A stretch of 64,000 nucleotides of DNA, from NCBI RefSeq assembly GCF_024125425.1, contig NZ_JAMXWN010000008.1, positions 62,001 through 126,000 on the forward strand, read 5' to 3'. Of the stretch, positions 1 to 64,000 are shown piece after piece. The notes below the pieces were generated by a model that was given only the letters and a program-made list of their open reading frames with translations, ran no database searches and was not told the DNA's origin. Source of the DNA: Sporolactobacillus kofuensis. Lineage in GTDB: Bacteria > Bacillota > Bacilli > Bacillales > Sporolactobacillaceae. Position 1 is the first letter of the stretch. Each line of letters opens with the position of its first letter. Made by a program: the position numbers and the translations under genes.

Positions 1-274
1 CCCCGGACTTTTGAATATCCATCCATCTTTTCCCTAACATAACATGTCCAAACTACAGGAATAACTATTGTCAAAAACTTTTGTTAATGTCTGATCGTAT
101 GAATTTTGTCGAAAACAGGAAAAACCCTTGTCTCTTTTATACCATGGCTTCCTGTCGAATTGAAAGCGACAATCTGGTAACAAAAAGATGACAAGGGTTG
201 TTAAGTTTTATGAGCGAATCATAATATTAAGGAGAAACCAGTTAAACTGGCACGCATTGGTGCAATCTCTCGGA
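1..274. other. window edge, no gene recognised
   Basis: This is the stretch left of gcvH. It is AT-rich and holds a short palindrome near 239-251 (CCAGTTAAACTGG). I see no convincing reading frame, RNA gene or U-tailed terminator for gcvH. A neighbouring gene may continue outside the window. Confidence 0.3.
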
Positions 275-655
275 TCAGCCGATCAGCTTTTCATAAGCTT
301 CAGCATCAAGAAGATCATCAAATGCCGATTCGTCTACTGAGTCAAGTTCAATCATCCAAGCTTTTTCATAAGGCGATTCATTTACGAATTCGGGTGAATC
401 CTCCAAGTCTTCGTTAACTTCAGTAACCGTACCGCTGACGGGTGCATAGAGTTCGGAAACGGTTTTTACAGATTCAACACTACCAAATGAATCGCCAGCA
501 TTGAGTTCTGCACCTATTTCAGGTAGTTCAACAAAGACAATGTCTCCAAGTTCTTTTTGAGCAAATTCTGTAATCCCAATCCGGACTTTCCCGTCCGCTT
601 CTTTCTTAACCCATTCGTGATCTTTGGAATAAAACAATTCTTTAGGTACACTCAT
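275..655 (-). CDS. gcvH: glycine cleavage system H protein
   Basis: This is a 126-residue lipoyl-domain protein that carries the aminomethyl group between the P, T and L proteins of glycine cleavage. In Bacillus it is also the first acceptor of octanoate during lipoate synthesis. The lipoylated lysine sits in [10 protein letters not shown] at about K64, and [19 protein letters not shown] is typical of GcvH. A longer frame opens at 703, but the ATG at 655 has a GGAGG site with good spacing and gives the usual family length. It lies next to a yusI-like gene, as I recall for B. subtilis (yusI-yusH). No gcvP or gcvT is nearby, so the lipoyl-relay role may matter as much as glycine cleavage. LipM and LipA are encoded about 20 kb away. 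Confidence 0.95.
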
Positions 656-721
656 TATTCTGCCTCCGTTTTCAGTGATCAGCCATAATTTCAAGTCTTT
701 CAAAGTGGATATGTCCTCTTT

Positions 722-727
722 ATTATA
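722..727 (-). promoter_or_regulatory. candidate -10 box for gcvH
   Basis: The minus strand reads TATAAT here, about 70 bases upstream of the gcvH start. I see no good -35 hexamer at 17 bases, so this is a weak call based on the -10 alone. Confidence 0.3.
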
Positions 728-771
728 GCGTAAAAAGAGATGGAAAAAACGATTGTTTTTCTCTTATTCGA

Positions 772-1140
772 TTACTGATTATTTCCCCATTCCTTTTCAA
801 ACAGCGCTTCACTAAACCCAACAGTCGTTTTTTCTCCATCTGAAAGGATCGGCCGTTTAATTAACATGCCATCAGCGGCTAGCCAATCGAGCCAATTCTC
901 TTCCGGTTCAACTTTTTTCTTTTCTTTAATGCCGAGTTCACGATAACGTTTACCGCTTATATTGAAAAATTTGCCGATGGGTTGACCACTCTGCCGGATG
1001 AAGCGATGAAGCGCTTCCCGATTCGGTGGATCTAGAGAAATGTTGATTTCATGATAGGCAATCGCGTGATCGTTCAGCCACTTCTTTGCCTTACGACACG
1101 TACCACAAGTTGGATAACTGTACATCGTCAGCAAGATCAT
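772..1140 (-). CDS. ArsC/Spx-family thioredoxin-fold protein, YusI-like
   Basis: This 122-residue protein belongs to the ArsC/Spx thioredoxin-fold family. It has a CGTC redox pair at C12/C15 in YSYPTCGTCRKAKKWL and a conserved IKRPIL segment near the C-terminus. It matches the YusI branch in length and motifs rather than Spx itself, which has a different C-terminal region. The ATG at 1140 has an AAAGGGTGG-type site close upstream. It is upstream of gcvH on the same strand with a 116-base gap, the arrangement I recall for B. subtilis yusI-gcvH. Its reaction is not established. The name arsenate reductase, often transferred to such proteins, is not supported by anything here. Confidence 0.85.
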   Translation of the reverse strand: MILLTMYSYPTCGTCRKAKKWLNDHAIAYHEINISLDPPNREALHRFIRQSGQPIGKFFNISGKRYRELGIKEKKKVEPEENWLDWLAADGMLIKRPILSDGEKTTVGFSEALFEKEWGNNQ

Positions 1141-1312
1141 CCACCCTTTCTTCTTTTTTGCTTAATTAATTATACCTACTCAACCATGATATTCAAAAAT
1201 CTTTTCATCATATTGACAAATCGTCATGCGTACTTTCAATTTTTTCACAACACAAAGGACATAATAAGAACGAGCACCGCCACCATACAAATATTAGGAG
1301 TGTGAACATCAC

Positions 1313-1591
1313 ATGAATATGCAGCAACAGAGCGGGCAGTCTCCAATGAATTTTGCACAACCGCCGGCTTTCTTGTCGACCAAGGATTTTGCGTACATTG
1401 AAGATATGCTTTCGTGGAATCTTGAAATAATAAAAAAAGCCCATGCCTATGCTTCAATGTGTCAAGATCAAGATGTCATTCAAGCAATGAATCGGACCTG
1501 TCAGCTTCACATCCGCCACTATCAGTCAATCCTTAACCACCTTGGCAAGCATGCCCAAGCAACACAAATGGCAGGAGGCGTGATGCAATAA
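1313..1591 (+). CDS. spore coat CotF-type protein, YusN-like
   Basis: This is a 92-residue, Gln/Met/His-containing, mostly helical protein of the Coat_F type. The core LSTKDFAYIEDMLSWNLEII and the following helices match the N-terminal helical bundle of CotF-like proteins. An AGGAG element lies 12 bases before the ATG. Its last codon overlaps the start of the next coat-type gene (TAATG), so the two are translationally coupled. The pair probably makes minor spore coat components in the mother cell. A sporulation promoter was not identified. Confidence 0.75.
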   Translation: MNMQQQSGQSPMNFAQPPAFLSTKDFAYIEDMLSWNLEIIKKAHAYASMCQDQDVIQAMNRTCQLHIRHYQSILNHLGKHAQATQMAGGVMQ

Positions 1592-1926
1592 TGGAAAAAC
1601 AGCCGGTTCAATCCATGATGATCCAGAATAAAGAAACCCAAATTCAAAAAACAGTACAAATGAATGATCGTGATTATCTAAATGATGTACTGCTTAGTGA
1701 AAAGTATTTGGGTACTTCTTATGTACATGCCCTTCAGGAAGCCAGCCACCAAGAGCTGTACCAAGATATTAAGTCTGTGTTTGATCAAACATCCGAGTAT
1801 CAACGAGACCTCTATAATCTGATGTTCAACAAGGGCTGGTATAAGTTTGAATCCCAGGATCCTCAAAAGATACAACAGACACAGCAGCAATTCACCCAAT
1901 ACGCACAACAACAATTTCCTAAATAA
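1591..1926 (+). CDS. spore coat protein CotF family
   Basis: This is a 111-residue Coat_F domain protein. DRDYLNDVLLSEKYLGTSYV and the C-terminal RDLYNLMFNKGWYKFE are signature segments of CotF-family proteins, and the C-terminus is Gln-rich. The ATG shares an A with the stop codon of the preceding coat gene. A strong intrinsic terminator follows 20 bases after the stop, closing a two-gene unit. Its presence is good evidence that the organism forms endospores. The exact coat layer and assembly partners cannot be read from the sequence. Confidence 0.85.
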   Translation: MEKQPVQSMMIQNKETQIQKTVQMNDRDYLNDVLLSEKYLGTSYVHALQEASHQELYQDIKSVFDQTSEYQRDLYNLMFNKGWYKFESQDPQKIQQTQQQFTQYAQQQFPK

Positions 1927-1946
1927 GCCCCTTTAGCCCTACTTTT

Positions 1947-1984
1947 GCATCATTCTCAATGGAGAATGGTGCTTTTTATTTTTT
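1947..1984 (+). terminator. terminator of the coat gene pair
   Basis: An 11-bp stem (GCATCATTCTC with GAGAATGGTGC, one G-T pair) and a 4-base loop are followed by a long T-rich tract. Confidence 0.9.
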
Positions 1985-2354
1985 ATAATAATCGACAAAT
2001 TAACTGTGCGATTATCTATCGATCCAAAGGTATTATTACGCTAGTCCTGAATGTGCTCTTTTTCGACCGAAGATATCCATTTCCCGGGAAATGGTAACAT
2101 TTTCGACAATAATAATGGTAGGTGATGCACTATATGATCCTTAATCAAGAGATTTCATCATCTCACATGATCCTCGAACATATCCAGATTTAATATTGTC
2201 TATCGCATTTCTATCCCATTAACTGTGCCATCTTTCTAAATCTACGAAACTGGCTCCTTCTTCCACAAATCTGGTAACATCATGTAATTCTATTTTTTAC
2301 CCCACTACAAACCTCCTAATCCCGAAGATTATGAACCAAGGAGGGAGTTACACA
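1985..2354. other. intergenic, nothing recognised
   Basis: About 370 AT-rich bases lie between the coat-gene terminator and the CAP-domain gene. I see no RNA gene, repeat or credible short ORF. The last 20 bases hold the GGAGG site of the next gene. Confidence 0.4.
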
Positions 2355-3173
2355 ATGAAAAAGAAAGTAATTGGTTTAACACTCGCAGGAATGCTAGCCT
2401 TACCACTTGTTTCAGGAGGCCAAGCGCACGCAGCTACTCAGCCACAGGAGAAAACATGCCCACAAGCATTTACGAATTTGCTTAACCCTTGGAAGTTGAA
2501 AGATCAGCAACTGCCGGATCTCAATGAATTATTGAGTAAACTTGGTATTTCACTTGATCTTACACAACTTCAGGAACAAATTCAGAACCAAGCAGACGCT
2601 CAGACACCAGAGAAAGTAGCAACGCCAACACCTCAAAAGGAACAGACTCCTAAGGCAGAAGCACCTAAGGCAGACGCACCTAAAACAGAAACACCACAGA
2701 AAGCAGAGCCTCAGAAATCTGAGCAACCAGCAGCAAATAATAATTCGTCAAATACAGGAAATCAACCTTCATCAAATAGCCAAATGAACGCTTTTGAGCA
2801 AAAGGTTGTCGACTTGACGAATCAGGAACGAACGAAAGCTGGACTCAAACCATTGAAAGCAGACAATAGCACACTATCAAAAATGGCACGTGCAAAATCT
2901 CAGGATATGAGCGATAAGAACTATTTCGATCATCAGTCTCCGACTTATGGTTCTCCATTTGATATGATGAAACAATTTGGAATTACTTACAGAAGTGCCG
3001 GCGAAAATATCGCAGCAGGACAGAAAACTCCTGAGGAAGTTGTGAATGGTTGGATGAATAGCCCTGGCCACCGTGCCAATATACTAAATGCCAGCTATAC
3101 AACGATCGGCGTCGGCTATGTCCAAGGCGGATCTTACGGCTCCTATTGGACACAGGAATTCATCGGCAACTAA
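2355..3173 (+). CDS. secreted CAP (SCP/PR1) domain protein, YkwD-like
   Basis: This is a 272-residue exported protein. Residues 1-26 form a signal peptide with lysines, a hydrophobic core and an AHA-A cleavage motif. Residues about 85-140 are a low-complexity linker rich in Lys, Pro, Glu and Ala with degenerate KAEAPK repeats. The C-terminal domain from about 146 is a bacterial CAP domain with YFDHQSP, AGENIAAG and WMNSPGHRANIL. Such proteins are common in spore formers (B. subtilis YkwD, YlbC), but their activity is unknown. The frame opens at 2331, yet the ATG at 2355 has GGAGG at good spacing and starts the signal peptide. It is monocistronic with its own terminator. Confidence 0.88.
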   Translation: MKKKVIGLTLAGMLALPLVSGGQAHAATQPQEKTCPQAFTNLLNPWKLKDQQLPDLNELLSKLGISLDLTQLQEQIQNQADAQTPEKVATPTPQKEQTPKAEAPKADAPKTETPQKAEPQKSEQPAANNNSSNTGNQPSSNSQMNAFEQKVVDLTNQERTKAGLKPLKADNSTLSKMARAKSQDMSDKNYFDHQSPTYGSPFDMMKQFGITYRSAGENIAAGQKTPEEVVNGWMNSPGHRANILNASYTTIGVGYVQGGSYGSYWTQEFIGN

Positions 3174-3208
3174 TCCTCTTTTCTGAAAAATTGACGATCC
3201 CAAAAGAA

Positions 3209-3253
3209 AACAGCGTCTCACTGTGTTTCACATGTGGACGCTGTTTTTGTTTA
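3209..3253 (+). terminator. terminator of the CAP-domain gene
   Basis: AACAGCGTC pairs perfectly with GACGCTGTT across a 19-base loop, and TTTTTGTTT follows. Confidence 0.85.
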
Positions 3254-3325
3254 TTCTCACACTGAACCCCGTTTCGCTCCTTGAATACACTAGTAGCATA
3301 ATAAGCTTGATCGGAGGTGAACAGA

Positions 3326-3973
3326 ATGAGTGCGCGTCCACTTTATGTCGCGCTCGGTGATTCATTGACCGTCGGGGTTGGTTCTACTCTATTTCAACCG
3401 AATTTTGTAAAGCTTTATCAGCAAGCACTTGAAGCATACTGCCAGATGCCGATAATGAAACGTGTTTTTGCGAAGAATGGGGCGACCACAGTTGATCTAT
3501 TCAGTTATAGTCAACAACCGAATGTTCGTGAAGCCATTCAACATGCTCAATTTATTACATTGACAGGGGGTGGAAATGACTTTCTCCGTGCCGGAAGACA
3601 TTGGCTAAGAACAGGAGATTTTTCAGCTGTTCGCCTAGCTTCACAGCAAAGTTTATTTTATATTGAACAAATGATTCAACGAATTACTGCCCTTCACTCG
3701 GAACAGTCAGCACCATACATGATTCGGATCCTGAACCTATATAACCCGCTCTTCTATATTCCGAATACGAACGAATGGCTTGAAGATTATAACAGACATC
3801 TTGAGGAGCTGGAGCAGTATCCTTTCGTTCGCGTTGCAGACATCTATCATGCATTTACTGGCAATGAACCTCAATTGCTCAGTTTTGATCACATCCATCC
3901 AAATCCTATCGGTTACCGGATCATGGCTGATGTCACGGCATCCATTGGTTTTGATCCCTTCCTACCAGCATAA
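3326..3973 (+). CDS. GDSL-type SGNH esterase/lipase
   Basis: This is a 215-residue SGNH hydrolase. The nucleophile is in ALGDSLTVG (about S13), the oxyanion-hole Asn is in TGGGNDFL, and the Asp-His pair is in DHIHPNPIGY near the C-terminus. No signal peptide is visible, so it is probably cytoplasmic or membrane-associated. The ATG at 3326 follows GGAGG by 9 bases; a GTG at 3317 overlaps that site and is unlikely. The substrate could be a short-chain ester or lysophospholipid. It converges with ypjP on the other strand. Confidence 0.88.
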   Translation: MSARPLYVALGDSLTVGVGSTLFQPNFVKLYQQALEAYCQMPIMKRVFAKNGATTVDLFSYSQQPNVREAIQHAQFITLTGGGNDFLRAGRHWLRTGDFSAVRLASQQSLFYIEQMIQRITALHSEQSAPYMIRILNLYNPLFYIPNTNEWLEDYNRHLEELEQYPFVRVADIYHAFTGNEPQLLSFDHIHPNPIGYRIMADVTASIGFDPFLPA

Positions 3974-4034
3974 CTATCGTTAATAGTTAGCGAGTATGAG
4001 AAAAACACTGGGGAAAAACTGCCTTCGAATTCGA

Positions 4035-4130
4035 ATGCTCGCTTGTCGCGGGCGCACCGTAAGCCTGATCCAACAGCCAAAAATCTGCGGTTTCGCAGGC
4101 ACCCGATCCTATAGGTGTCTCGCATCGTTG
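4035..4130. repeat. dispersed intergenic repeat, copy A
   Basis: This is one of five related GC-rich intergenic segments. Shared blocks include CGCGGGCGCACCG, AATCTGCGG and GGCACCCGATCC followed by GGTGTCTCGCAT. The other copies are near 19915, 32280 (inverted), 41655 and 50880. The copy lies between the convergent GDSL and ypjP genes and encodes nothing convincing. Confidence 0.55.
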
Positions 4131-4163
4131 CTCTATTATTACGTTCTTATTTTTGAACAAGAA

Positions 4164-4186
4164 ACCGGAGCAGCATTTGCTCCGGT
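4164..4186 (-). terminator. probable terminator of ypjP
   Basis: A perfect 9-bp stem (ACCGGAGCA with TGCTCCGGT) and 5-base loop lie just after the ypjP stop. On the minus strand a TTTCTTGTT tract follows. Confidence 0.65.
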
Positions 4187-4195
4187 CGCTTCTTC

Positions 4196-4837
4196 TCATG
4201 CTCTCCATTTTGGTGGCATGTTTTTTCCCCAATAGATTGTTTTAAGTTCATGATGTTTCTGAAAGCCATCAAATGCCGTATGATAGTGGAAATTAAAGTA
4301 GTACCCATCTAGTGGCGGATGATCACGGCGCACATGCAGTTTCAAAATTTCTGATCCTGTCTGCTTGTTATAGACATGCAGAATTCGCTCACCTAAACCT
4401 GATGCCGGTGTATGCGTAACAGCCAGTTCTCGAACCCAAGCCGAATCATGAGCGTCACTGACCTCACGTATTGCTTGTGCGAATCCCGGCACAATTTGCT
4501 CTGAATATTGATGATTTATTCGCGTCGCAATCCGAGTTCCGAATTTATTCAAACCTTGCTTTTCTGCCTCATTAAATGCGTATCTCGAGAAACGATCAAT
4601 CAGTTCTGACTTTGAAAGATCAGCAGTTGAAGTACTACTCCATGGAAGCTCCGCTGTCTCGTGGTCGCTCGTATGGTTACCGAAGCCGATTTTTGATTCA
4701 GGCGCCTTCGTCTTCTGAACATTTTGCTTATCATTCTGTTTTTCAAGATGATGCGCCGGTAGCGTCGGTATGACCGTACCAAAGGTTAATAGAGCAATAC
4801 AGGCAACAAAGCTTTTCTTTATCCATTGAGGGACCAC
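4196..4837 (-). CDS. ypjP: YpjP-like secreted or membrane-anchored protein
   Basis: This 213-residue protein has an N-terminal hydrophobic segment (residues about 8-27) that serves as signal peptide or anchor. A polar linker rich in Lys, Gln and Ser follows. The conserved C-terminal domain has LHVRRDHPPLDGYYFNFHYH and the tail IYWGKNMPPKWRA, which I recognise as the YpjP family of Bacillales. The function of that family is unknown. The start is GTG at 4837, 8 bases after GGAGGT. The many conserved His and Trp residues near the C-terminus are characteristic, but I cannot assign a catalytic role. Confidence 0.8.
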   Translation of the reverse strand: MVPQWIKKSFVACIALLTFGTVIPTLPAHHLEKQNDKQNVQKTKAPESKIGFGNHTSDHETAELPWSSTSTADLSKSELIDRFSRYAFNEAEKQGLNKFGTRIATRINHQYSEQIVPGFAQAIREVSDAHDSAWVRELAVTHTPASGLGERILHVYNKQTGSEILKLHVRRDHPPLDGYYFNFHYHTAFDGFQKHHELKTIYWGKNMPPKWRA

Positions 4838-4992
4838 AACAACTTACCTCCATTAACAAACTTCATCAACCATAATCATTCGCTGATACTTTTCTTTTCG
4901 GACAGTCTCATAAAGAAATCTAGGAAACTATTCCAAGTCTATATCAAAATTACATTACCTTTCAAGATGAACTTTTATTCTGCTTGTTGTGC

Positions 4993-5028
4993 AAAAAAGT
5001 TCCGAACCACTTAAGGAACGGAACTTTT
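4993..5028 (-). terminator. terminator of the nrd operon
   Basis: On the minus strand AAAAGTTCCG pairs with CGGAACTTTT and runs into TTTTTT. It lies directly after the nrdF stop codon. Confidence 0.85.
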
Positions 5029-5036
5029 CCAGCAAC

Positions 5037-6017
5037 TTATACATTATCGAAGTTAAAATCTTCGTCAGTTAACGGTTCAATATTCAGAGGAACAACATAG
5101 TCGCCTTTCGTCGAGAAAAAGTCATGATTAATCGTGCTCGTGTCGATACCGTTCAAGACAATTTGACTGACCGGTGCATGCTCATACTTATCATCATAGC
5201 CCAAATTCTGCAGAGCCCGATTCGCATTATAGTACACATAGTTCATCACGTCTTCAACAAGTCCGATCTTTGTATAGATCTTAGCTGTATATCTTTTCTC
5301 AACTTCAATCAACTTGTCAAGAAGTGTTTCCCTTTCGTAATCGGCAGTTTGTCGTTCTTCATCTGTAAGTTCATCACGGTACAAACGCTGTGCGACCATT
5401 CCTGTAAAACTTCCGTGGATCGATTCGTCTTGAATGATTTTGCGAATGATCTCACCGCTTGCAATCATGTGACCTTGTCCGGATAAGAATACCGGATAGA
5501 AGAAACCACTGTAGAATGAAAAGCTTTCAAGAAATACAGAAGCAACCATCGCCATATAACGCTTGAACGGCGTCACATTTTCGCGTTTGTCATAAAGCTG
5601 GTTATACCAGTGCGCGATTAAGCGATACTTTTCCTGAAGTTCGGGTTGCTGATTCACCCACTCACCAAGATAATGTGCGGTCTCTTTTGACGAAATCAAT
5701 GTCGAAAAAATATGAGAATATGACTTTGCGTGAATATGCTCCATCATGCCCATCCAAGCGAAAACCGCCTGTTCATGCATATTATCATGATGAATCGCAA
5801 CCAATGGCATGCCGTTATCCCCTTGTTCACGGTCAAGCCCCGTAAGCCCGGATAATACTTCGACATAGGTTGTGCGTTCATCATCGTTCATCTTCGACCA
5901 GTCAGCCAAATCTCGTGATACTTTAAAAGCTTCTTCTGTCCAGAACTGGTTAATGTTTTGTTTCCAGTAAACCTTCGCGACCTGATTGTCGCTGCTGTTC
6001 CAGTTAATGGCTTTCAT
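5037..6017 (-). CDS. nrdF: class Ib ribonucleotide reductase beta subunit
   Basis: This 326-residue subunit holds the dimetal-tyrosyl radical cofactor of aerobic ribonucleotide reductase. Metal ligands and radical site are visible: D62 in GLDREQG, E93 and H96 in MMEHIHAKSYS with the radical Tyr at Y100, the second ligand set in FLESFSFYSGF and IIQDESIHG. The C-terminal tail EPLTDEDFNFDNV is the expected contact with the alpha subunit. It is the last gene of nrdI-nrdE-nrdF, 53 bases after nrdE, and a terminator follows. With NrdI present the cofactor is probably dimanganese, as known for class Ib enzymes. Confidence 0.97.
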   Translation of the reverse strand: MKAINWNSSDNQVAKVYWKQNINQFWTEEAFKVSRDLADWSKMNDDERTTYVEVLSGLTGLDREQGDNGMPLVAIHHDNMHEQAVFAWMGMMEHIHAKSYSHIFSTLISSKETAHYLGEWVNQQPELQEKYRLIAHWYNQLYDKRENVTPFKRYMAMVASVFLESFSFYSGFFYPVFLSGQGHMIASGEIIRKIIQDESIHGSFTGMVAQRLYRDELTDEERQTADYERETLLDKLIEVEKRYTAKIYTKIGLVEDVMNYVYYNANRALQNLGYDDKYEHAPVSQIVLNGIDTSTINHDFFSTKGDYVVPLNIEPLTDEDFNFDNV

Positions 6018-6070
6018 CTAAACAATCCATCCTTCATTATCTATGATTATATAAGCTCGATCTATGCTCA

Positions 6071-8176
6071 TCAGACTGAGCAAGCTGTGCATTCTTCAGG
6101 CGACAGGAGCTGTGTTCTTGTATAGTAGAGAGATTTCAATCCTTTTTTGTGCGCGTACACATAGAGCCTTGCTAATTGTCTTGTGCTGGTCATGCTGTCC
6201 ACATAGAGGATCGTTGAAATCCCTTGATCAACATGTTGCTGTATTTCAGCAATCATGTCGATCACGCGAAATTGATTGGTCTGATATGCTGATTTGTAGT
6301 ACCACATTGTCTGCGGGGACAAGAATGGCATCGGATAGATGGTTTCACTGTTACCATATTTGCGACGTTCAATAATGTTTACAACCGGCATCACTGAACT
6401 TGTGGCATTCTGTACGTAACTGATCGATTGCGTTGGCGCAACTGCCAAGCGATAAGCATTATATAAGCCGTATTTCGCTACCTTCTCTTTCAGTGCCGAC
6501 CATTCTTCCGTCGTCGGGATATGGATCCCTTCGAATAGTGCTGCAACTTTTTCCGTCTTCGGTGCGAAAAATTCTTGTTCATAGTTCGTAAAATATGAGC
6601 CATCCGCATAGTCCGATTTTTCAAATCCTTTGAATGTGTTTCCACGGTCTTTAGCAATTAACATTGATTTTTCAATGGAGTAGTAATTCACGAGCGAGAA
6701 AAAGGTACGAGCGAAATCACGTGCTTCTGCGGATTCATAAGCAAGCTGATTCTTCGCCAAGTATCCATTGAGATTCATTGCCCCAAGACCTACGGAATGC
6801 AATTCACGGTTGGCAAGGCTGACACCAGGTGCATTAGAAATATCGGTCATCTCACTAACCTGAGTCAATGCTTCAATTCCTGCATGTACAGAATCACGAA
6901 TCTCACCGGTTTCCATCACATTAACAATGTTCAGGGAGCCCAGAATACATGACACATCGCGACGAATTTCATCTGGCTGATTATAGTCGTTAATCGTAGA
7001 CGTTTCCTGCAACTGGAAAATTTCAGTACAGAGATTGGACATTTTAATATCGCCAAGACGGTGCAACGGATGGTTCTTGTTAGCATTGTCTTTGTAGAAA
7101 ATATAAGGATAACCGGATTGCATCTGCATTTGAGCAATCAGATTTAAGAACTCACGCGAATCTGCAACTTTCTTTTTCACTGCAGGATTAGCAACAAGCT
7201 TGTCGTACATTTCATCCATGTCCATATCATCTAGATGTTTCCCGTATGCCTTATACACCGTATATGGGGCAAACATATAGAATGGTTCGCCTGCTTCCGC
7301 GAGTTCAAAGAATTTTCCAGGGACAATCAGACCGATCGAAAGTGTCGAGAGTCGAATATCTTCATCAGCATTTTCCTTTTTCGTATCCAAGAATTCTGGT
7401 GCATCCCAATGAAAAATATTTAAATAGGCAGCCCCGGCACCCGGTCTTTGTCCTAATTGATCCGCATAAGAGAATCCAAGCTGCAGTTTACGTGCAACAG
7501 GCACAACGCCCTTTGCGACACCTTCAACACCTTTTATGGCTTCGCCGCGCGCACGGATCTTAGAAAGATTCAATGCCACACCGCCACCAATTTTTGAAAG
7601 TTGCTGGGAGGTACTCTCTATGTAATTAATCGAGTTCAGTGAATCATCCGATTCAATTAGGAAACAGGAAACCATTTCTCCGCGACGTGCTTTTCCTGCA
7701 TTCAAAAAAGTCGGCGTTGCCGGCTGATAGCGTTGTTCCATCATCGCACGCATGAAACGGACAGCCAACTCATAATTTCCACGTGCTAAGAACAGTGAAA
7801 CGATCGAGACACGTTCTGCATAACTCTCAAGATAGTGAGATTTATCATTGGTTTTCATGGCATAATCGCGATAAAATTTACTTACAGCCATATAAGATTT
7901 AAATTGGAAATTATAGTCCGCTGCCATACGGTGCACCTGTTCAATTTGTTCGTCTGCATATTCTGCAAAGACGTTATAGTAGTATTGTTCATTGACCAAG
8001 TGGTGCAGTCGATCCAAAATACTGTCAAAATGCACCGTCTTTTCTCGAACTTCTTCCATGTAGACATCGATAGCTTCTTTGTCTTTATCTAATCGGTAAA
8101 AACCGTCTTCCCCGCGTGTCAGCACCTCATTATTCAATTCAGTGTAAGATTTTGATTTTGTCGCTTCGTTCGGCAA
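6071..8176 (-). CDS. nrdE: class Ib ribonucleotide reductase alpha subunit
   Basis: This 701-residue catalytic subunit reduces ribonucleoside diphosphates to deoxy forms. The NxCxE radical motif is in MSNLCTEIFQ, the redox cysteines are in MVSCFLIESDD and VSCILGSLN, and the C-terminal CTACSV provides the shuttle CxxC. There is no N-terminal ATP cone, as expected for class Ib. The start appears to be TTG at 8176, because an in-frame stop lies 6 bases upstream and the next Met is far inside. The gene therefore overlaps the nrdI end by 38 bases, the arrangement typical of Bacillus nrdI-nrdE. The partner NrdF follows downstream. Confidence 0.97.
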   Translation of the reverse strand: MPNEATKSKSYTELNNEVLTRGEDGFYRLDKDKEAIDVYMEEVREKTVHFDSILDRLHHLVNEQYYYNVFAEYADEQIEQVHRMAADYNFQFKSYMAVSKFYRDYAMKTNDKSHYLESYAERVSIVSLFLARGNYELAVRFMRAMMEQRYQPATPTFLNAGKARRGEMVSCFLIESDDSLNSINYIESTSQQLSKIGGGVALNLSKIRARGEAIKGVEGVAKGVVPVARKLQLGFSYADQLGQRPGAGAAYLNIFHWDAPEFLDTKKENADEDIRLSTLSIGLIVPGKFFELAEAGEPFYMFAPYTVYKAYGKHLDDMDMDEMYDKLVANPAVKKKVADSREFLNLIAQMQMQSGYPYIFYKDNANKNHPLHRLGDIKMSNLCTEIFQLQETSTINDYNQPDEIRRDVSCILGSLNIVNVMETGEIRDSVHAGIEALTQVSEMTDISNAPGVSLANRELHSVGLGAMNLNGYLAKNQLAYESAEARDFARTFFSLVNYYSIEKSMLIAKDRGNTFKGFEKSDYADGSYFTNYEQEFFAPKTEKVAALFEGIHIPTTEEWSALKEKVAKYGLYNAYRLAVAPTQSISYVQNATSSVMPVVNIIERRKYGNSETIYPMPFLSPQTMWYYKSAYQTNQFRVIDMIAEIQQHVDQGISTILYVDSMTSTRQLARLYVYAHKKGLKSLYYTRTQLLSPEECTACSV

Positions 8177-8522
8177 GTGCCTTCACCCTCTCTCGAAATT
8201 CAATTACATCATGATCTGTCCCGCCAAGTTCAAACTTATACAAAATAGGCACATGGTACATTGCCGCCACGACATCCGCAGCGTGTGCAAAATTACGTCC
8301 CCAGTTCCGGTTTCCGCTCGCTGCGACGGCGACAAGATTCCGTTCATTTCTACTTAAAAAGTCTTTCACTTGATCAGGAGCGTCGCCAAAACCAATCGTG
8401 TTCGTGACCAAGACAAAAGGTTCGTCAATTTTTTCGACACTACTGATCGGTTGATGTGCAAGTCCCGTTTTTGCCAAAAACCTTTTGACATTGCCGGTCA
8501 TTGTTGCGTACAAGATTCGCAT
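8139..8522 (-). CDS. nrdI: flavodoxin-like ribonucleotide reductase accessory protein
   Basis: This 127-residue flavodoxin-like protein supplies the oxidant that activates the manganese form of NrdF. The FMN-phosphate loop is ATMTGNVKRF at the N-terminus, and TIGFGD is another flavin contact. The ATG at 8522 follows AAAGGAGG closely. It is the first gene of the nrd operon and overlaps nrdE. Two NrdR-type boxes straddle the promoter just upstream. Confidence 0.95.
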   Translation of the reverse strand: MRILYATMTGNVKRFLAKTGLAHQPISSVEKIDEPFVLVTNTIGFGDAPDQVKDFLSRNERNLVAVAASGNRNWGRNFAHAADVVAAMYHVPILYKFELGGTDHDVIEFRERVKALAERSDKIKILH

Positions 8523-8572
8523 TCGACGCCCCTCCTTTCATATTAGTAGTTCCTTCTTTTTATTCACCACAA

Positions 8573-8627
8573 TCACAACATGTTGTTTATGAATAATAAG
8601 ATACCACAATATATAGTTAAAATTCAA
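8573..8627 (-). promoter_or_regulatory. nrd promoter with tandem NrdR boxes
   Basis: The 10-base core CAATATATAG at 8607-8616 matches the NrdR consensus CWATATATWG fully. A second core, CAACATGTTG at 8576-8585, matches with two changes. Their starts are exactly 31 bases apart, the three-turn spacing known for NrdR operators. On the minus strand a TTGAAT (8627-8622) and TATCTT (8603-8598) with 18-base spacing form a promoter. One box sits in the spacer and the other at the likely start site, which fits repression. Confidence 0.75.
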
Positions 8628-8711
8628 GTGAAATGTTCGTTCATTCTTAGAAACTATCTTTAATAATAAGACATGTTTTCACTTGATTCAACACGAAAAA
8701 AATGTATAAAA

Positions 8712-8771
8712 GGAGAGAAAATCTTCCATAACAAACGAAAAATCGCCAGCTAATAGGAAAATATTCTCTCC
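8712..8771 (-). terminator. probable terminator of ppx-ppk
   Basis: A 16-base inverted repeat with 14 matches (GGAGAGAAAATCTTCC and its partner at 8756-8771) is followed on the minus strand by TTTTATAC and a later T run. The loop is long, so termination efficiency is uncertain. Confidence 0.55.
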
Positions 8772-8804
8772 AGATGATGTCGATAAATTTTTAAATGGAC
8801 AAAA

Positions 8805-10958
8805 TTATTCTTCAGAATTGATCAAGTCATCATCGTGATGCCCTTTAATCGGCGTAAACATTCGTTTCTCACGCAATGAATGCTCCCGTCGCATCGTTTG
8901 CTGTTCAGCTTGGTCGGCAAGATATTCCTGCACATTAAATGGTGTCTTCCCTCGGCGATCTTGCTTCTCATAACGATGATCATTTCCCAGTACACGCGTT
9001 TTTACATTATCCTTCATCATCATGTTAAATAAATCAATAATCGTGGTTTTAATCGCCTCGTCTTCAATAGGAAACATCAATTCTACACGCCGATTAATAT
9101 TTCTAGGCATTAAATCAGCGCTTGCAAGGAAGACTTGTGTTTCCCCGCCGTTTCCGAAAAGATAGATTCGGCTATGTTCCAAATATCTGCCGACGATCGA
9201 ATGTACGTCAATATGATCACTAATTCCCGGAATCCCTGTTCTTAGACAGCATATTCCCCGCACAATCAACTGAATCGAAACCCCGGCAGCAGAAGCCCGG
9301 TACAATGCTTTAATGATTTCTTCATCGCTCAGTGCGTTCATCTTCGCACGAATGAAGGCAGGCCGTCCAGCCTGGGCATTTTTTATTTCCGTCTCAATCA
9401 GATCTAGAAGCGTACTGCGCAACCATAGTGGTGCCATAACGAGTTTGTGGAAATACGGTGGTTCCGAATAGCCTGAAAGCATGTTAAACACATTCGATGC
9501 ATCGACCCCCATTTGCTCATTGCAAGTTAGGAGTCCCATATCTGTATAAAAACGAGCGGTAATATCATTGTAGTTACCTGTTCCAAAATGCATATAGCGC
9601 TTGATTCCATCGGTTTCTCTGCGTACTACAAGCGCCATCTTACAGTGCGTCTTCAATCCAACAAGTCCATAAATAACATGACAACCGGTTTTCTCCAACT
9701 TTTGCGCCCAGTTAATGTTGTTTTCCTCATCAAATCTGGCCTTAAGTTCGACAAGAACAGTAACCTGTTTTCCATTTTCCGCCGCCTTTTCCAAATAACG
9801 AATAATTGGTGAATTTCCGGAAACTCGGTAGAGCGTCATTTTAATGGCCAAGACTTGAGGATCCCTTGAGGCTTGACGAATCAATTCAATCACCGGATCA
9901 AACGATTCATAAGGATGATGCAGGAAGATATCATTAGCCCGAATCGCATCGAAAATGGAATGTTCCAGTAGTTCATAGTGAACAAATGGTCGGTGCGAGG
10001 GGTATACCAGTTCACCTGGTTCATTTATCTGACTCGCTAGTTTGGATAAGAAAGTAAGATCGATCGGACCATTAACGCGATAGACATTGTCAGCACTCAC
10101 AGAAAGCCGTTCAAACAGTTTGGATACTAAGCGGTCACTAATACCAGCCTCAACGTCTAGATGAATGACACTGCCCCGCTCACGCAGCCTGAGTTGTTTC
10201 TCAATCTCCTTAAGCAAGTCCTCAGTGTCTTCCTCGTCCACTTCAAGATCCATATCACGCATCACACGATAACATGAGGCTTCGTCGAGTTCATAACCAA
10301 CAAATAACTGGTTCAAATGCTTCCTGATAATGTTCTCAAGCAGAATGAAACTTGTATGTCCCTCTCGGTCCGGCAACTTAACAACGCGCGGCAACACATT
10401 GGGCACTTGTACAGTCACAAACTCTCGATGAGCCGTTTTACTGTGCTTCTTATGAATAAATGCGGCGATGTTAATACTCTTATTTAGAATAAGCGGAAAA
10501 GGACGAGAAGAATCGACCGCCAGAGGCGTAAGTACCGGATAAACCTCACGAGTAAAATAATGCTCGATAAAATCAAGTTGTTTCTGAGACAATTCGCCAA
10601 TATCAAGAATATGAATATGCTGCTCATTCAATAGCTTCTTTAGCATTCGATTATACGTTGTATATTGCTGGTTAATCATCTGGTGCGCAGCTTCGCTGAT
10701 CGCCGAAAGCTGCTGATCAGGCTTCAAACCGGATGGATCCGGTTTGTCATAACCGACTTTCACCATGTCAATTAAAGACGCCACACGAACCATAAAGAAC
10801 TCATCCAGGTTACTCGCAGTGATCGCTAGAAATTTCACCCGTTCCAATAGCGGATTATCCTTGTCTCTTGCCTCTTCCAGCACACGATCATTAAAAAGCA
10901 ACCAGCTAAGTTCACGATTGCTGAAATACTCCTTACGATCAAACTTGTCCATGCGCAT
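8805..10958 (-). CDS. ppk: polyphosphate kinase
   Basis: This 717-residue enzyme polymerises the gamma phosphate of ATP into polyphosphate. The N-terminal domain begins FSNRELSWLLFNDRVLEEA. The phosphohistidine is in GLKTHCKMAL, and the second conserved His is in YLEHSRIYLFGNGG. The length fits PPK1 (around 690-720). The ATG at 10958 and an ATG two codons later are both possible; the upstream AGAGGATAGGTGG fits either. The gene begins 4 bases after the ppx stop, so the two opposing activities are co-expressed. A weak hairpin follows the stop. Confidence 0.96.
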   Translation of the reverse strand: MRMDKFDRKEYFSNRELSWLLFNDRVLEEARDKDNPLLERVKFLAITASNLDEFFMVRVASLIDMVKVGYDKPDPSGLKPDQQLSAISEAAHQMINQQYTTYNRMLKKLLNEQHIHILDIGELSQKQLDFIEHYFTREVYPVLTPLAVDSSRPFPLILNKSINIAAFIHKKHSKTAHREFVTVQVPNVLPRVVKLPDREGHTSFILLENIIRKHLNQLFVGYELDEASCYRVMRDMDLEVDEEDTEDLLKEIEKQLRLRERGSVIHLDVEAGISDRLVSKLFERLSVSADNVYRVNGPIDLTFLSKLASQINEPGELVYPSHRPFVHYELLEHSIFDAIRANDIFLHHPYESFDPVIELIRQASRDPQVLAIKMTLYRVSGNSPIIRYLEKAAENGKQVTVLVELKARFDEENNINWAQKLEKTGCHVIYGLVGLKTHCKMALVVRRETDGIKRYMHFGTGNYNDITARFYTDMGLLTCNEQMGVDASNVFNMLSGYSEPPYFHKLVMAPLWLRSTLLDLIETEIKNAQAGRPAFIRAKMNALSDEEIIKALYRASAAGVSIQLIVRGICCLRTGIPGISDHIDVHSIVGRYLEHSRIYLFGNGGETQVFLASADLMPRNINRRVELMFPIEDEAIKTTIIDLFNMMMKDNVKTRVLGNDHRYEKQDRRGKTPFNVQEYLADQAEQQTMRREHSLREKRMFTPIKGHHDDDLINSEE

Positions 10959-10962
10959 CCAC

Positions 10963-12495
10963 CTATCCTCTTAAAATCGGTTTCAAACCAAATACTTCTT
11001 CAAAATATGCCGCTTTATCTCTAAATGTCTGCTTCTCAAGTGAAAGATCATCATCTGAATGTGCAGTAATCGTCACCTGTTCGTTTCTTAACGAAACTGC
11101 TATTTTCTCAATCTTTTGCTGACGACTGTCATCAAGCGCATCAGCGATACGCAGGATCGATGCAAGCTTTGCTGCAGTTAATCGATCTTTTACCGGCAAT
11201 TTTTGAAAAGCAGATGAGTTATTTGAAGGCGTTTCAGCACTATGATAACGCGCGATATTGGCAACAATGTCCCGTTCATGCTCAGATATACCGATGATTT
11301 CTGAAGCTTGAATGATGTAATAGGAATGCACATAATGTGTGTTCATATCAATGTAACTTCCTGTGTCCTGAAGGATCGCAGCCAATTGAAGAAGGAGCCT
11401 GTCCCGCCGATCCAGTCCGTGCAGTCGTTTAAGTCGATCAAACAGATGGAGTGCAAAAAGCTCAACACTGTGAATATGCGTTTCATCGCAGTTATAACGT
11501 GCAGCGATATTTCGTGCCGACACAATGATATCCTCTATAAATGAGTGATTCAAAATATTTTTATGCATAAGATACATCTCATGAACAAGAATACCGTCGG
11601 CTAAATCCGCATCGGATAGAAGAATACTCTGAGCACCAGTGATCTCCAATGTCTTCTTCAAGATCATTGCAGATGGTAATAATTGGGTAGCAGAATCATA
11701 GGGCACACGATACTTTTTTGCCAACACTTGAGGTGGGATGGTTAAAATATGTTGATACAATTCCGCAAATCTTTTTCTGCTGATTGTGTCATTCTTTTTT
11801 TCCATAAACGTTTGTTTAAATGCGAGCAAGTCTGTACCGACAAGAACAAAATTTTCAATAGTAACCTCTTTCGGAGCGAATTGGTGATAGCCGTCAATTT
11901 TACTCCGAATATAATCCTCCATAATTTCCACAAAGTCACCGGTTTTGCTCTCCAAGTCACCTAATAATTCTCGGATACGGAGCGGACCGAGCTTTATATT
12001 GCGTGAGAATATAAAATGACCCTTATTATAAACTGTAAGTTGCATACTGCCTGAACCAATATCAATCAGCATGGTTCCTTTCCGGATCAAATGACTAAAT
12101 TTATTGGTATTATAGGCTACTGCTTGATTATGAAGAAAACGCTCTTCAGCGTTTGCAAGCCATTCGACATGAAGACCGGTTTTGATACGAATCTGTTCTT
12201 TGACATATTCTGCATTTCTAGCCTCTAAAACCGAACTTGCCGCTACTGCTCGATAGCTTGTCACTCCATAATCATCCATAATCTGAACAAATCCACCTAA
12301 CTGATGGCATGCTTGATCTACTGTTTGAAACGCAATCATCTGATGGTTATAGATATCCGCACCGATAAGTACATCCGCCTTTACATATTCAAGAATCGAC
12401 ATCTCAGTTAGATCAGCGATCTTTAGTACAATTGTTTGCAAGCCAACCGTAATCGATGCGAACAGTTTATGTTTTGCCACCGTCCTCACCCCCAC
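10963..12495 (-). CDS. ppx: exopolyphosphatase, Ppx/GppA family with HD-like domain
   Basis: This 510-residue protein belongs to the ASKHA superfamily Ppx/GppA group, which hydrolyses polyphosphate ends or pppGpp. RAVAASSVLEARNAEYV, the nearby NAEER segment and MLIDIGSGSMQLTVY are the family phosphate-binding elements. From about residue 310 to the end it has an HD-like helical domain. The usual HD pair reads LQDTG here, so one metal-binding His may be absent. The start is uncertain: GTG codons at 12495, 12489 and 12480 compete and none has a perfect site. It is directly upstream of ppk. Confidence 0.9.
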   Translation of the reverse strand: MGVRTVAKHKLFASITVGLQTIVLKIADLTEMSILEYVKADVLIGADIYNHQMIAFQTVDQACHQLGGFVQIMDDYGVTSYRAVAASSVLEARNAEYVKEQIRIKTGLHVEWLANAEERFLHNQAVAYNTNKFSHLIRKGTMLIDIGSGSMQLTVYNKGHFIFSRNIKLGPLRIRELLGDLESKTGDFVEIMEDYIRSKIDGYHQFAPKEVTIENFVLVGTDLLAFKQTFMEKKNDTISRKRFAELYQHILTIPPQVLAKKYRVPYDSATQLLPSAMILKKTLEITGAQSILLSDADLADGILVHEMYLMHKNILNHSFIEDIIVSARNIAARYNCDETHIHSVELFALHLFDRLKRLHGLDRRDRLLLQLAAILQDTGSYIDMNTHYVHSYYIIQASEIIGISEHERDIVANIARYHSAETPSNNSSAFQKLPVKDRLTAAKLASILRIADALDDSRQQKIEKIAVSLRNEQVTITAHSDDDLSLEKQTFRDKAAYFEEVFGLKPILRG

Positions 12496-12670
12496 AACCT
12501 AGGTCTCTCTTTTCTCATTTCAAGCACTTCATTCTTATTATAAAGTAATTTTAATCATGTATGAGAAAGCAGTTCTAATCTTTACAAATATTTTACCAAA
12601 TTTTATTGGCCCGTAGCGGCATCTCGCATCTTCGCTGCATTTGAAACAAAAATTTATAGACCTTCGTATC

Positions 12671-12702
12671 AAAAAAAAAAAGAGCCGAATAACATCGGCT
12701 CT
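12671..12702 (-). terminator. terminator of the glutamate synthase operon
   Basis: On the minus strand AGAGCCGA pairs with TCGGCTCT and 11 T residues follow, just after the gltD stop. Confidence 0.93.
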
Positions 12703-12719
12703 TCCTCGTAGTTTTCTCG

Positions 12720-14183
12720 TTATTCATGCACGAGTGACTTTTTTTTGTCCAAGTACAGATCGACTGCGGCTGCAGCCTTGCGACCTTCTTCGATTGCCCA
12801 GACAATCAAGCTTGCCCCGCGACGCGCATCTCCTGCTGCAAAGACACCTTCTTGGCTCGTCTGATAGCTCGTTGTATCGGCATCAATGACACGACCAGAT
12901 GAATCTCTGTTAATCTCAAAGTCATCAAAGACTTTATCTTCAGCACCTTGAAATCCGATGGCAATGAGTACAAGATCTGCTTTCCAGTTTTTCTTGACCG
13001 ATGCGTCATCATTATCCTGCTTAAAGGAGCCGGTGATGAGCTCAGTAACATGACCTTCTGCATCACTAAGAAATTTTTGTGTTTCCACATAATATTCACG
13101 CGGATCCTTGCCAAGTACCTCTTCTGCTTCTTCATAGGCATAGTCAACCGAGAAAACATTCGGATGCTCCGGCCACGGATTATTGTTCGTACGATGTTCC
13201 GGTAACTTGCCATGTTTACCAAACTGGACAACACTCTTGCAGCCTTGGCGAATCGCCGTTGCGACACAATCTTCGCCAGTGTCCCCACCGCCAATGACAA
13301 TGACATTCTTGTCTTTGGCATCATAGTCCGCTTTGAGCGCTTCTCCATAGAGCAAGTGACGGTTGCTCGCTGTAAGGTATTCCATTGCCGGTGAAATGCC
13401 CTTCAGTCCTCTTCCTTCAATCGCTACATCACGGTGTTTTCCTGCACCGGTACAAAGGATCACCGCATCAAATGAATCTTTCAATGACTGAACGCTGACG
13501 GTTTTTCCGACATCGACATTCGTTTTAAAAATAATACCTTCTTCTTCGAGCAAATGGATTCGCCGGTCCACAATATCTTTTTCAATCTTCATGCTTGGAA
13601 TGCCATACATGAGTAATCCGCCTGGTCGATCAGAACGCTCAAAAACCGTGACGCGATGACCAATTTTATTCAATTGATCCGCACAAGCAAGACCCGCAGG
13701 ACCTGAACCGATCACCGCGATCTTTTTCCCGGTCCGTCGTTTCGGTGGTTTTGGAACGACCCATCCCTCATCAAAAGCACGGTCGATAATTGCCCGCTCA
13801 ATTGACTTTATAGAGACCGGACTGCTAACAAATCCTGCCGTACAAGACCCTTCACATGGTGCCGGACATGCTTTTGATGTAAATTCCGGAAAATTATTCG
13901 TTTTCGCTAGCCGTTCGTACGCTTCTTTCCATTGACCATGGTAGACGAGATCGTTCCATTCGGGTATGAGATTATGAATCGGACATCCGGTTGTTCCTCG
14001 ATTTATCGTAGTACCAATTTGGCAATACGGAATACCACAATCCATACAGCGTGCCGCTTGTTCCTTTGCATCGCTTTCTACGAGAGGAATTTTATACTCG
14101 TTCCAATCCAAGACCCGTTCAGTCGGTTTGCGTTCGCTTTGACTTTTTTTCTCTATATTCAGGAAACCCATTAATTGTCCCAT
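12720..14183 (-). CDS. gltD: glutamate synthase small subunit
   Basis: This 487-residue flavoprotein passes electrons from NADPH through iron-sulfur clusters to the large subunit. The N-terminal cysteine motifs are ARCMDCGIPYCQ and CPAPCEGSC. Two Rossmann folds follow, with GSGPAGLACADQL for FAD and GGGDTGEDCVATA for NADPH. The C-terminal FAD motif is GVFAAGDARRGASLIVWAI. The start MGQLMGFLNIEKK resembles the Bacillus protein. A GAAAGGA site lies about 13 bases upstream. It follows the large-subunit gene by 55 bases and ends at a strong terminator. B. subtilis nomenclature calls this subunit GltB. Confidence 0.97.
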   Translation of the reverse strand: MGQLMGFLNIEKKSQSERKPTERVLDWNEYKIPLVESDAKEQAARCMDCGIPYCQIGTTINRGTTGCPIHNLIPEWNDLVYHGQWKEAYERLAKTNNFPEFTSKACPAPCEGSCTAGFVSSPVSIKSIERAIIDRAFDEGWVVPKPPKRRTGKKIAVIGSGPAGLACADQLNKIGHRVTVFERSDRPGGLLMYGIPSMKIEKDIVDRRIHLLEEEGIIFKTNVDVGKTVSVQSLKDSFDAVILCTGAGKHRDVAIEGRGLKGISPAMEYLTASNRHLLYGEALKADYDAKDKNVIVIGGGDTGEDCVATAIRQGCKSVVQFGKHGKLPEHRTNNNPWPEHPNVFSVDYAYEEAEEVLGKDPREYYVETQKFLSDAEGHVTELITGSFKQDNDDASVKKNWKADLVLIAIGFQGAEDKVFDDFEINRDSSGRVIDADTTSYQTSQEGVFAAGDARRGASLIVWAIEEGRKAAAAVDLYLDKKKSLVHE

Positions 14184-14238
14184 TGTATCAACTTCATCCT
14201 TTCAAAATTAATCCGAATCATGACTTTGGATCTTGAAT

Positions 14239-17200
14239 TTAAACCGGAAGATAAGTAGAGTTACGGACGCTCAACTTTCCTTGTTTTTTTAGATAAAACG
14301 CCTGTTCCTTCGCTTGTTCTCCGTTCAATCCCTGTGCTTCAAATTGCTCAATTTTCTCGAGCATCGCTTCATAATCACGTGGGATAATCTTGATGATTCG
14401 TTGAATGGATGTTTCCCAGTTCATGAGCAGTTGTTCAGCTTTTGGACTGCCCGTATGCTCAAAATGATTCTTAATTAATTGGTGAACCTGATCCTGTTCC
14501 TGCTTATCAGTCAATGGTTCAATATTAACCAGTTCCTTATTAATATAATGAATCATTTGATCCGGTTGCTCATCCGGCAAAATGTACGCGGTTCCGCCCG
14601 ACATACCAGCAGCAAAATTACGGCCAACAGATCCAAGGACAACGACGCGGCCTCCTGTCATATATTCGCAGCCATTTTCACCTACACCTTCGACAACGGC
14701 TGTAGCACCACTATTACGGACGCAAAAACGTCCACCAGCAGTACCACGAATATACGCCTCTCCGCTCGTCGCTCCAAATAGGCCAACATTTCCCATCATT
14801 GCCTGAGGATCTGTGCTCATATCATCCAAGTCTTCTGACTTAATGATCACTTTACCACCGGACAAGCCCTTACCCACATAATCATTGGCATCGCCGGTCA
14901 AGATCATCGTCACGCCTTTTGGAATGAATGACGCAAAGCTCTGCCCTGCACTTCCGGTAAAGGATAAAGTAATTGTATCTTCTGGAAGTCCTTTTCCTTC
15001 TGTTGATCGTGAGATGAAATAGCCCAGTGTAGACCCAACAGTACGATCTGAATTCTTTAATTTATAGACAAGATGAACTGGCTTCTTATTCTCAATAGTT
15101 GGTAAACATGTTGCAACAAGATTTCGTTCATCGAAGCGTCGTTCTACGTGATGTTCCTGAGCACGAGCAAAATAACGTTTGGAAACATCGCTCTCTGCTT
15201 GGTAAAGCAGATCGGAAAGATCCAACGTACGTGCTTTCCAGTGACTATGCACAGACTTTTTTATTCTCAATAGATGTGCCTGGCCAACAACCTCATTAAG
15301 GGAACGGTAACCGAGTTTCGCCAACTGTTCACGAATATCTTCAGCAATGAAGGTCATGAAGTTAACAATATGGTCCGGACTCCCCATGAAGTTCTTACGC
15401 AATTCAGGATTTTGCGTTGCAATACCTACAGGACATGAGTCCAAATGACAAGCGCGCATCATGAGACAGCCAAGTACAACAAGCGGAGCCGTAGCAAAAC
15501 CGAATTCTTCGGCACCAAGGCACGCTGCAATGAGCACATCACGGCCGGTCATTAATTTACCATCGGTTTCAAGACGGACACGATCTCGCAATCCATTCAT
15601 CATTAAGGTTTGATGCGCTTCTGCTAAGCCAATTTCCCAAGGCAATCCTGCATGTTTGATACTCGTCTTTGATGCAGCCCCAGTGCCACCATCGTGACCA
15701 CTGATTAAGATCACATCTGCTTTGCCTTTGGCAACACCGGCAGCAATCGTACCAACACCGCCTTTAGCAACGAGCTTAACGCTAATTCTTGCCTTCGGAT
15801 TACTGGACTTAAGGTCATAAATTAATTGTGCTAAATCTTCAATTGAATAAATATCATGGTGTGGTGGCGGCGAAATTAGTGCAACTCCAGTGGTTGCATG
15901 ACGTGTTTTTGCAATCCAAGGATACACTTTTCCTGCAGGTAATTGCCCACCTTCACCCGGTTTCGCACCTTGAGCCATCTTAATTTGCAGTTCATCTGCT
16001 TCAGATAAATAATAGCTCGTCACACCAAATCGTCCTGATGCAACCTGTTTAATGGAGCTTCGACGCCATGTGCCATCTGCCTCACGTGTAAAGCGTTCAG
16101 CATCTTCTCCACCTTCACCACTATTACTTTTTCCTCCGATCCGGTTCATCGCAATCGCCATCGCTTCATGTGCTTCCTTACTAATTGAACCGTAGGACAT
16201 TGCACCGGTCTTAAAGCGTTTCAAAATGCTTTCAACGGGTTCAACATCGTCCAGAGGGATAGGTTTCCGATCTTTCTCGAAAGTTAGCAAGCTTCGAATC
16301 GTTGAAAATGGTGCATGATCTACCATTTCAGCATAGTCTTTATAGAGTTTGTAATCGTTATTTCGAGCAGCCTGTTGGAGCGTGTGCACAATAAGCGGTT
16401 CAATTTTATGCTGTTCGCCGCCTTGTCTCCATTGCATAGTACTTCCAGCATCAAGAGGTTTCATACTGCCTTGATGATATTCCTCAGTCGCCTTTTTATG
16501 TCGTAGAATTGTTTCCGTTTCGATTTCGTCTAAACCAATTCCACCAATTTGCGATACGGTTCCTTCAAAATATTTATCAATGAGTCGATTGGATAAGCCT
16601 AGAGCTTCAAAGGTTTGTGCCCCTCGATAACTTTGGATCGACGATATGCCGACTTTTGACATAATTTTAACGATCCCAGCGACCAAAGCCTTGATGTAAT
16701 TTTGTTCTGCTTTTTCTTCATCGATTGTCAGATGATCTGCGTTAACGAGCGCTTGCACAGTTTCAAGAGCTAAGTATGGATGAACAGCATCCGCACCGTA
16801 CCCAAGTAATGCCGCTACTTGATGACTGTCTCTCGGTTCACCCGAATCGACAATCAAACTGATTTGAGGACGAGTTCCCTGCTTAATCAAATGATGATGA
16901 AGTGCACTCACTGCGAGTAGTGATGGGATGGACAAACTATTTTCATCAACTCCGCGATCAGAGAGAATGATCAGCGATGCCCCATCGTGGATAACTTCAT
17001 CAACATGAAGAATCAATTGATCAACAGCACTTGAAAGGCCAAATTCCCCTTCCTTTGCCGGATATGTTGTTCCGATAATCCGCGTCTTCAACTTTTGGTG
17101 GTGGAGATCTTGGAATGCTTTACGATCAAGCACCGGGTGTTTCAAGCGAATTTGCGATGTTACGTGCTTGCTTGGATCGAGCAAGCTAATCTGAGGCCCA

Positions 17201-18789
17201 AGCCAAGTGATCTTAGACATAACCCGAGCTTCTCGAATCGCATCGATCGGCGGATTGGTAACCTGTGAAAACCATTGCTTAAAATAATCAAAGAGAAGTT
17301 GCGATTTATTCGATAACACCGCGAGCGGCGTGTCGTTCCCCATTGATCCAGTTGGTTCTTTTCCCTGTTCAGCCATCGGTTGAATGGCTTTTGTTACATC
17401 TTCGTACGTATAACCGAAAACTTTCTGTTGAAACAATCGTCGTTCATCAGAGTGGAGATCACCGTTTCCATGATTTCGGTTAAGCTTTATTACGGATTGA
17501 TTGAGCAAGTCTTGATAGTCAATTGAAGTGCAAATCTCTTTCTTCAATTCATCACTGGGTACAATCTTTCCTTTTTCCGTATCAATGAGCAAGAGTTGCC
17601 CTGGCTTTAAATGACAGCGCTGTTTGATATCTTCTGCCTTGAGATCTGCAACGCCAACTTCAGATGAAAAGACAACTTTATCATCATTTGTAATGTAATA
17701 ACGTGCAGGGCGGAGACCATTACGATCAAGAATCGCCCCAATTTGCTTACCGTTGCAGAATCCGAGAGCCATCGGTCCGTCCCACGGTTCCATAACACGA
17801 CTATGGAATTCATAAAAATTCCGCAAATAGTCAGGAAGATCACTGTCACCTTCCCAAGGTTCCGGTACCATCATCATGACAGCGTGAGGAAGTGAGAAAC
17901 CATGATAAGTCAAAAATTCAAGAACGTTATCGAAGATCGCTGAATCGCTGCCTTCCGGATCAATAATCTGTGGGAGTTTTCCTCCGTTAAGATGTTTCGC
18001 TTTTGCCGTAAACCAGCTCATATTTCCACGGATCGTGTTAATTTCTCCGTTGTGTACAATCATCCGGTTTGGATGTGCACGTTCCCAGCTTGGGAATGTA
18101 TTAGTACTATAACGAGAATGCACTAATGCAACAGCTGAAACAAACCGTTCATCCTGCAAATCCGTATAAAATGCTGACACTTCTTTTGCACGGAGCATGC
18201 CTTTATAGACCATCGTTTGACTCGAAAGACTAGCAACATACAGTTCATCTTTAAGTTTCGCTTCAATTGCTTTTCTCAGTAAATACAATTTGGAATCCAG
18301 TTCCTGACCGGAATCCTGATTCGCTGTACCGATGAACATTTGATACATGTACGGCGCTTTACTGCGTGCCAGACGGCTGATCTCATTCTCATCAATCGGC
18401 ACATCACGTTCACCATATATTCTTAAATTACGCGCAGCGATGCACGCTTTTATTTTTCCAATCGCAACAAGTCGGCTTGAACGATCCTGAGGCATGAAAA
18501 ACATGCCGACGCCGTAGTGTCCGGCAGGAGGCAATTCAAAATTGCAAACTTCCTGAAAGAAACGATCAGGAATCTGTACCAAAATACCGGCACCGTCTCC
18601 AGTTTTCCCATCGGCAGCTTTCCCAGCTCTATGGTCAAGCCTTGCCAACATTTCCAGTGCTGTTCTAACTATCTCATTGGATGCGCGTCCTTTAATGTCC
18701 GCGTATAACCCAATCCCGCATGCATCATGCTCAAATTCCGGGCGATACAAGCCTTCTGGTCTCTCTCTCGTCTGACCCTTGGTCTTCAT
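14239..18789 (-). CDS. gltB: glutamate synthase large subunit
   Basis: This 1516-residue enzyme makes two glutamates from glutamine and 2-oxoglutarate. A short propeptide precedes the catalytic Cys24 in EFEHDACGIGLY of the class II glutamine amidotransferase domain. The FMN/synthase domain carries GGEDAERF and KPGEGGQLPAGK. The 3Fe-4S cysteines are in RACHLDSCPVGIATQ. The C-terminal glycine-rich beta-helix domain follows. The frame opens at 18816, but ATG 18789 has an AAGGATGAGG site and gives a propeptide of normal length. It is divergent from gltC. B. subtilis calls this subunit GltA. Confidence 0.97.
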   Translation of the reverse strand: MKTKGQTRERPEGLYRPEFEHDACGIGLYADIKGRASNEIVRTALEMLARLDHRAGKAADGKTGDGAGILVQIPDRFFQEVCNFELPPAGHYGVGMFFMPQDRSSRLVAIGKIKACIAARNLRIYGERDVPIDENEISRLARSKAPYMYQMFIGTANQDSGQELDSKLYLLRKAIEAKLKDELYVASLSSQTMVYKGMLRAKEVSAFYTDLQDERFVSAVALVHSRYSTNTFPSWERAHPNRMIVHNGEINTIRGNMSWFTAKAKHLNGGKLPQIIDPEGSDSAIFDNVLEFLTYHGFSLPHAVMMMVPEPWEGDSDLPDYLRNFYEFHSRVMEPWDGPMALGFCNGKQIGAILDRNGLRPARYYITNDDKVVFSSEVGVADLKAEDIKQRCHLKPGQLLLIDTEKGKIVPSDELKKEICTSIDYQDLLNQSVIKLNRNHGNGDLHSDERRLFQQKVFGYTYEDVTKAIQPMAEQGKEPTGSMGNDTPLAVLSNKSQLLFDYFKQWFSQVTNPPIDAIREARVMSKITWLGPQISLLDPSKHVTSQIRLKHPVLDRKAFQDLHHQKLKTRIIGTTYPAKEGEFGLSSAVDQLILHVDEVIHDGASLIILSDRGVDENSLSIPSLLAVSALHHHLIKQGTRPQISLIVDSGEPRDSHQVAALLGYGADAVHPYLALETVQALVNADHLTIDEEKAEQNYIKALVAGIVKIMSKVGISSIQSYRGAQTFEALGLSNRLIDKYFEGTVSQIGGIGLDEIETETILRHKKATEEYHQGSMKPLDAGSTMQWRQGGEQHKIEPLIVHTLQQAARNNDYKLYKDYAEMVDHAPFSTIRSLLTFEKDRKPIPLDDVEPVESILKRFKTGAMSYGSISKEAHEAMAIAMNRIGGKSNSGEGGEDAERFTREADGTWRRSSIKQVASGRFGVTSYYLSEADELQIKMAQGAKPGEGGQLPAGKVYPWIAKTRHATTGVALISPPPHHDIYSIEDLAQLIYDLKSSNPKARISVKLVAKGGVGTIAAGVAKGKADVILISGHDGGTGAASKTSIKHAGLPWEIGLAEAHQTLMMNGLRDRVRLETDGKLMTGRDVLIAACLGAEEFGFATAPLVVLGCLMMRACHLDSCPVGIATQNPELRKNFMGSPDHIVNFMTFIAEDIREQLAKLGYRSLNEVVGQAHLLRIKKSVHSHWKARTLDLSDLLYQAESDVSKRYFARAQEHHVERRFDERNLVATCLPTIENKKPVHLVYKLKNSDRTVGSTLGYFISRSTEGKGLPEDTITLSFTGSAGQSFASFIPKGVTMILTGDANDYVGKGLSGGKVIIKSEDLDDMSTDPQAMMGNVGLFGATSGEAYIRGTAGGRFCVRNSGATAVVEGVGENGCEYMTGGRVVVLGSVGRNFAAGMSGGTAYILPDEQPDQMIHYINKELVNIEPLTDKQEQDQVHQLIKNHFEHTGSPKAEQLLMNWETSIQRIIKIIPRDYEAMLEKIEQFEAQGLNGEQAKEQAFYLKKQGKLSVRNSTYLPV

Positions 18790-18815
18790 AAACCTCATCC
18801 TTCCTTCTGGTTGCA

Positions 18816-18838
18816 ATCACGCATCACTTATGTGTGAT
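18816..18838. promoter_or_regulatory. inverted repeat upstream of gltB
   Basis: ATCACGCAT and ATGTGTGAT form an imperfect inverted repeat 27 bases before the gltB start. It could be a GltC or other regulator site, or a leader hairpin. Nothing else distinguishes these. Confidence 0.35.
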
Positions 18839-18940
18839 TTTTCTGAAAATGTACTTTTTATCTCTCTTTAGGTCAAAAGTATGGTGTATTTATTTTACTC
18901 TTTCATTATCAATCTTTACAATATATAATTTAGAATAAAT

Positions 18941-18954
18941 TAATATCGATATTA
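18941..18954. promoter_or_regulatory. palindrome upstream of gltC, candidate operator
   Basis: TAATATCGATATTA is a perfect 14-base palindrome 21 bases before the gltC ATG, in the divergent gltC-gltB region. LysR regulators often bind such AT-rich dyads for autoregulation. The link to GltC is inferred from position only. Confidence 0.4.
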
Positions 18955-18975
18955 GATGAATGGGGTCTTCGAGTC

Positions 18976-19881
18976 ATGGAGTTAAGACAAATTCAATACT
19001 TTATCGAGGCTGCAACAAGAGAGCATATCACCCAGGCATCTGCAGCTCTCCATGTGGCACAAAGTGCGATCAGCCGACAGATTTCCCTTCTCGAGGATGA
19101 GCTGGGCGTCGCACTCTTTACGCGTAAGGGGCGGAACATTCAACTTACTCAAGCTGGTAAAATTTTTCTTGACCATGCGGAACGCGGACTGCTCGAATTT
19201 AATAAAGCCGAGCAAAAAATTAAGGAATATCTGAATCCTGAAACCGGTTTAATTAGACTAGGTATCTCAACTAGTCTTTCGGTACACACTTTACCCATTG
19301 TTTTACAGGATTTCCACAATATACATCCGGGTATTGATTTTCAATTACACCAAGGAACCGTTCCCTATTTAATTAAATTGATTGAAAAGGGCAATATTGA
19401 TCTCGCTTTCGCATCCCCGGTTCCAAAGCACCACGAGCTCGTACGCAGCAGTATTCTATATACTGAAGATATGGTTCTCTTGATGTCAAAGCAGCATGAA
19501 AAAGCAAAACGAGGATCCCTTCCATTGAGTCAATTAAAAAAAGAACGCTTCATCACATTCCGCAGCAAACTTTCCTTACAAGAATTATTTCGGGATGCGT
19601 GCAGACAAGCAGGCTTCGTACCAAATATCGTCTTTGAGGGTGAAGATATGGATACGATTAAAAGTCTGGTTGCTTCTAATTTCGGGATTGCATTAATGCC
19701 GGAAAATGCTGCTGCTTATAATCTTCCCGAGTCTGTTGCAGCAGTTCCTTTGAGTGCTCCAAAACTGTCACGATCCGTTGGTATTATCCGACCGCGTGAC
19801 CGTGATCTCGCACCATCTGAACAACTCTTTTTCTTATTCATCGATGAATTCTATGAACGCTTGCATCGTTTTGGGCAATGA
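18976..19881 (+). CDS. gltC: LysR-type activator of glutamate synthase
   Basis: This 301-residue LysR protein closely resembles Bacillus GltC. The N-terminal winged helix includes AQSAISRQISLLEDELG, and the start MELRQIQYFIEAATREH matches GltC. The C-terminal effector domain includes VFEGEDMDTIKSLVASNFGIALMP (given here as a family-typical segment). It is transcribed away from the glutamate synthase genes with a 186-base shared regulatory region, the classic arrangement. GltC is known to activate gltAB in response to 2-oxoglutarate versus glutamate. No clear ribosome binding site precedes the ATG beyond a weak GGGG. It converges on lipA. Confidence 0.95.
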   Translation: MELRQIQYFIEAATREHITQASAALHVAQSAISRQISLLEDELGVALFTRKGRNIQLTQAGKIFLDHAERGLLEFNKAEQKIKEYLNPETGLIRLGISTSLSVHTLPIVLQDFHNIHPGIDFQLHQGTVPYLIKLIEKGNIDLAFASPVPKHHELVRSSILYTEDMVLLMSKQHEKAKRGSLPLSQLKKERFITFRSKLSLQELFRDACRQAGFVPNIVFEGEDMDTIKSLVASNFGIALMPENAAAYNLPESVAAVPLSAPKLSRSVGIIRPRDRDLAPSEQLFFLFIDEFYERLHRFGQ

Positions 19882-19914
19882 AACAGAGTTGTTCCAAAGG
19901 GGATCCAACTTATT

Positions 19915-20050
19915 CTGCCCCCCGTTTGCTCGCGATCATCAGGGGCCACCGCAGGCGATCCGGGAGCCTCCTCGGAAGAATCCATAAAGCCTGCGGGGTT
20001 TCTCTCGGCTCGCTGATCCTGCAGGAGTCTCACACCTACGTGCTTAATCA
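19915..20050. repeat. dispersed intergenic repeat, copy B
   Basis: This is the most complete copy of the family. It shares GGCGATCC, GGAGCCTCCTCGGAAGAA and CATAA with copies C and D, and ends with CTGATCCTGCAGGAGTCTCA like copies A and D. It lies between the convergent gltC and lipA genes, directly beside the lipA terminator. It resembles GC-rich intergenic repeats that are common in Bacillaceae genomes. Confidence 0.65.
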
Positions 20051-20064
20051 ATAATATGCCATAT

Positions 20065-20102
20065 AAAAAGGTGTCTCACAGTCCATAGACTTTTGAGACA
20101 CC
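20065..20102 (-). terminator. terminator of lipM-lipA
   Basis: On the minus strand GGTGTCTCA pairs perfectly with TGAGACACC, with a nested AGTC/GACT hairpin in the loop, and TTTTTATA follows. It is almost identical to the hairpin after dedA at 51036-51073. Confidence 0.88.
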
Positions 20103-20117
20103 CGCTACTCGTTAAGC

Positions 20118-21050
20118 TTATTCAGTTCCCGTTTCTTTTTTATCTAATTGCTTTATTAGTTGGTCATGACGACGTCGTGACTCTTCTCCAACTTGTTCAT
20201 CTGCATGATACGAAGATCGTGCAAGTGGGCCTGCTTCACAATGTTTGAAGCCTTTCGCCAATGCAATTTCTTTCAGTTCATTGAATTCTTCTGGTGAATA
20301 ATAACGGACAACATCAAGATGTTTACGTGTTGGCTGTAGATATTGCCCAATCACCATAATGTCGACGTGATTGGCAAGCAAATCGTCCATTGCTTCTAAA
20401 ATCTCTTCTTTTGTTTCTCCGAGTCCCACCATAATGCTTGACTTCACAGGTGTATTCGGACTAAGTTCCTTTACCCTTTTCAGAACGGCAAGTGAACGAT
20501 CATAGGTTGCAATCGCTCGCACGCGTTTGGTCAACCTTCGTACGGTTTCAATATTATGATCAAAAATGTCAGGCTTCGCTTCCATCAAAGTTAAAATACT
20601 CTCATCATCGCCCTTCATGTCCGAAGGAAGCACTTCGATGGTACAGTATGGAGCTTTTCTACGAATCGCACGTATTGTTTCAGCGAAAACATAGGCACCC
20701 CCGTCTGTTAAGTCATCCCGAGCAACCGCAGTGACGACAACGTGGCGCAATTGCATTTTGCAAACCGAATCTGCCACACGCTCAGGTTCCCGAAGATCCA
20801 GTTCTGTAGGTCGGCCGGTCTTTACCGCACAAAAACGACAGCCTCTAGTACAAATATCACCGAGGATCATAAAAGTCGCAGTACGACGTGATGCCCAGCA
20901 TTCATGAATATTCGGGCATTTTGCTTCTTCACAAACAGTATGTAGCCGTTCCTCACGCATTAAATGTTTAATGTCACGATAATCTTGATTGGTGTTCAGC
21001 TTAATCTTCAACCATTCCGGTTTTCTCAAATACGTTCCACGTTGATCCAT
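20118..21050 (-). CDS. lipA: lipoyl synthase
   Basis: This 310-residue radical SAM enzyme inserts two sulfurs into octanoyl groups on carrier proteins. The auxiliary cluster motif is C40-x4-C45-x5-C51 in [14 protein letters not shown]. The radical SAM cluster is C67-x3-C71-x2-C74 in CTRGCRFC. The C-terminal [11 protein letters not shown] supplies the conserved RSSY serine. The start [19 protein letters not shown] matches Bacillus LipA, and AGGAGG lies 8 bases upstream. It follows lipM by 36 bases in one operon. Confidence 0.97.
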
Positions 21051-21086
21051 GTGCTTGCCCTCCTAATGTATCTAGCCATTGTCCAC

Positions 21087-21908
21087 TTATCTTGATAGAT
21101 TCCATTGCTCAGATTCATATTTTTTCTTGGCCAAGTAAAGGACTTCTTGTTCCTCTTCCTCGCTCAGTGTAATGGGATTCAATTGAATACCAAGGCCTTT
21201 TTCAAACCCAGAATAAAAGGCACGTTTAACTTCTTCAATAGATACATCGCGCTTCAACAAGTCTTTCAATGCAACCGCTTTACCAGAGAAAGCCCGTTTT
21301 GCGCGTTGCTTTTGACGTTCACCTGCATAGTGAAAACAAGCGAACAGCTCGTTTTCATCAATTGCAATCGGAATCGATCCGTGCTGAAGAATCATACCCT
21401 TTTGCCGTGTTTGAGCACTCCCGGCCGCTTTTCTTCCCTCGACAACAAGTTCATACCACGATGCTTCCTCAAAGCATACCGGTGAATGCGAACGCCCAAA
21501 ATTATCGTCAGGAATCGCAAGTTCAGCGTGTAACCCCATTGCTTTGAATCCTTCAAGTAATCCTTTTGACAATACCCGATAGGCGCCAACGACCGAACCT
21601 GGCATTTCAGGATAGTCTTCCGGGATGATCACACTGTACGTCAGCTCTTGATGATGTAAGACAGCTAACCCACCTGTTAATCTGCGCACGCATTCTGCAC
21701 CAATCGCGTGTACACCTTCCAGATCGATTCTACCGGTAGTTTTTTGAAAGTAACCAAGTGACAATCCTGGGGGATCCCACCCATAGAATCGAAGCACCGG
21801 TTGTTTTCGTCCCTTTGCACCACATTCGAGCAGATATTCATCGAGCGCCATATTGTATGCCGGTGTATGGATTCCAGAATCGATAAATAGCCACTTTTGT
21901 TCAGTCAT
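21087..21908 (-). CDS. lipM: octanoyltransferase LipM (lipoate-protein ligase A fold)
   Basis: This 273-residue protein transfers octanoate from acyl carrier protein to GcvH in the Bacillus lipoylation route. The acyl-enzyme cysteine is C145 in SPVCFEEASWYELVV, followed by EGRKAAGSAQTRQKG with the conserved lysine K160. FYGWDPPGLSLGYFQ is also typical. The usual RRxTGGRAVLH loop reads RRLTGGLAVLH, so a normally conserved Arg is Leu. LipL-type amidotransferases carry GGLAV there, but the rest matches LipM. It is co-transcribed with lipA; gcvH is elsewhere in the window. LipL is not seen here. Confidence 0.93.
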   Translation of the reverse strand: MTEQKWLFIDSGIHTPAYNMALDEYLLECGAKGRKQPVLRFYGWDPPGLSLGYFQKTTGRIDLEGVHAIGAECVRRLTGGLAVLHHQELTYSVIIPEDYPEMPGSVVGAYRVLSKGLLEGFKAMGLHAELAIPDDNFGRSHSPVCFEEASWYELVVEGRKAAGSAQTRQKGMILQHGSIPIAIDENELFACFHYAGERQKQRAKRAFSGKAVALKDLLKRDVSIEEVKRAFYSGFEKGLGIQLNPITLSEEEEQEVLYLAKKKYESEQWNLSR

Positions 21909-22309
21909 ATCCTCTTCACCTCTTCAACCCTGTTCATGATTTTTGAACCCATGATTCCACTTTATGTTTTGCCGGCTGCAAATGAGCGCCTCATGGATGC
22001 ACTTTACGAGGTTGTACATCTGAAATGTTCATAATAAATAAAGTATAGTTTCACAATCAGCTGTGCCATAATGCTCATTAGGACTGCACAACTTCTCCCA
22101 CTATCATAACAAGAATATAAAGCCATGAATACTTGCTTAAGAAACAAAAATAAACTCAGGAATGGCAGTGTCATCAAAGCGATGGCTATGATACACTTAA
22201 AGGATAGTAAATTCGGTGTAACGAATCGTTTCGGGTTAATTGGTGATCAGTTTTTTCTATATAAATAGGTACATCTTCCAGTTTTTACAATTTAAGGAGC
22301 TCTTAATTG
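21909..22309. other. divergent promoter region, nothing else recognised
   Basis: About 400 AT-rich bases separate lipM and the SNF2 helicase gene, which are transcribed apart. It must hold both promoters. I could not pick either with confidence and see no RNA gene or repeat. Confidence 0.4.
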
Positions 22310-25300
22310 ATGGATCGCTTTCTTCAGATGACTTTTATTCCTCAGATAGAGAATACATGGAACTTTTTCGTTTGGTTAACCGATGATCGTGGAAAGGCAC
22401 TTTCTTTCTCGAGTTTACTGTCCGAGAAAGAATCGGTTCCAGATTGGCTAACAGCGACTTCTGCTTACCCTTATTTCCCATATCAAACGAAATTTGTTGA
22501 TGGAAAAGATGAGAAGGAAGTTAACGGGATAATTATGCCTATGGCTCGTGTGTTTCAGTTGATTCGTGATGAGGCATTCTATACGCACCAGACAGATCTT
22601 TATCCCGGATTAACGATACAATGGTTTCGCCAAATCTCTGAAGCCCTCGCTATTTTATTAGAGAACGGTCACTTTTATCCCTTCTTTTATCATCTGAATC
22701 GTGGGAAGAATGATCAATGTTACTTCTGCCACTGGATTCCGGACGCCCACGCATTAAGTGAGAGTGGTTTGTTCGCCGACTGGCTAAGCCGTCTTCCACA
22801 GCTTGCTTTCTCAATTGAAGAACTTCAAGATCAGAAAGTACAGCAATGGCTGTATTTAGTCGTTATTTATTGGCTAAATGCTATGATTCGAGCTTTATCA
22901 TCGACAACGGACGCTGAGGGACAGTCACAAATTGAGAGCATGACGCACGCTTCTCCCATCAGTCACGAGATCGTTCAGCAGCAAGTCACCAGTGGTCATC
23001 CGCTGCTCAGTTTCGGTAAACCTTGGTTGATTGTTCACGACCCAAAGGATATAACTCAAATGGAAAAACTGGAATTTGAGATGGCTGGATGGGTGCGTAC
23101 GGTTTCTGCCAATCAGCAAGATTCTTGGACACAGGCCTTATTGAATTATAAACGAGAACAGATGGAAAATTACTTTGAGCCTGAACGTGCAGAGATTGTA
23201 CTGAAACCGGCGGATCCTACCAACCTTTTTTCACAGTCAGCCCTTTGGTCCTATGCCATCAAAATATTTGGTTGGCAAAATGGGCATCTCGTCAAACAAT
23301 CACCTGAACAATTAGAAGACTATTCCACGCTCGACGAAAAACACAGTTGGTTGTTTGATCGTCTACAGACGGTGAAATCTAAAGTGTCCAAGACTTTGAT
23401 GCAGTTCTTCGATGGTCCATCGGAAGGTTTTCTTACCGTCAATGATCTCTCAGAGTTTTATCAATATGAAACGGTGCTATCAGAGGCATCGATTGATGTT
23501 TCATTTCCAAAAAACATTGATATAGAGGATGCCTCCGACTCAATTTCTATTGACCTAGACATTCATCCGTCAAAATTCGAAGATGGGCCATCTCTTTTCA
23601 GTCTTGCGTCCCTAATCAGTTATGATTGGCGAATTGCGATCGGAGACATGCAACTCAGTGCTGAAGATTTTAAGCAACTGGTCCAAGCAAACCAACCATT
23701 TATCCATCAAGGAACTAAATGGATCCACCTGCCGATGCAGCAAATAATGAAAGCTTATCAAGAAATGGCAGACACCTTGGACTTGTTTGACAAAACGCCC
23801 ACCGTCTCTTCTGCAATGAAATTAGAAGCAACCAGACGCCGAAAACGAAACACACACCTTTCTATTCATCTGGATGCAAATCTTGATAACTATCTCAGCA
23901 ATTTATTGAAGAAACCATCACGAACCGTACCCTTACCGGATGCATTTATCGGTCAACTGCGTCCTTATCAAAAGAAAGGCTATACATGGCTTGTCAATTT
24001 ACGCCATCGACGCGTTGGCGGATGCCTAGCTGATGATATGGGATTAGGGAAAACCGTGCAGGCAATCGCTTATTTGGACTACTGTAAGCAGAATCCTGAG
24101 CAGCAGATCCAGGCTACCGGCAAGCCAAATGCACCGGCGCTGATCATTTGCCCGACATCTCTGGTCGCAAATTGGAAACATGAATGTGCAACCTTTTCGC
24201 CACAGCTTAAGATTTACATCCATCATGGCAGCGACCGATTGAGAGGTCCTGCGTTCAGAGACCAATTGAACCATTGTGATGTCGTGATCACCAGTTACGC
24301 GATCTATACAAAAGAAGCAAGTGAGCTGCTGAATTATTACTGGAATTGTGTCATTCTTGATGAGGCACAAGCAATAAAAAATCCGCATGCACAGAAAACC
24401 CGGGCACTCCGCCCTATTCAAACGGCACACCGACTTGTCTTAACCGGGACACCTATTGAAAATCATCTTGAAGAACTATGGTCAATCATGGATTTTCTGA
24501 ATCCCGGCTATCTTGGTGCACTTGAACGATTCCGAAAGCAATTTATTCACCCGGTGGAAAAAAAGAACAGTCGTTCTAAGGCGAGTCAACTGACACGGAT
24601 GATCCGCCCCTTTCTTCTACGGCGTGAAAAAACAGATAAGAAAATTATTCATGATCTGCCAGAAAAAGTCGAAGCAAAGCGGATTTGCAATCTAACAAAA
24701 AACCAAGCTTCTCTGTATCAGTCAATTGTTAATCGATTGAAGAAAAATGTAGTCCAAACCGGAGGCATCCAGCGAAAAGGCTTGATTCTCTCAACACTTA
24801 CAAAACTGAAACAGGTTTGTGATCATCCATCTTTAGTAAGTGATCAACCTACTGATGATCAAACTTCAGGAAAACTTAATTTATTTTTTCATATTCTGGA
24901 ACCGTTATTTGAGCAGGATGAGAAAGTGCTTGTCTTTACACAATATATCCAGATGGGCAAAATTCTTCTTGAAGAAACGCAGCGCCGTCATCCAGATGCT
25001 GAGATCTATTTTCTTCACGGAGCACTCAGCGCTGATCAGCGCCAAAAAATGATTGAAAACTTCCAGAACCCAACGAGTAAAAAGTCACTTTTTATTCTTT
25101 CATTAAAAGCTGGAGGCGTCGGTATCAATTTGACAGCAGCAGGTTATGTCATTCACTATGATCGTTGGTGGAATCCTGCCGTTGAAGAACAGGCGACCGA
25201 CCGTGCCTATCGCATTGGTCAAGAGCGTAATGTCTATGTGTACAAACTCATTTGTGAAGGAACACTTGAAGAACGCATTGATCAGCTCATTGAACAAAAA

Positions 25301-25405
25301 AAGAATCTTCAAAAGCAAATCTTGAGTGGTGGAGAATCCTGGCTTACTGAAATGAGTGATCAGGAATTGATGAATTTGATTCAATTGCATGAGGGAGTGT
25401 TGTAA
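22310..25405 (+). CDS. SNF2-family ATPase/helicase, YwqA-like
   Basis: This is a protein of about 1031 residues. The C-terminal 450 residues are a two-lobed SNF2 motor: LRPYQKKGYTWL, Walker A in DDMGLGKTVQ near residue 575, Walker B VILDEAQAIKN near 683, motif III LTGTPIENHLEELW, and motif VI ATDRAYRIGQ. The N-terminal half fits the uncharacterised domains of bacterial SWIM-associated SNF2 proteins. The role is probably DNA translocation or remodelling in transcription or repair. The frame opens with TTG 22307; ATG 22310 also follows AAGGAG. The next gene encodes a SWIM zinc-finger protein, as in B. subtilis ywqA-ywqB. Confidence 0.92.
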   Translation: MDRFLQMTFIPQIENTWNFFVWLTDDRGKALSFSSLLSEKESVPDWLTATSAYPYFPYQTKFVDGKDEKEVNGIIMPMARVFQLIRDEAFYTHQTDLYPGLTIQWFRQISEALAILLENGHFYPFFYHLNRGKNDQCYFCHWIPDAHALSESGLFADWLSRLPQLAFSIEELQDQKVQQWLYLVVIYWLNAMIRALSSTTDAEGQSQIESMTHASPISHEIVQQQVTSGHPLLSFGKPWLIVHDPKDITQMEKLEFEMAGWVRTVSANQQDSWTQALLNYKREQMENYFEPERAEIVLKPADPTNLFSQSALWSYAIKIFGWQNGHLVKQSPEQLEDYSTLDEKHSWLFDRLQTVKSKVSKTLMQFFDGPSEGFLTVNDLSEFYQYETVLSEASIDVSFPKNIDIEDASDSISIDLDIHPSKFEDGPSLFSLASLISYDWRIAIGDMQLSAEDFKQLVQANQPFIHQGTKWIHLPMQQIMKAYQEMADTLDLFDKTPTVSSAMKLEATRRRKRNTHLSIHLDANLDNYLSNLLKKPSRTVPLPDAFIGQLRPYQKKGYTWLVNLRHRRVGGCLADDMGLGKTVQAIAYLDYCKQNPEQQIQATGKPNAPALIICPTSLVANWKHECATFSPQLKIYIHHGSDRLRGPAFRDQLNHCDVVITSYAIYTKEASELLNYYWNCVILDEAQAIKNPHAQKTRALRPIQTAHRLVLTGTPIENHLEELWSIMDFLNPGYLGALERFRKQFIHPVEKKNSRSKASQLTRMIRPFLLRREKTDKKIIHDLPEKVEAKRICNLTKNQASLYQSIVNRLKKNVVQTGGIQRKGLILSTLTKLKQVCDHPSLVSDQPTDDQTSGKLNLFFHILEPLFEQDEKVLVFTQYIQMGKILLEETQRRHPDAEIYFLHGALSADQRQKMIENFQNPTSKKSLFILSLKAGGVGINLTAAGYVIHYDRWWNPAVEEQATDRAYRIGQERNVYVYKLICEGTLEERIDQLIEQKKNLQKQILSGGESWLTEMSDQELMNLIQLHEGVL

Positions 25406-25406
25406 C

Positions 25407-25967
25407 ATGGTCCTTCGACTGACTTTCCGGAGTACCACGCTTGCGAAATGGCTTTCCCAGTTCGCAACGTACATGACGGGAAATACATTTAAACGGGGCA
25501 TCAGCCTTTTTGATAAGCATCGTGTCTGGGATTATCATGCATCAGATAAAGGATTGCATGCAAGTGTTGAAGATATTCATCACACATTTTATCAGGTGCA
25601 TATTCAGTGGCAAAAAGAGGACTACGAATTAACAGGAAACGCTCAGCGACTACCTATTCCCGACAAAATCGAAGTAAAATGTGAATGTACATCAGCCCAC
25701 CCCTATTGTGCACATGCTGTAGCAGCGATTATCTACTGGATAAAGCGGCTGGACGACACCAAAAGCGAGCACACGCCTATTCTCTCAGTTGCAGACCAAG
25801 GCGACAGCCCTGCCTACCAACGTCTCCTGGAAAACTATAAAAATCTTGAACAGTCCGTTACACCGTCTTTTCAGCGATTCGATAAACAGAAGCTCATTAA
25901 TCGGCCGGATTTCCAAGAGATTGCTGAGCAGATTGTCAAATCAGTGAGCGCTAATCAACATGATTAG
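25407..25967 (+). CDS. small SWIM zinc-finger protein, YwqB-like
   Basis: This 186-residue protein has one SWIM finger: C92-x-C94-x6-C101-x-H103 in VKCECTSAHPYCAHAV, the CxCxnCxH pattern for zinc and nucleic-acid or protein binding. The ATG at 25407 is one base after the helicase stop, with GGGAG 9 bases upstream, so the genes are tightly coupled. The B. subtilis partner YwqB is, to my memory, much longer, so this version seems reduced to the finger and a short tail. It may serve as a DNA-targeting adaptor for the SNF2 motor. A terminator follows 35 bases downstream. Confidence 0.82.
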   Translation: MVLRLTFRSTTLAKWLSQFATYMTGNTFKRGISLFDKHRVWDYHASDKGLHASVEDIHHTFYQVHIQWQKEDYELTGNAQRLPIPDKIEVKCECTSAHPYCAHAVAAIIYWIKRLDDTKSEHTPILSVADQGDSPAYQRLLENYKNLEQSVTPSFQRFDKQKLINRPDFQEIAEQIVKSVSANQHD

Positions 25968-26002
25968 CGCTCAATCCTTCAAAAATGAAACGCTCGAGCA
26001 TA

Positions 26003-26034
26003 CCATTTGTATCATTGACAAATGGGTTTTTTTT
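26003..26034 (+). terminator. terminator of the SNF2-SWIM operon
   Basis: CCATTTGT pairs with ACAAATGG across a 7-base loop, followed by G and eight T residues. Confidence 0.9.
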
Positions 26035-26179
26035 CAAAAAGAATCAGTTAAATTAGGTTCCAACAGTCCAAGATATGCCTGCACAAATGGCTATCTTGGT
26101 TTAAGCTTTTTTTGTTTTCACCTAAACAATGGCGAATAAATGTAATCTTTGACAAAAATGTGATGAGCGTTCAATTGAT

Positions 26180-26221
26180 CACTTTTTCCCTCACCTAAAG
26201 TACAGGAATCGGGAAAAAGTG
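26180..26221. promoter_or_regulatory. inverted repeat next to the hom promoter
   Basis: CACTTTTTCCC and GGGAAAAAGTG form a perfect 11-bp inverted repeat with a 20-base spacer. It ends 3 bases before the hom -35 box. No T tract follows, so it may be a regulator-binding dyad rather than a terminator. Confidence 0.5.
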
Positions 26222-26223
26222 GG

Positions 26224-26252
26224 TTGTTGTTGTTGATTCTTCGGGTTATAAT
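26224..26252 (+). promoter_or_regulatory. promoter of hom-thrC-thrB
   Basis: TTGTTG at 26224-26229 and TATAAT at 26247-26252 are separated by exactly 17 bases. The predicted leader is about 130 bases. I saw no T-box or obvious leader peptide in it. Confidence 0.7.
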
Positions 26253-26389
26253 GCAAGTTACATAACCGAGTGTATTATTTTACTGAAAACTTAAAAATTG
26301 CAGACAGTTGCGTTTTCGACGCAACCGCGTTTCCTTCTGAGAAAGTGTTCGATGGATTGGATGTGCGCGAATACGAGGAGTGATGTGCA

Positions 26390-27676
26390 TTGGAGAAGGT
26401 GTCCATAGGCTTACTTGGATTCGGAACAGTCGGTACAGGCGTTGTCCGCCTGATTACAAAAGATAGAGAGCGCCTCGAAGAGCGCACCGGCTGCAAGATC
26501 CATTTGGAGAAAGTACTTGTCCGTAACAAAAACAGAGCAAGAAAAGTCCTCATTGATAATCGAAAATTAACAACGAATGTGTATGAAATTCTTGACAATC
26601 CGGAAATCAATGTAATTATTGAGTTGATTGGTGGCGTAGATCAAGCTTATCGCTATATTCTTCGCGCACTGAGAAACAAAAAAAATGTGATTACCGCAAA
26701 CAAAGATTTAATGGCTTCTTATGGTGAGGAACTCCTCCTAGAGGCACGGGCAAATCAATGTGACCTTTATTATGAGGCCAGTGTGGCCGGTGGTATCCCA
26801 ATCCTGAGAACATTGACAGACAGTTTAGGTGCCGACCGCATTCAGAAAATGATCGGAATTGTGAATGGTACCACAAACTATATTCTGAGCAAGATGAGTG
26901 GTGAAGGATTGTCCTACGAGAAAGCACTCTCTTCAGCACAACGGCTCGGCTTTGCAGAAGCAGATCCGTCCTCTGATGTTGAAGGGCTTGATGCTGCGAG
27001 AAAAATGGTCATTCTGAGTCATCTCGCCTTTTCTATTCCAGTTAAATTAGATGATGTGAAAATAAAGGGCATCACAGATGTCACTCGAGAAGACATTGCT
27101 TTTGCTCAGAAACTCGGGTATACAATTAAGTTGGTCGGTATTTCAGAAGTCAACAACGGTGATATTGATGTGCGGGTTGGACCAACACTGCTCCCTAATG
27201 GACATCAGCTCGCGTCTGTCGAGAATGAAAACAATGCGATTTATGTCTACAGCTCCGTTCTTGGCGAAACCATGTATTATGGTGCTGGTGCTGGTGAAGG
27301 CCCGACATCAGTTTCCGTTATTTCCGACCTACTTTCTGTCATTCATAATATGAAGCTGGGCATGACTGGTAACCATATCTTTTTACCAAAGAAAGAACTC
27401 CATGCCCGCAAAGATAATCTTGTAGAAAGCCAATTTTTTGTTCGTATGCATATCAAAGATCAGCCAGGTTCCTTTTCTAAATTAACCGACCTGTTCAGGG
27501 AACAGAACATCAGTCTTGAAAAGCTCTATCAGGAACCGGTCCCTGGCCGAGATGTTGCTGAAATTGCTATAATTACGCACACGACCAATAAAGTTCGATT
27601 CGAGCAATCCTTTGATATTCTTAAGCACTTAGATGTTGTTGTAAACGCCAAATATTTCCGAGTTGAAAGGGGCTAA
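26390..27676 (+). CDS. hom: homoserine dehydrogenase with ACT domain
   Basis: This 428-residue enzyme reduces aspartate semialdehyde to homoserine. The N-terminal dinucleotide fold is [26 protein letters not shown] and the segment from [12 protein letters not shown] to the following [10 protein letters not shown] form the catalytic core. Residues about 347-425 are an ACT domain ([17 protein letters not shown]) expected to sense threonine. Translation appears to start at TTG 26390, 9 bases after GAGGAG, since an in-frame TGA lies just upstream. It heads a compact hom-thrC-thrB operon. Confidence 0.96.
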
Positions 27677-27680
27677 CATC

Positions 27681-28739
27681 ATGGTTTGGAAAGGTCTTAT
27701 GGAAAAATACAAGGATGTTTTGCCGGTATCCGACAAAACACCACGATTGACTCTGCTCGAAGGAAATACTCCGCTCATTCCACTCGAGAAACTTTCCGAA
27801 AAATTAGATTGTGAAATTTACGGTAAATTTGAGGGATTAAATCCGACAGGCAGCTTTAAGGACCGCGGCATGTTTCTCGCCGTTGCGAAAGCAAAAGAAA
27901 GTGGTAGTACCGGGGTAATCTGCGCCTCAACTGGCAATACGTCTGCGTCAGCCGCTGCGTACAGTGCACGTGCTGGGATGGACTGTATCATCGTCATTCC
28001 AAAAGGAAAAATTGCACTCGGTAAATTAGCACAGTCGGTCATGTACGGTGCCAAGATTTTCGAGGTCAATGGCAACTTTGATCAAGCTCTGGATATTGTC
28101 CGTTATACTGGCGCACATTCTGATTTTACAATTGTGAATTCGATAAATCCATTTCGACTGGAAGGCCAAAAAACAGGTGCTTATGAGATTGTCGACCAGC
28201 TTGGTTCAGCGCCGGATGTCCTTTGCATTCCGGTTGGAAATGCTGGCAATATCTCTGCTTATTGGAAAGGATTCAAAGAGCTGCGCGACAACAAACAGAT
28301 TGCCCCCCCTGAAATTCATGGTTTCGAAGCTGAAGGATCAGCAGCAATCGTGAAAAATAAGGTCATCGAACATCCTGAAACCATTGCAACAGCGATTCGG
28401 ATCGGCAACCCGGCGAGTTGGAAACTTGCCGTTGCAGCTGAAAAAGAGTCTGGTGGAGAAATTGACTCCGTAACAGATGATGAAATTATTGCTGCGTACA
28501 AGCTCATTGCCCGTACGGAAGGAGTATTCGCCGAACCAGCATCCTGTGCTTCTATTGCCGGTCTTATTAAACATGTCAAAGCAGGAAAGATTAAGAAGGG
28601 ATCTAAGATCGTCTGCATTTTGACCGGAAATGGGTTGAAAGATCCGGCGACTGCAATGGATACACTGACGATTGAGCCAACAATTATTGGGGCTGAGGAG
28701 TCGGCAGTTGTTGATCATTTGCAACAGGTGTCCAAATGA
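27681..28739 (+). CDS. thrC: threonine synthase
   Basis: This 352-residue PLP enzyme converts phosphohomoserine to threonine. The PLP lysine is K60 in [12 protein letters not shown], and the phosphate-binding glycines are in [12 protein letters not shown]. The length is that of the short (class I-like Bacillus) threonine synthases. The frame opens at 27663 inside hom, but ATG 27681 follows an AAGGGG site and lies 4 bases after the hom stop. Its stop overlaps the thrB start (ATGA), indicating translational coupling. Confidence 0.96.
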
Positions 28740-29644
28740 GTGAACCATCAGTATTTCAAATTAAAGTGCCTGGAAGCACAGCCAATCTTGGACCGGGGTT
28801 TGATTCGATCGGGCTTGCTTTCGAGCGTTATCTTATTTTGAATTGTTCCAAAGCGGAATCTTGGTCCTTTGTTTATCTCAAACAACCTGCTTTTCAACCT
28901 GAATTGCAGAATAACCTAATCTTTGTCACCGCAAAAAAAATTGCAGACCAACATGGGAAACACCTCCCTCCCTACTCGGTGGAGGTTCTTAATGATATTC
29001 CGCTCTCTCGTGGGCTCGGGAGTAGCGGTTCTGCAATTGTTGCAGGAATTGAGCTTGCAGATTTTCTGCTTGATCTACATCTTACGTTGGAAGAAAAATC
29101 TTGGATTGCGTGCCAAATAGAGGGACATCCTGATAATGTCACCGCTTCTCTGTATGGAGGATTGGTGGTCTCTACGCAATCAAGTACAGAGGTCTCAAGT
29201 GTCCGACTGTCCGCGCCAACGTTTGATTTTGTGACCGTTATACCATCCTATGAATTAAAAACAAGCGAAGCACGTAAAGTACTGCCAACAACACTCTCTT
29301 TCAAAGAGTCTATTGAGGCGAGCAGTGTCGCTAATGTATTAATTGCTGCACTACTGACAAGTAACGGTCCTCTAGCAGGAAAAATGATGGAAAGTGATCG
29401 CTTTCATCAGCCATTCCGTGCCAAGCTTATTCCTGAAATGGAAGAGATCCGCAAGCTCTCCGGTGAAAATGGAGCCTATGGTACATTCTTAAGCGGAGCC
29501 GGCCCTACGGTCATGTCTCTTGTGGATCATGCAAAAAGTAGACAAGTTCGTGATTGTCTGCAGCGTGCATTTCCAAATTTTGAATGTTTAGTGCTGCATC
29601 CTGTTAATCACGGTTCTTGCGTACAAATGATCTCCACAATATAG
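28736..29644 (+). CDS. thrB: homoserine kinase
   Basis: This 302-residue GHMP kinase phosphorylates homoserine. The N-terminal [13 protein letters not shown] and the ATP-binding [12 protein letters not shown] at residues about 89-100 are diagnostic, and [15 protein letters not shown] is GHMP motif 3. The ATG is contained in the thrC stop overlap. It completes the route from aspartate semialdehyde to threonine encoded by this operon. The only following hairpin, at 29672-29715, contains the binding site of a small ORF rather than a clean terminator. Confidence 0.96.
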
Positions 29645-29671
29645 TTCACTTCATGCTTAAACAATAAATAG

Positions 29672-29715
29672 AAACCTCCCCATCTGCTCAAACTAAGCGT
29701 TGATGAGGAGGTTTT
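29672..29715 (+). promoter_or_regulatory. hairpin sequestering the ribosome binding site of a small ORF
   Basis: AAACCTCCCCATC at 29672-29684 can pair with GATGAGGAGGTTT at 29702-29714, with one mismatch. The downstream arm contains the AGGAGG site of the 31-codon ORF at 29719. The hairpin is followed only by TTTTG, so it may be a weak terminator, a translation-control element, or both. Confidence 0.5.
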
Positions 29716-29718
29716 GTC

Positions 29719-29814
29719 ATGAAAGTGAAAATTGGTTGGAAATTTATTATATTTTTTGCTGTTCTGTTCGGTGCACTCTATATTCTGTACATCGTCTTGC
29801 ATTCTCAATTCTAA
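29719..29814 (+). CDS. 31-residue single-pass membrane peptide
   Basis: The ORF encodes MKVKIGWKFI followed by a strongly hydrophobic stretch (IIFFAVLFGALYILYIVL) and ends HSQF. It has an AGGAGG site 7 bases before the ATG, a positively charged N-terminus and one predicted membrane helix. It is too short for ordinary gene finding. I do not recognise a family. It could be a small membrane regulator, a toxin-like peptide, or a chance ORF, although the site, spacing and composition argue for a real gene. It follows thrB by 74 bases and its binding site lies in a hairpin. Confidence 0.6.
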   Translation: MKVKIGWKFIIFFAVLFGALYILYIVLHSQF

Positions 29815-29881
29815 TACACAACACGCGTATAGATGCGGGAAAAGAAGCCATTTCCTGCAACCGTTTGCATTATTTGCCTGA

Positions 29882-30724
29882 TTATCCCTGTAATAATACG
29901 TCTTGTATCTTTCCGTCACTGTTCAGATGTTGCTGGCGCACGTGCATCACACTTACAAAAAGCGCATCAATTAAGGTCACCTGAGCAGCACGCGCCACAT
30001 AAGATTCTGATCTGAAATCAGTGGGTACGGATACTGTATGGAGCGATATATCCATCATTTCAGCCAAAGCAGATTTCATAAACCCGGTTAAGCCAATTGT
30101 TGGACAGCCTTTTTGCTTTGCCGTTTTCGCAACTTGTACCAGATGTTTATCTGATGCCGAATATGAGATAAATACAGCAGTATCCTGCTCTGTCAACTGT
30201 GAGGCGGTCAATGTTTGGAATTCTCCATCGCTTGGTGCATAGGTCATGACACCGGCACGAACGAACTTTCGATGAGCTTCCTGTGCAACCAAGGCTGAAC
30301 CACTACTGCTAAAAAACGCAATGCGTTCAGAGCGTGATAAAGTATGAATTGCTTTTTTGAATTGTTCACTATTTAGAATCTGGTAGGTATTCTCCAATGT
30401 GCGGATATTATCCTGAAAGACCTGCTCAGCCTGTGCCAATACTTCATCGTCCTGACCGGATTTCTTTGTCTCTTCAAAACGCTTACTTCGAGCGATATCT
30501 GAAGCAAGAACGATTTTCATTTCTTGGAATCCTTTAAAATCCAACCTGCGGCAGAACCGAAATACTGTTGCATCGGCTACCTTGATGCGTGCGGATACTT
30601 GATTAATACTACTGTGAATCGTTTCTTTGGGATGATTTAAAATATAATCGGCAATTTTGCGTTCTTTTTCGCTCAAATGTGGGTAGGCTGACTGAATACG
30701 AACGATACACTGACTCTCTGACAT
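29882..30724 (-). CDS. RpiR/MurR-family transcription regulator
   Basis: This 280-residue regulator has an N-terminal RpiR helix-turn-helix (LSEKERKIADYILNHP, VADATVFRFCRRLDFKGFQ). A SIS domain from about residue 120 to 260 (IAFFSSSGSALVAQEAHRKF, FISYSASDKHLV) binds phosphosugars. Such proteins control amino-sugar or pentose catabolism, often neighbouring genes. Here neither neighbour (thrB or hisC side) is sugar-related, so the target is unknown. The ATG follows AGGAGGGGG. The promoter carries cre-like sequences, hinting at carbon control. Confidence 0.88.
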   Translation of the reverse strand: MSESQCIVRIQSAYPHLSEKERKIADYILNHPKETIHSSINQVSARIKVADATVFRFCRRLDFKGFQEMKIVLASDIARSKRFEETKKSGQDDEVLAQAEQVFQDNIRTLENTYQILNSEQFKKAIHTLSRSERIAFFSSSGSALVAQEAHRKFVRAGVMTYAPSDGEFQTLTASQLTEQDTAVFISYSASDKHLVQVAKTAKQKGCPTIGLTGFMKSALAEMMDISLHTVSVPTDFRSESYVARAAQVTLIDALFVSVMHVRQQHLNSDGKIQDVLLQG

Positions 30725-30754
30725 AGAATAGTCCCCCTCCTAATCGTTAATTCT

Positions 30755-30805
30755 ATTGTACATCAAACGCTTTCATTTGAAAATAATTTTCTGTAAACGT
30801 TTTCT
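30755..30805 (-). promoter_or_regulatory. RpiR-gene promoter with cre-like sites
   Basis: On the minus strand TACAAT (30760-30755) is a -10 with TTTTCA 17 bases upstream. TGAAAGCGTTTGAT lies in the spacer (30762-30775). AGAAAACGTTTACA at 30792-30805 matches the CcpA cre consensus in 13 of 14 positions. Binding by CcpA, or by the RpiR protein itself, is an inference. Confidence 0.5.
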
Positions 30806-31113
30806 ATTTTTTTAATAGCTTCAATGTCCATTACCTATTCATGAAGATTAGGTATCAAAACTATTCCCTAGTTCCTGCGAAACTCCTACGTAATTTGATC
30901 ACTTCACTATTTAATCACTGCTTTCCTGCACTACCATGCCAACCTTTACTTTTATCATCTTCCATGTTTAAATGTAATGGATTAAACGCAGGATGTCTCC
31001 GCTGGGGTGAGGGTATATCTATACTTCAGTTAACTACAATCAGTGACTTCTGAAAATTCGCGGAATACTGTGAAAAAGAGAGCACCTATGCGCTTTGAAA
31101 ATGATGAGGAGCG
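30806..31113. other. intergenic, no gene recognised
   Basis: About 300 AT-rich bases before hisC. A small dyad TACCTA/TAGGTA occurs near 30835-30856. I see no RNA gene, T-box motif or short ORF with a credible ribosome binding site. Confidence 0.35.
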
Positions 31114-32208
31114 ATGCACGTGTTTAAGAAAAATCTTGAAGATTTAAAAGCATATAATCCCGGTCCATCCTTGGAAGAAATTAAACAAATTTATGGTTTG
31201 AAAAGGATTGTCAAACTGGATTCTAACGAGAATGTCTATGGTGCTTCACCTAATGTACGAAAAGCGATTGCGAGCGATGTTCTTTTGCCTGAACTCTATC
31301 CCGATTGTCGTGATCAAGCGCTACGACTTGAACTAGCCAAACGGCTTGGTATCGAACCGGAACACTTTCTATTTGGCACCGGTTTAGATGAAATCATTGT
31401 TTTAATCAGCCGAGCCTTTCTATCTACCGGCGACAATATTATCATGGCTTGGCCAACCTTCTATGAATACTATTGTCACGCTCAAATTGAAGGCGCAACA
31501 ACGAAAAAAATTCCATGTGATCAAAATGGAAAGCACGCGATCAATGCGATGCTGGATGCGATTGACGCTTCAACGAAAATCATATGGATCTGTAATCCGA
31601 ACAATCCTACAGGAACATATCTCACTGCAACCGAACTTGATTCCTTTATTCAACGGGTACCAAGCAATGTTCTTATTGTTCTTGACGAAGCTTATATTGA
31701 TTTTGTTACGGCTGAAGACTTTCCAAATGGATTGAAATACTTGGAAACAAAGGAAAATGTGCTTGTTCTCAGAACTTTTTCTAAATCCTACGGCTTGGCA
31801 TCATTCAGGATTGGTTATGCGGTTGGCTCCCAACGCGTCATCGATGAAATTGACAAAGTGAGACCCCCATTTAATAATCCTCGGCTGAGTCAAGTGGCAG
31901 CACTCGCAGCGCTCAAAGATGATCAATTTAAAGATGAGTGTGTGCGAAAGAACAATGAAGTGATCGCCATGACCACTGCATTTCTTGATGAGAAAGGTAT
32001 CCCCTATTTTAACACGCAGGCAAATTTCATTTTTATTAAGGTTGATGAACCACAAAAAATCGCTGAGTTTTGTAGAAAAAACGGCTTTCTAATTAATGCA
32101 TTTCAAACAGGAGTACGTATTACGATCGGAAAAAAGGAAGATATGAAAACACTGCTCAATATTCTTGATCAGGCGATAAAAACTTTTGCTCCGGAACCAA
32201 GCAAGTAA
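31114..32208 (+). CDS. hisC: histidinol-phosphate aminotransferase
   Basis: This 364-residue fold-type I PLP aminotransferase matches HisC. LDSNENVYGASPNV is the N-terminal substrate motif, ICNPNNPTGTYL contacts PLP, and the Schiff-base lysine is in LRTFSKSYGLASFRIG near residue 223. The ATG at 31114 is only 2 bases after AGGAG; the GTG at 31120 (starting VFKKNLED) has an ideal 8-base spacing and may be the true start. It stands alone, outside any his operon. In many Firmicutes HisC also acts on aromatic amino acids. A terminator follows. Confidence 0.92.
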   Translation: MHVFKKNLEDLKAYNPGPSLEEIKQIYGLKRIVKLDSNENVYGASPNVRKAIASDVLLPELYPDCRDQALRLELAKRLGIEPEHFLFGTGLDEIIVLISRAFLSTGDNIIMAWPTFYEYYCHAQIEGATTKKIPCDQNGKHAINAMLDAIDASTKIIWICNPNNPTGTYLTATELDSFIQRVPSNVLIVLDEAYIDFVTAEDFPNGLKYLETKENVLVLRTFSKSYGLASFRIGYAVGSQRVIDEIDKVRPPFNNPRLSQVAALAALKDDQFKDECVRKNNEVIAMTTAFLDEKGIPYFNTQANFIFIKVDEPQKIAEFCRKNGFLINAFQTGVRITIGKKEDMKTLLNILDQAIKTFAPEPSK

Positions 32209-32215
32209 ATTGATG

Positions 32216-32265
32216 AAAAAACACCATTAAAGTCAAACAGTATGTTTAAATTTAATGGTGTTTTT
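32216..32265 (+). terminator. terminator of hisC
   Basis: AAAAACACCATTAAA pairs perfectly with TTTAATGGTGTTTTT across a 19-base loop. It can work in both directions. Confidence 0.85.
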
Positions 32266-32279
32266 CTGATCTAAAGGTA

Positions 32280-32350
32280 ATATGTGAGATGCCACGGGAT
32301 CGGTGCCAGAGCGACCCCACAGCAGATCTAAGCCTGTATGGTGATACTCC
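32280..32350. repeat. dispersed intergenic repeat, copy E (inverted)
   Basis: Read on the minus strand, this segment has GGCACCGATCC followed by GGCATCTCACAT, which aligns with the end of copy A. It lies between hisC and the T-box leader. It is the most degraded copy, so the assignment is tentative. Confidence 0.4.
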
Positions 32351-32489
32351 GTTCACCTGTGACAAACGAACACATCGCAATAATCAAATAAAAACTTCAG
32401 GGGATTTTAATAAAGCCTTCAGAAAAAAAGGAAAATATTTTTCTTTACAAATAAACAGATAGCTGTTACAATTTGGACACAATCAGTTA

Positions 32490-32796
32490 AGCAAGTTCAA
32501 CTTTGTGAACTGCAATGATGAAGACAACGGTCTTAACGAAATCAGTCGCCAGAGAGCCGGCATTTGCTGAAAGTCGGTACGGTTTCATTTTGATTGAGCA
32601 CTTCGGAGCAAATTTGCTGAAAAATTGATCAAAACAGAGCGTTTGATTAATCAGTGAGTAGGCAAATTCGGCTTTTGGCCGTTATCGTATGTAACGAAGG
32701 TCGCCTTTATGATTTACTTAGGCGATAAATGAGGGTGGCACCACGAATATTAGCGTCCCTCGCGACATGTATACCATGCCGCGGGGGACGTTTTTA
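32490..32796 (+). promoter_or_regulatory. T-box riboswitch, probably serine-specific
   Basis: The order of T-box elements is clear: a GATGA kink-turn-like motif near 32514, AGAGAGCC (32551-32558) with the distal Stem I sequence, the T-box GAGGGTGGCACCACG at 32731-32745, then a terminator (GCGTCCCTCGCG with CGCGGGGGACG) and five T residues ending at 32795. The antiterminator bulge TGGC would pair with a tRNA ending GCCA, meaning a G discriminator, as in tRNA-Ser. AGC at 32597-32599 is a possible Ser specifier codon. It precedes an aminotransferase-serA operon, which fits serine control. Confidence 0.88.
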
Positions 32797-32861
32797 TTAT
32801 ATTGCGAGCGGTTATGCATCTAATTGCCCCGTTTTTCGCAGATCAAACAGAAACAGAAGGG

Positions 32862-34031
32862 ATGAGTTCATTGTATTTAGATCAGTCGTATTTATTTACA
32901 CCAGGTCCGACCCCTATTCCTAACGTTGTCAACGCCGCTATGGCGCGCCCGATGATCGGGCACCGGAGTCCTGATTTCTCTGTCCTGATAGAAGATGTCG
33001 CTACTCGGCTTCAACCCGTGTTCGGCACCAAGCATCCTGTTATGATTTTGACCAGTAGCGGTACCTCGGCACTCGAGGCCGCTGTCGTAAATACGGTTCA
33101 TGAAGGAGACCACGCTATTGTTATTGTTGCTGGATCTTTTGGGGACCGCCTTGCTTCGATCGCGAAAAATTACGGGGCAACCGTACACCGTTTATCTATT
33201 GAGTGGGGTAAATCCTGCTCCACGGAACAACTTGAAGCATTTATCGACAGTCTTTCCGGTACTCCGATTAAAGCAGTCTTCGGCACGTTCAACGAAACAT
33301 CTACAGGTGTCCTGAATCCTATTCATGCGCTTGGCACCGTGGTTAAACAAAAGACGGATGCATTGTTCATCGTCGACGGTGTAAGTTGCATCGGTGCCGT
33401 TCCGGTCGATATGGAACAAGACAATATCGATCTGCTCGTCACCAGTTCACAGAAAGCATTGATGCTTCCTCCGGGTCTTGCTTTCGTTGCTGTCAGTGAC
33501 CGCGGCTTACAAGCAATTCGCGAATGTCCGGAAAGACGCTTTTATCTCGACTTGAAACGTTATGTAGATACTTATGAAAAACAAAAATCAACGCCGTTCA
33601 CTCCCGCTGTTTCCCTCATTCAAGGCGCACAAGCCGTCTGCGATATGATCGAAGAAGAAGGATGGGATAATGTGATCAAGCGCCATCTTTTACTTAGAGA
33701 TATGATGCGTGCCGGAATTCGTGAATTGGGTCTTCCGCTTCTAACTTCTGATGCAGATGCTTCACCAACTGTTACAGCAGTTAAGCCAGAAGGCCTATCG
33801 GCACCAGACATTCAAAAGGCCCTGAAAAAGGACTTTTCAATAACGATTGCAGGCGGTCAAAAAGACTTAAAAGGAAAGATTTTCCGAATTGGCCACATGG
33901 GTTATTGCACACCGTTCGATGTATTGAAAGTGTTGAGCGCTCTTGAAATGACATTAGCTAAATTTGGACAAGCACCGCGATTCGGTTCTGCCGTCAAAAA
34001 AGCTGAGGAGGTTTATGTACAGCATGTATAA
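32862..34031 (+). CDS. class V aminotransferase, probable serine-pathway transaminase
   Basis: This 389-residue PLP enzyme belongs to the alanine-glyoxylate/serine-pyruvate aminotransferase group of class V (YLFTPGPTPIPNVV start; PLP lysine in VTSSQKALMLPPGLAF). It is not the canonical SerC fold subgroup. Position behind a serine-type T-box and directly before serA suggests it performs the phosphohydroxypyruvate or a related transamination in serine synthesis. The frame extends back to 32802, but that would overlap the terminator leader. ATG 32862 is very close to AGAAGGG; TTG 32871 has better spacing and is an alternative start. Confidence 0.85.
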   Translation: MSSLYLDQSYLFTPGPTPIPNVVNAAMARPMIGHRSPDFSVLIEDVATRLQPVFGTKHPVMILTSSGTSALEAAVVNTVHEGDHAIVIVAGSFGDRLASIAKNYGATVHRLSIEWGKSCSTEQLEAFIDSLSGTPIKAVFGTFNETSTGVLNPIHALGTVVKQKTDALFIVDGVSCIGAVPVDMEQDNIDLLVTSSQKALMLPPGLAFVAVSDRGLQAIRECPERRFYLDLKRYVDTYEKQKSTPFTPAVSLIQGAQAVCDMIEEEGWDNVIKRHLLLRDMMRAGIRELGLPLLTSDADASPTVTAVKPEGLSAPDIQKALKKDFSITIAGGQKDLKGKIFRIGHMGYCTPFDVLKVLSALEMTLAKFGQAPRFGSAVKKAEEVYVQHV

Positions 34032-35628
34032 AGTTATTGTTACCGATCCGATCAGTGAAAGCGGCTTGCGGGCATTGACCAGTAATCCTGAATTCAAGGT
34101 TGACCAAAAAACCGGACTTGATCCCGTTGTACTCGCAGAATTGATCAAGGATTATGATGCATTGATTGTCCGCAGCCAAACTCAAGTCACTCGTGATATT
34201 ATTATGGCTGCTGATCGGCTGAGAGTCATCGCCCGCGCAGGTGTCGGCGTCGACAATATTGACATTGAAGCTGCTACGGAAAAAGGTATTATCGTCATTA
34301 ATGCTCCTGCAGGGAACACGATCGCAGCAACGGAGCACACATTGGCAATGATGCTGTCACTGGCGCGCAGCATCCCTCAGGCATATGGCTCATTGACTTC
34401 AGGAAAATGGGAACGTAAGCTTTTTAAAGGCGTTGAACTCTATCAAAAAACACTTGGTGTTGTTGGCATGGGCAGAATCGGAACTGAAGTCGCGAAACGT
34501 GCCAAAGGTTTTGAGATGAACATTCTCGGTTATGATCCGTTCTTAACTGAAGACCGTGCCAAGAAGCTAGGCATAATCAAAGCCAGTCTAGATGAAATTG
34601 CCGAGCAAGCGGATTTCATTACCGTCCACACACCGCTTACCCCAGAAACACGTGGATTAATTAATGCCGACTACTTTGCGAAAACAAAAAAAGGTCTGCG
34701 CATTGTTAACTGCGCGCGCGGTGGTATTATTGACGAACAAGCATTGGTGGATGCCGTAAACAGTGGACAAGTCGCTGGAGCAGCCATTGATGTATTCGAG
34801 CATGAGCCACCTCAGAATATCGGGCTCACGCAGAACCCGCGCATCATTGTCACACCGCACCTTGGTGCATCTACTACTGAGGCACAAGAAAAAGTCGCAG
34901 AATCCGTTAGTGAAGAGATCGTCGGCATCTTTACTGCAGGCAGCGTTCAGCATGCGATTAACCTGCCACATATTTCAGCTTCGGTTCAGCAAAAAATTAG
35001 ACCTTATTTAACCCTAAGTGAACAGATGGCTGAATTGTTGATGCAAATCTTTAAGAAAGCACCTGAAAAAATTAATATCAATTATTACGGTGAATTATTT
35101 CTCGAAGATACAGGTTTGCTTACTCGACAAATGATCAAGGCTCTGCTCTCTTATTATTTAGATTCTTCGATCAATATTGTTAACGTGATGCAAGTCCTTA
35201 AAGCACATAGTCTCGCCTACACAGTACAGAAAAATGCTGCACATAAAGGTTTTACAAACTTCATCGAACTTGAGATCGTGAATGGTGAAGATCGTGCAAC
35301 GATTGCCTGCACGTATTTATCCGGATTCGGCGGACGTATCGTCTCGATCAATGGCTACCGTCTTGATATGGAACCAGAGAAGTATCTCCTTTATATCGAC
35401 CATATGGATGTTCCTGGAATGATTGGAAACGTTGGATCGATACTCGGTAAAGGTCATATCAACATTGGCAGTATGTATGTAGGTCGAGAAGCAATTGGCG
35501 GAAAAGCGGTCATGGTGCTCACACTCGATAAGAAAGTACCAGAAGAAGTACACAAAGAAATTCTCGGCATTCCAGATCTGAATGATGTACAGTTTGTTGA
35601 GATCGATATGCCCGAAGAAGATAATTAA
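34015..35628 (+). CDS. serA: D-3-phosphoglycerate dehydrogenase
   Basis: This 537-residue enzyme carries out the first step of serine synthesis. The N-terminal substrate domain has ARAGVGVDNIDIEAATEKG. The NAD fold is GVVGMGRIGTEVAKRAKG, and catalytic residues are in NCARGGIIDE and TPHLGASTTEA. An intervening ASB-type domain and a C-terminal ACT domain (DVPGMIGNVGSILGKGHIN) complete the long form. AGGAGG is 3 bases before ATG 34015 and 12 before ATG 34024, so either may be used; both overlap the aminotransferase end. A strong terminator follows. Confidence 0.96.
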   Translation: MYSMYKVIVTDPISESGLRALTSNPEFKVDQKTGLDPVVLAELIKDYDALIVRSQTQVTRDIIMAADRLRVIARAGVGVDNIDIEAATEKGIIVINAPAGNTIAATEHTLAMMLSLARSIPQAYGSLTSGKWERKLFKGVELYQKTLGVVGMGRIGTEVAKRAKGFEMNILGYDPFLTEDRAKKLGIIKASLDEIAEQADFITVHTPLTPETRGLINADYFAKTKKGLRIVNCARGGIIDEQALVDAVNSGQVAGAAIDVFEHEPPQNIGLTQNPRIIVTPHLGASTTEAQEKVAESVSEEIVGIFTAGSVQHAINLPHISASVQQKIRPYLTLSEQMAELLMQIFKKAPEKININYYGELFLEDTGLLTRQMIKALLSYYLDSSINIVNVMQVLKAHSLAYTVQKNAAHKGFTNFIELEIVNGEDRATIACTYLSGFGGRIVSINGYRLDMEPEKYLLYIDHMDVPGMIGNVGSILGKGHINIGSMYVGREAIGGKAVMVLTLDKKVPEEVHKEILGIPDLNDVQFVEIDMPEEDN

Positions 35629-35649
35629 CAAATACATTTTCTAAGCTCG

Positions 35650-35681
35650 CCTCCGGTTCCTTTTTGGGACTGGAGGTTTTT
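35650..35681 (+). terminator. terminator of the serA operon
   Basis: CCTCCGGTTCC pairs with GGGACTGGAGG (one wobble and a small loop), followed by TTTTTAG. Confidence 0.88.
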
Positions 35682-35686
35682 AGTTG

Positions 35687-35880
35687 TCAAAAAAACGTAA
35701 TGCCAATTGAATTAAAAATATTAACAAGTGGATAAGTGAGCGTCATAAAGAATCCCAATACAATTCCATTGTAGATTAGAAGATGCCTTGCCGACCCTTT
35801 TTTTATAAGAGTTGAACCTAAAATTGATCCAATGACAGCTCCTCCCCCAAATAATCCTTCGCTAATACCCTATACAAAAC
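35687..35880 (-). pseudogene. C-terminal remnant of a membrane permease
   Basis: On the minus strand an uninterrupted frame of about 60 codons reads EGLFGGGAVIGSIL, then LIKKGSARHLLIYNGI, VLGFFMTLTYPLVNIF and a stop at 35687. A stop codon occurs at 35872 and no start or upstream part exists. Two hydrophobic helices and a Gly-rich turn suggest the end of a multi-pass transporter, perhaps TauE/DUF81-like, but I cannot assign it. It abuts an insertion-sequence remnant, which may explain the loss of the rest. Confidence 0.5.
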
Positions 35881-35944
35881 CTTGAACCTTGAAAGTTTGT
35901 AGCATTAATGAATTATAAACAACGTTGAACACGCCAACTGAGAT

Positions 35945-36080
35945 CAATCAGCTATGTGTGAGTGGATTGAGTATTACAATATGTCTCGAATCAAAGAAAA
36001 GCTCGGTGGTCTAAGTCCGAATGAGTATCGGATTGCAACCACCGAGCAAGTAGCTTAATAAAAATGTCCAACTTTTGGGG
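35945..36080 (+). mobile_element. IS3-family (IS150-like) 3' remnant
   Basis: Frame 35960-36058 encodes EWIEYYNMSRIKEKLGGLSP then NEYR, the typical C-terminus of IS3/IS150-group OrfB transposases, ending in TAA. It is followed by TGTCCAACTTTTGGGGTT at about 36069, resembling the right inverted repeat of such elements. Only the last 33 or so codons remain, so it is not mobile. No left end was found in this intergenic region. Confidence 0.75.
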
Positions 36081-36179
36081 TTTGGATCACCATCTTCTAT
36101 CTGCTTAATCTCTTTTTTTATTGTGTCCTTGACAGGGAGGGGTACCAGTTTAATAAATGGCCCGCTCTTAACATACATT

Positions 36180-37325
36180 TTATTTAGTCAACCCTAACAC
36201 GAGCTGCTGTACATCCGCAATCGAATCGAGTATATAATCTGCACCATGATCCTCTAACTCACCGCGCGCTTTCTGTCCGGATAGTCCGGTCAGCACACCG
36301 GCAAAACGGCAACCGAGCTGCTTGGCACAGAGCAAATCGGCGAGTGAATCTCCGACGATTAACGTTTGATCGCCATTCGGCAATTGCTCCGGTTGTCTGG
36401 CCGTCCAACGTTTCAGATCACTGTCCTTGCCATAATAGGAAGCTAAGTAAGTAAAAGGATGTGGCTTTGCCAATGGTGCGGCGTCAAATGCTTTTTCAGC
36501 CGAAAGGACATCATCTGCAGTCGCAATATGATTCGGATCAAGCTCATCAATCCACTGTAAATAAGTAAATGGTTTGAACGTCTCAAGTCTTGGTCGTCCG
36601 GTAGCAATTCCTACGTTCAACCCTTGTTCTCGAAAAGTACGAAACATGCCGCGAATATAGGCCGGGTCAGCCAAGGTGACCTCATCATTCATGAATCCAT
36701 GTTTTCCTGTTTGCACAGAAGGAAGACCTGTTGCTCCAAGAACATTTTCATCACCAATGTACCATTCCTGAGAAGCATGTTCGCCAATATGCCATAAAGC
36801 ACTCTTTGGCTGAAATGCATCCGTCTTGATTCCAAGCCGTGTCTCAGCGATTTGATTCAGGTATACGATCAATTCCTGTTTTACAGCCGTTGTATTTTGA
36901 TATTCAACCATGACTTGCGAATAATCTGTTGTGACCGGATATTCTTTAAACAAGGTTCTGAATTTATCTAGAGTTGCACGGTCGATCGTCTTCGTCAGCA
37001 AATTCGCTGCCTCAATCCTTACAGGTTCAGGCAATTGTGCCGTTAAATGGATCAGTTGTACGGAAAAGGTTATGTAAATCATATCCCAATTCGCATTCAT
37101 ACCACGGGATTTAAGGAAGTTCAAAATTTCATCGTTCAAAAAGATTTTAGAACGGGTTTCAGCAATTTCCGCATCGCTATATTCTGTCTTGAAGCTTTGC
37201 GTATTGCCAAGACCTAGATAATGATCACTCATCAGTAATTCTCGAACTGTGAGCGCCGATGCGTCAAAATAACGTTCCTCACTAAGAAAAACGCCATCAA
37301 CATCGAATAAAACCGTTTGAATCAT
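36180..37325 (-). CDS. HAD-family hydrolase, large form
   Basis: This 381-residue protein has the haloacid dehalogenase core: motif I FDVDGV (D8, D10), motif II IATGRPR, the lysine in AKPHPFTYL and motif III IVGDSLADLLCAKQLGC. It is much longer than usual HAD phosphatases because about 200 residues lie between motif I and motif II as a helical cap region. It probably dephosphorylates a small metabolite; the substrate is unknown. The ATG is at 37325, and a GGATCGGTG-type site is only weak. It is followed by no obvious terminator and has unrelated neighbours. Confidence 0.85.
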   Translation of the reverse strand: MIQTVLFDVDGVFLSEERYFDASALTVRELLMSDHYLGLGNTQSFKTEYSDAEIAETRSKIFLNDEILNFLKSRGMNANWDMIYITFSVQLIHLTAQLPEPVRIEAANLLTKTIDRATLDKFRTLFKEYPVTTDYSQVMVEYQNTTAVKQELIVYLNQIAETRLGIKTDAFQPKSALWHIGEHASQEWYIGDENVLGATGLPSVQTGKHGFMNDEVTLADPAYIRGMFRTFREQGLNVGIATGRPRLETFKPFTYLQWIDELDPNHIATADDVLSAEKAFDAAPLAKPHPFTYLASYYGKDSDLKRWTARQPEQLPNGDQTLIVGDSLADLLCAKQLGCRFAGVLTGLSGQKARGELEDHGADYILDSIADVQQLVLGLTK

Positions 37326-37385
37326 TTTTTCACCGATCCTCTCGTCCTTTTCATCAGTGTATCATAGATCTAGCGGTTCTTCCTA

Positions 37386-38357
37386 TCATTTTCCGTTCAG
37401 CGCATGACCTTTTTTTGCCAGTATCGTCCAGTTCTGACCAGCGTTTTCCGTAAGATAAAGATCACCATGTAACGTAAGTACAACCGCCTCTTCAGGCTTG
37501 ACCGGATTTTGGACAATTTGAGTTAAGCGATCACTTTCCACCGTTCCCATATCAAGATTGATCGTCTTCTTCTGATTGGGCAGAACTTGAAAGAGCGATG
37601 TCTCATCCCCTGCTGAACCGGCAAGTAATGAGGGCTGTGTTGAATAGCCATAAGCTAGTGCAGTTATCGAATGTCCTTTTAGAAAATGATGAAAATGTAG
37701 CCCATGATCGTCACTGACAAAGAGTCCTTCTGATGTACCAATCGCAAGTTGATTTTTATCTTTTGGTGCTGCAGCAATCATCTGGACCTTACCTCTGACG
37801 TTACGAATGGGTTGATTGATCCAACGCTTTCCGTCATCTGAGTATTTGAGCGTCCACTTACTTCCTGATTGCTGTAAATGATAAACTCTTTGATTCGAAT
37901 AACTTGCTCCCCAGAATCCGTTGCTGTCGCTTAATGATTGATTCCGTAAATGTTTCTGCTGTAACGTTCTCCATTCTAATCCCTCTTTGTCGACACGTAT
38001 GAAGCCTTGTTGGACCGGGATGAGATTCACCACTTCATGAGAACCCTTGAGCGGTTCCGATCGCCACGTTTGATCATGATAAATGAACAGCTTTGAACGA
38101 TTACCCATCCAAAAAATTTTACCGTCACTGCTGTACCCTGAACCGAGTACGTGATCAAAATGGACGCCTACTTTGTTATTTGAATTTTCCTCATGAACAG
38201 TGTAAATAATCCATATCGCTGCTCCTGCAAGTAGAAGAATAAAGACAATTTTTGCCAGTAGTAGCCAAAATACCCATTTCACACTGCTCTTTCCGTTTGC
38301 TGATTCTTCATGATTCTGGTCTTTTGTTTCACTCACTTGATACCACTCCGTTTTCAT
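37386..38357 (-). CDS. membrane-anchored BNR/beta-propeller-like protein
   Basis: This 323-residue protein has a short charged cytoplasmic N-terminus, one membrane helix (about residues 29-52) and a large external domain. Asp-box-like turns SDDGKRW, SDDHGLHF and TENAGQNW suggest a beta-propeller of the BNR/sialidase or YCF48 type without visible catalytic residues. It may bind a surface ligand or be a structural lipid-side protein. I cannot assign a function. The ATG is at 38357. It lies 60 bases upstream of the HAD gene on the same strand, so they may be co-transcribed. Confidence 0.7.
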   Translation of the reverse strand: MKTEWYQVSETKDQNHEESANGKSSVKWVFWLLLAKIVFILLLAGAAIWIIYTVHEENSNNKVGVHFDHVLGSGYSSDGKIFWMGNRSKLFIYHDQTWRSEPLKGSHEVVNLIPVQQGFIRVDKEGLEWRTLQQKHLRNQSLSDSNGFWGASYSNQRVYHLQQSGSKWTLKYSDDGKRWINQPIRNVRGKVQMIAAAPKDKNQLAIGTSEGLFVSDDHGLHFHHFLKGHSITALAYGYSTQPSLLAGSAGDETSLFQVLPNQKKTINLDMGTVESDRLTQIVQNPVKPEEAVVLTLHGDLYLTENAGQNWTILAKKGHALNGK

Positions 38358-38445
38358 TATTCACTTCATTGTACCGAATTGACGGTCAGAAACCTAGCAA
38401 AGTGCCACACCCAAGATATTAATATTTACCATTAAAGACAGAAAC

Positions 38446-38472
38446 AGCGCCGCAGGAGGTACCTGCGACGCT
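38446..38472 (-). terminator. terminator after the AIM24-like gene
   Basis: On the minus strand AGCGTCGCAGG pairs with CCTGCGGCGCT around a TACCT-type loop; the following tract GTTTCTGTC is only moderately T-rich. Confidence 0.65.
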
Positions 38473-38499
38473 TCATCCCCACATATAAAAACAAACAAA

Positions 38500-39294
38500 T
38501 TAATCACCATCGAACATATTGAAGAATCCTCCTGCGAGGCTCCCTTCATCTTTGCTTCTTCCAACCGGATTGCCTGGCATAGCACTAAACACACGGCTTG
38601 CCAGTCTGCTAAAGGGAAGTGATTGAACAAGCACTTTTCCCGGTCCTCTTAACGTTGCAAAAAACAAACCTTCACCGCCAAACAACGCTGTCTTCACACC
38701 TTTTACAAACTCAATGTCATAGTCCACTGAGCTGGTCATGGCAACAAGGCAACCGGTATCCACTTTCAGTGTCTCTCCAGGTGCAAGCGCTAATTCTTTA
38801 ACCATACCGCCAGCATGAACAAACGCAAGTCCATCCCCTTCAAGTTTCTGCATAATAAACCCTTCGCCGCCGGAGAATCCGGTGCCCAGTTTCTTTTGGA
38901 AAGCAATACCGACGGAGACACCTTTTGCAGCACAAAGAAAAGAGTCTTTCTGACAGATCATTTGACCATCATACAGGCTGAGGTCGAGCGGAATAATTTT
39001 ACCAGGATATGGTGAGGCAAAGGAGACATGCTTCTTTCCGCTGCCTTCATTCGTAAAAGCGGTCATAAATAAACTTTCGCCGGTCAATAAGCGTTTCCCG
39101 GCACCAAATAACTTGCCCATAATGCCGCTGCCCTGGCTGCTCCCATCACCAAAGATCGTCTCCATGGCAATGCCGTCTTCCATCATCATAAAACTTCCTG
39201 CTTCAGCAATGACCGTTTCGGTCGGATCCAATTCAATTTCAACAAATTGCATCTCTTGGCCTTCAATTTTGTAGTCAATATCGTGATTATTCAC
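38500..39294 (-). CDS. TIGR00266/AIM24-family protein
   Basis: This 264-residue protein belongs to the AIM24/TIGR00266 family of beta-rich proteins ([41 protein letters not shown], and a C-terminal [20 protein letters not shown]). The family role is uncertain; the name AIM24 comes from a yeast mitochondrial protein. The C-terminus is Gly-rich. The frame opens at 39414 inside the neighbouring methyltransferase, but GTG 39294 follows AGGAGG by 8 bases and is the likely start. It lies 58 bases after the methyltransferase stop. Confidence 0.85.
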
Positions 39295-39352
39295 GCAGGT
39301 ACCCTCCTGATTGTCTTTGATCAAGCATAGAAAATTTTTTAGGTTGTAAAGC

Positions 39353-40132
39353 TTATTTGAAAGCGATGATGTAGTAATCTGTGACCGGCTCGATAAAAAT
39401 ACCGCTCGGATCAATAGCTTTCAGTTGATCGTAGATTTCTTTCTCAAAATTGGGTGCATCTGTGCCGAGAAGGTCCTTTCGACATGCTGAAGTGGAGTAG
39501 AGATAACCAATAATTGATGGAATGTCACGTTGTCTTTCTGTTTTGATCTGGCCGGTTGCCAAATCGTGAAAAGAGGAGTGTTCCAATAGGGTTTCATGGC
39601 GCTCACCAAAATCAACTTGCTCTGATTCATGAAACCATTTGTCGACTATATGCTGGACAGCCTGCTGCCATTCCAGAGAGCGGTCGCCAAGGATATGGCC
39701 CTGACCGACAAGTGCTAGAGCCCCTCCAGGCTCGAGTCTGTCGTAACAAAGTTCTAATACGCGCTCGCGATCCATCCAATGAAAGGCATCACCTGAAGTA
39801 ATCAGGCGGAATGTCCCTAGATTTTCATCCATGTTCTCTGAGGGCATATTCACCCATTTCATTTTTTCAATATCAAGTAATTCACATTGGCTTTGGGCGG
39901 ACTGAAGCATGTCTGCACTGACGTCTAGCCCAATGGCTTCTTCAAAATACGCAGCCATGGGAAACGTGAGTTTTCCGGTTCCACAACCAAGATCAAGTAG
40001 TCTGCCTTTTCCGTTCAATTGGCATTTATCAGCCAGCGTTTGAATCAATGTGTCACTGTATTGGCCTCGATATTTCAGATAATAATAGGCAGCGCCATCA
40101 AAAAGGCCATGCGTTTTTACAATCTGTTTCAC
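39353..40132 (-). CDS. class I SAM-dependent methyltransferase
   Basis: This 259-residue protein has the SAM-binding motif [17 protein letters not shown], the acidic loop [10 protein letters not shown] and post-motif segment [11 protein letters not shown], like the UbiE/COQ5-related small-molecule methyltransferases. The acceptor is unknown. The start is GTG at 40132 with only a weak AGGTGATC site. It is upstream of the AIM24-like gene on the same strand, and both may form one unit. Confidence 0.85.
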
Positions 40133-40365
40133 TCGATCACCTGTCTCTCAACCGATTCATTTATTTTTTTCAAACGACTTCCCTATCATTATTCTCTTTG
40201 TGGAAGTGGCTCTCTTTGTCCCCACATACAGCTTTAGTAATCTGGTAACCGTATATCATGAACACCTTTCTTATTTTAACATACTATACCTTCCGACCGG
40301 ACATTTTTGAAGCTGATTAGCAAAATCAAACACGTACTTTTTTTGTGGACTAGGGGGATGAGCAC

Positions 40366-40950
40366 ATGCATGGGTTGATGATACTCTTGATCAGTGTCGC
40401 GGCGAGCATTGATAATTTTGCTGTGGGTATGACTTACGGGATACAGGGAAAGAAGATTACTTGGATGGCAAATCTATTTATGGCTTCTGTCGCATTAGTG
40501 ACCTCGCTTGTCACGATTATCGCTGGGTCACTTATCGGATTCACAATACCCGAGTTCATGTCAGGGCTAATAAGTGGGATGATGATTCTAGGTATTGGCC
40601 TCTGGTCACTTTTCGGAGCTTGGCACCATCGTGAAAAGCCATCGAAATCGATTCCGCAGGCAGATCAGATCGACCGTGATCAAAACAATGTGATTACATT
40701 CAACGAAACCTTTTGGCTGAGTTTTGCTCTTGCTTTCAACGCGATGGGTACCGCTTTTAGCGCAGGGATCGGTGGACTAAATCCGATAGGTGTGGCCATG
40801 TCCGTTGGCGTGTTCTCATTTTTCTCCATTGAAGCCGGTCAATACTTAGGTTTGAAGAAAATCAGGTCGCATTTCGGCACTTTATCTGAATATGTTGCCG
40901 CAATACTTCTTCTTTGTATTGCTATTTATATAATCTTGTCAGCTATGTAA
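40366..40950 (+). CDS. MntP/YtaF-family membrane protein
   Basis: This 194-residue protein has six hydrophobic helices in two halves and the repeated Asp-containing motif ASIDNFAVGMTYGI in helix 1, matched by LAFNAMGTAFSAGIGG in the second half. This is the DUF204 layout shared by the manganese exporter MntP and the sporulation protein YtaF. DNFAVG and the longer central loop favour YtaF. In the second half the motif has Asn-Ala-Met instead of Asp, unlike MntP. The ATG follows GGGGGATGAGCAC. It is monocistronic. Confidence 0.78.
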   Translation: MHGLMILLISVAASIDNFAVGMTYGIQGKKITWMANLFMASVALVTSLVTIIAGSLIGFTIPEFMSGLISGMMILGIGLWSLFGAWHHREKPSKSIPQADQIDRDQNNVITFNETFWLSFALAFNAMGTAFSAGIGGLNPIGVAMSVGVFSFFSIEAGQYLGLKKIRSHFGTLSEYVAAILLLCIAIYIILSAM

Positions 40951-41136
40951 CTGGATTAGAATTTCTAATAGAATAAAGGTTCACTTGGTTTTTTCCACAC
41001 TATGTCTTTGCCAAGGCAATACGCTCAGCTGAGAAGTCTTGATTTCGGTTGGGTACTTCATTTCTGGACAGGCTGAATTTTAACGCTGACCAGCCACATG
41101 TTCTTTGTGTTAAATGGCGGCGAAGATTTCAGACAA

Positions 41137-41415
41137 TCAATGAAAAGGACCTTCCTTTTGGTGGCGGTAGACTTTAGACAATTTTCGAGCAAGCATGTAC
41201 AGTCCATAAGCAGATAATGCATAGATGATCCCAAGAAATGCACCCTCAATCAAATCTGCCCTTCTTTCAATGAACGCTGTATAAAATAATCCAAACGACA
41301 ATGCGGCTGGAAAAAGAATTAAATCATGTGTGTGAAAGAATAGTTTTACCAATGCAATTAACATCATTATGGCCCCAAATGCTGATACAGTCTGAACAAT
41401 AATCATTTGAATCAT
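41137..41415 (-). CDS. small membrane protein, unknown
   Basis: This 92-residue protein has about three hydrophobic helices (MIIVQTVSAFGAIMMLIALV, LILFPAALSFGLFYTAFI and GAFLGIIYALSAYGLYML) and a basic C-terminus. ATG 41415 has AGCAGG 8 bases upstream; a GTG 9 bases earlier overlaps that site. I do not recognise the family. No operon partner is close. It may be a minor integral membrane protein with no assignable role. Confidence 0.6.
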   Translation of the reverse strand: MIQMIIVQTVSAFGAIMMLIALVKLFFHTHDLILFPAALSFGLFYTAFIERRADLIEGAFLGIIYALSAYGLYMLARKLSKVYRHQKEGPFH

Positions 41416-41654
41416 ACGTGACACCTGCTTTCATAGTCTACCGCTCCGTCAATAGCCATATCTCATTGTATGCATAAGCTTGTCTTCCCATGCCTCGATT
41501 CAGCTTAGTCGGAAAAGCCCTTCATAGGAATAACCATGCAGTCACTGTCTTAGTTGCCCTACCCCAATTCCAGCTTAAAGGTTTAGCTAAGAAAAACCGG
41601 GCAAAAAAACAGCCAAGTCCTTACATCTTCAGGATGCTGTAGCTTTCGCGTTGC

Positions 41655-41760
41655 ATTTGGTATTAAATCGCCCCAATTGCTCCCCATCCGCGGGCGATCC
41701 GTGAGCCTCTTCGGTCAACCCATAATCTGCGCATTTGGTCACATAACTTTGCAAGGTCAA
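41655..41760. repeat. dispersed intergenic repeat, copy C
   Basis: CCGCGGGCGATCCGTGAGCC followed by TCTTCGGTCAACCCATAATCTGCG aligns with copies A and B. It lies in the 426-base gap between alsD and the small membrane protein gene. The 41416-41654 part of that gap shows nothing else I can identify. Confidence 0.6.
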
Positions 41761-41786
41761 CTATCAAAATTTAACAGAGCTTTCAT

Positions 41787-41822
41787 AAAAAAAAGATTCG
41801 AAGGTCTGCTCCTTCGAATCTT
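41787..41822 (-). terminator. terminator of alsS-alsD
   Basis: On the minus strand AAGATTCGAAGG pairs perfectly with CCTTCGAATCTT across a 6-base loop and is followed by TTTTTT. Confidence 0.95.
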
Positions 41823-41841
41823 AACCATGCATATTATTTTT

Positions 41842-42561
41842 TTATCCTTCAGTCACTTTAATTTCTTTTTCCAAATCATCTCGGGATAAGTTTGCATTCA
41901 GAAAGCCTTTTGTTTCCGGTGTGTACAAGCTCATATGCGATTTCTTATCGACCTGAACCGTTCCATGATCCAATGTGTAGTCAAACACGTGACCGCCGCC
42001 TTTACGTTCTTCATCAATAAAATGAAGATGGAAACCGGATACGGCGATGCCTTGGGTAAATACAGGCGACCAGAAACCGACAACGGTTCCTTTTATGTTG
42101 TTAAAATGAAAAATTGGCTGTGTTTTTACTGCTTCAGTCATTGGAATGGGTTTCTCCTGATAAGCCACGGTACGTGTGCTCATTTCTTTGAAAACCCCAT
42201 CGATTCGGAATGCATAAAAGAGATTTTCACTTGCCATCAGCTTCTTCAATTCATGTTCGAATGCTGATTTTTGAAGCGGTTGATCAAATTTTTTCTCAAC
42301 TGTTGGCTGAAAATAAGTCAGTGAGCAAAATGGTGTTCTGTCTTCGCTCTTAAGTGGTGTAGCAGTGCCATCACCACGGAGACGATAAAACTGTCCGTCA
42401 AATGCAATCATTTCACCATCAAGATGCTCAAAAGTGCCAATACCGAAATCTCCATATTCCTTGATCTCGTCATAGTTCATTGCACCCTCAAAGACACCGT
42501 CAAGCAGAGACGACATCGTTGAAAGCTGGAACAATTCTCCACTATCTTTTACACTTGCCAT
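41842..42561 (-). CDS. alsD: alpha-acetolactate decarboxylase
   Basis: This 239-residue zinc enzyme converts acetolactate to acetoin. The zinc ligands are the two His in SGFHLHFIDEERKGGGHVFD plus the later His, and FEHLDGEMIAFDGQFYR is typical of the N-terminal half. The ATG at 42561 has an AAAGAGG-type site. It follows alsS by 72 bases, as in B. subtilis. Together they drain excess pyruvate to neutral acetoin, which counters acidification in a fermenting cell. A strong terminator follows 20 bases after the stop. Confidence 0.96.
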   Translation of the reverse strand: MASVKDSGELFQLSTMSSLLDGVFEGAMNYDEIKEYGDFGIGTFEHLDGEMIAFDGQFYRLRGDGTATPLKSEDRTPFCSLTYFQPTVEKKFDQPLQKSAFEHELKKLMASENLFYAFRIDGVFKEMSTRTVAYQEKPIPMTEAVKTQPIFHFNNIKGTVVGFWSPVFTQGIAVSGFHLHFIDEERKGGGHVFDYTLDHGTVQVDKKSHMSLYTPETKGFLNANLSRDDLEKEIKVTEG

Positions 42562-42633
42562 AATAGGAATAACCTCTTTCCTAAATTGTGATTCACTTCA
42601 GGCAGAGACGTTAATGTTCTGCCCGAGTATTAA

Positions 42634-44322
42634 TCAGTTCAATTGGTTTGGAATCAGGCTCTTGCCTAATGCAATGTTATCACTATAATCTACCGGTACA
42701 TCAATGATAACCGGACCATCTTTATACTCGATTCCTTCACGCAGAACATCCTCAAGTTCCTCTGGTTTATTCACTCTTAATCCCTTAGCACCGAAGGATT
42801 CTGCATACTTAACAAGATCAATTTTTCCAAAATCAATGCCTGATGTGCGGTCATATTTCATTTTTTGCTGGAAGGCAACCATATCGTACGTACCATCGCG
42901 CCAAACGATGTGAACAATCGGCAATTTTAGACGAACTGCTGTTTCAAGTTCCATAGCGGAGAATAAGAATCCTCCATCACCGGACATTGAAATCGTTTTT
43001 GCGTGATGATTAACCAGTGAGGCAGCCATTGCCCAAGGGAGCGCTACACCAAGTGTTTGCATACCATTGCTGAACAACAACGTTTTTGGCTCATAAGACC
43101 GGAAGTGACGTGCCATCCAAATGTAGTGTGACCCAACATCGCAAGTAACCGTGGTGTCATCGCTGATTAGGTGCCGCAGCGTATGGATAAGATTGAGCGG
43201 ATGAACCAATTTGTTTCCCGTATTCTTCGGCGGTTCATCACGCGCATCGAGTTTATGACGCATGCCCTCAAGATATGCGATGCTCTCTTCAGACATATTC
43301 AGACTTGACAACTTATCTTTGATGCGTTGTACCGTTGAAGGAATATCACCAACTAATTCAATAGAAGGTTGATAATAGTGGTCAATATCCGCCCGTACTT
43401 CATCCAAATGGATAATGGTACGCGCGCCGGTATTGTTCCAGAATTTCGGATCATATTCAACGGAGTCGTAGCCAATTGTAACAATCACATCAGCTTTTTC
43501 AAGAACCAAGTCACCTGGCTGATTGCGGAACAAACCGATACGTCCGAAGAAGTGTTCCTCCATATCTCTAGGAATCAAACCGGCAGCTTGGAAGGTCTCA
43601 ACAACCGGGAAAGCTATTTTTCGAAGTAATGAGCGAACCGATGAGACGACTGAGAAACGGTTCGCACGCATTCCGGCAAGAATAACCGGCATTTTGGCAT
43701 TTTTAATGGCTTCTACTGCGCGATCAATCGCTTCTTCGGAAGCTGTACCAAGTTTCGGACTCTCGAGCGGTCCAAGTGCGTTCACCGTCGTTTTCGATAC
43801 AAGGACGTCCTGCGGAAAGCTGACAACACTTGCACCCGCAGACGTTGATTCAGCGGCACGGAAAGCATTCGTCACAACTTCCGGGACGTTTTTCGGGTCA
43901 ACAACTTCAGCGCTGAACTTAGAAATCGGTTGAAACAACCCCGCATTATCCATCGATTGATGCGTTCTCTTTAAACGATCGGCACGTGGCACTGCACCAA
44001 CTAAGGCAACAATCGGATCATTTTCGACATTCGCTGTAACAATACCGGTGGCAAGGTTTGAGGCGCCTGGTCCTGAAGTCACAAGGCAAACACCTGCCTT
44101 GCATGTCAGCCGGCCAACTGCTGCAGCCATAAACGCAGCATTCTGCTCATGGCGGCAAACAATCAGTTCCGGACCTCGGTCTTTCAACACATCAAACACT
44201 GCGTCAATTTTTGCGCCAGGAATTCCAAAAATATATTTAACACCTTGCTTAATCAAGCAATCAACAACAAGTTCCGCACCAGTCGCAAGTTTTTGTTCTT
44301 CTTCCTTTTTCAAGTCACTCAC
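42634..44322 (-). CDS. alsS: catabolic acetolactate synthase
   Basis: This 562-residue ThDP enzyme condenses two pyruvates to acetolactate. [14 protein letters not shown] is the N-terminal motif, the catalytic Glu is in [12 protein letters not shown], and the ThDP/Mg motif is [19 protein letters not shown]. The RHEQ segment and lack of a regulatory partner favour the catabolic AlsS over IlvB. The frame opens at 44355, but GTG 44322 follows AAGGAGG by 8-9 bases. It is divergent from alsR; a TAAT-N11-ATTA box lies between. Confidence 0.96.
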
Positions 44323-44452
44323 GAATCGTTCCTCCTTGAATTTATAATTGTGCACTTCTTTCAGTTATCCGTGCATTTTTTTATCTTTCTGTGGCTAAGT
44401 TCATTCTAACGCTTGATTTTAGCAATGTGAAATATATTATTGATCAACATGT

Positions 44453-44471
44453 AATATACAGTGTATATTAA
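44453..44471. promoter_or_regulatory. AlsR box between alsS and alsR
   Basis: TAATATACAGTGTATATTA is a 19-base dyad with perfect 8-base arms, and it fits the LysR pattern TAAT-N11-ATTA exactly. It lies 131 bases upstream of the alsS start and 92 before alsR. That AlsR binds it to activate alsSD is inferred from position and known Bacillus regulation. Confidence 0.75.
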
Positions 44472-44562
44472 TGATGAGCATGATTTTAGGGTATATACCA
44501 ATAGTTTTCACCAATTCATCCCCTATGTACCCTGTAAAAAAGTGGAACTGGATGTGGAACAC

Positions 44563-45453
44563 ATGGAACTTCGCCATTTTATCTATTTCATTACTGTTGC
44601 GGAAGAATTACATTTTGGCCGTGCTGCTACGCGGTTGCAAATGACACAGCCGCCGCTCAGTAAGCAAATACAGCAATTTGAAGAGGAAATTGGTGTCGCG
44701 CTTTTTAAACGAAACAAGCGTCATGTTGAATTGACAACAGCAGGAGAGTTTTTTCTTCCTGAGGCGCGTGAAGTTGTTGCGCAAGTTCATCAGGCAGTAG
44801 ATACTGCACAACGTGCGCATCGCGGTGAATTTGGGCGGTTAGTGATTGGTTTTGTCGGCTCAGCCACTTATGATATTCTGCCGAGTATCATTCGAGAATA
44901 CCGGCGTATTTTTCCCCATGTATCCATTAAGTTGCATGAGTTATCAACACCGGATCAAGTCGCTGCCTTACTCGGTGATCGCATCGATATTGGTCTCCTG
45001 CACCCACCGGTAGGCAGCTCATTAATTGAAACAACACCGATTGAACGTGGATATGCTGCCCTTTCTTTGCCCAAGAATCACCCATTAGCAAAAAAAGAGA
45101 AGATCCAAATTGAAGATCTTCGTGATGTTCCTTTTATCCTTGCTTCCCGTGATATCTGGCCCGGTCTTTATGACGAGTTCCTTTCTCTGTTCAAAAATGT
45201 TGATTTCACGCCAAAAATTGTTCAGGAAGCGACCGAGTATCAAATGGTCGTGGGACTTGTCTCTGCAGGTATTGGTGTCGGCGTTGTACCGGCAACTGCA
45301 GAAAAGCTCTTCAACCTCGAGGTGGTTTATCGAGATATTGATCACTATCCACTCAAAGCTGTACTGTCCCTTGCTTATTTAAAAAGAAATACGAACCCCG
45401 CTTTGAAAAATTTTGTCTCATTAACAAAGCGCATTTGCAGTGACGAACGTTAA
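44563..45453 (+). CDS. alsR: LysR-type regulator of acetoin genes
   Basis: This 296-residue LysR protein matches AlsR: MELRHFIYFITVAEELHFG, the helix-turn-helix in RAATRLQMTQPPLSKQIQQ, and effector-domain segments VIGFVGSATYDILPSIIREY and VQEATEYQMVVGLVSAGIG. AlsR activates alsSD in response to acetate in B. subtilis. The frame opens at 44461, but ATG 44563 matches the family start; the ribosome site there is weak (GGATGTGG). The 3' end meets the AI-2E permease gene with a 7-base gap and no room for a terminator. Confidence 0.94.
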   Translation: MELRHFIYFITVAEELHFGRAATRLQMTQPPLSKQIQQFEEEIGVALFKRNKRHVELTTAGEFFLPEAREVVAQVHQAVDTAQRAHRGEFGRLVIGFVGSATYDILPSIIREYRRIFPHVSIKLHELSTPDQVAALLGDRIDIGLLHPPVGSSLIETTPIERGYAALSLPKNHPLAKKEKIQIEDLRDVPFILASRDIWPGLYDEFLSLFKNVDFTPKIVQEATEYQMVVGLVSAGIGVGVVPATAEKLFNLEVVYRDIDHYPLKAVLSLAYLKRNTNPALKNFVSLTKRICSDER

Positions 45454-45460
45454 GTATGCG

Positions 45461-46573
45461 TTAAGATTTAATTAAACTGTCGTCTTTGCTCTTACGGCGT
45501 AAACGTATTAATCGGATCACGTGCGCAACAATTGATTTAATCATTGCATAGGTAGGTACAGCAAGAATCATCCCAATTGGTCCAATCCATTTGCCGGCAA
45601 CAAGTAACAACACAATAATGGTTAGTGGATGAGTATTCAGCCGTTTCCCCATAACTAATGGGGAAATTAAGTGCCCATCAAGCTGTTGAACAATCACTAT
45701 AACTGCAAGAACAAGAAGTGCTTTTGTTGGCGAATCCATTAATGCGATAATCAGTGCTGGTGTTGCACCAATAATTGGCCCAAGATAAGGAATAATATTT
45801 GTCACACCCACAATCAGCCCCAAGAGCAGACTGTAAGGTAATCCAATCACAGCAAAACCGATACTCGAGGTGATTCCGACGAATGAAGCAACAATAATCA
45901 GCCCATGAATATAGGAAGACAGCGTTTCATTCAAATCCCCCATAATGTGATTGACTTCCTCGTGATATTTCTGAGGAAAGAATCTCGTCACTGCTTGTGG
46001 CAAACGGTTTCCATCTTTTAACATATAAAATAAGATGAACGGCACGGTTACTACAGTCAACGTTACGTTTACCAGCACATTGAAGAACGTTGAGAGTCCT
46101 GAACCGGCATTGTCGGTAAATGTCTTTGCCATTTGTTCAATGCTTTGCTGGATTTTATCAATTGAATAATAATCTTGGTGGATCAGCCATTTAAATCCGC
46201 GCGTGTCGGCTAGATGTTCAATGCTGCTTCGCCAGCTCGTGAGATAATCCGGAAGTTGACTGAATAAGGATTTGATCTGAGCAGTGAGTGGTGGTCCAAC
46301 AATTGTAACAAGGAGCACAATTAAACCTGTAAGAATAACATAAATAATTAAAATACTCACCGTTCTCGGAATCTTCATGCGCTCAAACAGGTCAACAAAT
46401 GGACTAATCAAAAAGAACAGAAATCCTGCGACTATAATGGGAAAGAAGAGGGTTGTAATCAAGGTGACTACCGGAACAAAGATAAACGATATTTTTGTCA
46501 AGACAAAAACGAGTAGCGCAAGCCCCAACAGTTCTAGAGTCCAGAAGATCAGATTTGAGTATTTCTTCAGCAT
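45461..46573 (-). CDS. AI-2E family (PerM) membrane permease
   Basis: This 370-residue protein has about eight hydrophobic helices: an N-terminal pair, a central hydrophilic region (LFSQLPDYLTSWRSSIEHLA) and a C-terminal block with VGVTNIIPYLGPIIGATPAL, the signature of the AI-2E/PerM family. Some members are proposed to export autoinducer-2 or sodium ions; the substrate here is unknown. ATG 46573 follows AAAGGTG by 9 bases; a longer frame begins 46621. It converges with alsR. Confidence 0.87.
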   Translation of the reverse strand: MLKKYSNLIFWTLELLGLALLVFVLTKISFIFVPVVTLITTLFFPIIVAGFLFFLISPFVDLFERMKIPRTVSILIIYVILTGLIVLLVTIVGPPLTAQIKSLFSQLPDYLTSWRSSIEHLADTRGFKWLIHQDYYSIDKIQQSIEQMAKTFTDNAGSGLSTFFNVLVNVTLTVVTVPFILFYMLKDGNRLPQAVTRFFPQKYHEEVNHIMGDLNETLSSYIHGLIIVASFVGITSSIGFAVIGLPYSLLLGLIVGVTNIIPYLGPIIGATPALIIALMDSPTKALLVLAVIVIVQQLDGHLISPLVMGKRLNTHPLTIIVLLLVAGKWIGPIGMILAVPTYAMIKSIVAHVIRLIRLRRKSKDDSLIKS

Positions 46574-46805
46574 AGTATCCACACCTTTATCAAAGCCCTC
46601 GACGGACGATTCACAAATCACTTATTTAATTATAGCTTGTAACCAAGCTTTGAATCAACGAAATACCCACCATACTGATCTGTCAATTGCATGCGATCAA
46701 TGTCCCCACCCTTGCTTACTCCCCCTAACTAGCGTGCCAAGCTTGTTTCGATGTATAATTTAATAATATGCTAGAGTGCAGTTCACGCAAAAAGGATGTG
46801 AGTAA

Positions 46806-48254
46806 ATGAACATCATCACGATATTATTGGCATTTATTATCGTGTCAAATATTTTATTGGGTGCAACTGTCGTCTTTCTTGAGCGAAAAAGTGTCAGCTC
46901 CACATGGGCATGGTTGATGATTCTTAGCTTTCTCCCAATCTTAGGTTTTATCCTCTACCTCATTTTTGGTCAAAATCTAAGTCGCCGAAAGATTTTCAAG
47001 TGGGATCACATGGTTCACCAACGCACGAGGGAGCTGGTGGGTAACCAGATGCTCGCCATCGTTAATCAGGAACCCCCTTTTTCCGAACCCATATTATCCG
47101 ATTATCACGGGCTCATTTACTTGAATCTTAATAATGATGAAGCTCCATTGACGATGAATAACTCTCTCTCCATTTATACAGATGGGGATTCGAAATTCCA
47201 ACAATTGTTGGAAGATCTTCGCTCGGCCCAACACCATATTCATATTGAATATTATATTTTTAGAGGTGACTTTTTAGGAAATCAAATCATTGACACACTA
47301 ATTCAAAAAGCTAAAGAAGGCGTCATCGTTCGTCTGCTCGTAGACGATGAAGGGTCAAGACGGCTCCCGAAGAAATTAGTTCGACGGCTTGAACAGGCAG
47401 GGGGCAAATTCCAAACCTTCTTTCCTGGACGCCTCCCGCTCGTGAATTTGCGTATTAATTACCGTAATCACCGCAAATTAGTGATTATTGATGGAAAAAT
47501 CGGGTACATCGGCGGTTTTAATGTTGGGGATGAGTATCTCGGTCTCAGTCACAAATTCGGTTTCTGGCGTGACACACATTTGCGTCTGATTGGAGATTCG
47601 ATTAATAGTATCCAGTCACGATTTCTCCTGGATTGGAATCAAGCTTCTGGTGAACAAGTGCCTTTCCAATCCTATTACTCAATCGGTGAAAAGAATCATA
47701 ACGGAGAAGTTGGGATACAAATTGTCTCGAGTGGTCCAGATCAAAAATGGGAACAAATCAAAAATGCTTTTATTAAAATGATACTCTCCGCGAAAAAAAC
47801 GGTCTATATTCAAACGCCTTATTTGATTCCCGATGAAAGTCTCTTGAACGCCATTTCAATAGCTGCGCTCTCTCATGTTGATGTTCGAATTATGATTCCT
47901 AATAAGCCCGACCATCCATTCGTTTATTGGGCGACATATTCTAATATTGGTTTACTCCTTGAAGCCGGTGCGCGTGTTTACCTTTATCAAAATGGTTTTC
48001 TACATGCGAAAACGATTGTTGTTGATGAACGGCTCGCCACCGTGGGTACTTCCAACCTTGATTTTCGTAGCTTCAGTCTGAATTTTGAAGTGAATGCCTT
48101 TATTTATCATCAACAGACATCAAAACAGCTCGCCGATATTTTTAAGAAAGACATTAAACTTTCGAAAGAGCTCACCATGACCGATTACAGAAAACGGCCA
48201 TTTAATATTAAAGTAAAGGAAAGTATTTCTCGGCTCCTTTCTCCAGTTCTCTAG
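46806..48254 (+). CDS. cls: cardiolipin synthase
   Basis: This 482-residue membrane enzyme joins phosphatidylglycerol molecules to cardiolipin. It starts with two membrane helices (residues about 2-22 and 34-55). It then has two phospholipase-D HKD motifs, HRKLVIIDGKIGYIGG and HAKTIVVDERLATVGTSN. The length of about 480 is typical. AAAGGATGTGAGTAA precedes the ATG. It is divergent from the AI-2E gene with a 230-base gap. Cardiolipin matters at division and sporulation septa. Confidence 0.95.
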   Translation: MNIITILLAFIIVSNILLGATVVFLERKSVSSTWAWLMILSFLPILGFILYLIFGQNLSRRKIFKWDHMVHQRTRELVGNQMLAIVNQEPPFSEPILSDYHGLIYLNLNNDEAPLTMNNSLSIYTDGDSKFQQLLEDLRSAQHHIHIEYYIFRGDFLGNQIIDTLIQKAKEGVIVRLLVDDEGSRRLPKKLVRRLEQAGGKFQTFFPGRLPLVNLRINYRNHRKLVIIDGKIGYIGGFNVGDEYLGLSHKFGFWRDTHLRLIGDSINSIQSRFLLDWNQASGEQVPFQSYYSIGEKNHNGEVGIQIVSSGPDQKWEQIKNAFIKMILSAKKTVYIQTPYLIPDESLLNAISIAALSHVDVRIMIPNKPDHPFVYWATYSNIGLLLEAGARVYLYQNGFLHAKTIVVDERLATVGTSNLDFRSFSLNFEVNAFIYHQQTSKQLADIFKKDIKLSKELTMTDYRKRPFNIKVKESISRLLSPVL

Positions 48255-48300
48255 TCATAAAAACATAACTACTGAGATTGTTGCATTATTTTGCTACACA

Positions 48301-48335
48301 AAAGCAGCCTTGTGTCATAGATACTCGGCTGCTTT
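48301..48335. terminator. bidirectional terminator between cls and thioesterase
   Basis: AAAGCAGCC pairs with GGCTGCTTT across a 17-base loop. T-rich tracts occur on both sides, so it can serve both convergent genes. Confidence 0.75.
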
Positions 48336-48347
48336 CCTTATTTCTCC

Positions 48348-48797
48348 TTAATCTTGTAATTCTTTAGCTATCCGGATTTGACGCAAATTCGGAACACCCT
48401 CAGGACCATCTTGGTGCCGTCTAAGCGTCGCTTTAATTGCCTCAGTCAAAGGCATGACTTTCTTGTTCTTATAGTCATAACCGATGAGTGTGACACGACC
48501 TCTGGCATGCCAATTACCGCTCGGACCTGCAATCGCGTGTTCAACATCAAAACTAGATCGAGAAATCGTGCTGATCCAAGTATACACCGTAATTTCTTCA
48601 TCATAATTGATCTCTTGAATGTAATCGCAATGCGTGGACGCAACAATGACGCGCCAATCATTCAAATCCATGTTTGGTGTAAACCAACGGAAAATCTCAC
48701 GTTTGCCTTCTTCAAAGTACGTATAATAGACCGCATTGTTGACATGCCCCATAGCATCGCAATCCACAAAACGAACCGGTAGTTTCGTAATAATCAT
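48348..48797 (-). CDS. acyl-CoA thioesterase, 4HBT/YbgC-like
   Basis: This 149-residue hotdog-fold protein has the 4HBT signature VRFVDCDAMGHVNNAVYYTYFEE (shown in parts: catalytic Asp in FVDCD, then GHVNNAVYY). The helix and strands that follow (ISRSSFDVEHAIAG) fit YbgC/FcbC-type acyl-CoA thioesterases. The acyl substrate is unknown. ATG 48797 follows AAGGGG. It is a single gene convergent with cls. Confidence 0.86.
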   Translation of the reverse strand: MIITKLPVRFVDCDAMGHVNNAVYYTYFEEGKREIFRWFTPNMDLNDWRVIVASTHCDYIQEINYDEEITVYTWISTISRSSFDVEHAIAGPSGNWHARGRVTLIGYDYKNKKVMPLTEAIKATLRRHQDGPEGVPNLRQIRIAKELQD

Positions 48798-48901
48798 TCA
48801 GACATCCCCTTATCGTCACGACGAATAATGATTTTTCTCTGGGGATTAGTGTACCATACCTTTCCGGACGTTGCTTAAAATTCATTACACACGCACATCG
48901 T

Positions 48902-49615
48902 TCAAGAGTTCATGGCAGCGCGATACTCAGAAGGAGATTGCTGTTCATATTTTTTAAACATTTTTGTAAATGAGGCATTGTATTCATAGCCTAACTGATA
49001 GGAAATGGTCAACACGCTCAATTTCGGATCACCCAGTAATTCTTTTGCTCTGTGTATGCGCAAAAAGTGAATATATTCAAGAGGCGTCATTTTCATCTTG
49101 CGTTTAAACCAGTCGCAATAATAGGATGGCGTATAATGTTCCATCGCTGCTAAAGACTTAATATCGATTTTCTCAGTATAATGTTTGTGAATATATCTTA
49201 TGGATATGCTCGCCGGCTCATCCATCATTTTATGAAACCAGTAATTAAGGAGCAGAACTGCTTCATCATGATTGTTGTGCATCACTTCATGAATAAGTAA
49301 TTCCTTAATTGATTGCCAAACCGAATTTGCATTCCAGATTAATGCGTTGTTTGCCTCTAAACGATGGTTAAAATGCTCACGCATATAACGTTCGGGAATC
49401 TCAATAACCAAGCTTTCATTGGAGCCGATTGAACTTAATGAATAAGTGCACTGGTTGGGCAGCAGACAAAACTGATTGCCATTAATCTTTTGAACATCAT
49501 TTTGTGTAACGATATCTAGATAGCCATGTATTGGAATCAAGATTTTATAATATAAGGTACTGCAATACTGCTGTTTCTTGCCAAAAGACTCAAAATAGAA
49601 ATAAATGTCCTCCAA
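48902..49615 (-). CDS. AraC-family transcription regulator
   Basis: This 237-residue regulator has an N-terminal cupin-like sensor part and a C-terminal double helix-turn-helix from about residue 137: DIKSLAAMEHYTPSYYCDWF and then ISYQLGYEYNASFTKMFKKY followed by SPSEYR. The start is TTG 49615, 9 bases after AGGAGG. It is transcribed away from the LarD-like channel gene with a 323-base region between, so it probably controls that gene, perhaps in response to lactate or glycerol. The ligand is unknown. Confidence 0.85.
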   Translation of the reverse strand: MEDIYFYFESFGKKQQYCSTLYYKILIPIHGYLDIVTQNDVQKINGNQFCLLPNQCTYSLSSIGSNESLVIEIPERYMREHFNHRLEANNALIWNANSVWQSIKELLIHEVMHNNHDEAVLLLNYWFHKMMDEPASISIRYIHKHYTEKIDIKSLAAMEHYTPSYYCDWFKRKMKMTPLEYIHFLRIHRAKELLGDPKLSVLTISYQLGYEYNASFTKMFKKYEQQSPSEYRAAMNS

Positions 49616-49762
49616 TGTTACGGACCTCCTCGAGCTTGTATCCCCTGTTGTTTTTAGGATGTCCTATATTATCCGTACCTCATAACCCCTGATTTCAGAC
49701 AACCTTTCCAATTTGAAGTATATCAAATAACTGATCATCGGTGTGTGACGATGTTGTTAAGT

Positions 49763-49818
49763 TGCACATTCGAAAAATAAAATAAGCAATACAATTTTTA
49801 TAAGTCAATAAATGTGCA
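49763..49818. promoter_or_regulatory. split inverted repeat in the araC-larD region
   Basis: TGCACATT at 49763-49770 and AATGTGCA at 49811-49818 are exact inverted partners 40 bases apart in the divergent regulatory region. They may be half-sites for the AraC-family regulator. The rest of the 323-base gap shows no gene. Confidence 0.35.
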
Positions 49819-49938
49819 TTTTTGTAAGCGGATTCTATGAATATTGGCTAAATGCAATCGGAATAATGGAAAAGAAATAGAATGGTATTCCTCTTATACT
49901 CTTTCTGTTAAAACAAATAGCAGGGGGAAAATGAAACA

Positions 49939-50649
49939 ATGCATCAATTAATTGCGGAATTCTTGGGAACAGCGTTAATGATTATCTTTGGTGTCGGCGT
50001 ACACTGTTGTGAGGTGCTGAAAACATCAAAATATCAGAATTCCGGTCACATTTTCGCCATTACAACTTGGGGATTCGGTATCACTATCGCATTGTTTATT
50101 TTCGGAGATGTCTGCATTAATCCGGCGATGGTTGTCGCCCAAGCGGTACTTGGCAATATTCCTTGGTCAAGTGTGATTCCACTAAGTATTGCAGAAGTAC
50201 TGGGCGGAATTTTCGGTTCAATCGTCGTTTTCATCGCTTATTACGATCAATTTAAGGCATCAAAAGATATTGATAGAGTGAAAATTCGTAACATATTCTC
50301 AACGAATCCAAACGTGCGTAATTTACCACGTAATTTCTTTGTCGAATTTATCGATACGTTCATCTTTATTACTGCAATCTTAGCAATCGCTACGATAAAA
50401 ACACCTGGCATTGTTCCAATTGGTGTCGGTTTGCTTGTTTGGGCAATTGGTATGGGCATGGGTGGTCCTACTGGATTCGCCATGAACCTCGCTCGAGATA
50501 TGGGACCACGTATTGCGCACGCAATTTTGCCGATTCCCGGAGGAAAAGCGAATAACGATTGGCAATACGGCATACTCGTTCCAGGTATCGCACCTTTCCT
50601 AGGCGCTGCATGTGCCGCTCTATTTGCTCGTTATTTTCTTGGATTGTAA
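49939..50649 (+). CDS. aquaglyceroporin, LarD/GlpF-like lactate-glycerol channel
   Basis: This 236-residue protein has the six helices and two half-helices of the MIP family. The first NPA motif is in DVCINPAMVVAQA. The second is altered to NLA in GGPTGFAMNLARDMGPR, with the aquaglyceroporin Asp-Arg retained. As I recall, the same GFAMNLARDMGPR occurs in LarD of Lactobacillus plantarum, a lactate channel, and the overall sequence looks close to it. This suggests lactic acid export or uptake here. The ATG follows AGGGGG by 11 bases. A divergent AraC-family gene precedes it. Confidence 0.85.
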   Translation: MHQLIAEFLGTALMIIFGVGVHCCEVLKTSKYQNSGHIFAITTWGFGITIALFIFGDVCINPAMVVAQAVLGNIPWSSVIPLSIAEVLGGIFGSIVVFIAYYDQFKASKDIDRVKIRNIFSTNPNVRNLPRNFFVEFIDTFIFITAILAIATIKTPGIVPIGVGLLVWAIGMGMGGPTGFAMNLARDMGPRIAHAILPIPGGKANNDWQYGILVPGIAPFLGAACAALFARYFLGL

Positions 50650-50679
50650 TCTTATCGTTAAATTTAATACGATAAAAAA

Positions 50680-50719
50680 ATACCGGAACGCAGAAATAAA
50701 CTGCTGCTCCGGTATTTTT
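50680..50719 (+). terminator. terminator of the LarD-like gene
   Basis: ATACCGGA pairs with TCCGGTAT, with an inner CGCAG/CTGC pairing, and TTTTTC follows. Confidence 0.88.
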
Positions 50720-50879
50720 CTTTGTGTGAACCCATAGGGTGCTGTACCTTTACCACATCATTAATAACAGATGGTTGTTCGGCTTGATTAAACCGTCGTC
50801 GTTCAATTGACTAGATGCAAAAAAAGTGAATCTCTGTGATGCCTACTTAATCGACATGATATGGGGCTATCCCAAAGGA

Positions 50880-51030
50880 TCGCCAACTTTTTGCCGCGCT
50901 ACGATTGAATGGATGCAAGGCTCAAGCCGGGAGCTTTCCTCGGAAGAACCCCTAATGCCTGTAGGATTCAACGGGCTTGTTACCCTCAGCGGCGATCCCG
51001 CAGGAGCCACTGATTCAAAAATACACGATC
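50880..51030. repeat. dispersed intergenic repeat, copy D
   Basis: GCCGGGAGCTTTCCTCGGAAG followed by AACCCCTAATGCCTG, and later CGGCGATCCCGCAGGAG, align with copy B. It lies between the convergent LarD-like gene and dedA, directly beside a terminator nearly identical to the one beside copy B. An open frame at 50826-51116 runs through it and is not a gene. Confidence 0.6.
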
Positions 51031-51035
51031 CTAAT

Positions 51036-51073
51036 AAAAAGGTGTCTCACAGTCAGAAGACTTTTGAGACACC
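51036..51073 (-). terminator. terminator of dedA
   Basis: On the minus strand GGTGTCTCA pairs with TGAGACACC, with a nested AGTC/GACT hairpin, followed by TTTTTATTAG. It is nearly identical to the lipA terminator at 20065-20102. Confidence 0.88.
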
Positions 51074-51094
51074 TTCATTTTCTATCCAAATCCA

Positions 51095-51754
51095 TCAATC
51101 TAACTTTTTCCCTTGAAACATGTTCTTCACCAGAACATAGAGCATTGGCAGAATGGAGACAAATACGATCAACAGCATGATTACTGAAAAATGATCCTTG
51201 ATGAATGGAATCTGGCCAAAGAAGAAACCGGCCATTAAACCGGCTAACGTCCAAACAGCCCCACCAATAATATTATAGAAAAGGAAAATCGGATAGTGCA
51301 TGCGGCTTGCTCCCGCGATGAATGGAATAAATGTACGGATGAAAGGAGCAAATCGTCCCAGAAATACCGCAAACCCGCCATATTTATTGAAGAATTGTTC
51401 CGCCTTCGCCATCTTCTCCTTATTGATTAAGCGATGGAAACGATGGTGCTTTTCTAACGATTGGCCAATTTCACGGCCGATCCAATAATTAACAGTGTCG
51501 CCAAGGATTGCCGCAATAGCAATGAGTACAATGAGTAATGCAATATTGAGTTCAGAAGCACTGTGCGCAGCAATTGCACCCGCAGCAAACAGTAATGAAT
51601 CGCCTGGGAGGAATGGACAAATAACCAACCCGGTTTCGATAAAAATGACTACAAATAAAATAAAATAGGTCCACGCGCCATACTGATTGACGATTTGCGT
51701 CAAAAATTGATCAATATGAAGAAAGACATCAATAAACCACGCTATAGAATTCAT
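51095..51754 (-). CDS. DedA-family membrane protein
   Basis: This 219-residue protein is of the DedA/VTT type. FIETGLVICPFLPGDSLLF and GRFAPFIRTFIPFIAGAS are the family motifs flanking re-entrant loops, and there are about five membrane helices. DedA proteins are linked to proton-motive-force homeostasis and recycling of lipid carriers such as undecaprenyl phosphate. Which substrate applies here is unknown. The ATG at 51754 has GGAGACG upstream. It is a single gene ending at a strong terminator. Confidence 0.93.
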   Translation of the reverse strand: MNSIAWFIDVFLHIDQFLTQIVNQYGAWTYFILFVVIFIETGLVICPFLPGDSLLFAAGAIAAHSASELNIALLIVLIAIAAILGDTVNYWIGREIGQSLEKHHRFHRLINKEKMAKAEQFFNKYGGFAVFLGRFAPFIRTFIPFIAGASRMHYPIFLFYNIIGGAVWTLAGLMAGFFFGQIPFIKDHFSVIMLLIVFVSILPMLYVLVKNMFQGKKLD

Positions 51755-51983
51755 CCCAACGTCTCCTTAAGTTCGACTCTATCTAATGTCAGCTCACGAA
51801 AAATGCTGCCTACATTCCCTATGCTTCATCGTACCTAATTTTTCAAAAATAGAAAACCCTCTAAGCCAACTTATCCTGTCAAATTAGTGATTATGAAAAA
51901 ATTCTAATCAAAATTGTTCGTGCAGAGGTTTATTGTCGGAAAAATTACACGACTTGATTTCCTATGTTGGTTAAACAAAACGA

Positions 51984-52019
51984 AAAAGAAGTCTGAGCTA
52001 TGAATCTCAGACTTCTTTT
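51984..52019 (-). terminator. terminator of the glutaredoxin-like gene
   Basis: AAAAGAAGTCTGAG pairs perfectly with CTCAGACTTCTTTT across an 8-base loop, with T tracts in both directions. Confidence 0.92.
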
Positions 52020-52030
52020 CTAAGCAGAGC

Positions 52031-52300
52031 TTATCCAATTGCTTCTTTCATAAAGGCAGTGATCGTTTCTTCCTTCGAATCACTCAGAACTTTGCCGGTT
52101 TTCTTATCAATAAAGGTCGGCACGGTCATGAATTGATATTTATCTTTGAGTTGAGTAAATCGATTTTCATCATCCTCACGGACAAACAATTCAATTTGAT
52201 CGTTATATTTTCCTTCAAGTGCCTGATTCAAAACTACCTTAGCCCGATCACAATATGGGCAAACGGTTTTTGTGATCATTAATACTTTCTTTTCTGCCAT
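52031..52300 (-). CDS. glutaredoxin-like thiol-disulfide protein
   Basis: This 89-residue thioredoxin-fold protein has the active site CPYC at C14-C17 (MITKTVCPYCDRAKVVL) and the cis-proline in FMTVPTFIDKKTGK. The N-terminal helix and length fit glutaredoxins. The electron donor is unknown; Bacillales often use bacillithiol, so a bacilliredoxin-like reaction is possible but not shown. The ATG at 52300 follows AAAGGAGTGAG by about 6 bases. It stands alone. Confidence 0.88.
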   Translation of the reverse strand: MAEKKVLMITKTVCPYCDRAKVVLNQALEGKYNDQIELFVREDDENRFTQLKDKYQFMTVPTFIDKKTGKVLSDSKEETITAFMKEAIG

Positions 52301-52453
52301 AAGTACTCACTCCTTTCTTCTATTTTAACCAAATTCAGTGGCCACTGTCCTATCATCTGCCTGAAATCATGAGCCACGTAAAAGGGTTACAGGAAAGTAC
52401 ATACCAAGGTTCCATTAATTTTCTTCTGATAACGTGCTGTTCTGTATGGAACC

Positions 52454-53443
52454 TTAGACACTATCCCTTTCTAAAAGCGTATAATTCATCACTATTTTTT
52501 CGGGAACCGTATTGATATTTTTAATTTGATTCAACAATAACTTTCCAGCTTGTACGCCTGCATCCTCGTTCGGATAGCTAATCGTCGTTAGCGACGGTTC
52601 CACGTATTCTCCCAATTCAGAGTGCCCAACTCCGACAATCGCTATGTCTTCTGGTATGCGGTAATTGTGCTCCTTTAAATACTTCATGGCTCCAATCGCC
52701 ATATGTTCCGTTGCCACAAATACAGCAGTCGGTGCTTCAATCGACTGCGTTAACATTTTTCCCATTGCTTTATACCCCGACATTGTGCTAAAATCGCCGA
52801 TCTGCATCCAGCTTCTTTCCAACTCAAGCTTATGTTTCTCAGCGACATGTCGATAAGCTGCCTTCCTGAGATAACCTACAGACCTGTCACGCTCATCTAC
52901 ACCGATGTAACCAATCTTTACATGGCCTTTATTTATGAGATAAGTCATCAATTCCTCAGCCGCCCGAAAATCATCCTGAACAACACAGGAAAATCCGTCT
53001 AACGATTGTCCGACAGCGACAAACGGAAGTTTCACATTTCGAATTTCCTTTATTAATTCATCACTATCGTTTGTAGCAATCAAGATAATCCCGTCAACTT
53101 GACGGCTTTTCATTAGTTTCAGATACTCAATTTCCTTTTCCCGTTGCAGATTCGTGTTGACCAAAAGAATCTGAAATCCCCGTTTACTTAATACGCGATC
53201 AATGCCTGAAACATATTGACTAGGTGTTTGTGTACTGATTCGAGGTAAAATAACACCGATAACATTGGACTTCTTGGTGCGCATCGCTTTCGCTTGTGTA
53301 CTCGGGATATATTCAGTCTCTTTTATCACATGAAGAATACGTTTTCTCGCTTCTTCGCTCACATACCCTGATTGATTCATCATCCTCGAAACCGTTGACT
53401 GAGATACTCCTGCCATCGATGCAATTTCTTTAATTGTTGTCAC
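52454..53443 (-). CDS. LacI-family regulator, probable sucrose/levan repressor
   Basis: This 329-residue protein has the LacI helix-turn-helix (TTIKEIASMAGVSQSTVSRM, MNQSGYVSEEARKRI) and a periplasmic-binding-protein-like sensor (VIGVILPRIS, IAIVGVGHSELGEYVEPSLT). The start is GTG 53443, 9 bases after AGGAGG; the frame extends to 53467. It is the next gene downstream of levansucrase on the same strand. The levansucrase promoter carries a LacI-type palindrome, so this is the likely repressor, responding to sucrose or a derivative. That is inference from position. Confidence 0.9.
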   Translation of the reverse strand: MTTIKEIASMAGVSQSTVSRMMNQSGYVSEEARKRILHVIKETEYIPSTQAKAMRTKKSNVIGVILPRISTQTPSQYVSGIDRVLSKRGFQILLVNTNLQREKEIEYLKLMKSRQVDGIILIATNDSDELIKEIRNVKLPFVAVGQSLDGFSCVVQDDFRAAEELMTYLINKGHVKIGYIGVDERDRSVGYLRKAAYRHVAEKHKLELERSWMQIGDFSTMSGYKAMGKMLTQSIEAPTAVFVATEHMAIGAMKYLKEHNYRIPEDIAIVGVGHSELGEYVEPSLTTISYPNEDAGVQAGKLLLNQIKNINTVPEKIVMNYTLLERDSV

Positions 53444-53539
53444 CGCTGTTTCCCTCCTCTCGATCACACTTCACCTAGTTGGTTCAATCCATTATACCAA
53501 AAAATATTGGCGCTCAGTTTCTTAATTATGGGAAGAGTA

Positions 53540-53577
53540 AAAAAGGAAAATGCCGTTGTATAATAGCGACATTTTCC
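53540..53577 (-). terminator. terminator of levansucrase gene
   Basis: On the minus strand GGAAAATGTCG pairs with CGGCATTTTCC, with one mismatch or bulge, followed by TTTTTTAC. It separates sacB from the LacI gene. Confidence 0.85.
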
Positions 53578-53620
53578 CTTTTCTAGTTAGCCTCTTAATG
53601 ATTCAGTTGAACGAATTACA

Positions 53621-55060
53621 TTATTTACCGATTGTGATCTGACCTTGTTCTAAGATTCTGTTCGGTACAACAGATGTTTTTGATCCCTTAATGTTGAGCA
53701 GAAAGCTTGGGGCAAACGTTGCTTTATGATCGGCAAAGAATCCTCTGTTCGTCATATAACTTGTGATCACAACATTATTTCCTTGCGCTTGCGGAATTGC
53801 AAAATGAGAATAAGTAAAGGTAAGATCATTTGGATCTAGATTCATGTTCAATACAAGTCCGCTCTTGTTTAATGGATGATAAGGACCTGTTAAGGAGTCT
53901 GAAACAAATCCTAACATGTACACGTCTTTATCACCGATTCCATTAATGGTCATTTTCGCCCCACGTGAGTCAGTGAATAAATACCATTTGCCATTCATTT
54001 TGAATACATTTGCCCGTTCAATTTCATCGGTAACCGTATTTGAAGTAATGAGCGGCTTCATCACTTTTTTCAGGGAATAATCATTGTTCAATTCAATAAT
54101 ACCAAGTGCACCATTTGCATAAGATGCAAGTGTTTTTTTGGAGCTGTTCAGAAGGTTCTCTTTTTCTGATTCGAAGAAGGTATGGCTTCCGCCGTAGTAT
54201 GCTCTGTTGAATAACGATGCCTCACCTTGATAACCGTCTTTGGTTCCCGTGTTGCCTTCGAACACAAGATACTTGTGACCATTATCTTCAACATAATGAG
54301 GATCTCTTAAGGTGTGATTATCTGGTGAAAGATACATGCCCGCGTCTCTAAATTGCTGAACGGTCTGATAAAGGGTTCCGTCGCCACCGTCAAAAATCGA
54401 TTTATGGTCGGATACACCATCTACTTTCAGCGTATCAGAATCGTTCTGAGAGAGATTGATTTGAGCCGTTGAGAGTACTTGATTTCCATCGCCGGTACCA
54501 CCGTCTTCAGGGGCACCAGAGAAGTCTGTATAAAATAACCGCACCTTGCCGTCTTTTGTTAAGGTTGCTGAACCTGACCATTCTTGAGTTTGATATTTGA
54601 GGTGAGGATCATCTGCAACATACTTGTCACTGTCCTTAAATACCCGGCCAGCATTCTTCCAACTTTGTAACGAATGATCGCCTATTTTTTGATAAAATAA
54701 GTAAATGGACGTATCATTGCCGTTTTTCGGATCCCCTGCAAGAGCAAAAACGATATGGTATCCTTTGTAGTCTGCAGCTGTACCATCGGCATTTTGTAAT
54801 GGCCAGCTATCCCAGACGTCCAACCCTTGAGCTGAAGAAATATTTTGGACCGTTGATGCATCGAATTCAGGCACTTTAAAACGTGCATTCGATTGTTGTT
54901 CCGGTATTTTATACATATTATTCCGCGTAATATGAGAAATACTGTAAGATTCTTTGTAATCTGTTGAATCCTTTGCAAATGTTTGTGCAGCACCACCTAA
55001 GAGCAATGCTGTAGTAAAGGTTGCAACAGTCGCTTGTTTAACCATCTTTTTGATATTCAT
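53621..55060 (-). CDS. sacB: levansucrase, glycoside hydrolase family 68
   Basis: This 479-residue secreted enzyme splits sucrose and builds levan. Residues 1-29 form a signal peptide ending TFA-K. The nucleophile is D84 in DVWDSWP, the transition-state stabiliser D253 in LRDPHYV and the acid-base E348 in TDEIERANVF. The length and motifs match Bacillus SacB. The ATG has a weak AAAGGGG site 12 bases upstream. A 17-base-spaced promoter with an operator lies about 245 bases upstream, leaving a long structured leader. Levan could be a carbon reserve or biofilm polymer. Confidence 0.97.
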   Translation of the reverse strand: MNIKKMVKQATVATFTTALLLGGAAQTFAKDSTDYKESYSISHITRNNMYKIPEQQSNARFKVPEFDASTVQNISSAQGLDVWDSWPLQNADGTAADYKGYHIVFALAGDPKNGNDTSIYLFYQKIGDHSLQSWKNAGRVFKDSDKYVADDPHLKYQTQEWSGSATLTKDGKVRLFYTDFSGAPEDGGTGDGNQVLSTAQINLSQNDSDTLKVDGVSDHKSIFDGGDGTLYQTVQQFRDAGMYLSPDNHTLRDPHYVEDNGHKYLVFEGNTGTKDGYQGEASLFNRAYYGGSHTFFESEKENLLNSSKKTLASYANGALGIIELNNDYSLKKVMKPLITSNTVTDEIERANVFKMNGKWYLFTDSRGAKMTINGIGDKDVYMLGFVSDSLTGPYHPLNKSGLVLNMNLDPNDLTFTYSHFAIPQAQGNNVVITSYMTNRGFFADHKATFAPSFLLNIKGSKTSVVPNRILEQGQITIGK

Positions 55061-55165
55061 TCTTTTAATTTTCCCCTTTCGAGAGATAGGCGTGCCATCG
55101 CCTAATTTGCGATCACTTCATTGAGTGCGCAAACGTCCTTGCGCATCAATAAAGTGTGAATGTGC

Positions 55166-55205
55166 AAAAAAAACCACATTATTCAGGATGATTCAAAAAT
55201 GATGG
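55166..55205 (-). terminator. candidate attenuator in the sacB leader
   Basis: On the minus strand CCATCATT can pair with AATGTGG (a 7-bp stem with one bulge), and eight T residues follow at once. It lies between the sacB promoter and start codon, so it could cut transcription early. I found no match to the B. subtilis SacY/SacT antiterminator target. Confidence 0.4.
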
Positions 55206-55241
55206 TAAAATCACTTTTGAAATAACGAAGTATTTTTTTCT

Positions 55242-55276
55242 AAGATCGGATGACTAGTATTCCGATCTTTTTTTAT
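55242..55276 (+). terminator. plus-strand terminator inside the sacB leader
   Basis: AAGATCGGA pairs perfectly with TCCGATCTT, followed by a run of T on the plus strand. No plus-strand gene lies upstream, so this is unexplained; a short antisense transcript would fit. On the minus strand the same stem lacks a T tail. Confidence 0.5.
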
Positions 55277-55284
55277 TTTTCGAT

Positions 55285-55333
55285 GTGGAATCGATTCCAC
55301 TCACAATATAATATTTAACGTAAGATAAAGCAA
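55285..55333 (-). promoter_or_regulatory. sacB promoter with LacI-type operator
   Basis: On the minus strand TTGCTT (55333-55328) and TATATT (55310-55305) are exactly 17 bases apart. GTGGAATCGATTCCAC at 55285-55300 is a perfect 16-base palindrome right after the -10, overlapping the start site. TGGAATCGATTCCA fits the LacI/CcpA operator pattern. Confidence 0.75.
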
Positions 55334-55611
55334 CATGAATAGATTTGTGATTTTTTGTGAAAATAACTATGAGTAATTTACAGAAGTATTGATGTCACTC
55401 AATTGGTTTCGTTTTCACTTAAGTGATATTTTTACTATAAGCTTGCCAAATTCCCTACAAAAGTACCGCACATCCAGCAAAAATTCTGAATAGGACAAAT
55501 TACACGTTTGTTTTCTCTTATTAATAAGGCTAAATGAGCAAACAGGAATGTGTTTCCATCATTCTTTTCAACATTTCGGGAAAATTAATGTACGAAGGGA
55601 GGTTGATTCAT

Positions 55612-56043
55612 TTGGCACAAAAAATAAGTGATGTAATGTCCAAAGATGTCATTTGTTGCTCACCGGAACAGAGTGTGAAGGACGTTGCTGAGCTGATGAG
55701 TACCCACAACATTGGGTCTATTCCAGTTACTGATAATGGTCGATTTGAAGGGATTATCACAGACCGTGACATCACACTTCGTTCTACCGCAAAGGGTAAA
55801 GACAGTGATCAAATGACCGTATTTGACTGTATGAGCAGTCACACATTGACATCTGGAACACCCGATATGGATGTTCAAGAAGCAGCTCGACTAATGGCGG
55901 ACCATCAAATTCGCCGATTGCCGATCGTTGAAAACGGACGCGTAATCGGAATTGTTTCACTAGGCGATCTCGCAACAGAATCTCAATATGATCATGAAGC
56001 AGAAAAGGCATTATCAGGAATTTCTGCACAAGGCGTCCATTAA
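55612..56043 (+). CDS. tandem CBS-domain protein
   Basis: This 143-residue protein consists of two CBS domains (ISDVMSKDVICCSPEQSVKD, then VFDCMSSHTLTSGTPDM). Each has the conserved GIITDRDI or GIVSLGDL ending. Such stand-alone CBS pairs bind adenine nucleotides; many are stress proteins such as B. subtilis YhcV. The start is TTG 55612, 9 bases after GGGAGG; an ATG-led frame from 55534 has no such site. The C-terminus ends a short tail of 20 residues. The partner protein is unknown. Confidence 0.85.
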   Translation: MAQKISDVMSKDVICCSPEQSVKDVAELMSTHNIGSIPVTDNGRFEGIITDRDITLRSTAKGKDSDQMTVFDCMSSHTLTSGTPDMDVQEAARLMADHQIRRLPIVENGRVIGIVSLGDLATESQYDHEAEKALSGISAQGVH

Positions 56044-56103
56044 TGTCAGCGTAGCACCACTCGAACAGTCAATTGCTTGTTCAATTTACTTTTTTCCATT
56101 TAA

Positions 56104-56138
56104 AGCACCTGTCCTTAAATTAAAAAAGGACAGGTGCT
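56104..56138. terminator. strong hairpin after the CBS gene
   Basis: AGCACCTGTCCTT pairs perfectly with AAGGACAGGTGCT. The plus side lacks a T run (GGTGG follows), and the minus side has only TTTAAAT, so termination efficiency is doubtful. Confidence 0.5.
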
Positions 56139-56317
56139 GGTGGTATATTGATCTTTTCCTTTCCGAACTCATTTCTATGTAGCATCCGTTTGATGAGAGA
56201 GAGGATTAGGGGCTGGCCGAAAAATAGAAATTTGCTTAAGCGGACTGGGCGGCAATTTCACTTTATTTGTTGTACAGTTCATTTTGTTATTATCATGGTG
56301 CGCAAACACTGCAGTCC

Positions 56318-57058
56318 TTAGAAAAGTGACGCTAAAATACCTACATATTCTTTTAGAGCTGTATAGACTGTTCCACCCTCAGACGGAACAAATTGACCAG
56401 GGTAAATTGCCAAGCGCTTACTTACTAGGTAGTCGGTTGGATAAGGTGTGACTTTGACATTGAGCTTATTGAAAGTCATCACAGCACGTGGCATATGAAA
56501 AGCAGAAGTGACTAAGATCGGATGCACAAAATGTTGATGATCTAAAATCGTTTTTGTGTTCCGCGCATTTGTTTTTGTTGTAATGCTTTTCTTTTCTACG
56601 ATCACTTTATTTTTCGGAACACCAAGAGCGACCAATTGCCGTTTTCCAATCTCCGCTTCAATTCCGCTATCCGGATAAACTTTTCCGCCAGATAAAATAA
56701 TTGGCAGTTTTGTCTGCTTATATAAACGGTAAGTAGTGAGCAGGCGGTTTGCGGCATCTCCTGATAGCTGTCCCTTACCATTCATGTCCGGTGTATCTAA
56801 TGTCGCACCCCCACCAAGCATCACGAGTACATCACCTTTAGGATGTGCAGGTGGTAGATAACGATTCTCAAGCGGATGGATTAATAAACTACCTGTCAAG
56901 GGAATTGTCGCAAGATACATTAAAAGCGTCATCCCACCAATAAGGTGGCCGAACCGTTGTTTCTTTCGAAGAAGTACGAAGCTCGCGAGTGCAAACACAA
57001 GGACAAAGAGACCCGGGGGCAGCAGAAAACGATAAATAAACTTTATCATGTACTCCAT
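56318..57058 (-). CDS. YdcF/ElyC-like DUF218 membrane protein
   Basis: This 246-residue protein has two N-terminal membrane helices (about residues 9-30 and 38-58) and a DUF218 domain with VLVMLGGGATLDT, IILSGGKVYPDSGIEAE and VTSAFHMPRAVMTF. The family includes ElyC/SanA/YdcF, linked to envelope metabolism. The exact role is unknown. The ATG follows AGGAGG by 8 bases. It is 68 bases after the DUF421 gene on the same strand and may belong to that transcription unit. Confidence 0.85.
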   Translation of the reverse strand: MEYMIKFIYRFLLPPGLFVLVFALASFVLLRKKQRFGHLIGGMTLLMYLATIPLTGSLLIHPLENRYLPPAHPKGDVLVMLGGGATLDTPDMNGKGQLSGDAANRLLTTYRLYKQTKLPIILSGGKVYPDSGIEAEIGKRQLVALGVPKNKVIVEKKSITTKTNARNTKTILDHQHFVHPILVTSAFHMPRAVMTFNKLNVKVTPYPTDYLVSKRLAIYPGQFVPSEGGTVYTALKEYVGILASLF

Positions 57059-57126
57059 TTATCCACCTCCTAAGCACTGAATGTGTTCTCCTATATAAGA
57101 TTCGCTTTCTACTTAGAAAATCGTCT

Positions 57127-57792
57127 CTATCGTTCTGCAAGTGAACGCGTTCGCTTCTTCATGTCGTCGGTAAACACATTGATTGTCCCTTTATAGTACT
57201 CCGCACAAAAGACGTCATCAATTGACGACACGCCTTGTTCCTTTATCATACTGCTTAACCACTGCTCGTCTTTGTCCATAAGATCCAGCATATCATAATC
57301 AATTGCGCCTTCAGCAATCAAAAGGACACCAAGGCGATCACTGTCCTTCTTTAGAACCGTGAGATGTCCATTTTGTTCAACTTGAGCACGGCGAACTTCC
57401 TGAATCGTATACACGTCCTGCATCCGTAGCATCGTTGAGAAATCAGTCACCGAAAGATTTGCCTTTTTAAAATTTTCCGGGATTAATTTTCCTTTATTGA
57501 CGACAATGATCGGATCTCCATCAATCCACTTGCGTACTTTACTGTTCTGTGATTTCAGAATTCGTGTCGTCACGACCAACCCAGACCAGATCGACAGCAC
57601 AATTAAGAATTGCAAAATGGTTATATCCGGATTATAAATCACACCACCGATAATCCCACCTAAGACATAATTTTGAATCTGATCCGCTGCTGATAAAGGC
57701 GCGAGGTTGCCCTTTCCCGACATATTAATAAAAATAATAAGACAAATGAAGCCGATCAAAAGTTTAACGGCAACATCCATATATGAAAACAT
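57127..57792 (-). CDS. DUF421 (YetF/YdfS-like) membrane protein
   Basis: This 221-residue protein has three N-terminal membrane helices followed by a soluble DUF421 domain (IDGDPIIVVNKGKLIPENF, KKANLSVTDFSTMLR). YetF-type proteins are widespread in spore formers and poorly understood; relatives are reported in spore germination complexes. ATG 57792 follows AAGGAG by 7 bases, while the longer frame back to 57894 has no site. It follows the DUF3290 gene by 13 bases. This pair, as in B. subtilis ydfR-ydfS, probably acts together. Confidence 0.87.
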   Translation of the reverse strand: MFSYMDVAVKLLIGFICLIIFINMSGKGNLAPLSAADQIQNYVLGGIIGGVIYNPDITILQFLIVLSIWSGLVVTTRILKSQNSKVRKWIDGDPIIVVNKGKLIPENFKKANLSVTDFSTMLRMQDVYTIQEVRRAQVEQNGHLTVLKKDSDRLGVLLIAEGAIDYDMLDLMDKDEQWLSSMIKEQGVSSIDDVFCAEYYKGTINVFTDDMKKRTRSLAER

Positions 57793-57805
57793 ATCTGTTT
57801 CTCCT

Positions 57806-58258
57806 TTACTTGTCGATAAATGTGATTGTTGCGCCATTAAGTACATGAATTTGTTCAAGGAGATAGTGATCAGTATCATTCTCGTTGAACTCAACTCTAT
57901 AATAGGATTGACCTGCTTTATACACTGTTATTTCTTCAGGTGTCATGTGATTTGAGTAGATCGTTGATATCGGTTCGTGCAGATCTTTGGCAACTTTCTT
58001 CATTTGATTCAACTCGCCGCGGTATTGAGACTGTGTATGTTCTTTGTTGACGAGATCGTTGACTTGTATCCCTCCAAGTAGAACAATCAGAACTAAGATC
58101 AATACTCCGATCTCTTTGTATTTGTACGGCATCTTTTTCTTATGCGCGCGAATAATAATCAATAACAGCACAAGAACTAATGTGGCCATGAACGCAACTT
58201 GTACGAAAGTTTGTGTATGTGTTTGACTCTCGATGTAGTGATAGCTATAGAAGTTCAA
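57806..58258 (-). CDS. DUF3290-family membrane protein
   Basis: This roughly 150-residue protein has two membrane helices (about residues 22-38 and 50-68) and an external domain (LHEPISTIYSNHMTPEEITV, then YKAGQSYYRVEF). It is of the DUF3290 type, which pairs with DUF421. The ATG at 58267 touches an AAAAAAGG site directly, so TTG at 58258 with 9-base spacing is the more likely start. Function is unknown; the tight spacing with DUF421 suggests a complex. Confidence 0.78.
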   Translation of the reverse strand: MNFYSYHYIESQTHTQTFVQVAFMATLVLVLLLIIIRAHKKKMPYKYKEIGVLILVLIVLLGGIQVNDLVNKEHTQSQYRGELNQMKKVAKDLHEPISTIYSNHMTPEEITVYKAGQSYYRVEFNENDTDHYLLEQIHVLNGATITFIDK

Positions 58259-58369
58259 AGATCTCATCCTTTTTTAACTTATAAATAATCTAACGTGCTT
58301 ATACTGATGCCGAGAATGCGCCATTTATTTTTTATTATAAGTAAAAAGTAGAGAACTCATTATATTCTT

Positions 58370-59185
58370 TCATGCTGCGAACAACTGCGCCCATGTCTTA
58401 GGACCTACCACACCATCGACGGTTAGCTGATGACGCTTTTGATAGTTCCTCACTGCTGCTTCTGTCTTTACGCCAAAAATACCATCAGCTGTTACAGAAA
58501 GTGCACGTTGAATACGTTTGACCTCTTCTCCACGACTTCCCCGTTTGATTAAATAACCCGGATACGAACTCACTAATTTAACCACGCTTCTCTTTGTTCC
58601 TTTGACTTCTGCTGGTAACGACTGATCAAATTCATGTGTCGATGTGCGAGACGCAGCATTTCTAGTCTGAATGTTCTTCCCAAGCATTCCTTCCGCAATG
58701 GCATGACCAATGACTTCGGTTTTACTTGCGACAAGCATTGCATCCGTCTTCGTATCCACAAAACCGCATTCAATCAAAAGCGCCGAAGGCTTGGTATTTC
58801 TGAGCACATAGAAACTTTGATTCTTTTTCAAGCCGCGGTTCGTAAGCCCTGTAACCTCACAAATGTTGTTTAGGATCCGACCTGCAACTCCATTCGTTTT
58901 CTCGTCGTACTGATAGACTTCAATACCTGTCCCACCTCCTGCGTTTAAGTGGATCGAAACAGCTAGGTCAAGATCGCGGTGCTTGTTTACCTTATGAACG
59001 ATCGCTGCCAAATTCTCATTCTGCGTTCTTCCATAGTCATCGGTATCATCATAGACCGTCTGTCCGGCTGCTCGAAGATAACGAATGGTTGCAACTTTGA
59101 TCTTCCGGTTAACAAATTCCTCTGAGATATAGCCGCGAGCACCGGGCACAAATGAATTATGTCCGGCATGAATGCTGAATTTCAC
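58370..59185 (-). CDS. N-acetylmuramoyl-L-alanine amidase with peptidoglycan-binding domain
   Basis: This 271-residue enzyme has an Amidase_3 domain with zinc ligands H7 in SIHAGHNSF and H in LAVSIHLNAGGGTGIEV, and the catalytic Glu in LLIECGFVDTKTDAM. A C-terminal PG_binding_1 domain (about 205-270) carries KRIQRALSVTADGIFG and GVVGPKTWAQLF. There is no signal peptide, as for mother-cell lysins such as CwlC or phage endolysins. The start is GTG 59185 after AAAGGAG. No holin or phage gene is near, so a sporulation role (mother-cell lysis) is plausible but unproven. Confidence 0.88.
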   Translation of the reverse strand: MKFSIHAGHNSFVPGARGYISEEFVNRKIKVATIRYLRAAGQTVYDDTDDYGRTQNENLAAIVHKVNKHRDLDLAVSIHLNAGGGTGIEVYQYDEKTNGVAGRILNNICEVTGLTNRGLKKNQSFYVLRNTKPSALLIECGFVDTKTDAMLVASKTEVIGHAIAEGMLGKNIQTRNAASRTSTHEFDQSLPAEVKGTKRSVVKLVSSYPGYLIKRGSRGEEVKRIQRALSVTADGIFGVKTEAAVRNYQKRHQLTVDGVVGPKTWAQLFAA

Positions 59186-59410
59186 TAGTGAACAACTCCT
59201 TTTCTATACTTTTATGATTGTCCCCTCTGTTTTGAAAGGACACCTCACTTGTATATAGAAAAAAACACCTTGTCCGGTGAAAATTTAAAGATAGATAATA
59301 TCACTCAAAAATATAACGCGATTTGCGTATAAAATGAGATAGCCACAAAAAGTTACGCAACTTTATTGATCCAATCGACTTGATCAGGACTTCATACTCT
59401 CAGAAAATAA

Positions 59411-59448
59411 AACATCACCCTCCACATGTATGATTGGAGAATGATGTT
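59411..59448 (-). terminator. terminator after the CDF exporter gene
   Basis: On the minus strand AACATCA and CTCCA pair with TGGAG and TGATGTT across a two-base internal loop, followed by TTATTTTC. It lies about 140 bases after the stop. The rest of the 400-base gap before the amidase gene shows nothing convincing. Confidence 0.6.
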
Positions 59449-59584
59449 CGTGGTACCCATTTCTTTTATTACCTATTTTCGAGGCAAAAGTTTAGCTCTT
59501 CGTGGATTTATGTTCATATTACTATTTTTTAAATCATTCAGTGTAAACGTTTTCTAAAAAGAGATCAAGAATTGTGCTGTACTT

Positions 59585-60475
59585 TTAAACCGAATCCTTT
59601 TTTTGTAGTGTATTTTTCCGCTCATATTCCGGCTCAGCGTGGATGAGAATTTGTGCCCGAGGTATCTCACTCTTTATGCTCTCCTCGATCCGATCCGATA
59701 ATTCTTCTACACTATCGATCTTAAGGTGAGAAGGAACGACAAGATGAAATTCAATATACTCTTCCGGACCTGAACGTCTTGTTCTAAAGTTATGCAATTC
59801 AATGAACTCATTCTTATAGCCTTCAATAATTTCCATAATTTTATTTTCTTCTTTGTCCGACAGTCGTGCGTCTAATAACGGAGGAAAGGATACCCACATG
59901 AGTTTGGCGGCCTCAAACATGATATAGCATGCAAGAACAATACCGATAATTGGATCCAAAAAAGACCATCCGGTTAATGTCGCCAGCAGCAAGCTGACGG
60001 CAACGCCGAGCGAAGTATATACATCCGTCAATAAATGGAAGGCATTGGATTTCATTGCCACGGAGTGGGTCCGCTCTGCTGTTTTATCAATTAAACGTGA
60101 TACGAAAAAGTTGATCGTCGCGCCGACCAGCATCACCACTACACCCAATGTCGGAAGCTGTATAGGTTCAGGATGAATCAATTTTTTTACCGATTCATAG
60201 ATGATCCATATACCCGCCACATAGATCAGCAGCGTCTCAATCGTTCCTGATATATTTTCAATTTTTCCATGTCCATAGGGATGGATTTTATCGGCTGGTC
60301 TGCCTGATATGCGTACTGAGAAAAAAGCAATGAGTGAGGCTGCCAAGTCTAGTGAAGTGTGTATTGCTTCAGACAACACAGCAACAGAGCCTGTAATCAT
60401 CGCAACAATAACTTTTAATGAAACAACAAGTGTATTGCTTACTACAGACAGAAATGCTACTCTTGACGGTTCCAT
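59585..60475 (-). CDS. cation diffusion facilitator (FieF-like)
   Basis: This 296-residue exporter has six membrane helices. The metal-site residues are in helix 2 (LSEAIHTSLDLAA, His and Asp) and helix 5 (NAFHLLTDVYTSLGV, His and Asp), and the C-terminal cytoplasmic domain (EEYIEFHLVVPSHLKID, with ILIHAEPE) is the regulatory metallochaperone-like fold. His-Asp type site A suggests zinc, iron or manganese. The frame opens with TTG 60478; ATG 60475 is equally placed behind GAGGGTGG. It is transcribed the same way as the two-component operon but with its own terminator between. Confidence 0.94.
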   Translation of the reverse strand: MEPSRVAFLSVVSNTLVVSLKVIVAMITGSVAVLSEAIHTSLDLAASLIAFFSVRISGRPADKIHPYGHGKIENISGTIETLLIYVAGIWIIYESVKKLIHPEPIQLPTLGVVVMLVGATINFFVSRLIDKTAERTHSVAMKSNAFHLLTDVYTSLGVAVSLLLATLTGWSFLDPIIGIVLACYIMFEAAKLMWVSFPPLLDARLSDKEENKIMEIIEGYKNEFIELHNFRTRRSGPEEYIEFHLVVPSHLKIDSVEELSDRIEESIKSEIPRAQILIHAEPEYERKNTLQKKDSV

Positions 60476-60642
60476 CAATTACCACCCTCGTCTTTATAAC
60501 GTAGATCCATGGTAACAAAAGGAATGTGGGTGAGTCTACAGCAATCTTTTTTCAATGAAGAAGGTAATTTATTGTAAGAAAAATGTGTTTTACGTGAGCA
60601 ACATTCACAAATACATGATGATCATGAAAAGCATAAAATAGA

Positions 60643-60668
60643 GACGAAAACCCAATCGAGTTCTCATC
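60643..60668 (-). terminator. probable terminator of the small membrane-protein unit
   Basis: On the minus strand GATGAGAAC pairs with GTTTTCGTC (two wobble pairs), followed by TCTATTTTATG. It lies 40 bases after the His-rich protein stop. Confidence 0.45.
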
Positions 60669-60708
60669 CCTTTGAAGAGTAGTCTTTTAACTCCTTATTT
60701 TTGGTAGA

Positions 60709-60990
60709 TCAATGACGATGTCCATTACCCTTCTTCATCATTGCCGGCATCATGAATAGATGCATTAACGGACATATGAGGACTGCTGCCAGTATGAGCA
60801 AGCTGTTTGATCCCGAAAATCCACCAGTAAAGAACAGACCAATGATCACGGCTATGGGGATAATCAGACATACGGCCATCATCAAATTATGGTTGTGTTG
60901 ATGTATTCCATGAGCACTTTGATTTTCATTCTCATGACTATGATTCTTACTGCTCTGATTGTGATTATCATGATTTCCACAGCAATTCAT
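60709..60990 (-). CDS. His-rich small membrane protein, DUF2933-like
   Basis: This 93-residue protein has a soluble N-terminus of about 35 residues crowded with His, Asn and Cys (MNCCGNHDNHNQSSKNHSHE, then IHQHNHN). Two membrane helices follow, then CPLMHLFMMPAMMKKGNGHRH. The CPLM-x-L-x-MM motif also occurs in the neighbouring 62-residue protein. Cys, Met and His ligands suggest soft-metal binding (copper or silver). It resembles DUF2933. The ATG follows AAGGAGGAATG. It lies 23 bases after the 62-residue gene and shares its promoter. Confidence 0.75.
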   Translation of the reverse strand: MNCCGNHDNHNQSSKNHSHENENQSAHGIHQHNHNLMMAVCLIIPIAVIIGLFFTGGFSGSNSLLILAAVLICPLMHLFMMPAMMKKGNGHRH

Positions 60991-61013
60991 AAATCATTCC
61001 TCCTTATCTTCCC

Positions 61014-61202
61014 TTATTTATTTTTGAGCTGCTGAAGTTCTTCACGCAGAAGATTATTTTGTTCTTTCAACTCGTTAAGCTCATTCGAAGCTCTTTGGTG
61101 ATTCGAGTGATCCTTTTGCGAATGGCCCCCCTTCATCATCATTAACATCATTGGGAGCATCATGAGCGGACAAGCAAGTAGCGCAAGCCAACTTAAATCC
61201 AT
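61014..61202 (-). CDS. 62-residue membrane protein with CPLM motif and coiled coil
   Basis: This protein has one N-terminal membrane segment (MDLSWLALLACPLMMLPMML) very rich in Met with a CPLM motif, then GGHSQKDHSNHQ and a C-terminal heptad-like coiled coil (NELNELKEQNNLLREELQQL). Similar proteins with this layout occur beside copper loci. The start follows AGGAGG by 8 bases. Directly upstream is a promoter with three 11-base-spaced repeats matching those before the response regulator gene, so it is a likely target of that regulator. Confidence 0.75.
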   Translation of the reverse strand: MDLSWLALLACPLMMLPMMLMMMKGGHSQKDHSNHQRASNELNELKEQNNLLREELQQLKNK

Positions 61203-61226
61203 AGTCTTTTCCTCCTCTCAGCCTTT

Positions 61227-61350
61227 ACTAAGGATTGTAGACAAGAATTGTGTTGATTTTGTGTAGAATACATGTAGAAAGCGAGTATTTAAAAAAGAAA
61301 AAAGGTTTTCGTAATTACCCATTATTTCTGTAATAAAACCATAAATACAA
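61227..61350. repeat. duplicated segment, copy 2 (internal promoter)
   Basis: It aligns with 63742-63870: ACTAAGGATTGTAG, then AAGAATTGTGTTGA, TTTGTGTAGAA, ACATGTAGAA, and later the GTAATTACCCATTATTTCTG segment. It contains the internal promoter and the 3' end of the 66-residue gene. The upstream copy contains the promoter before the response regulator and the decayed end of a paralogue of that gene. Confidence 0.75.
61234..61279 (-). promoter_or_regulatory. promoter P2 with three 11-bp-spaced repeats
   Basis: On the plus strand TGTTGAT (61251), TGTAGAA (61262) and TGTAGAA (61273) are exactly 11 bases apart. The minus-strand -10 is TACAAT (61239-61234), 11 bases from the nearest repeat. There is no good -35. 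This is the layout of an OmpR-family activated promoter. Confidence 0.7.
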
Positions 61351-61515
61351 GCCGCTAAAGACAAGTACAGGGCATGCCGCCCACATGCACACTCTGAAAA
61401 AAGTCCTTCCAAAAGCAAGAAAACTCTCATGACCAAAAGAATTAGCAGAGAAAAACAGGCAAGTCAGTCCGATAATCATGAGAAATAGGGAAAAGCACCA
61501 ATCAATTTTTTTCAT
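61315..61515 (-). CDS. 66-residue two-helix membrane protein
   Basis: This protein has two membrane helices (FSLFLMIIGLTCLFFSA and CPVLVFSGLYLWFYY) joined by a short loop with FFRVCMWAACP, ending RNNG. It has several Cys and Met residues. The ATG at 61515 follows GGGAAGGGATGAGTC and overlaps the histidine kinase end by 14 bases, so it is part of that operon. I do not recognise a family. The fragment left of the response regulator encodes a similar tail (WFHHRNYG), so this gene once had a paralogue. Confidence 0.68.
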   Translation of the reverse strand: MKKIDWCFSLFLMIIGLTCLFFSANSFGHESFLAFGRTFFRVCMWAACPVLVFSGLYLWFYYRNNG

Positions 61516-62920
61516 GACTCATCCCTTCCCTTCTCTGCTTTTTTTGTGAAAAAGTGAGTATAAAAGTAGTCCCGACACCAATTTGGCTGTCAACTCGAAC
61601 CGTTCCGCCTTGCATTTCAACGTATTTTTTGACGATGGACAAACCTAAGCCCGTCCCGCCAAATTCACGAGCTCTAGACTTTTCCACTCGATAAAATCGC
61701 TCAAAAATGTAGGGTAATTCATTTTTTTCGATACCGACACCTGTGTCGGAAATGGAGAGAATGGTTGATTCCTTTTGTCTTGTCAGACGAACATGAACAC
61801 CTCCGCTCTCTGTATAGCGGATGGCATTTTCCAATAGGTTTAACAGGACTTGCTCCATCCGTTTACGATCTCCACGAATGAACGGAATACGGTCATATAG
61901 CTCCATCTGCAAACTCAGCCGTTTATTTTCTGCCTTAAGTTTCACTTTCTGAACCGCAGTTGTCACAACTTGTTTCAGGTCCAGCCACTCCATTGATAAT
62001 TTGAGCTGCCCTTCCTCCATCTTTGAGAGATCGAACAAATCATTTATTAAGTGTTCAAGACGAACGGATTCCTCATAAATGATTGAGAGGTACTGTTCTT
62101 TTTCTTTTTCAGATTGAATCATCCCTTCATCCAGAACCTTAGAATAGCCCTGAAGATAAGTAACCGGCGTTCGAAGTTCATGTGAAATATTGGAAAAAAA
62201 AGCTCGTCGCGTATCCCGATATCTTTGCAGGCTTGTGGCAAGATCGTTAATCGAATGCCCAAGCAAACCGATTTCATCTCGACTTCCAATCTGAAGTCGA
62301 GCATCCCAATTGCCTTTTGCCATTTTCTCAGTCATTTGCTGCATTTGAAGCAACGGGCGGGACAGAAGTTTACTCATAATCAGGATCATGCCTAAAGCAA
62401 GTAGAAATGCACCTAGTCCAGACAGGATCAGCAGGTTCCGAAGCCGTTGCAAGGAATCATCTACCTTGTTCATTGAAGCAACGATATAAATCGCCGGTTT
62501 TGTCGCGTTGCCCACCTTTATCGGCTTACCAACGACATAAAAGCGATTTCCTTTTGGATCACTTGTTTGAAATTCTGTAGGGTGACCGGCGAGCAGACGT
62601 CGGGTATCATGCACTCTGAGCAATGACAGATTCTCCGGGTGTTCTCCCGAAAGTGTCACGATCTTTCCGTCAGCATTCACCCATAAGAACTTCACGTCTG
62701 AAAACTCGGCAAATGTTCGGATCATCAATCGGGATGAAGTATCACCGGATTCAACCATCGTAGTAAAATGCGCAGCGATTTCCTGCGCGTCCTCTCTCAT
62801 TTGCATCTCATAAAAGTTTGTGAATAACCGATCAACAGCAAGACCCAAGGACACAAGTATGATAATGATCAGCACCAAAATCGCAGCACCCAGTTTTAGG
62901 CCGATTCGATTAATGGTCAT
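61502..62920 (-). CDS. sensor histidine kinase
   Basis: This 472-residue kinase has a membrane helix at about 8-30, an extracellular sensor domain to about 160, a second helix, a HAMP domain (SRPLLQMQQMTEKMAKGNW), the phosphoacceptor H-box FFSNISHELRTPVTYL, and the ATPase N, G1 and G2 boxes (LLNLLENAIRY, SDTGVGI, GGTGLGLSIVKKYVE). Its start overlaps the response regulator stop by 4 bases. The signal may be a metal or envelope stress, judged from the downstream small proteins. Confidence 0.93.
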   Translation of the reverse strand: MTINRIGLKLGAAILVLIIIILVSLGLAVDRLFTNFYEMQMREDAQEIAAHFTTMVESGDTSSRLMIRTFAEFSDVKFLWVNADGKIVTLSGEHPENLSLLRVHDTRRLLAGHPTEFQTSDPKGNRFYVVGKPIKVGNATKPAIYIVASMNKVDDSLQRLRNLLILSGLGAFLLALGMILIMSKLLSRPLLQMQQMTEKMAKGNWDARLQIGSRDEIGLLGHSINDLATSLQRYRDTRRAFFSNISHELRTPVTYLQGYSKVLDEGMIQSEKEKEQYLSIIYEESVRLEHLINDLFDLSKMEEGQLKLSMEWLDLKQVVTTAVQKVKLKAENKRLSLQMELYDRIPFIRGDRKRMEQVLLNLLENAIRYTESGGVHVRLTRQKESTILSISDTGVGIEKNELPYIFERFYRVEKSRAREFGGTGLGLSIVKKYVEMQGGTVRVDSQIGVGTTFILTFSQKKQRREGMSHEKN

Positions 62921-63624
62921 GATTTTACCTCAGGATTGAATTTATAGCCAATCCCCCATGCTGTCTGAATTGGGGAATAATGCAACCCACCCTTTTTCAG
63001 CTTTTCTCTGATGTTTTTCACATGTATGTCAACCACTCGTGCGTCGCCTTCAAAGTCAAAGCCCCATATCTTTTCAATCAGTTGTTCTCTTGAAAGAACA
63101 CGCCCACTGTTGATTGCGAGCATGTCAAATAGATCGAACTCCTTTTGGGTAAGTTCAAGCGGGCGATCCTGAATCATGACCTGCCTCCCATCTCTATCAA
63201 TCGACAAGGATGGAAAGTTCAGAACATCATTTTCCATTTGATTTGAGGAGGCTGTTGATGCGCGGCGGATCAATGCATGCACACGGGCAATCAATTCATC
63301 GGGATCAAAGGGTTTGGTTAAATAATCATCTGCACCAAGTTCCAGTCCCTGGACTTTCTCTTTGGTTTCACCTAAAGCCGTTAGCATTAGGATGGGGACA
63401 GAATGTGTCTTCCGAATAGACTGACAAACCTGCCAACCATCCATGTTCGGCATCATTACATCAAGAATAATCAAATCGAAAGACTGATTTTGAATTTTTA
63501 GCAGCGCTTCATGACCTTCAGCCGCCTCAACAGTATCGAATCCTTCCTTTGATAAATAAATGCGCAATAAATTACGCAATTTCCAGTCATCATCAACCAT
63601 TAAGACTTTTAATTTTTTCAACAT
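62917..63624 (-). CDS. OmpR/PhoB-family response regulator
   Basis: This 235-residue regulator has a receiver domain with phosphoacceptor D55 in LIILDVMMPNMDGW, the acidic pair near the start (VDDDW), the lysine in GADDYLTKPFDPDEL and a C-terminal winged helix ending RVVDIHVKNIREKLKK. ATG 63624 follows AGAAGG closely; a GTG 6 bases earlier is possible. It is the first gene of an operon with the kinase and a small membrane protein. Three 11-base-spaced repeats in its promoter are the likely target, implying autoregulation. Confidence 0.93.
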   Translation of the reverse strand: MLKKLKVLMVDDDWKLRNLLRIYLSKEGFDTVEAAEGHEALLKIQNQSFDLIILDVMMPNMDGWQVCQSIRKTHSVPILMLTALGETKEKVQGLELGADDYLTKPFDPDELIARVHALIRRASTASSNQMENDVLNFPSLSIDRDGRQVMIQDRPLELTQKEFDLFDMLAINSGRVLSREQLIEKIWGFDFEGDARVVDIHVKNIREKLKKGGLHYSPIQTAWGIGYKFNPEVKS

Positions 63625-63661
63625 GATCACCTTCTCTCATCATACAGGAAAAAGTAAGAGT

Positions 63662-63687
63662 CAAGGCGAAAAGCCTTGGGATTTTTT
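63662..63687 (+). other. hairpin in the response-regulator leader
   Basis: CAAGGC pairs with GCCTTG across a 5-base loop, and six T residues follow on the plus strand after GGA. On the minus strand, which is the mRNA of the operon, no T run follows. It may be a weak plus-strand terminator. Confidence 0.35.
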
Positions 63688-63741
63688 GTTCCATAGTAAA
63701 GTACTCCCCGTCCATTATTTTTCAGGTCAATGTTTATTTTT

Positions 63742-63870
63742 TACTAAAGATTATAAGTAAGAATTATGTGGAATTTGTGTTGAAAACATGTCGAATCCAA
63801 TTTATTTTTAAAGAAAAGTGAGAGCTGAATTACCCATAATTTCTGTGATGAAACCAGCAATCAGACTGTC
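63742..63870. repeat. duplicated segment, copy 1 (upstream promoter)
   Basis: It aligns base by base with 61227-61350 for most of its length, including the three repeats, the -10 and the GAATTACCCATAATTTCTGT block. The minus strand of that block codes for WFHHRNYG and a stop, like WFYYRNNG in the 66-residue protein, but an in-frame stop lies about 5 codons upstream. It is a decayed gene end. Confidence 0.72.
63750..63795 (-). promoter_or_regulatory. promoter P1 with three 11-bp-spaced repeats
   Basis: On the plus strand TGTGGAA (63767), TGTTGAA (63778) and TGTCGAA (63789) are exactly 11 bases apart. The minus-strand -10 is TATAAT (63755-63750), 11 bases from the nearest repeat. The layout equals P2. 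It drives the response regulator operon with a leader of about 120 bases. Confidence 0.72.
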
Positions 63871-64000
63871 AATGAAGGGAAAGTCGTCAATCCTATAATA
63901 GAGGGATAGTTATTTTAATGATAAACTATATACATTGGTAATATGAAAGGAATGAGTCTACTGTTTAATGATGTTTTTCTAAAAGCTTGCCGCAGAGAAG
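63871..64000. other. window edge, nothing recognised
   Basis: The last 130 bases hold no convincing ORF, RNA gene or terminator. They may contain more of the decayed gene whose tail is at 63830-63860. Confidence 0.3.

Follow-up and report, generated by a model that had tools for sequence, protein, structure and literature searches.

Two promoters in a 64,000-nucleotide stretch of the Sporolactobacillus kofuensis genome (the window), P1 and P2, carry arrays of three short direct repeats, and we consider these arrays very probably the operator of the OmpR/PhoB-family response regulator encoded beside them. The regulator would respond to envelope damage or to a soft metal, probably copper, and would act by class II activation, with P1 as its autoregulatory promoter. 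Arrays and two-component system co-occur in the genus, and the spacing to the -10 box is kept where arrays recur in front of further genes, which fits the operator of a cognate activator.

Two repeat arrays in a two-component locus

The locus is transcribed from the minus strand, in the order P1, response regulator, histidine kinase, 66-aa gene, P2, 62-aa gene, 93-aa gene, hairpin and a separate CDF gene. Its features are as follows.

63767..63795, minus strand: P1 array, three TTCNACA units at an 11-bp step, ahead of the response regulator; matrix score 58.0.
63750..63755, minus strand: P1 -10 box TATAAT, 11 bp past the last unit.
62917..63630, minus strand: response regulator of the OmpR/PhoB family, 237 aa; Pfam Response_reg and Trans_reg_C.
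61502..62920, minus strand: histidine kinase with a WalK-like extracytoplasmic domain, 472 aa; HAMP, HisKA and HATPase_c; fold match to the WalK sensor domain.
61315..61515, minus strand: 66-aa hydrophobic protein, two transmembrane segments by reading; adjoins the kinase both in this genus and at further Bacillales loci.
61251..61279, minus strand: P2 array, three TTCNACA units (the third ATCAACA) at an 11-bp step; genus-conserved; matrix score 56.1.
61234..61239, minus strand: P2 -10 box TACAAT, 11 bp past the last unit.
61014..61202, minus strand: 62-aa small membrane protein with a CPLMMLPMM motif, a coiled C-terminus and a sub-threshold DUF2933 match (15.9 bits, cut-off 21); kept after P2 in relatives.
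60709..60990, minus strand: 93-aa small membrane protein with a His-rich N-terminus and DUF2933 in its C-terminal half (22.3 bits, cut-off 21); conserved.
60640..60671, minus strand: terminator-like hairpin (14 pairs and a T run) closing the P2 operon ahead of the CDF gene.

The first-pass annotation had described the units as TGTNGAA; on the transcribed strand they read TTCNACA, and both promoters serve leftward transcription. P1 is TTCGACA-N4-TTCAACA-N4-TTCCACA-N11-TATAAT, a pattern match with 0 mismatches, and P2 is TTCTACA-N4-TTCTACA-N4-ATCAACA-N11-TACAAT, with 1 mismatch. Both arrays lie where they had been placed, each 11 bp before its -10 box. That they are identical triple repeats holds for layout and spacing but not for every base, the third unit of P2 departing from the pattern, and the reported lack of a good -35 agrees with our analysis, in which neither promoter received a sigma-70 -35/-10 call.

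Could such arrays be chance repeats in AT-rich intergenic DNA? We regard the probability of this as negligible, and the window shuffles together with the genome pattern search rule it out. The window contains two matches with at most 2 mismatches, against a mean of 0.0 (zero expected) across 60 dinucleotide-preserving shuffles of the same stretch. When the window was searched without a preset motif, for 7-mers of whatever sequence in three copies 11 bp apart, P1 was the sole result, with 0.2 expected. In the whole genome (2.96 Mb), the search for the triple unit at 11-bp steps that the annotation had proposed yields only P1 and P2 at up to 1 mismatch, and the extra matches at 3 mismatches are as frequent as those of the reversed-pattern control. 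What chance has in its favour is that pattern matches with 2 mismatches occur at control level in genomes of the same order; against it stand the conservation of the arrays, their recurrence and their co-occurrence with the two-component system. Scored with a matrix of 15 foreign sites, both window sites being excluded from training, P1 reaches 58.0 and P2 56.1, whereas the next-best independent position of the window, on either strand, scores 2.2. This matrix scan covered both strands of the window, and our genome-wide statements for this strain rest on pattern searches, which found no array site beyond P1 and P2.

The regulator matches PF00072 and PF00486 above the Pfam cut-offs, in line with its earlier assignment as an OmpR-family winged-helix protein, and its gene adjoins that of the kinase. 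A third small membrane protein gene, that of the 66-aa protein in the interval between kinase and P2, had been overlooked. No terminator-like site is called in this interval. The 66-aa protein has no Pfam match and is also encoded beside the kinase in several other Bacillales genera (L049, L050, L052, L053, L076, L078, L149, L172); it is possibly an accessory protein of the kinase. Of the two proteins behind P2, only the 93-aa one passes the cut-off for DUF2933 (PF11666). Membership of the CDF transporter (59585-60478) in the P2 operon is ruled out by the 14-pair hairpin and by the different genes found at this place in relatives.

Arrays accompany the two-component system in Sporolactobacillus

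The kinase is encoded in 13 of 15 genus genomes, our own included, with 65-81% identity in the other 12. An array with at most 1 mismatch is present in 13 of the 13 genomes that carry the two-component system, which are related and hence not independent counts, and the two genomes without the system (G004 and G005) are also without an array. The internal promoter proposed for the small membrane proteins is supported by conservation: in every genus relative with the system, the P2 units stand in register before these genes. In the P2 homologues the -10 box is fixed at 11 bp past the last unit while the flanks vary, and the unit farthest from the promoter is most often degraded.

How far beyond the genus does the motif extend? 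In the rest of the order sample, matches with up to 1 mismatch occur only in G038, G142 and G025. The last, from another genus (its match is Terrilactibacillus tamarindi), holds both the system and arrays, nearly identical to those of Sporolactobacillus, which apparently reached it by transfer. The exact match in G038 (L150) is without a -10 box at the right distance. A motif widespread in the order is ruled out, since same-order matches mostly have 2 mismatches and are about as frequent as those of the reversed control. The proximal unit followed by 11 bp and a -10 box is also found outside the genus: TTCTACACAGAAATCACA-N11-TACAAT in L148, and in Paenibacillus TTCTACA-N11-TATGAT before the orthologous small protein (L076) and ATCTACA-N11-TATAAT before the regulator (L075). 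Such unit-plus-minus-10 matches number 5 in 19 upstream regions, against 0.14 expected in shuffles.

Relatives of the window strain bear further sites. An array precedes a copper-type P1B ATPase gene (TIGR01511, 604 bits, cut-off 397) followed by a cupredoxin gene (P3); a two-unit site precedes lgt (P4); an array precedes an Rrf2 regulator or M23 peptidase gene (P5); and a two-unit site heads a pspA operon that runs into regulator and kinase (P0). Before these unrelated genes, the 11-bp gap to the -10 box is retained. The notion of a small regulon thus holds for the window genome with its two sites, but not for some relatives, which have four to six.

Two observations concern the surroundings of these sites. 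In S. vineae (L172:2053-2391), the divergent region between a gene for a SHOCT-domain small protein and copA holds variant repeats facing both ways, the minus-strand one being ATCTACACAGTTTCCCCACA-N11-TACACT. A region with the two-component system, Cu-ATPase, MerR/MerA, lgt and FtsH-like genes is nearly identical in several Sporolactobacillus species and in Terrilactibacillus (L158, L159, L162, L167, L176), and in L158 it includes IstA/IstB-like transposase genes; this suggests that the metal-resistance region spread recently as an island by horizontal transfer.

P1 as a diverged copy of P2

Judged by alignment, P1 is a diverged duplicate of P2 together with the tail of the gene that precedes P2.

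63736..63856, minus strand: segment copied from the P2 region, approximate extent; 118-bp alignment, 73% identity, E 1e-15; includes what is left of the 66-aa gene's end (frame WFHHRNYG-stop).

The alignment extends into the end of the 66-aa gene, with TGGTTTCATCACAGAAATTATGGGTAA at P1 and TGGTTTTATTACAGAAATAATGGGTAA at P2. As a genus-wide promoter of the regulator P1 is ruled out, no relative examined having an array of P2 quality directly before the regulator. Conservation in related genomes, the absence of which the annotation had named as evidence against its proposal, is therefore found for P2 and, in the strict sense, not for P1. Weaker candidates for autoregulatory sites do exist in relatives. 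P0 is separated from the regulator by other genes, at a distance of about 1 to 3.3 kb upstream; further candidates lie close to the regulator (L171, L174, L175) or head copA-copZ, some 3.3 kb upstream (L170, L172, L175). The autoregulation originally proposed through P1 needs revision to this extent: P1 is unconserved, and the candidate sites of relatives are weaker and lie elsewhere. Autoregulation may be general, but its form in the window would be local.

Is P1 in use at all? It could be a dead relic of the duplication, in which case another, weak promoter closer to the regulator gene would drive its transcription. Consistent with this, P1 lies within the degenerate copy of the 66-aa gene tail, a hairpin (CAAGGCTTTTCGCCTTG) separates it from the regulator gene, and the segment CTGTATGATGAGAGAAGGTGAT before the regulator start is also found in relatives without P1. 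We nevertheless judge a dead relic improbable: on the foreign-trained matrix P1 scores no lower than P2, with a better -10 box, and its units and -10 box have been kept although the copied segment drifted to 73% identity overall. An intact array and -10 box in drifted surroundings argue that P1 is used.

The hairpin of the P1-to-regulator interval (63661-63679), whose T run is better on the plus strand, might cause attenuation of P1 transcripts or be left over from the terminator of a gene upstream. The segment CTGTATGATGAGAGAAGGTGAT (63630-63652, just before the regulator start) is conserved genus-wide irrespective of a nearby array and looks like a ribosome site, with perhaps a second -10 box.

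Which regulator binds the arrays?

The regulator falls under every NCBIfam equivalog cut-off shown: it scores 217.7 bits with YycF (cut-off 340), 210.4 with PhoB (TIGR02154, cut-off 296.2) and 185.3 with CopR/SilR/CztR (TIGR01387, cut-off 279.2). The kinase scores 303 bits with the WalK model (cut-off 725). Under these curated cut-offs an identity of the regulator as WalR, PhoB or CopR/SilR is ruled out, and we therefore file it only as a member of an OmpR/PhoB-family two-component system.

The arrays might nonetheless be occupied by another OmpR-family protein of this cell; WalR and PhoP, for example, likewise have boxes with an 11-bp step. Footprinted VicR/WalR boxes are 7+4 direct repeats with the consensus TGTWAHA-N4-TGTWAHA (PMC4168254), the same layout as here, and our regulator and the sensor domain of its kinase resemble the Wal system. 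Three points make binding by another regulator very improbable. WalRK is reported in all Firmicutes (PMC9210968), yet the genomes lacking our two-component system, G004 and G005, have no array; the arrays cluster around the two-component genes; and the unit, TGTNGAA, carries a G in place of an A of the Wal box, TGTWAHA. Written as TGTWAH-N5-TGTWAH, too, the WalRK box is unmatched at the fifth position, while the step is the same.

Copper or envelope stress as the probable signal

What does the kinase respond to? The genes behind arrays in relatives point to a soft metal, copper or another one, as do the CopZ-type HMA proteins near the two-component system in relatives (upstream HMA copper chaperones among them), the multicopper oxidases near it in L148 and L075, and the context of DUF2933 proteins, which marine bacteria encode within clusters for copper ATPase and cupredoxin (PMC8478169). 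Relatives have copper-handling genes (Cu-ATPase, cupredoxin) behind the same operator; the window genome offers just the small membrane proteins. An orthologue of the relatives' array-controlled copper ATPase was not found in the window genome (the best match has 46% identity and a CsoR-like gene beside it), and a cupredoxin search of this genome, run without a positive control, came back empty, so that the copper reading rests on the relatives. The window genome has a separate CsoR-like/CopA/CopZ cluster (G000:C41, L183), which is without repeat arrays.

For the structural model of the sensor domain (mean pLDDT 80), the nearest match is the WalK extracytoplasmic domain, with TM 0.57-0.60. The family shows no conserved set of copper ligands, since none of its Cys, His or Met residues is invariant. 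With a WalK-like model and no invariant metal ligand, direct copper sensing stays an inference. The PspA, Lgt and M23 peptidase targets of relatives suggest envelope stress as a possible primary signal. The system could thus be primarily an envelope-stress one, WalRK- or CssRS-like, with metal genes co-regulated as metals damage the envelope; the WalK-like fold and the envelope genes behind array sites favour this. We rate it as unlikely, though deserving serious consideration, for the small proteins rich in Cys, Met and His are the most constant targets across the genus, and genes for a copper ATPase, a cupredoxin, HMA chaperones and multicopper oxidases turn up repeatedly in the vicinity. 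Given the repeats before copper-pump genes in relatives, we most likely see a copper-stress switch that is undescribed but of an ordinary kind.

Proposed mechanism

In PhoB class II activation, direct repeats at an 11-bp step lie a short fixed distance before a -10 box without a -35, and the regulator replaces -35 recognition. In the present system, the kinase would sense either a metal, in all likelihood a soft one such as copper, or the resulting envelope damage. By analogy with PhoB, the phosphorylated regulator would bind head to tail to the three TTCNACA units, one helical turn apart, and would bring in RNA polymerase where a -10 box is present but a usable -35 is not. At P2, this would add a regulated output of the two small membrane proteins, which are rich in Cys, Met and His, to what read-through from the kinase operon provides; at P1, it would place the operon of regulator, kinase and 66-aa gene under direct positive autoregulation in the window strain. 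We infer binding, phosphorylation dependence, activation rather than repression, signal and expression levels from the DNA and its comparison with relatives.

More tentatively, and at somewhat less than an even chance, this could be a distinct Bacillales branch of copper/envelope-stress two-component systems with an operator code of its own (TTCNACA in as many as three copies, the last one 11 bp from the -10 box), a conserved kinase-adjoining 66-aa membrane protein that modulates signalling, and, in this strain, a rewired feedback in which the promoter copy P1 replaces the upstream autoregulatory site of relatives.

For most microbiologists this would be an ordinary, well-behaved two-component regulon. 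Its interest lies in a precise, testable operator for a branch that fails the curated WalR, PhoB and CopR/SilR models, with a tie to copper genes; in a likely example of feedback acquired through copying of a target promoter; and in a regulatory context for two kinds of tiny membrane protein, the DUF2933-like ones and the 66-aa neighbour of the kinase.

Comparison with known systems

We found nothing relevant on copper two-component systems of Sporolactobacillus in the open-access literature, and our search there gave no description of the present system. WalR/VicR (YycF) of Firmicutes is similar in being an OmpR-family regulator with 11-bp (7+4) direct repeats, and its kinase is the closest to our sensor model. 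The unit here is TGTNGAA, usually in three copies, one more than in WalR/VicR, and unlike WalRK the system is dispensable, being absent from 2 of 15 genus genomes. The Pho boxes of PhoB/PhoP share the 11-bp-step direct repeats, the fixed short distance to the -10 box and the missing -35, but differ in unit sequence and target genes.

Among metal-responsive systems, AgrR of Cupriavidus metallidurans combines type II activation, positive autoregulation and, at some sites, extra in-phase direct repeats, but its core is an inverted repeat (ATTACA, 6-4-6) (PMC7380067). A cluster from copper-resistant Alteromonas strains comprises Cu-ATPase, cupredoxin, DUF2933 and isoprenylcysteine methyltransferase genes (PMC8478169), and L158 likewise unites ATPase, cupredoxin, DUF2933-like and methyltransferase genes. 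The Alteromonas cluster adjoins a MerR-family gene and is MerR-controlled, in contrast to the two-component system with repeat-array promoters found here. CopRS of Corynebacterium glutamicum is, by analogy, the closest functional parallel: this Gram-positive two-component system likewise uses a direct-repeat site, counts a copper ATPase among its targets and activates its own operon, though it has one site genome-wide, in which a 2-bp linker joins two 9-bp repeats, and a different unit, TGAAGATTT (PMC3140484).
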